Shown here: positions 1 through 13,612 of the stretch, one piece after another
Position numbering within the stretch: position 1 is the first letter of the stretch
Layout: the number at the start of each line of letters is the position of its first letter
From: Deltaproteobacteria bacterium
GTDB taxonomy: Bacteria > Desulfobacterota > Syntrophia > Syntrophales > Smithellaceae
Length of the DNA: 13,612 bases
Assembly (NCBI GenBank): GCA_019136325.1
Contig: JAGVUJ010000016.1
Location: 1-13,612 of the forward strand
Direction: 5' to 3'
Notes under the pieces: generated by a model
Seen by the model: only the letters and a program-made list of their open reading frames with translations
Told to the model about the DNA's origin: nothing
Databases searched by the model: none
Position numbers and translations under genes: made by a program

Positions 1-81
1 GCTTATATCCAGCTTTTTCTCATAGCTTTTGATCTGCTCAGAAATAATTTGACTAATTTCTTCCGCTTTAATTGTTTCCAT
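1..81 (-). CDS. atpA: ATP synthase F1 subunit alpha, N-terminal fragment
   Basis: Only the first 27 codons are inside the window; the gene runs off the left edge. The visible peptide starts METIKAEEISQIISEQIKSY, which is the usual N-terminal helix of F1 alpha (an 'I-K-A-E-E-I-S' opening is typical of the family). The start ATG is 3 nt past the atpH stop codon and is preceded by a purine-rich stretch (GGGGAGG) inside the end of atpH, so translation is probably coupled. The position after atpF', atpF and atpH matches the standard F1 operon order. The nucleotide-binding domains cannot be seen here. Confidence 0.85.
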   Translation of the reverse strand, partial: METIKAEEISQIISEQIKSYEKKLDIS

Positions 82-84
82 GTC

Positions 85-627
85 CTATCTTGCCTCCCCT
101 AAGAGATTCCTCATGTTATTCAACTGATTTTTTATACTGCCATCGTAAAGTGTATCGCCAACGCCGATGACCACACCGCCCAGAAGGGTGGGGTCCTGTT
201 CCACAGCCATATCAACTGTTTTACCCAGCGCTTTTTCCAGGTTTGCACTGATTAAAGAGCGTAACTCATCGGAAAGAGCGAAAGCGGTTTTTACATTCAC
301 CCTCACCTTCTTCAGCGCTTCGTCCATGAGCTGGCAATAACAAACGACTATGTCCTCTAAAATATCAATCCGCTTCTTATCCACCAGCAGTCTCAAAAAG
401 CTCACCGTCATACCCGACAATTTCAGTTTGGCAATGACACCTTCGACAACGCCTTTTTTGGCTGCTTGTTCAAAGACAGGGTTGGCCAGAAAATCTTTCA
501 ACGATTTATTCTGGGAAATGACCGATGCGAACTGATCAAGTTCATTGTAATACAGCTCTATTTGTTTTTCCTCTTTTGCAATTTCAAAAAAGGCTCGCGC
601 ATATCTTTTAGAAATATTGCTGATCAA
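85..627 (-). CDS. atpH: ATP synthase F1 subunit delta (stator)
   Basis: This 180-residue protein is the delta (OSCP) subunit, which sits on top of the F1 alpha/beta hexamer and ties it to the peripheral b/b' stalk. The N-terminal helical domain opens ISKRYARAFFEIA, the signature opening of AtpH. The C-terminal part contains the conserved segment around 'QDPTLLGGVVIGVGDTLYDGS' (about residues 142-163), matching the family's P-x-L-x-GG-x-x-x-x-x-G-D-x-x-x-DGS pattern. The length is normal (about 175-185). The start is TTG at 627-625; it overlaps the atpF stop as TTGA and has AAGGTGG about ten bases upstream. No in-frame ATG exists near the N terminus, so this non-ATG start is the sensible choice. 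It is cotranscribed with b', b and alpha. Confidence 0.95.
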   Translation of the reverse strand: MISNISKRYARAFFEIAKEEKQIELYYNELDQFASVISQNKSLKDFLANPVFEQAAKKGVVEGVIAKLKLSGMTVSFLRLLVDKKRIDILEDIVVCYCQLMDEALKKVRVNVKTAFALSDELRSLISANLEKALGKTVDMAVEQDPTLLGGVVIGVGDTLYDGSIKNQLNNMRNLLGEAR

Positions 628-1205
628 TGTTTGATTACCACCTTATTTACGTATTCTTTTACCATCGCCGCATGATCATCCTGTGTAATGCTGCGCTTGA
701 GAATTTCTTCCGCCATTTGCACAGAAAGCTCCACGGCCTGGGTTTTCAGCTGTTCCGTAGCTTTCTTCATTTCCTGTTCGATGCGGGCGTGAGCATCCTC
801 TTTCATCTTCTTGGCCGTTCTTTCGGCATCTTCGATAATTTTCTGTTTTTCCGTAACGCCCTGAGCCTTAATCATTTCAATAATGCCGTCAATTTCCGTG
901 GACGCCTTGTCAATCTTTTCCGAATACTCACGATATTTTTTCTCGGCTTCTGTTTTCTTATCTACCGCTTTTTCCAGACTTTCCTTGATCTCTGCACGGC
1001 GGCCGGTAAAAAAGTCTTTGATCTTGGCAGCCAGCAGCCAGTAAAGAAGACCCATCAGGACAAGAAAATTAAAGGTCTTTACGCCGAAACTTTTCCACAT
1101 TGCCGCACCGCCGTGACCGCCTTCGGCGTCACCGGACGCAAAAGCCAAGCCCGCGGCAATCAATAACATACATATAGAAGCAAGCAGAGAAATTGTTTTT
1201 TTCAT
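624..1205 (-). CDS. atpF: ATP synthase Fo subunit b
   Basis: This is a 193-residue peripheral-stalk b subunit. It begins with a signal-peptide-like hydrophobic stretch (about residues 4-24, ending near AFASG), then a short Gly/His-rich linker. A second hydrophobic membrane segment (about 45-61) leads into a long charged amphipathic helix rich in Lys, Glu and Ala (from about 65 to 190), the dimerising coiled-coil stalk. The extra N-terminal hydrophobic stretch is a feature of many deltaproteobacterial b subunits. The ATG overlaps the b' stop (ATGA) and its own stop overlaps the atpH start (TTGA), so stator subunits are translated in a coupled chain. The a and c subunits are not in this window, as is usual for this group, where they lie elsewhere. 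Confidence 0.93.
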   Translation of the reverse strand: MKKTISLLASICMLLIAAGLAFASGDAEGGHGGAAMWKSFGVKTFNFLVLMGLLYWLLAAKIKDFFTGRRAEIKESLEKAVDKKTEAEKKYREYSEKIDKASTEIDGIIEMIKAQGVTEKQKIIEDAERTAKKMKEDAHARIEQEMKKATEQLKTQAVELSVQMAEEILKRSITQDDHAAMVKEYVNKVVIKH

Positions 1206-1636
1206 TGCACGGCCCTCCCCAATATTTTCTGGGCAATTTCGATGGATAACTGCCGGGAGTGACCATCCAGAACAGCCTTGGCCTTTTCCACTTCCGCATC
1301 CATTTTCTGCTGAAATTCACGCGCCATCACGGGAATTTCATTGCGCACGGCGTCGATGATATTTTTCGCCTGATTCGCGCCTTCCTGAATAACCTCTTTC
1401 TTTGCTTCGGACGCCTTGAGTTTAGCCAGTTTCAATTTTTCCTCGTACTCGGCAACTTTCTTCTCGGCATTTTCAGTAAAAAGCCTGATCTCGTTTTCCG
1501 ATTCGTCGAGCTGTTTTTTGCGGCGGTCAATGATGGAGAGAATTGGTTTGTAAAGAAGAACGTTGAGAAGAAAAACTAAAGCCAGAAAAAGACCCATTTG
1601 AACTAAAAGCGTATAATCGGGAATGACTGTAACCAT
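1202..1636 (-). CDS. atpF': ATP synthase Fo subunit b' (second stalk subunit)
   Basis: This is a 144-residue b' subunit that forms a b/b' heterodimer with the downstream b protein. It has one N-terminal membrane segment (about residues 8-29, LLVQMGLFLALVFLLNVLLY) followed by the conserved turn 'YKPILSIIDRRKKQLDES', and then a continuous charged helix to the C terminus. It lacks the extra N-terminal hydrophobic stretch of the neighbouring b, which distinguishes the two paralogues. The ATG at 1636 has AGAGG upstream. It is the first gene of the ATP synthase operon in this window, with about 340 non-coding bases in front of it containing a candidate promoter. Confidence 0.92.
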   Translation of the reverse strand: MVTVIPDYTLLVQMGLFLALVFLLNVLLYKPILSIIDRRKKQLDESENEIRLFTENAEKKVAEYEEKLKLAKLKASEAKKEVIQEGANQAKNIIDAVRNEIPVMAREFQQKMDAEVEKAKAVLDGHSRQLSIEIAQKILGRAVQ

Positions 1637-1819
1637 TTTTTACCTCTGCTTATCTCTTGCACTTTCTATAAAAACCGCAGGAAGATTTTCCTCTGGTGAC
1701 GGTTTTTAACGGCATGCCTAAGCTAAAGTGCATACAGTTTTTATTCAGTTGTGTTTTGAATATTTTGACCTATCGAAGAAGGACGGAATTTAATTCCTGG
1801 ATACTCAAAACTTGCGAGT

Positions 1820-1848
1820 TACTAATCACAACATTATTTTCTTGTCAA
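1820..1848 (-). promoter_or_regulatory. Candidate promoter of the ATP synthase operon
   Basis: A perfect TTGACA -35 hexamer is read on the minus strand at 1848-1843. The -10 match 17-18 bases downstream (around 1825-1820, TAGTAA or TTAGTA) is poor, so the assignment rests mainly on the -35 box and on its position upstream of the b' gene, leaving a leader of about 180 bases. Confidence 0.35.
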
Positions 1849-1943
1849 GCATTTTCTGACCACCAGTCTGTTTTTCTGAAATACATCATTATTTCAATTG
1901 CTTATGAAATTGCGCTGACGGATTCAGCTATTTTTTTATTTGC

Positions 1944-1973
1944 TAAATAAAAAAGGCCTGAATGACGTCATTC
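1944..1973 (-). terminator. Intrinsic terminator after the bactofilin gene
   Basis: A perfect 14-bp palindrome (GAATGACGTCATTC, 1960-1973) lies just past the bactofilin stop codon. In the minus-strand direction it is followed by AGGCC and then TTTTTTATTT. The stem is short and a few bases separate it from the T-run, so it is a moderate rather than a textbook terminator. Confidence 0.5.
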
Positions 1974-1978
1974 GCGGA

Positions 1979-2359
1979 TCATGAACTTGCCGGAGAAGCT
2001 TCATTTTTCTTCTGTATTGTTTCTGTCATGTGGGACATACCGTCGAAAACGGCCCCTTCTTCCATGATAAATACAGGGGTATGCACATCTCCTGAAAATT
2101 TTCCCGTCGAGTGAATGTTTATTTTTTCTTTTACGTCGATATTGCCACGCACCTCACCGCTGATATACATACTTTTAACATCGATATGAGCATTCACGGT
2201 TGCTCCCTGTCCAACCACCAGCGATCCCTGTCCGAAAATTTCGCCGTCAAATTTTCCGTCAATGCGAACCGATCCGTTAAAGATCAGCTTTCCTGAAAAC
2301 TCAGCGCCCTGACCGAGGAAAGCTTTTATTTCTTCAGCATTCTTCTTTTTTTCCCACAC
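1979..2359 (-). CDS. Bactofilin family cytoskeletal protein
   Basis: This 126-residue protein is a bactofilin (polymer-forming cytoskeletal protein, DUF583). The core, about residues 17-105, is a run of short beta-strand repeats with regular Gly and hydrophobic spacing (for example 'FSGKLIFNGSVRIDGKFDGEI', 'GSLVVGQGATVNAHIDV', 'SMYISGEVRGNI'), the right-handed beta-helix that polymerises into filaments without nucleotide. Flanking tails are short and charged, as usual. The start is GTG at 2359-2357 with a GGGGG purine run a few bases upstream; the only internal Met residues lie too far inside the core. Bactofilins act in cell shape, stalk formation or pole organisation. Its position beside the mre/rod block supports a shape role, but it is separated from rodA by about 250 non-coding bases and probably has its own promoter. 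Confidence 0.9.
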   Translation of the reverse strand: MWEKKKNAEEIKAFLGQGAEFSGKLIFNGSVRIDGKFDGEIFGQGSLVVGQGATVNAHIDVKSMYISGEVRGNIDVKEKINIHSTGKFSGDVHTPVFIMEEGAVFDGMSHMTETIQKKNEASPASS

Positions 2360-2391
2360 GTTGTCCCCCTTTTTTTCGTCAAGAAAGTTTC

Positions 2392-2423
2392 ATTATATTT
2401 TTATTGTGAGACTCAAATTTCAA
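2392..2423 (-). promoter_or_regulatory. Candidate promoter of the bactofilin gene
   Basis: A perfect TATAAT is read on the minus strand at 2397-2392, about 33 bases before the GTG start. The best -35 (TTGAAA, 2423-2418) is 20 bases away, which is too far for an ideal sigma70 site. It falls in the first palindromic hairpin (2410-2451), so hairpin and promoter overlap. Confidence 0.35.
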
Positions 2424-2500
2424 AAACGAAGTACATTGAAATTTGCAAGTCATAGTGAGTCCCAAATTTCAGAAGCGAAGCGCACTGAAACTTGGAGATC
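2410..2500. repeat. Two tandem palindromic hairpins, REP-like
   Basis: Two copies of one inverted repeat lie side by side. Copy 1 pairs CAAATTTCA (2414-2422) with TGAAATTTG (2437-2445), extended by GACT/AGTC across a 2-base bulge. Copy 2 pairs CCAAATTTCA (2462-2471) with TGAAACTTGG (2486-2495). Both loops are 14 bases with the common pattern RAARCGAAGYRCAY. The single A-C mismatch in copy 2 becomes a G-U pair if the minus strand is transcribed. They lie in the rodA-bactofilin gap and look like a dispersed repetitive extragenic element. Confidence 0.6.
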
Positions 2501-2505
2501 GAATT

Positions 2506-2584
2506 ATCCCGCATAAGCATGGGTATAATATCGCGCAGTTTGCTGCGGGATGAAGGCCCAGGGCTTGCCCTTGGGTTTATACCC
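2506..2584. other. Three-way-junction structured element after rodA
   Basis: An outer stem pairs GGGTATAA (2521-2528) with TTATACCC (2577-2584). It encloses two hairpins: CGCAG/CTGCG with loop TTTG (2534-2547), and CCCAGGGC with GCCCTTGGG (2557-2575). An alternative stem ATCCCGCA (2506-2513) with TGCGGGAT (2544-2551) would exclude the first hairpin or form a pseudoknot with the outer stem. It lies downstream of rodA on the rodA strand and may stabilise or end that transcript, or be part of the neighbouring repeat. Confidence 0.45.
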
Positions 2585-2615
2585 GTGATTATATTTTTTT
2601 GTCCGCGGTCAGCCG

Positions 2616-3731
2616 CTATTTCTGCAGAATAAATCTGCGCGCGCTGACATTGATCAGCAATCCGATGGCCATCATCAACGAAAGCATGGCTGATCCTCCG
2701 TAGCTGAAGAAAGGAAGCGGAATGCCGACAACCGGCAAAATCCCCAGGACCATCCCTATATTGATAAAGACTTCCCATGCGATCAGAGCGGTCACACCGA
2801 ACGCGATGATTGTGCCCAATAAATCTCTCGCTTGCAAGGCAATTTTTAATCCCCAGAAAATGATCACGACAAATACGCCGATCAGAAACAGGGAACCGAG
2901 GAATCCCCATTCTTCCGCGAACACGGAAAAAACAAAATCCGTCTGTTGTTCAGGCAAAAACTTCAACTGGGTTTGCGAACCACTGAGAAAACCCTTGCCG
3001 AATATTTCTCCTGAACCAATGGCAATCTTCGACTGGATAATGTGATAACCGGAGCCCAGCGGATCTCTTTCCGGATTCAGAAACGTAATCAATCTCTCCC
3101 GTTGATAATCCTTCAGCAAAAACCAGCCGAGGGGGATGAGTATCAAACCGGCGGAAAAAACGAAGATCAGAGATCTTTTGTCAACACCCATAAAAAAAAC
3201 AACAGAAACAAAAATGACGATCAGGATAAGAGCCGTGCCCAAATCCGGCTGTTTTAAAATCAGCGCAAAGGGAACAGCGACGATCAAAAGAGGGATGAAA
3301 AGCTCTCTGATCGTATAAGGCTCGTTCGATTTATGATTATCGAAATAACGGGCCAGGGTAATGATGATGACGACTTTCATTAACTCGGAAGGTTGAATGG
3401 CGAAAAAACCGCCGCCAAGCCATCGCTGGGCGCCATGCGACGAAGAGCCGACAATCAAAACCAGCACCAGCAGGATCATTGCAAAGCCGTAGATGATATA
3501 GGCATACTCGACAATCACCCGGTAATCCGCAAAAAAAACAAACATCATAAAAACCAATCCCACGGCGATCCATTGCAGCTGCTTCAGATAAAAAGGAGAT
3601 TGTCCGCCGGCGGCGCTGAAACCGGTGGAATATATATTCAGAACGCCCATCGCACAGACACAAAGCACGAAAGCCAGAAGCGTCCAGTCAAAATAATGAA
3701 AAATGCGACGATCAAATTTAAGAAAAATCAT
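2616..3731 (-). CDS. rodA: Rod-shape SEDS peptidoglycan glycosyltransferase
   Basis: This 371-residue polytopic membrane protein is RodA, the SEDS-family glycosyltransferase that polymerises lipid II during lateral wall growth in partnership with PBP2. About ten hydrophobic segments are visible. Family motifs are intact: 'QRWLGGGFFAIQPSELMK' (about 102-119), 'KQPDLGTALI' (160-169), 'GSGYHIIQSKIAIGSGEIFGKG' (226-247), and the 'LPEQQTDFVFSVFAEEWG' loop (259-276), whose Asp265 matches the catalytically essential Asp of RodA/FtsW. The C-terminal signature 'GIPLPFFSYGGSAML' (336-350) is also present. The ATG at 3731 has AGGAA seven bases upstream and follows the PBP2 stop by 37 nt. RodA rather than FtsW is supported by the mre/PBP2 context. 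The length is normal. Confidence 0.95.
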   Translation of the reverse strand: MIFLKFDRRIFHYFDWTLLAFVLCVCAMGVLNIYSTGFSAAGGQSPFYLKQLQWIAVGLVFMMFVFFADYRVIVEYAYIIYGFAMILLVLVLIVGSSSHGAQRWLGGGFFAIQPSELMKVVIIITLARYFDNHKSNEPYTIRELFIPLLIVAVPFALILKQPDLGTALILIVIFVSVVFFMGVDKRSLIFVFSAGLILIPLGWFLLKDYQRERLITFLNPERDPLGSGYHIIQSKIAIGSGEIFGKGFLSGSQTQLKFLPEQQTDFVFSVFAEEWGFLGSLFLIGVFVVIIFWGLKIALQARDLLGTIIAFGVTALIAWEVFINIGMVLGILPVVGIPLPFFSYGGSAMLSLMMAIGLLINVSARRFILQK

Positions 3732-3768
3732 TTGTATTCCTTATTCGATAAAATCTGCCGGCGCCAAA

Positions 3769-5640
3769 TCACTCAGCCGGTTTATTTAACGTTGCGGTCC
3801 GAACCGTCACCTGTGCGCTTTTATCCTTTTTCTTCCCCTCAAAATAAGCGGACAATATTTTGCGGGCGACCGGTGCGGCAACCGCTCCGCCGCCGCCGGC
3901 ATTTTCCAGAATCACCGCCACAACGATCTCCGGATGACTTGCCGGAGCGTAAGAAGCAAATAAGGCATGATCCTTATGGAAAGCGCTGAGGACCTTCCGA
4001 CGGCGAGCCTTTTCATTTTCCGGCAATCCCAGTACCTGAGACGTACCGGTTTTGCCGCATACTTCAACGCCGGGCAATTTCGCATTCTGTCCCGTGCCTC
4101 CGGGTTCGTTCACCACCGCCCTTAACGCATCATTTAAAATCTCAATTGTTTTTTTACTCAGCTTTAATTCTCCCTTTTTCAAGGGGAAAATTTCTTTATA
4201 CATTTTGCCGCCGGACGATTCGATTTTTTTGACGACATACGGCCGCCACAGGATGCCACCGTTGGCAAAGGCACTGTAGGCGTTGGCCAGTTGTAGAGTC
4301 GTAACCAGATTAAATCCCTGCCCGATGGATATGGATATCGTCTCGCCCATCTGCCAAGCCTCTTTTTTCTTTTTCAACTTCCACTCTTTGGTCGGCACCA
4401 GCCCTTTTTTTTCATTGGGCAAATCAATGCCCGCAAAATCTCCCAGGCCAAAACGTTTCGCGTACTCGGCGATCTTGTCCACACCCAGCATCTTCCCCAC
4501 GGTATAGAAATAGACATCACATGAACCGACCAAGGCCTGATGGAGATCAACATGACCATGCCCCCCCTTCTTCCAGCAGCGATAGGTTCGATTACCCAGG
4601 GTGTATGAGCCGTTGCAGAATATCTTGGTTTCCGGAGAGATAATTCCTTCTTCCAGCGCCGCTGCGGCAACAATTAATTTATAGGTTGAGCCGGGTGGAT
4701 ATTGTCCGGAAATCGCCTTGTTGGATAAAGGCGCAAAAGGATTGCCCTGCAACTGTTTCCATAGTTCACTGGATATTCCTTCATTAAATAAATTGGGATC
4801 AAAAGAAGGAGAACTGACCATGGCCAGAATGGCTCCGTCCCGCGGATCCATCGCCACAACAGAACCGGCCCTTCCCTCAATCGCCTGCCAGGCAACTCTC
4901 TGCAAATCGGCGTCAATCGTCAAGGTCATGTTATAGCCGGAAACAGGATCAATCCTCCCCAGATTCTTTATTTCTCTGCCGTAAACATTGACTTCAACCA
5001 GTTCCGCACCGCGGTGCCCGCGAATATATTCATCAAAAAATCTTTCCAGGCCATGCTTTCCCGAGATATCTCCGTACGCGTACTTGCCGTTGCTTTTTTC
5101 CATTTCCTCCTTGCTGATTTCACCGGTATAACCGATAATGGGCGCCAGAATTTCCCCGTCCAGATACAGGCGAATCGGGGAAACATCAACATAGATACCC
5201 GGCAGACTCAGGGCATTTGTTTCCACCAGCGCTATTTTTTCCATATTCACATTCTTGTCCAATCGCACCGGCAAATAGGGCTTCGCGTTTTTCAACGCCA
5301 CCGGATCACAGGCAAAGATCATTGATTTGCTTTCATAGAGTTTTCTCAGTTTTTCCACCGATAATGCGTTGGCTTTATTTTTGTTGGGTATGTAAATCAC
5401 ATCAAAAGACGGTTTGTTATCCACCAGAACATTTCCGTTGCGGTCCATAATCAATCCGCGCAGCGGTTTTATCTGCCGGAAGCGGACGGAATTGTTTTCT
5501 GATTTTTTTTTGAACTCTTCTCCCTTGATAATCTGCAGGTATCCCAAACGCACCATTAAGACACAGACAGCGACAAGAAATATTCCCCCGACGATCCTTA
5601 TTTTTTCCTTGAATTCAACCGGCTCGTGTCTGTTTAACAT
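3769..5640 (-). CDS. mrdA: Penicillin-binding protein 2 (elongasome transpeptidase)
   Basis: This 623-residue class B PBP cross-links peptidoglycan during elongation and activates RodA. It has an N-terminal membrane anchor (about residues 15-34) and then the periplasmic pedestal, with the 'RGLIMDRNGNVLVDN' motif (61-75) that opens the dimerisation domain. The transpeptidase domain carries the three active-site motifs: STYK (Ser318 nucleophile, Lys321), SCD (373-375; PBP2 proteins use SxD where many PBPs have SxN) and KTG (530-532). The ATG start is one base after the mreD stop, with AAGGTG inside the mreD end, so it is translationally coupled. The C-terminal tail after residue 600 is Lys-rich and not conserved. 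There is no sign of damage. Confidence 0.95.
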   Translation of the reverse strand: MLNRHEPVEFKEKIRIVGGIFLVAVCVLMVRLGYLQIIKGEEFKKKSENNSVRFRQIKPLRGLIMDRNGNVLVDNKPSFDVIYIPNKNKANALSVEKLRKLYESKSMIFACDPVALKNAKPYLPVRLDKNVNMEKIALVETNALSLPGIYVDVSPIRLYLDGEILAPIIGYTGEISKEEMEKSNGKYAYGDISGKHGLERFFDEYIRGHRGAELVEVNVYGREIKNLGRIDPVSGYNMTLTIDADLQRVAWQAIEGRAGSVVAMDPRDGAILAMVSSPSFDPNLFNEGISSELWKQLQGNPFAPLSNKAISGQYPPGSTYKLIVAAAALEEGIISPETKIFCNGSYTLGNRTYRCWKKGGHGHVDLHQALVGSCDVYFYTVGKMLGVDKIAEYAKRFGLGDFAGIDLPNEKKGLVPTKEWKLKKKKEAWQMGETISISIGQGFNLVTTLQLANAYSAFANGGILWRPYVVKKIESSGGKMYKEIFPLKKGELKLSKKTIEILNDALRAVVNEPGGTGQNAKLPGVEVCGKTGTSQVLGLPENEKARRRKVLSAFHKDHALFASYAPASHPEIVVAVILENAGGGGAVAAPVARKILSAYFEGKKKDKSAQVTVRTATLNKPAE

Positions 5641-5641
5641 G

Positions 5642-6136
5642 TCACACCTTTTTCTCGTAAAGCACTATTCCGGTTCTGTCGATAACGTAAAAAAACACGG
5701 GAGCGATAAGGCCGACGACGAGAGACTGCGTGAAAATAACCGCATACACATAAGGACGTAAGCCGACGTCGAACGCGAGATAATAAAAGGCCTGGAGCAT
5801 GATTTCTTTCAGAAAAACGCAAATAAAACTGAACAGGGCAATAACATGATTTTTTTCGGTATCCAGGAAATCGGAGATAAAGAAAGAGCACAAAAAAACA
5901 ATGAGATAAATAAACGAGAGCAACCCGGGCACCGAGCCACTGACACAATCAAGAATCAAGCCGAGAAAAAAAGACAGAATCAACCCTTTCATCATCTCAA
6001 GACGGAATCCGGCGTAAATAACCACCACCAGAGACATCTCGAACACGAAGTAATTGGAAAAAATTATATCCGTCACGGTCGATTGCAGAACGATTAATAA
6101 TATTGCTAAAATGAGCAGGGATAAATAACGTAACAT
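5642..6136 (-). CDS. mreD: Rod shape-determining membrane protein MreD
   Basis: This 164-residue protein is very hydrophobic, with five or six membrane segments covering nearly its whole length. That matches MreD, the integral membrane partner of MreC in the elongasome. Sequence conservation in MreD is low. The call rests on size, topology, segments such as 'GLILSFFLGLILDCVSGSVPG' in mid-protein (G-x-x-x-G-L-x-x-D is typical of MreD), and the exact operon position between mreC and mrdA. The ATG follows the mreC stop after two bases and the stop precedes mrdA by one base. Confidence 0.9.
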   Translation of the reverse strand: MLRYLSLLILAILLIVLQSTVTDIIFSNYFVFEMSLVVVIYAGFRLEMMKGLILSFFLGLILDCVSGSVPGLLSFIYLIVFLCSFFISDFLDTEKNHVIALFSFICVFLKEIMLQAFYYLAFDVGLRPYVYAVIFTQSLVVGLIAPVFFYVIDRTGIVLYEKKV

Positions 6137-6138
6137 GA

Positions 6139-6966
6139 TTATTCAATGGCCGTCCCGACGGAAGATAAAATTAATAATTCCTCCAGTTTGGAAAGATCGA
6201 CAAATGGAGCGACATCGATTTTTAAAAAAAGACCGTCACTCTGCCGATCAACGCTTATGACCTGGCCAATCAGCCACCCTTTGGGGAAAATGCCGCCCAT
6301 GCCGGACGAAATAATGACATCGCCTTTTTGCACGTCCTGTGTTTTAGGGATGTATTTTAACGTCATCCCCCGGGAACCGGCGCCGCTGATAATTCCCTGA
6401 ATGCGGTTTCGCTGTACAATAGCATCAACATGGCTGTTCTCATCAATAAACAGGAGCACCCGGGACACATTTCTGGACACATCGATCAGACGGCCGATCA
6501 ATCCCGGATAAGCCATGACCGGCATACCGTTTTTCAAACCATCCGAAGAGCCCTTATTGATCAAAACGGTTCTGGACAGCGTGGCCTGTTCCCGGCCGAT
6601 CACTCTGACTGCGGTAAAATGATATTGATAACGATCGGTGATCGATAAAAGTTTTTTTAGGCGCTGCGCTTCCAGATAGCCTTCCCGGTATGAAACAATA
6701 ACCGCCTTGAGCTCATTAATCTTTTTTTTTAATGTTTGATTTTCTTCTTGAATGCCAACGAGCAGGAAATAGTCACGCCAGGCATGTTGAACACCTTGAA
6801 TGGAACCGTTAAAAATTTTATAAACCGGAGCAACGGTTTCCAGAGCAATTTTTTTCACAAAACTTTGTTCCGCACCGAATTTCAGATTGTATGAAATCAT
6901 GATCAATGCTGAAACAAGCAGGGCGCCAATGAAAATGATTATTTTGTACTTTTTCAAAAAAAACAT
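6139..6966 (-). CDS. mreC: Rod shape-determining protein MreC
   Basis: This 275-residue protein is MreC, the periplasmic scaffold that binds PBP2 and links it to MreB and MreD. A single N-terminal membrane helix (about residues 7-25) is followed by a coiled coil (about 70-105, with 'EENQTLKKKINELKAV'). The two-lobed beta-rich core contains conserved stretches such as 'VLINKGSSDGLKNGMPVM' (about 133-150), 'GLIGRLIDVSRNVSRVLL' (about 154-171) and 'GDVIISSGMGGIFPKGWLIG' (about 215-236). The length is normal. The ATG at 6966 has AGGTC upstream. It lies 205 bases after mreB, a looser spacing than the rest of the block. Confidence 0.95.
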   Translation of the reverse strand: MFFLKKYKIIIFIGALLVSALIMISYNLKFGAEQSFVKKIALETVAPVYKIFNGSIQGVQHAWRDYFLLVGIQEENQTLKKKINELKAVIVSYREGYLEAQRLKKLLSITDRYQYHFTAVRVIGREQATLSRTVLINKGSSDGLKNGMPVMAYPGLIGRLIDVSRNVSRVLLFIDENSHVDAIVQRNRIQGIISGAGSRGMTLKYIPKTQDVQKGDVIISSGMGGIFPKGWLIGQVISVDRQSDGLFLKIDVAPFVDLSKLEELLILSSVGTAIE

Positions 6967-7171
6967 TTTTGACCTGACGGAAAATATTTACATAGCACAT
7001 CCAGCGCTGTCAGCCGGGAGACGGCATCACCAGAACATTAATTAACATGCGCAAAAAACGATGGATACAAAAGCGCCTGTGCCGGTTTGCTCTTGATCGC
7101 AGAAGTCAGCCGAAATCACCGGAAATCGAGCGGGGTAATCAATCGCAAAGCAGCATGAAGATCTGATTTAT

Positions 7172-8209
<1,038 letters not shown>

Positions 8210-8264
8210 TTATCCTCCTGTGTTTTCACAAATTAATATAATGACTTTCAGGCTTTAAAGTTTT

Positions 8265-8293
8265 TTCATACAGTATTTCATTATCCTAATCAA
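8265..8293 (-). promoter_or_regulatory. Candidate promoter of the mre/rod block
   Basis: On the minus strand TTGATT (8293-8288) and TATGAA (8270-8265) are 17 bases apart, a reasonable sigma70-like pair, about 55 bases before the mreB start. A second weak possibility (TATATT near 8240) lies closer to the gene. Confidence 0.4.
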
Positions 8294-8305
8294 CTCATTT
8301 TTAAA

Positions 8306-8335
8306 TTATATTTGCTTTTTGTAAATGACTATAAT
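8306..8335 (+). promoter_or_regulatory. Candidate promoter of the PpiD-like gene
   Basis: A perfect TATAAT (8330-8335) lies 60 bases before the ATG at 8395. The -35 is weak (TTATAT, 8306-8311, 18 bases away). The strongly AT-rich surroundings favour promoter melting. It is back-to-back with the mreB promoter. Confidence 0.4.
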
Positions 8336-8394
8336 AATAAAACAAAAATTGATTTCTTAATGAATAAATCCTGTATTTGTTTGAGGTGATTTTT

Positions 8395-9990
8395 ATGCTG
8401 AAATTTTTTCGCAAACACGCGCGCGGCTGGTTCATGATTGCGGTCATCGCTATTATTATTGTCGTATTCGTTCTCTATTTCGGATCCAACCGGGGAGGTG
8501 AACACACCAATGTGATCGCCATCATCGACAAACAGGTCATCACCGAAAATGCATTGCTCAACGAATACGACAAACTTCTGGAAACGGCCCGTATCAACCT
8601 GAAAGAAAAACTAACGCCGGAAATGCTCAAAACAATGGACCTCAAGGCAAAAGCCTACAACAATTTACTGAACCGGGAAATTATTATCGCCAAAGCCGCC
8701 GATTTAAAGATCAAGGTCTCCGATAATGAATTGCGAAATGCCATCATGTCCATACCGGCATTGCAGACCAACGGAACTTTTGACGAGCGCAAATATCAGC
8801 AGATCCTGCGCTTCAATAGAATGACCGCCGAGGATTTCGAAACTCAGCAGCGGGCCGATTTGACGGCGTACAAAATCGAGTCCCTTGTCCGCGAAGGCAT
8901 AAAAATATCCGACAAGGAAATTTACGATCTTTATGCTCTGCAGAGCCGCAAGATCAGCGTCGATTTTCTGCGCATTGCAGGCAGCGATCTGAAAAATAAA
9001 ATCTCACCCGTTCAATCGGAGCTGGAGGATTATCTCAAACACAACGGCAATCTCTTCCGCGTGCCTGAACAGACAAAAATCAAATATATGTTTTTCGGAG
9101 CCGATGCTTTTTCTTCCGATATCAGCGACTCGGATATTAAAGATTATTATTCAAGTTACCGGGACAAATACAGAACCAAAGACGGCAAGCAAATGCCGCT
9201 GGCCGACGCCCAAAACGACATCATCAGGGAGTTAAAAAAGACCAGAGGCATGCAAACGGCTTATACCGAAGCCAGAAAAGCCCGGGAAGAAATATATCAG
9301 GAAGACAATATGGATGCCTACGCCCAAAAGCATCATCTGACCATTCGCAACTCCGATTTTTTCACAACCAGCAAACCGCCGCAGGAGTTCGTTTCCATCA
9401 AGAACATTACCGAAATTCTGCTGAACCTGCAAAAAGGGGAGCTTAGTAAAATCCTTTCCACGGAAAACGGTTACTACCTTTTACAGGTCGTCGACAAAAA
9501 ACCGTCTTATATACCCCAGCTCAACACGATAGAAAACGACGTCCGGCTCCGTTTCATCGAAACCGCAACAAAGATTCTCGCTGAAAAAGAAGCCAAATCT
9601 GTTTTGGAGCGCCTGAAAGCGGGAGAAAGTTTTGAGAAGGTCTCTTCCGAAAAAGGCTTGAAAATCGGTCAGACGGGACTTTTTCAACCGGGTGATAATA
9701 TCCCGGGCGTGGGACAAAGTCCGGAAGCGGCTGAAGTTTTGATGCAGCTTTCCTCCGCCACTCCCTACGCGGGGAAACCTCTTTTCATCAATAATGCTTA
9801 TTATATACTGAAATTTAAAGAAGCAACCCAACCGGACGAGACTGCGTTTGCAAAAGAAAAAGAAATGTACAGAAGAATACTGACTGCCCTGAAACAGGAA
9901 GAAGCTGTTAAAACTTGGCTCGAAGGGAACAAAGCGAATATGATCAGGGAAAAACGGGTTAAGATAAAAAAGAAAGTTGAGGACTTGTAA
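8395..9990 (+). CDS. PpiD/SurA-type membrane-anchored periplasmic chaperone
   Basis: This 531-residue protein has a basic N terminus (MLKFFRKHARGWF) and a single membrane helix (about 13-33, MIAVIAIIIVVFVLYFG), then a large periplasmic part. That is the architecture of PpiD, which meets proteins leaving the Sec translocon. The SurA-N-like region (about 45-200) has the typical 'V-I-x-x-x-x-L...Y', 'LLNREIIIAKAADLKIKVSDNEL' and 'FDERKYQQIL' segments. After it come helical and mixed regions. I cannot find the usual parvulin catalytic pattern (the conserved 'HIL', 'GGDLG' and 'FG-hydrophobic' stretches), so it may be a chaperone without isomerase activity. The start is ATG at 8395, with GAGGTG seven bases upstream; an upstream in-frame TTG (8377) lacks a ribosome site. 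It stands alone, divergent from mreB, at the last core position before the accessory region. Confidence 0.85.
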   Translation: MLKFFRKHARGWFMIAVIAIIIVVFVLYFGSNRGGEHTNVIAIIDKQVITENALLNEYDKLLETARINLKEKLTPEMLKTMDLKAKAYNNLLNREIIIAKAADLKIKVSDNELRNAIMSIPALQTNGTFDERKYQQILRFNRMTAEDFETQQRADLTAYKIESLVREGIKISDKEIYDLYALQSRKISVDFLRIAGSDLKNKISPVQSELEDYLKHNGNLFRVPEQTKIKYMFFGADAFSSDISDSDIKDYYSSYRDKYRTKDGKQMPLADAQNDIIRELKKTRGMQTAYTEARKAREEIYQEDNMDAYAQKHHLTIRNSDFFTTSKPPQEFVSIKNITEILLNLQKGELSKILSTENGYYLLQVVDKKPSYIPQLNTIENDVRLRFIETATKILAEKEAKSVLERLKAGESFEKVSSEKGLKIGQTGLFQPGDNIPGVGQSPEAAEVLMQLSSATPYAGKPLFINNAYYILKFKEATQPDETAFAKEKEMYRRILTALKQEEAVKTWLEGNKANMIREKRVKIKKKVEDL

Positions 9991-10028
9991 TCCCGGATTT
10001 TCTCTTCGTTATTAAAAACTGATCTACA

Positions 10029-10050
10029 TGGGCTGAGGAGGATCGAACTC
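10029..10050 (-). other. tRNA 3'-end-like segment, possible attachment site
   Basis: Read on the minus strand, this segment is a T-loop consensus (GTTCGATC) followed by a T-stem and acceptor-like end (CTCCTCAGCCCA). The rest of a tRNA is absent: the bases upstream on that strand do not form a matching anticodon or D arm and pair only partly with the T-stem. A lone tRNA 3' end at a junction between core and accessory DNA is what an integrase leaves at the far side of an island. The orientation fits, with core genes lying past the 3' end. The tRNA identity is not clear. Confidence 0.3.
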
Positions 10051-10449
10051 ATCATTTAACATATCTTATTTATTACGTTTCTTTACAGTCCTGTTTATCA
10101 CATGCCCCCAAACATGCCCCCAAAATTAAAAAATTCAGGGATTTTTCACTCTGCTGCTGAAGCAGGAATTCCGGATCACGACTGAGCCTTTGGGGACTTA
10201 ATTTTAAAATAAACCCGCTGATGTTGACGCAAACTTTCACATGTGGTAAAATACACAGTAACGTGAGCAGAAACATTGCTTCAATCTGACTTCCGGAAAG
10301 GCCCTCCGGTTTGCCCACCTCGCCTTCGGGCGTGTTGTGAGGAACATGAGGGGTATCCACGGCCATCCCTCCAGGTTGCAGCAATTGATATTAAATCATC
10401 CGCACCCGCGTCAAAATGGCTATTGAAGTTTTGAGGCGTATAGGACGAC
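10051..10449. other. Island-edge stretch without a confident gene
   Basis: Apart from the 12-bp direct repeat I see no firm gene here. A minus-strand reading frame (10384 to 10073, or from an internal ATG at about 10366) would give up to 103 residues. It starts with TTG, has no usable ribosome site for the first codon, resembles no family I know, and its last codons read through the direct repeat. It may be a decayed gene end or non-coding. There is no integrase signature. Confidence 0.4.
10101..10124. repeat. Perfect 12-bp tandem direct repeat
   Basis: CATGCCCCCAAA occurs twice back to back (10101-10112 and 10113-10124), about 50 bases inside the tRNA-like segment. Short tandem repeats beside an attachment site often act as arm-type binding sites for an integrase or excisionase. 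That role is inferred from position only. Confidence 0.6.
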
Positions 10450-10830
10450 GCCATAGTGCTAAAGTGCCGTCCACCGGAAAAGCTCAGGCAGTGAAAGCGC
10501 TTTTCCCGCTCCCTTGGTGAGACACAGTAAGTGTCGGCTCATCAAGCGTAGGCATGGAAGCATCGGGATCTGCTCCAGGCACATCGGGGAAAGAGCTTTG
10601 CAAAGAAACTCCGCTCCCAGGTCATGACGATAATCGGAGTTATGGCCTGCGTAGGCCGGTGCCATAACCTTAAAGCCCGGCTCACCGGAATTCTTATTCC
10701 GCTCCCTCAGTGAAACGAGTACGTATAGGTTCATTGAGCGTAGGTCCGGCAGGGTCGCTACCCCCTCCGGAATCATCGGAAAAAGAAGGCTCCGCCCCCG
10801 GGCTTCTACCCTGGGTAAACTCGGAGCCTT
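10450..10830 (+). ncRNA. Tandem two-unit structured element, candidate ncRNA
   Basis: Two diverged units (10450-10648 and 10661-10830; both open with GCCATA, about 211 bases apart) fold into the same four hairpins in order. Hairpin 1 is GGAAAAGC/GCTTTTCC (10476-10506) versus GGAAT/ATTCC (10687-10700). Hairpin 2 is 10507-10548 versus 10700-10740, each with a 3-bp base, the same TCCC bulge, an 8-bp stem and a small top hairpin. Hairpin 3 follows GTAGG in both (10556-10576; 10746-10770). Hairpin 4 has the core CTCCG/CGGAG (10607-10641; 10786-10830). Several base pairs in hairpin 2 differ in both partners, keeping the pairing. A G-T pair at the same place in both copies favours the plus strand as the RNA. 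A minus-strand reading frame of 105 codons across it is unlike any protein I know. I do not recognise the family. Confidence 0.5.
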
Positions 10831-10840
10831 TGCTTTTTTA
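10781..10840. terminator. T-flanked strong hairpin, possibly bidirectional terminator
   Basis: AAGGCTCCG (10786-10794) pairs with CGGAGCCTT (10822-10830), with an inner CCCGGG/CCCTGGG stem. On the plus strand it is followed by TTTGCTTTTTT; on the minus strand by TTCTTTTT. It could end the plus-strand structured RNA and also the minus-strand small-gene operon arriving from 12977. Confidence 0.55.
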
Positions 10841-10845
10841 AATCA

Positions 10846-10909
10846 ATAACATACAGTTGTTTTTAATTTCCCTCCACCGCCTGAATTAAGTTTACATAAT
10901 GTATGTTAT
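10846..10909. repeat. Perfect 10-bp inverted repeat, operator-like
   Basis: ATAACATACA (10846-10855) is matched exactly by its complement TGTATGTTAT (10900-10909), with 44 bases between. The half-site is AT-rich and the arrangement could bind a dimeric protein by looping. The nearby ribbon-helix-helix gene is one candidate ligand, but nothing in the sequence proves it. Confidence 0.4.
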
Positions 10910-10979
10910 AAGACATCCGATATTTTAAGGATTCTCCACTTTTTGGCTTAAAACGGGGTCTCCCCTCCACTTTAGCCAT
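10863..10979 (-). CDS. Possible 38-residue small protein overlapping the RHH gene end
   Basis: The ATG at 10979 overlaps the stop region of the ribbon-helix-helix gene by eight bases and opens a 38-codon frame starting MAKVEGRPRFKPKSGESL and ending at TAA (10865-10863). The basic N-terminal half looks protein-like; the rest is less convincing. No clear ribosome site precedes it, so it would depend on coupling to the upstream gene. It runs through half of the 10-bp inverted repeat. I do not recognise it. Confidence 0.25.
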   Translation of the reverse strand: MAKVEGRPRFKPKSGESLKYRMSYNIHYVNLIQAVEGN

Positions 10980-11277
10980 GCTTTTTCAGCAAGTCTCTGA
11001 TATACTTTGATAAATCAACTCCATTGTTTTCAGCCTTTTTTGACAGTGCCTGGAATTCTTCTTCGGGCAACATGATGCTTATTTTCCGTGTCAATTTCGG
11101 ATCGGTCCGCTTGGCATCCATGGCCTTGACGCGCCTGGCCACCTTCAGTTTGGCTTTTATCCGGTCAATGTCAGCATAATCTGCCGGCGTTGGGATTTTC
11201 CCGGCTCTGATAAGATCGTGAATTTCCGCTTCTGCTTTCTGGAGATCCCTCTCCAATGCTTCGATTTCAGTGGTCAT
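10972..11277 (-). CDS. Ribbon-helix-helix DNA-binding protein with N-terminal coiled coil
   Basis: This is a 101-residue protein from the ATG at 11277, which has AAAGGA eight bases upstream; a longer GTG version (from 11313) lacks a good site. The C terminus is a ribbon-helix-helix fold: the strand 'RKISIMLP' (about 65-71), helix A 'EEEFQALSKKAENNG' (73-87) and helix B 'DLSKYIRDLLKKH' (88-100). This is the CopG/Arc-like pattern, and 'SKYIRDLL' is also common in MobC-type relaxosome proteins. The N-terminal half (1-55) is a charged helix likely to form a coiled coil. It probably binds a palindromic site as a dimer. Candidate targets nearby are the 10-bp inverted repeat at 10846-10909 or the operon promoter. 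It is one of the last genes of the minus-strand operon. Confidence 0.75.
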   Translation of the reverse strand: MTTEIEALERDLQKAEAEIHDLIRAGKIPTPADYADIDRIKAKLKVARRVKAMDAKRTDPKLTRKISIMLPEEEFQALSKKAENNGVDLSKYIRDLLKKHG

Positions 11278-11426
11278 GCTTATTCCTTTTCGATTCACCG
11301 GCAGGGCTTTCACCTAAACAGCCCCGCCCGCTTTATCTATTATTCCCACTTGGCGATTTCTCACCGTCACAGCACCTTTCTCATACCACAAATTAAAAAT
11401 CGGTTACAGGCCATTTAAACGCGACT

Positions 11427-12221
11427 CTATTTTTCAGCCCGTTCTTTTTCCATAAAGGCCTTTCCTGCGGCCGTCAGTATATCATCTTTTGACCGTTGCA
11501 ACGGTTTGCATTGTCCGCCCCTAACAACGTTCAAATGATCGATTCTTGTCCTTGGGATAAGGCTTCTTGTCGATGTCTGACAAGCTTTTTCACGAAACCC
11601 ATAAATAATGTTTTCTATTTTAGAAATCATTCCCAATGCCTCCTTGCTATCCTCTGTCGCCCATTTGATATATTCTTTTTCTTTTTCCGGCAGCCAACAA
11701 TCACTGATGCAGTCACTTCCAAGCCAACGCTCAGCTTGTTCAATTTTCTCCCTCAGTTTGTTAAGGGGTTTATCTATTTGCTCATAAAGCATATTCAAAT
11801 TGACGAACGTATCTTTTGTTATGTTCTGTTTTGGTTGCACCTGCTGATCCATTGGCATCTCTGGCAGACATGGCGCCTCTTTCCTCTTTCCTTGGTGTAG
11901 ACTCGGTTGTTTTGCTGGTTTTACTTTTTGTGGATCATCAAAAACAATCCTGTCTTTTTTAAAAACCTCCCAATTCGGTTTAGCTGGTCCACCAGACTCG
12001 AAGTGCAGCCCCATGCCATGCAATAACGACCATAAGTTACGACCTACGTTTTCGGGGCTTTCTTCAGCAGCTTTAAATAATCTATTTAGGCATTTGATAA
12101 GATCACGATGCCTTAAGACTTGAAGAGTGCCATCCCCTCTGTCCCATTCTTGTCCAATACCCATCATGCCATAGTAGTCTTCCACATAAACCTTTTCACC
12201 ATTTAGATAACGAATTTTCAT
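11427..12221 (-). CDS. Uncharacterised 264-residue protein
   Basis: I do not recognise this protein. The ATG at 12221 has AGGAGA about eight bases upstream, a clear start. An N-terminal region of about 85 residues contains 'GIGQEWDRGDGTLQVLRHRDLIKCL' and 'GRNLWSLLHGMGLHFESGG', and looks globular. A Pro/Lys/Gln-rich linker (about 97-135) follows. The C-terminal half is helical and charged, with a probable coiled coil (about 137-170). Four cysteines lie after residue 170 (two in SDCISDC), with no obvious metal-site spacing. There is no membrane segment or signal peptide. It lies in the island operon, 149 bases before the RHH gene. Base composition is richer in A/T than the mre block, consistent with transferred DNA. 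Confidence 0.75.
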   Translation of the reverse strand: MKIRYLNGEKVYVEDYYGMMGIGQEWDRGDGTLQVLRHRDLIKCLNRLFKAAEESPENVGRNLWSLLHGMGLHFESGGPAKPNWEVFKKDRIVFDDPQKVKPAKQPSLHQGKRKEAPCLPEMPMDQQVQPKQNITKDTFVNLNMLYEQIDKPLNKLREKIEQAERWLGSDCISDCWLPEKEKEYIKWATEDSKEALGMISKIENIIYGFREKACQTSTRSLIPRTRIDHLNVVRGGQCKPLQRSKDDILTAAGKAFMEKERAEK

Positions 12222-12245
12222 ACCAGTTCTCCTAGGCTTTTCTTT

Positions 12246-12389
12246 TTAAAAAAGCGCAGAATGCATCTCTTCTTGCATATCTATTATTTCGGTTAAAAGT
12301 ACCGTCACGCCTTCTGCCCATGCTCCATAATCATCATAATCCGGGCATCTGTCCTGTCCAAAAAACTCTTTCAGGATTTGAAGTTTCAC
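12246..12389 (-). CDS. Possible 47-residue acidic small protein
   Basis: A GTG at 12389 opens a 47-codon frame reading KLQILKEFFGQDRCPDYDDY near its start and ending in EMHSALF. It has mixed, protein-like composition with an acidic centre and a helical C terminus. The ribosome site is weak (GGA eight bases upstream). It is in the same frame as the 31-residue frame just upstream, separated by a single TAA and six codons, so the two could be halves of one gene broken by a stop codon. No family recognised. Confidence 0.4.
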   Translation of the reverse strand: MKLQILKEFFGQDRCPDYDDYGAWAEGVTVLLTEIIDMQEEMHSALF

Positions 12390-12407
12390 ACGGCAATTCC
12401 AAATTAG

Positions 12408-12503
12408 TTACTGCTCCTTTGTGGGTACCAGAGGCGCCGCTTTTCGACTTCCCTTAGTGCCCGTCTTCGCGTCATCTTTTCCGTATGCAAGTGATTTCTT
12501 CAT
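12408..12503 (-). CDS. Small basic 31-residue protein, coupled
   Basis: The ATG at 12503 overlaps the stop codon of the upstream gene (ATGA), and GGAGG lies seven bases before it, so initiation is well supported. The peptide opens MKKSLAYGKDDAKTGTKGSR and is strongly basic with no hydrophobic core, so it is likely disordered or nucleic-acid-binding if it acts alone. It ends at TAA (12410-12408). See the 12246-12389 entry for a possible in-frame continuation. Function unknown. Confidence 0.45.
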   Translation of the reverse strand: MKKSLAYGKDDAKTGTKGSRKAAPLVPTKEQ

Positions 12504-12718
12504 GCCTGCACCTCCGCTGCTTTACTCCTTGCCCGATTTTCATCTATCGCCCTAAGGCAGAATTCAGCCTTTTCACTAACAATTTGTGAAAAAGACAAAA
12601 AAGTGGAATCGGAATAATCCCGCGAATATTCTTCTGCCATTGTTGCCAAAGCAGAAACCTGAAACAAAGCCCTTTCAATTTCGTTCGCAACATCTTCGCC
12701 CAATACACCAATAGTCAT
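12500..12718 (-). CDS. Uncharacterised 72-residue helical protein
   Basis: The product begins MTIGVLGEDVANEIERALF and continues as a mainly helical acidic protein with two cysteine-poor amphipathic stretches. No membrane segment or known motif is seen. The ATG at 12718 has AAGGA eight bases upstream and overlaps (ATGA) the stop of an 8-codon micro-frame (12741-12715). A TTG start at 12748 would add ten residues but sits directly against GGAGG, which is too close. A -1 slip at A-AAA-AAG in the micro-frame would also fuse seven residues to this protein. The function is unknown; the composition suggests a small regulatory or adaptor protein. Confidence 0.6.
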   Translation of the reverse strand: MTIGVLGEDVANEIERALFQVSALATMAEEYSRDYSDSTFLSFSQIVSEKAEFCLRAIDENRARSKAAEVQA

Positions 12719-12741
12719 TTCTTTTTTCCTTCTTTGCTCAT
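12715..12741 (-). CDS. 8-codon coupled micro-frame with slippery heptamer
   Basis: The ATG at 12741 overlaps the stop of the 79-residue gene (ATGA) and has a perfect GGAGG seven bases upstream. It encodes only MSKEGKKK before a TGA that overlaps the next gene's ATG. The codons GGA AAA AAG contain A-AAA-AAG, the dnaX-type -1 slippery sequence; after a -1 shift, reading continues in frame into the 72-residue protein. It is either a coupling device, a programmed frameshift, or chance in an A-rich stretch. Confidence 0.35.
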   Translation of the reverse strand: MSKEGKKK

Positions 12742-12977
12742 TGCGCAACCTCCTTCTTTTTCCCGTCTTTTTTTTCTTTACTCATGATCGGGAAACACCA
12801 CTTTAGGAGCGCTCTGGAATCGCGAGCAGAAGCATGATTTTGTATCCAGAGAATAGCTTCGTCATTCGTCATTCGCTTCCCGTTACGGCCCATAATATAG
12901 AGAAAAAATGAGCCCTTCGCGTCTCGGTAAAGCCTTTCGTTGTAATCGTAGACCGTCACACCGCCGTCTTCCTTCAT
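12738..12977 (-). CDS. Uncharacterised 79-residue protein, first of the island operon
   Basis: The ATG at 12977 has a perfect AGGAGGT eight bases upstream, so the start is firm. The protein contains 'RLYRDAKGSFFLYIMGRNGKR' (about 16-36) and 'DEAILWIQNHASARDSRALLKWCF' (about 39-62), a compact globular look, then a Lys-rich tail (64-76). I do not recognise a family. It is the first gene after the attenuator-like leader, and its stop is overlapped by the next start (ATGA), beginning a chain of overlapping small genes. Confidence 0.65.
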   Translation of the reverse strand: MKEDGGVTVYDYNERLYRDAKGSFFLYIMGRNGKRMTNDEAILWIQNHASARDSRALLKWCFPIMSKEKKDGKKKEVAQ

Positions 12978-12990
12978 TATGCTACCTCCT

Positions 12991-13101
12991 TTAAACGAAA
13001 AAAGGCCATGGAACGCTTACGCTTCTATAAAGCGCCCGGCCCTTACGGGTACCGGATTCCATGACCAGATTTATGTTTAAGCCGCAAACAAAAATAGCCA
13101 C
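12991..13101 (-). CDS. Possible 36-residue leader peptide
   Basis: A GTG at 13101 with GGAGG ten bases upstream opens a 36-codon frame. It runs through the whole leader hairpin structure and stops at TAA (12993-12991), directly before the AGGAGG of the next gene. An internal ATG (13062) would give 23 residues but has no ribosome site. The peptide ends SVSVPWPFFV. Ribosomes translating this frame would open the terminator-like structure, which is how leader-peptide attenuation works. The coding evidence itself is weak. Confidence 0.3.
   Translation of the reverse strand: MAIFVCGLNINLVMESGTRKGRALYRSVSVPWPFFV
12998..13063 (-). promoter_or_regulatory. Three-way-junction leader with T6 tract, attenuator-like
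   Basis: The closing stem is CATGGAA (13007-13013) with TTCCATG (13057-13063). Inside are CGCTT/AAGCG (13020-13034) and CCGGCCC with GGG-TA-CCGG (13036-13055, loop TTAC). In minus-strand direction the structure ends in GGCC followed by six T (13003-12998), the form of an intrinsic terminator. It lies between the promoter at 13138-13165 and the first gene at 12977, so it can act as an attenuator. Confidence 0.5.
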
Positions 13102-13137
13102 TATCGGGTGACCTCCGTATAGAATTTAAGCAACTTC

Positions 13138-13165
13138 ACCATACACCATCTGTAATCCTTGTCAA
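13138..13165 (-). promoter_or_regulatory. Promoter of the small-gene operon
   Basis: A perfect TTGACA (13165-13160) and TATGGT (13143-13138) are 16 bases apart on the minus strand. Transcription would start near 13131, giving a leader of about 150 bases with the structured region. It is divergent from the hicA promoter, about 35 bases away. Confidence 0.6.
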
Positions 13166-13198
13166 GAGAAAATTGTAACTACTTTTTGGTTTTTTATA

Positions 13199-13227
13199 TT
13201 GCCTTTTGTCCCCGCTTCTGATATTAT
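13199..13227 (+). promoter_or_regulatory. hicA promoter, predicted leaderless start
   Basis: TTGCCT (13199-13204) and TATTAT (13222-13227) are exactly 17 bases apart. The hicA ATG starts six bases after the -10 box, so the mRNA would begin at or next to the start codon. The absence of any Shine-Dalgarno sequence before hicA agrees with that. Confidence 0.5.
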
Positions 13228-13233
13228 TTTACC

Positions 13234-13488
13234 ATGAATAAGAAACAACGGAAGACCCTTGCTGATATTTACGAAAAACCGACCCGTTGCGACGTCTCAT
13301 GGAAAGCGGTGGAATCACTTTTCCGGGCGATAGAAGCGGATATCATTGAAGGGGCCGGTTCGCGTGTTTCCGTGGTTTTTAATAAGCGGGTGCTGAATAT
13401 CCATAAGCCACACCCGAGCGGTGAAATGAAAAAATATGCAGTCGAGAAAGTAAGAGACTTCTTGGTTATCATAGGAGTAAAACCATGA
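13234..13488 (+). CDS. hicA: HicA-family toxin (mRNA interferase)
   Basis: This 84-residue protein belongs to the HicA toxin family (double-stranded-RNA-binding-like fold; toxins that cut or block mRNA until neutralised by HicB). The body 'WKAVESLFRAIEADIIEGAGS' (23-43), the beta strands 'SRVSVVFNKRVLNIHKPHP' (43-61) and the C-terminal helix 'KYAVEKVRDFL' (68-77) follow the fold order of the family. The usual catalytic His of the G-S-H motif is Arg here (G42-S43-R44); His57 and His60 remain. The call is supported by the downstream hicB-like gene, which overlaps by ATGA. The start has no ribosome site, so low or leaderless translation is expected. It diverges from the island operon. Confidence 0.85.
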   Translation: MNKKQRKTLADIYEKPTRCDVSWKAVESLFRAIEADIIEGAGSRVSVVFNKRVLNIHKPHPSGEMKKYAVEKVRDFLVIIGVKP

Positions 13489-13612
13489 GTAAGAATTTTC
13501 TAAAATATAAAAAATACCTGGGCAGTGTTCAATTTGACGCCGATGATCGGATCTTTCACGGCCATGTCCTGGGCATCAATGACGTTATAGCGTTCGAGGG
13601 CGCCTCCGTCGT
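13485..13612 (+). CDS. hicB: HicB-family antitoxin, 5' part
   Basis: The first 42 codons are visible and the gene runs off the right edge. The segment 'YKKYLGSVQFDADDRIFHGH' (8-27) followed by 'VLGINDVIAFEGASV' (28-42) is the HicB N-terminal RNase-H-like half that binds and blocks HicA. The start ATG overlaps the hicA stop (ATGA), so the antitoxin is translationally coupled to the toxin. In full-length HicB the C terminus carries a ribbon-helix-helix or helix-turn-helix domain that represses the promoter; that part lies outside the window. Confidence 0.88.
   Translation, partial: MSKNFLKYKKYLGSVQFDADDRIFHGHVLGINDVIAFEGASV

Follow-up and report, generated by a model that had tools for sequence, protein, structure and literature searches.

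An uncatalogued family of three-way-junction small RNAs, found behind the phage domain PBECR1 and as orphan units in bacterial genomes

The array and its surroundings

The stretch of DNA analysed here (hereafter the window) comprises 13,612 nucleotides of a Smithellaceae genome (GenBank assembly GCA_019136325.1, contig JAGVUJ010000016.1) and looks like the join between a block of cell-wall and ATP-synthase genes (named by eye, with a SurA-like protein recognised by Pfam) and an integrated island. On its plus strand, four three-way-junction RNA units of ~95 nt stand in tandem at positions 10392-10787, the first unit being weak. The array and its flanks hold the following features:

10224..10252, plus strand: promoter-like site TTGACG-17-TAAAAT, a weak candidate for the array promoter (10 of 12)
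10280..10374, no strand assigned: conserved block ahead of the array (stretches in L010, L005 and L059 are 87-92% identical)
10392..10485, plus strand: unit 0, degenerate three-way-junction RNA (covariance model R1, 30.9 bits, E 4.4e-5; folding z -1.8)
10498..10595, plus strand: unit 1, three-way-junction RNA (R1, 78.9 bits, in the training set; exact motif 10506-10552)
10603..10696, plus strand: unit 2, three-way-junction RNA (exact motif 10611-10655; aligned in A3)
10691..10787, plus strand: unit 3, three-way-junction RNA (R1, 87.4 bits, in the training set)
10786..10842, plus strand: terminator-like hairpin, then TTTGCTTTTTT (-22.9 kcal/mol, z -2.5; related hairpin in L010)

The motif CCGCTCCC-N-GCGTAGG occurs at three places in the window (10506-10552, 10611-10655 and 10699-10744) and in none of 200 shuffles, and the covariance model adds the weaker fourth unit. 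An earlier, sequence-only reading of this DNA had described two diverged copies with the same four hairpins in order; there are instead four units, each a three-helix junction of ~95 nt. The paired changes to which it had pointed agree letter for letter, T10515-A10544, G10516-C10543 and G10521-C10538 corresponding to C10708-G10736, A10709-T10735 and A10714-T10730; the G-T pair common to both copies (G10517-T10542, G10710-T10734) is also there, as are the 8-bp stem and the CTCCC joint. Unit 2 runs 6 nt into unit 3 and is absent from the R1 search list for the window, presumably because it overlaps the better-scoring unit 3. Folded singly and compared with shuffles, units 1-3 reach z scores of -2.3, -2.9 and -2.95, against -1.8 for unit 0.

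Judged by the site at 10224-10252 and the hairpin at 10786-10842, promoter and terminator features are weaker in the window than in the family. The array region holds three promoter-like sites where 1.7 are expected by chance; in the Smithellaceae locus L010 the -35 element of the 10224-10252 site is kept and its -10 is the imperfect TAAAAA. Window units 1-3 have no good or strong promoter of their own in a sigma-70-type scan, and the hairpin is not among the plus-strand matches of a simple terminator scan. The block at 10280-10374, conserved over 72-95 nt, sits downstream of the unit in L059 and is possibly another conserved element.

Unit 3 finds its best full-length likeness in a phage unit linked to the domain PBECR1 (L001; 81.4% identity over 86 nt), L010 is closer for unit 2 plus the start of unit 3 (92.5% over 120 nt), and units in L006 and L008 match unit 2 with 85% identity over 80-81 nt. 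A blastn search of the element against phages and plasmids returned chance matches of 21-30 nt only, and a search of viral contigs for the neighbouring protein at 11427-12221 confirmed nothing. The minus-strand open reading frame at 10459-10776 was dropped as a gene, having no Pfam family; none was found for 10073-10384 either. The stretches 13234-13488 and 10972-11313 encode HicA-like (24.8 bits) and NikA/CopG-like (23.9 and 22.6 bits) proteins, all below the Pfam cut-offs, which fit an integrated mobile element. On the minus strand, 10020-10146 looks like a tRNA gene's 3' end with repeats of ATGCCCCCAAA after it, an arrangement seen at attachment sites, and is 75% identical to a stretch of L063 with a tyrosine integrase nearby; ARAGORN finds no tRNA there, nor a tRNA or tmRNA gene anywhere in the window.

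Fold, strand and transcription signals of the family

Relatives were sought in public collections by DNA patterns drawn from the window units and later from the first relative as well, and were found in Syntrophaceae, Geobacter, Desulfobacteraceae, Comamonas, Prevotella, Verrucomicrobiaceae and phages. By eye, the architecture is shared by MAGs of Desulfobacteraceae (L005), Geobacter (L006), Syntrophaceae (L008, L012), Smithellaceae (L010), Verrucomicrobiaceae (L007) and Prevotella (L011), by Comamonas aquatica (L004) and by the viral contigs L001, L013 and L014. The pattern matches L002, L003 and L009 were rejected by eye as chance, the other constant parts being absent; a model search that covered L003 and L009, with L002 outside it, gave no match up to E 1.

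Each unit is built from three helices, P1 closing the junction, P2 of 8-9 pairs and P3 of ~5 pairs (alignment A3, 23 units), with the constant segments CGCTCCC, GCGTAGG and CACCGG; CUCCC and GUAGG are exposed in the aligned units. RNAalifold recovers the same fold from A3, with double changes in 18 of 23 pairs. In the named structure 87.5% of the cells pair, against 60.7% after shuffling, and covariation is 0.703 against 0.199, falling to 0.131-0.194 when the structure is slid by 1-3 columns. The covariance model R1 led to a 62-row alignment, whose 60 distinct units have 85.6% of cells paired (58.1% shuffled) and a covariation of 0.700 (0.207 shuffled); alignment A5 is fitted to the structure, and the helices modelled are nested only. 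The covariation is real, bearing out the selection on structure that the sequence-only reading had proposed, and the units form an uncatalogued family of structured small RNAs. That reading had matched the element to no known family, and Rfam agrees: Rfam 15 gives 0 matches in the window at the gathering cut-off and six at E up to 10, all far below gathering, and in 12 loci with relatives it gives one match, an L13 leader outside the unit. The open-licence literature on polyvalent proteins, BPP-1 small RNA and structured RNAs (including PMC8040213) yielded no such RNA in the portions consulted; an account elsewhere is possible. In L040 (1308-1381 and 1501-1597) the Prevotella unit stands just upstream of the L13 ribosomal leader (RF03127), adjoining rplM by eye.

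The distribution is sparse. Model matches were obtained in 9 of 155 genomes of the class of the L008 genome, in 7 of 395 of the phylum of the Geobacter genome (two of the seven already known), and in 1 of 150, 1 of 247 and 1 of 192 for the family of the Comamonas genome, the class of the Prevotella genome and the class of the L005 genome, the single matches being the starting genomes themselves; these genome-wide runs used stricter filters, at which weak matches are lost. Each of seven genomes holds 1-3 model matches at E <= 0.01.

The strand was read from the pairs. In P2, the 38 units outside model building have 31 G-U and 3 A-C cells, and 21 orphan units have 20 and 0, as aligned by a model trained on units of a first list that required 6 of 7 standard P2 pairs, G-U included, and whose own G-U counts are biased. 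P1 and P3 of the held-out units have no strand asymmetry (P1, 13 G-U and 17 A-C; P3, 11 and 9). With G-U frequent and A-C nearly absent in P2, the plus strand is the folded one; since G-T pairs form also in single-stranded DNA, this asymmetry alone is no proof of RNA. Folding energy alone cannot choose the strand, because over the whole stretch both strands fold equally well (z -3.0 for the other strand, -2.75 for the plus strand).

Of 57 units, 25 have a sigma-70-type promoter immediately ahead of P1; windows placed farther upstream in the same DNA predict 3.0. It was counted where the score for TTGACA, TATAAT and extended -10 was >= 9 and the -10 ended between 14 nt before and 3 nt after the first model base; the 57 rows take in array-internal and window units and leave out contig repeats and weak units such as L084 and L113. 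The per-offset mean score peaks at -3 (z 6.3), and examples are TTGACA-17-TATATT (L058), TTGACA-17-AATATT (L059) and TTGACC-16-TAGAAT (L008). Upstream of the Prevotella unit stands TTTG-19-TAAATTTG, which we take to be a promoter of the Bacteroidetes type. TTTT follows at the P1 end in 16 of 46 units, against 4.1 expected (a count that omits the window and most array-internal units), so that P1 can serve as a terminator stem. A promoter before P1 and a T-run after it point to a small-RNA gene; from these signals, the elements are almost certainly a family of small-RNA genes, and the plus-strand RNA of the sequence-only reading gains support from the P2 asymmetry together with the promoters and T-runs at the relatives. 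In two Geobacter units (L006, 6215-6312 and 7456-7552) a similar leader of ~40 nt, AACTCTGAGGC..CCCCTGTGACAG, replaces the sigma-70 promoter.

It is very improbable that the units are instead a DNA element, whether a REP- or MITE-like palindrome or a single-stranded DNA site. Their scatter over several phyla would suit such an element, as would the tyrosine integrases near two orphan units (L010, where the integrase lies directly beside the array, and L063), and the GTAG beside a hairpin is reminiscent of REP elements; yet there are only 1-3 copies per genome in the seven genomes, and promoters and T-runs are in register with P1. REP/BIME palindromes are short structured tandem units beside GTAG. 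The present units resemble them in being short, structured, in tandem and beside GTAG, and differ in their low copy number, their promoters and T-runs and their fixed place behind PBECR1. The idea of a dispersed repeat was dropped on copy number, and the REP or MITE family that the earlier reading had set as its own counter-explanation does not fit 1-3 model matches per genome.

Placement behind PBECR1, orphan units and a second RNA class

PBECR1 is a domain of 125-137 aa, often within proteins of up to 2596 aa. Among 51 distinct viral contigs with PBECR1, 37 carry a unit directly behind the domain and antisense to it, one of them with a weak score (L039 = L113, 21.1 bits). The contigs come from two scans, of 22 and 45 viral loci. 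Residues encoded by the unit were part of the query in the first scan but not of the pattern in the second, in which 31 of the 45 loci carry a unit (L081 and L088 counted by their duplicates; 16 of the 31 are contigs already seen). The units of L026, L029 and L031 were found by a pattern script, not by the model. The distance from the end of the PBECR1 profile to the start of the unit is -7 to +13 nt in 50 of 56 rows, the rows including contigs fetched twice and the coordinates of L018, L026, L029, L031 and L036 coming from duplicates or near-identical contigs. All three viral loci judged true in DNA-pattern scans blind to PBECR1 adjoin it.

PBECR1-linked units often lie in frame within giant polyvalent genes. 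In L001 the unit is in frame on the opposite strand of the gene for a 2596-aa polyvalent protein, between PBECR1 (884-985) and ART-PolyVal (1051-1183), a position shared by L013 and L014; the frame ends before the unit in Acinetobacter phage ABMM1 (L015), an A. baumannii plasmid (L073) and L027-L031. The earlier claim of selection on structure, not protein, stands for the window; in many phage relatives the same DNA is additionally translated in frame from the other strand.

The Pfam cut-off for PBECR1 (PF18809, 27.6) is passed in L001 (30.7 bits) and L064 (40.4 bits); L062, where the PBECR1 domain is apparently replaced, gave no Pfam family. Among 321 genomes of the class to which the Comamonas genome belongs, a Pfam search found four PBECR1 places, all four above the cut-off; at linked loci other than these and the two just named, the domain was assigned by a custom profile only. 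Three of the four carry a unit (L067; L068, the place of L049; L070, the place of L052), and the fourth, L069, has no match to the model. The match of PBECR1 to the BECR fold (colicin D, CdiA, RelE/ParE) is weak. Iyer et al. 2017 (PMC5512222) describe the domain, in polyvalent proteins, as a predicted endoRNase of the BECR fold that the virion likely delivers, and the consulted portions of that paper contain no mention of an RNA gene behind it.

The remaining 14 of the 51 viral contigs gave no model match. Two of them, L095 and L091, have by eye a different three-helix fold with a promoter-like site and a T-run, and L096, L100 and L110 have ends like Helicobacter phage proteins; the Helicobacter phages L016 and L017 have no model match even without filters, nor has the prophage L072. 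L069 and Bordetella phage BPP-1 (L071) hold a second structured class at the same place behind PBECR1. With L121-L124, all 42 cells of the stem around its constant loop GTGYCYGWCSTCG are paired (35 Watson-Crick, 7 G-U, 0 A-C), counted over six distinct sequences with five duplicates dropped and L127 left out; L127, a more distant relative, has no such loop in the part of its sequence examined.

Other units are orphans: the custom profile finds no PBECR1 in the flanking DNA examined of the window, L005-L008, L010, L040 (the place of L011), L053, L055-L057 and L059. Across 21 distinct orphan units 88.8% of cells pair, against 64.8% shuffled; this set includes L058, which has no recognisable PBECR1 and keeps only its last strand, its unit and TTGACA-17-TATATT lying inside a 1554-aa frame without Pfam match. 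Promoters of their own precede the orphans L008, L053 and L059. Neighbours include type IIG restriction enzymes (L006, L008), a HigB-like toxin (L055), a phage terminase (L007) and, in L056, a defence-type PLD/SNF2 helicase and a protein whose LPD3 match falls below the cut-off; this defence-gene company concerns few loci, taken without a control. Genome G077 holds one PBECR1-linked unit and two orphans elsewhere. Among six further full-length units from the search of a Desulfobacterota-type phylum, L130 adjoins PBECR1 (profile i-Evalue 1.5e-40), L131 adjoins a decayed PBECR1, and L132, L133, L135 and L136 have none in the flanking DNA examined; good promoters are not evident in all six. L004, like L131, stands beside a decayed PBECR1, and the orphans may partly be phage-gene debris. 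Only their neighbours suggest that orphans serve immunity.

Possible roles of the RNA

The placement makes a functional link between the RNA and PBECR1 likely. We tentatively read the RNA as directed against PBECR1, as its antitoxin or as an immunity RNA, the orphan copies residing in genomic islands, a proposal that is plausible and somewhat short of probable. Against it stand the 14 viral contigs, the Helicobacter phages and the prophage L072 that lack a model match, the possible debris among the orphans, the missing promoters of window units 1-3, the absent asymmetry in P1 and P3, the few defence-gene neighbours taken without a control and the weak BECR-fold match. The RNA would be transcribed from its own promoter and neutralise PBECR1; the most likely means is binding to the protein, in which the RNA may act as a decoy for the RNA that PBECR1 cuts. 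PBECR1-bearing polyvalent proteins are probably injected with the virion; the RNA would protect the cell that makes the virions, and orphan units, those of the window among them, would work in trans on the PBECR1 that infecting phages bring in. ToxI and AvcI are known examples of RNAs that inhibit protein toxins (PMC5086642, PMC10511110).

We favour binding to the protein over base-pairing to the message for two reasons: the three helices and the constant junction letters are retained across phyla and in orphans, and the unit reaches no farther than the edge of the PBECR1 domain. Both observations weigh against a cis-antisense RNA of type I-like kind, which would pair with the 3' part of the PBECR1 message and lower its expression, the orphans being leftovers: pairing needs neither helices nor constant junction letters, which are kept across phyla and in 21 orphans. 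The antisense orientation, the own promoter, the constant position at the PBECR1 3' end and the decayed PBECR1 beside some units are what such an RNA would predict, and we consider it unlikely. In the type I pairs TxpA/RatA and BsrG/SR4 an antisense RNA overlies the toxin 3' end, and the toxin is a small hydrophobic peptide. The present family shares with these pairs an antisense RNA that converges on a prophage toxin gene at its 3' end; here, in contrast, the neighbour is PBECR1, a predicted RNase domain of 125-137 aa often within a very large protein, and the RNA structure is conserved even without the target gene.

We give a similarly low probability to a trans-acting regulatory RNA of phages and islands, acting for instance through its C-rich CUCCC on messages of bacteria or phages, with PBECR1 a mere travel companion. 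Orphans with promoters of their own (L008, L053, L059) and the exposed CUCCC and GUAGG segments would suit it, but a passenger would be expected to show neither the tight spacing to the PBECR1 end in unrelated phages nor, in BPP-1, another structured class in the same position. Less probable again is an RNA that serves PBECR1 as cofactor, substrate or passenger (e.g., in packaging or targeting) and does not inhibit it; the same linkage and the prediction of PBECR1 as an RNase (PMC5512222) would be compatible with it, whereas orphans persist without PBECR1.

The antitoxin reading places the family near type III toxin-antitoxin systems (ToxIN, CptIN, TenpIN) and the type III-like AvcID, which likewise join a structured non-coding RNA to a toxic enzyme, an endoRNase in ToxIN, and also have tandem RNA units (PMC5086642, PMC10511110). 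It departs from type III, where the antitoxin repeats precede the toxin in one operon under one promoter, in that the unit has a promoter of its own and stands behind PBECR1 on the opposite strand, in that the fold is a three-way junction, the array units differ in sequence and the protein is PBECR1, and in that inhibition is here inferred. More speculatively, and with rather less confidence, the RNAs may represent a new RNA-based immunity, in which three-way-junction RNAs transcribed antisense to the injected phage RNase domains would neutralise them, the class of RNA would change with the RNase clade, and orphan arrays collected in genomic and defence islands would protect bacteria or resident prophages against RNases injected by other phages.

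A previously uncatalogued family with very strong covariation thereby gains a likely protein partner, a link that is invisible from the window alone, and the question of how RNase-injecting phages, and the cells that meet them, escape damage becomes testable; the second class sits in BPP-1, a laboratory model phage. The in-frame cases are striking for dual coding, with promoter, folded RNA and T-run opposite a giant open frame. A tandem second unit type, GCTACGC..GGACTCTAC..GGGAGCGG on the coding strand, lies downstream of the first unit in L019, L020, L023, L024, L027, L028 and L030, with model scores that are weak or none.
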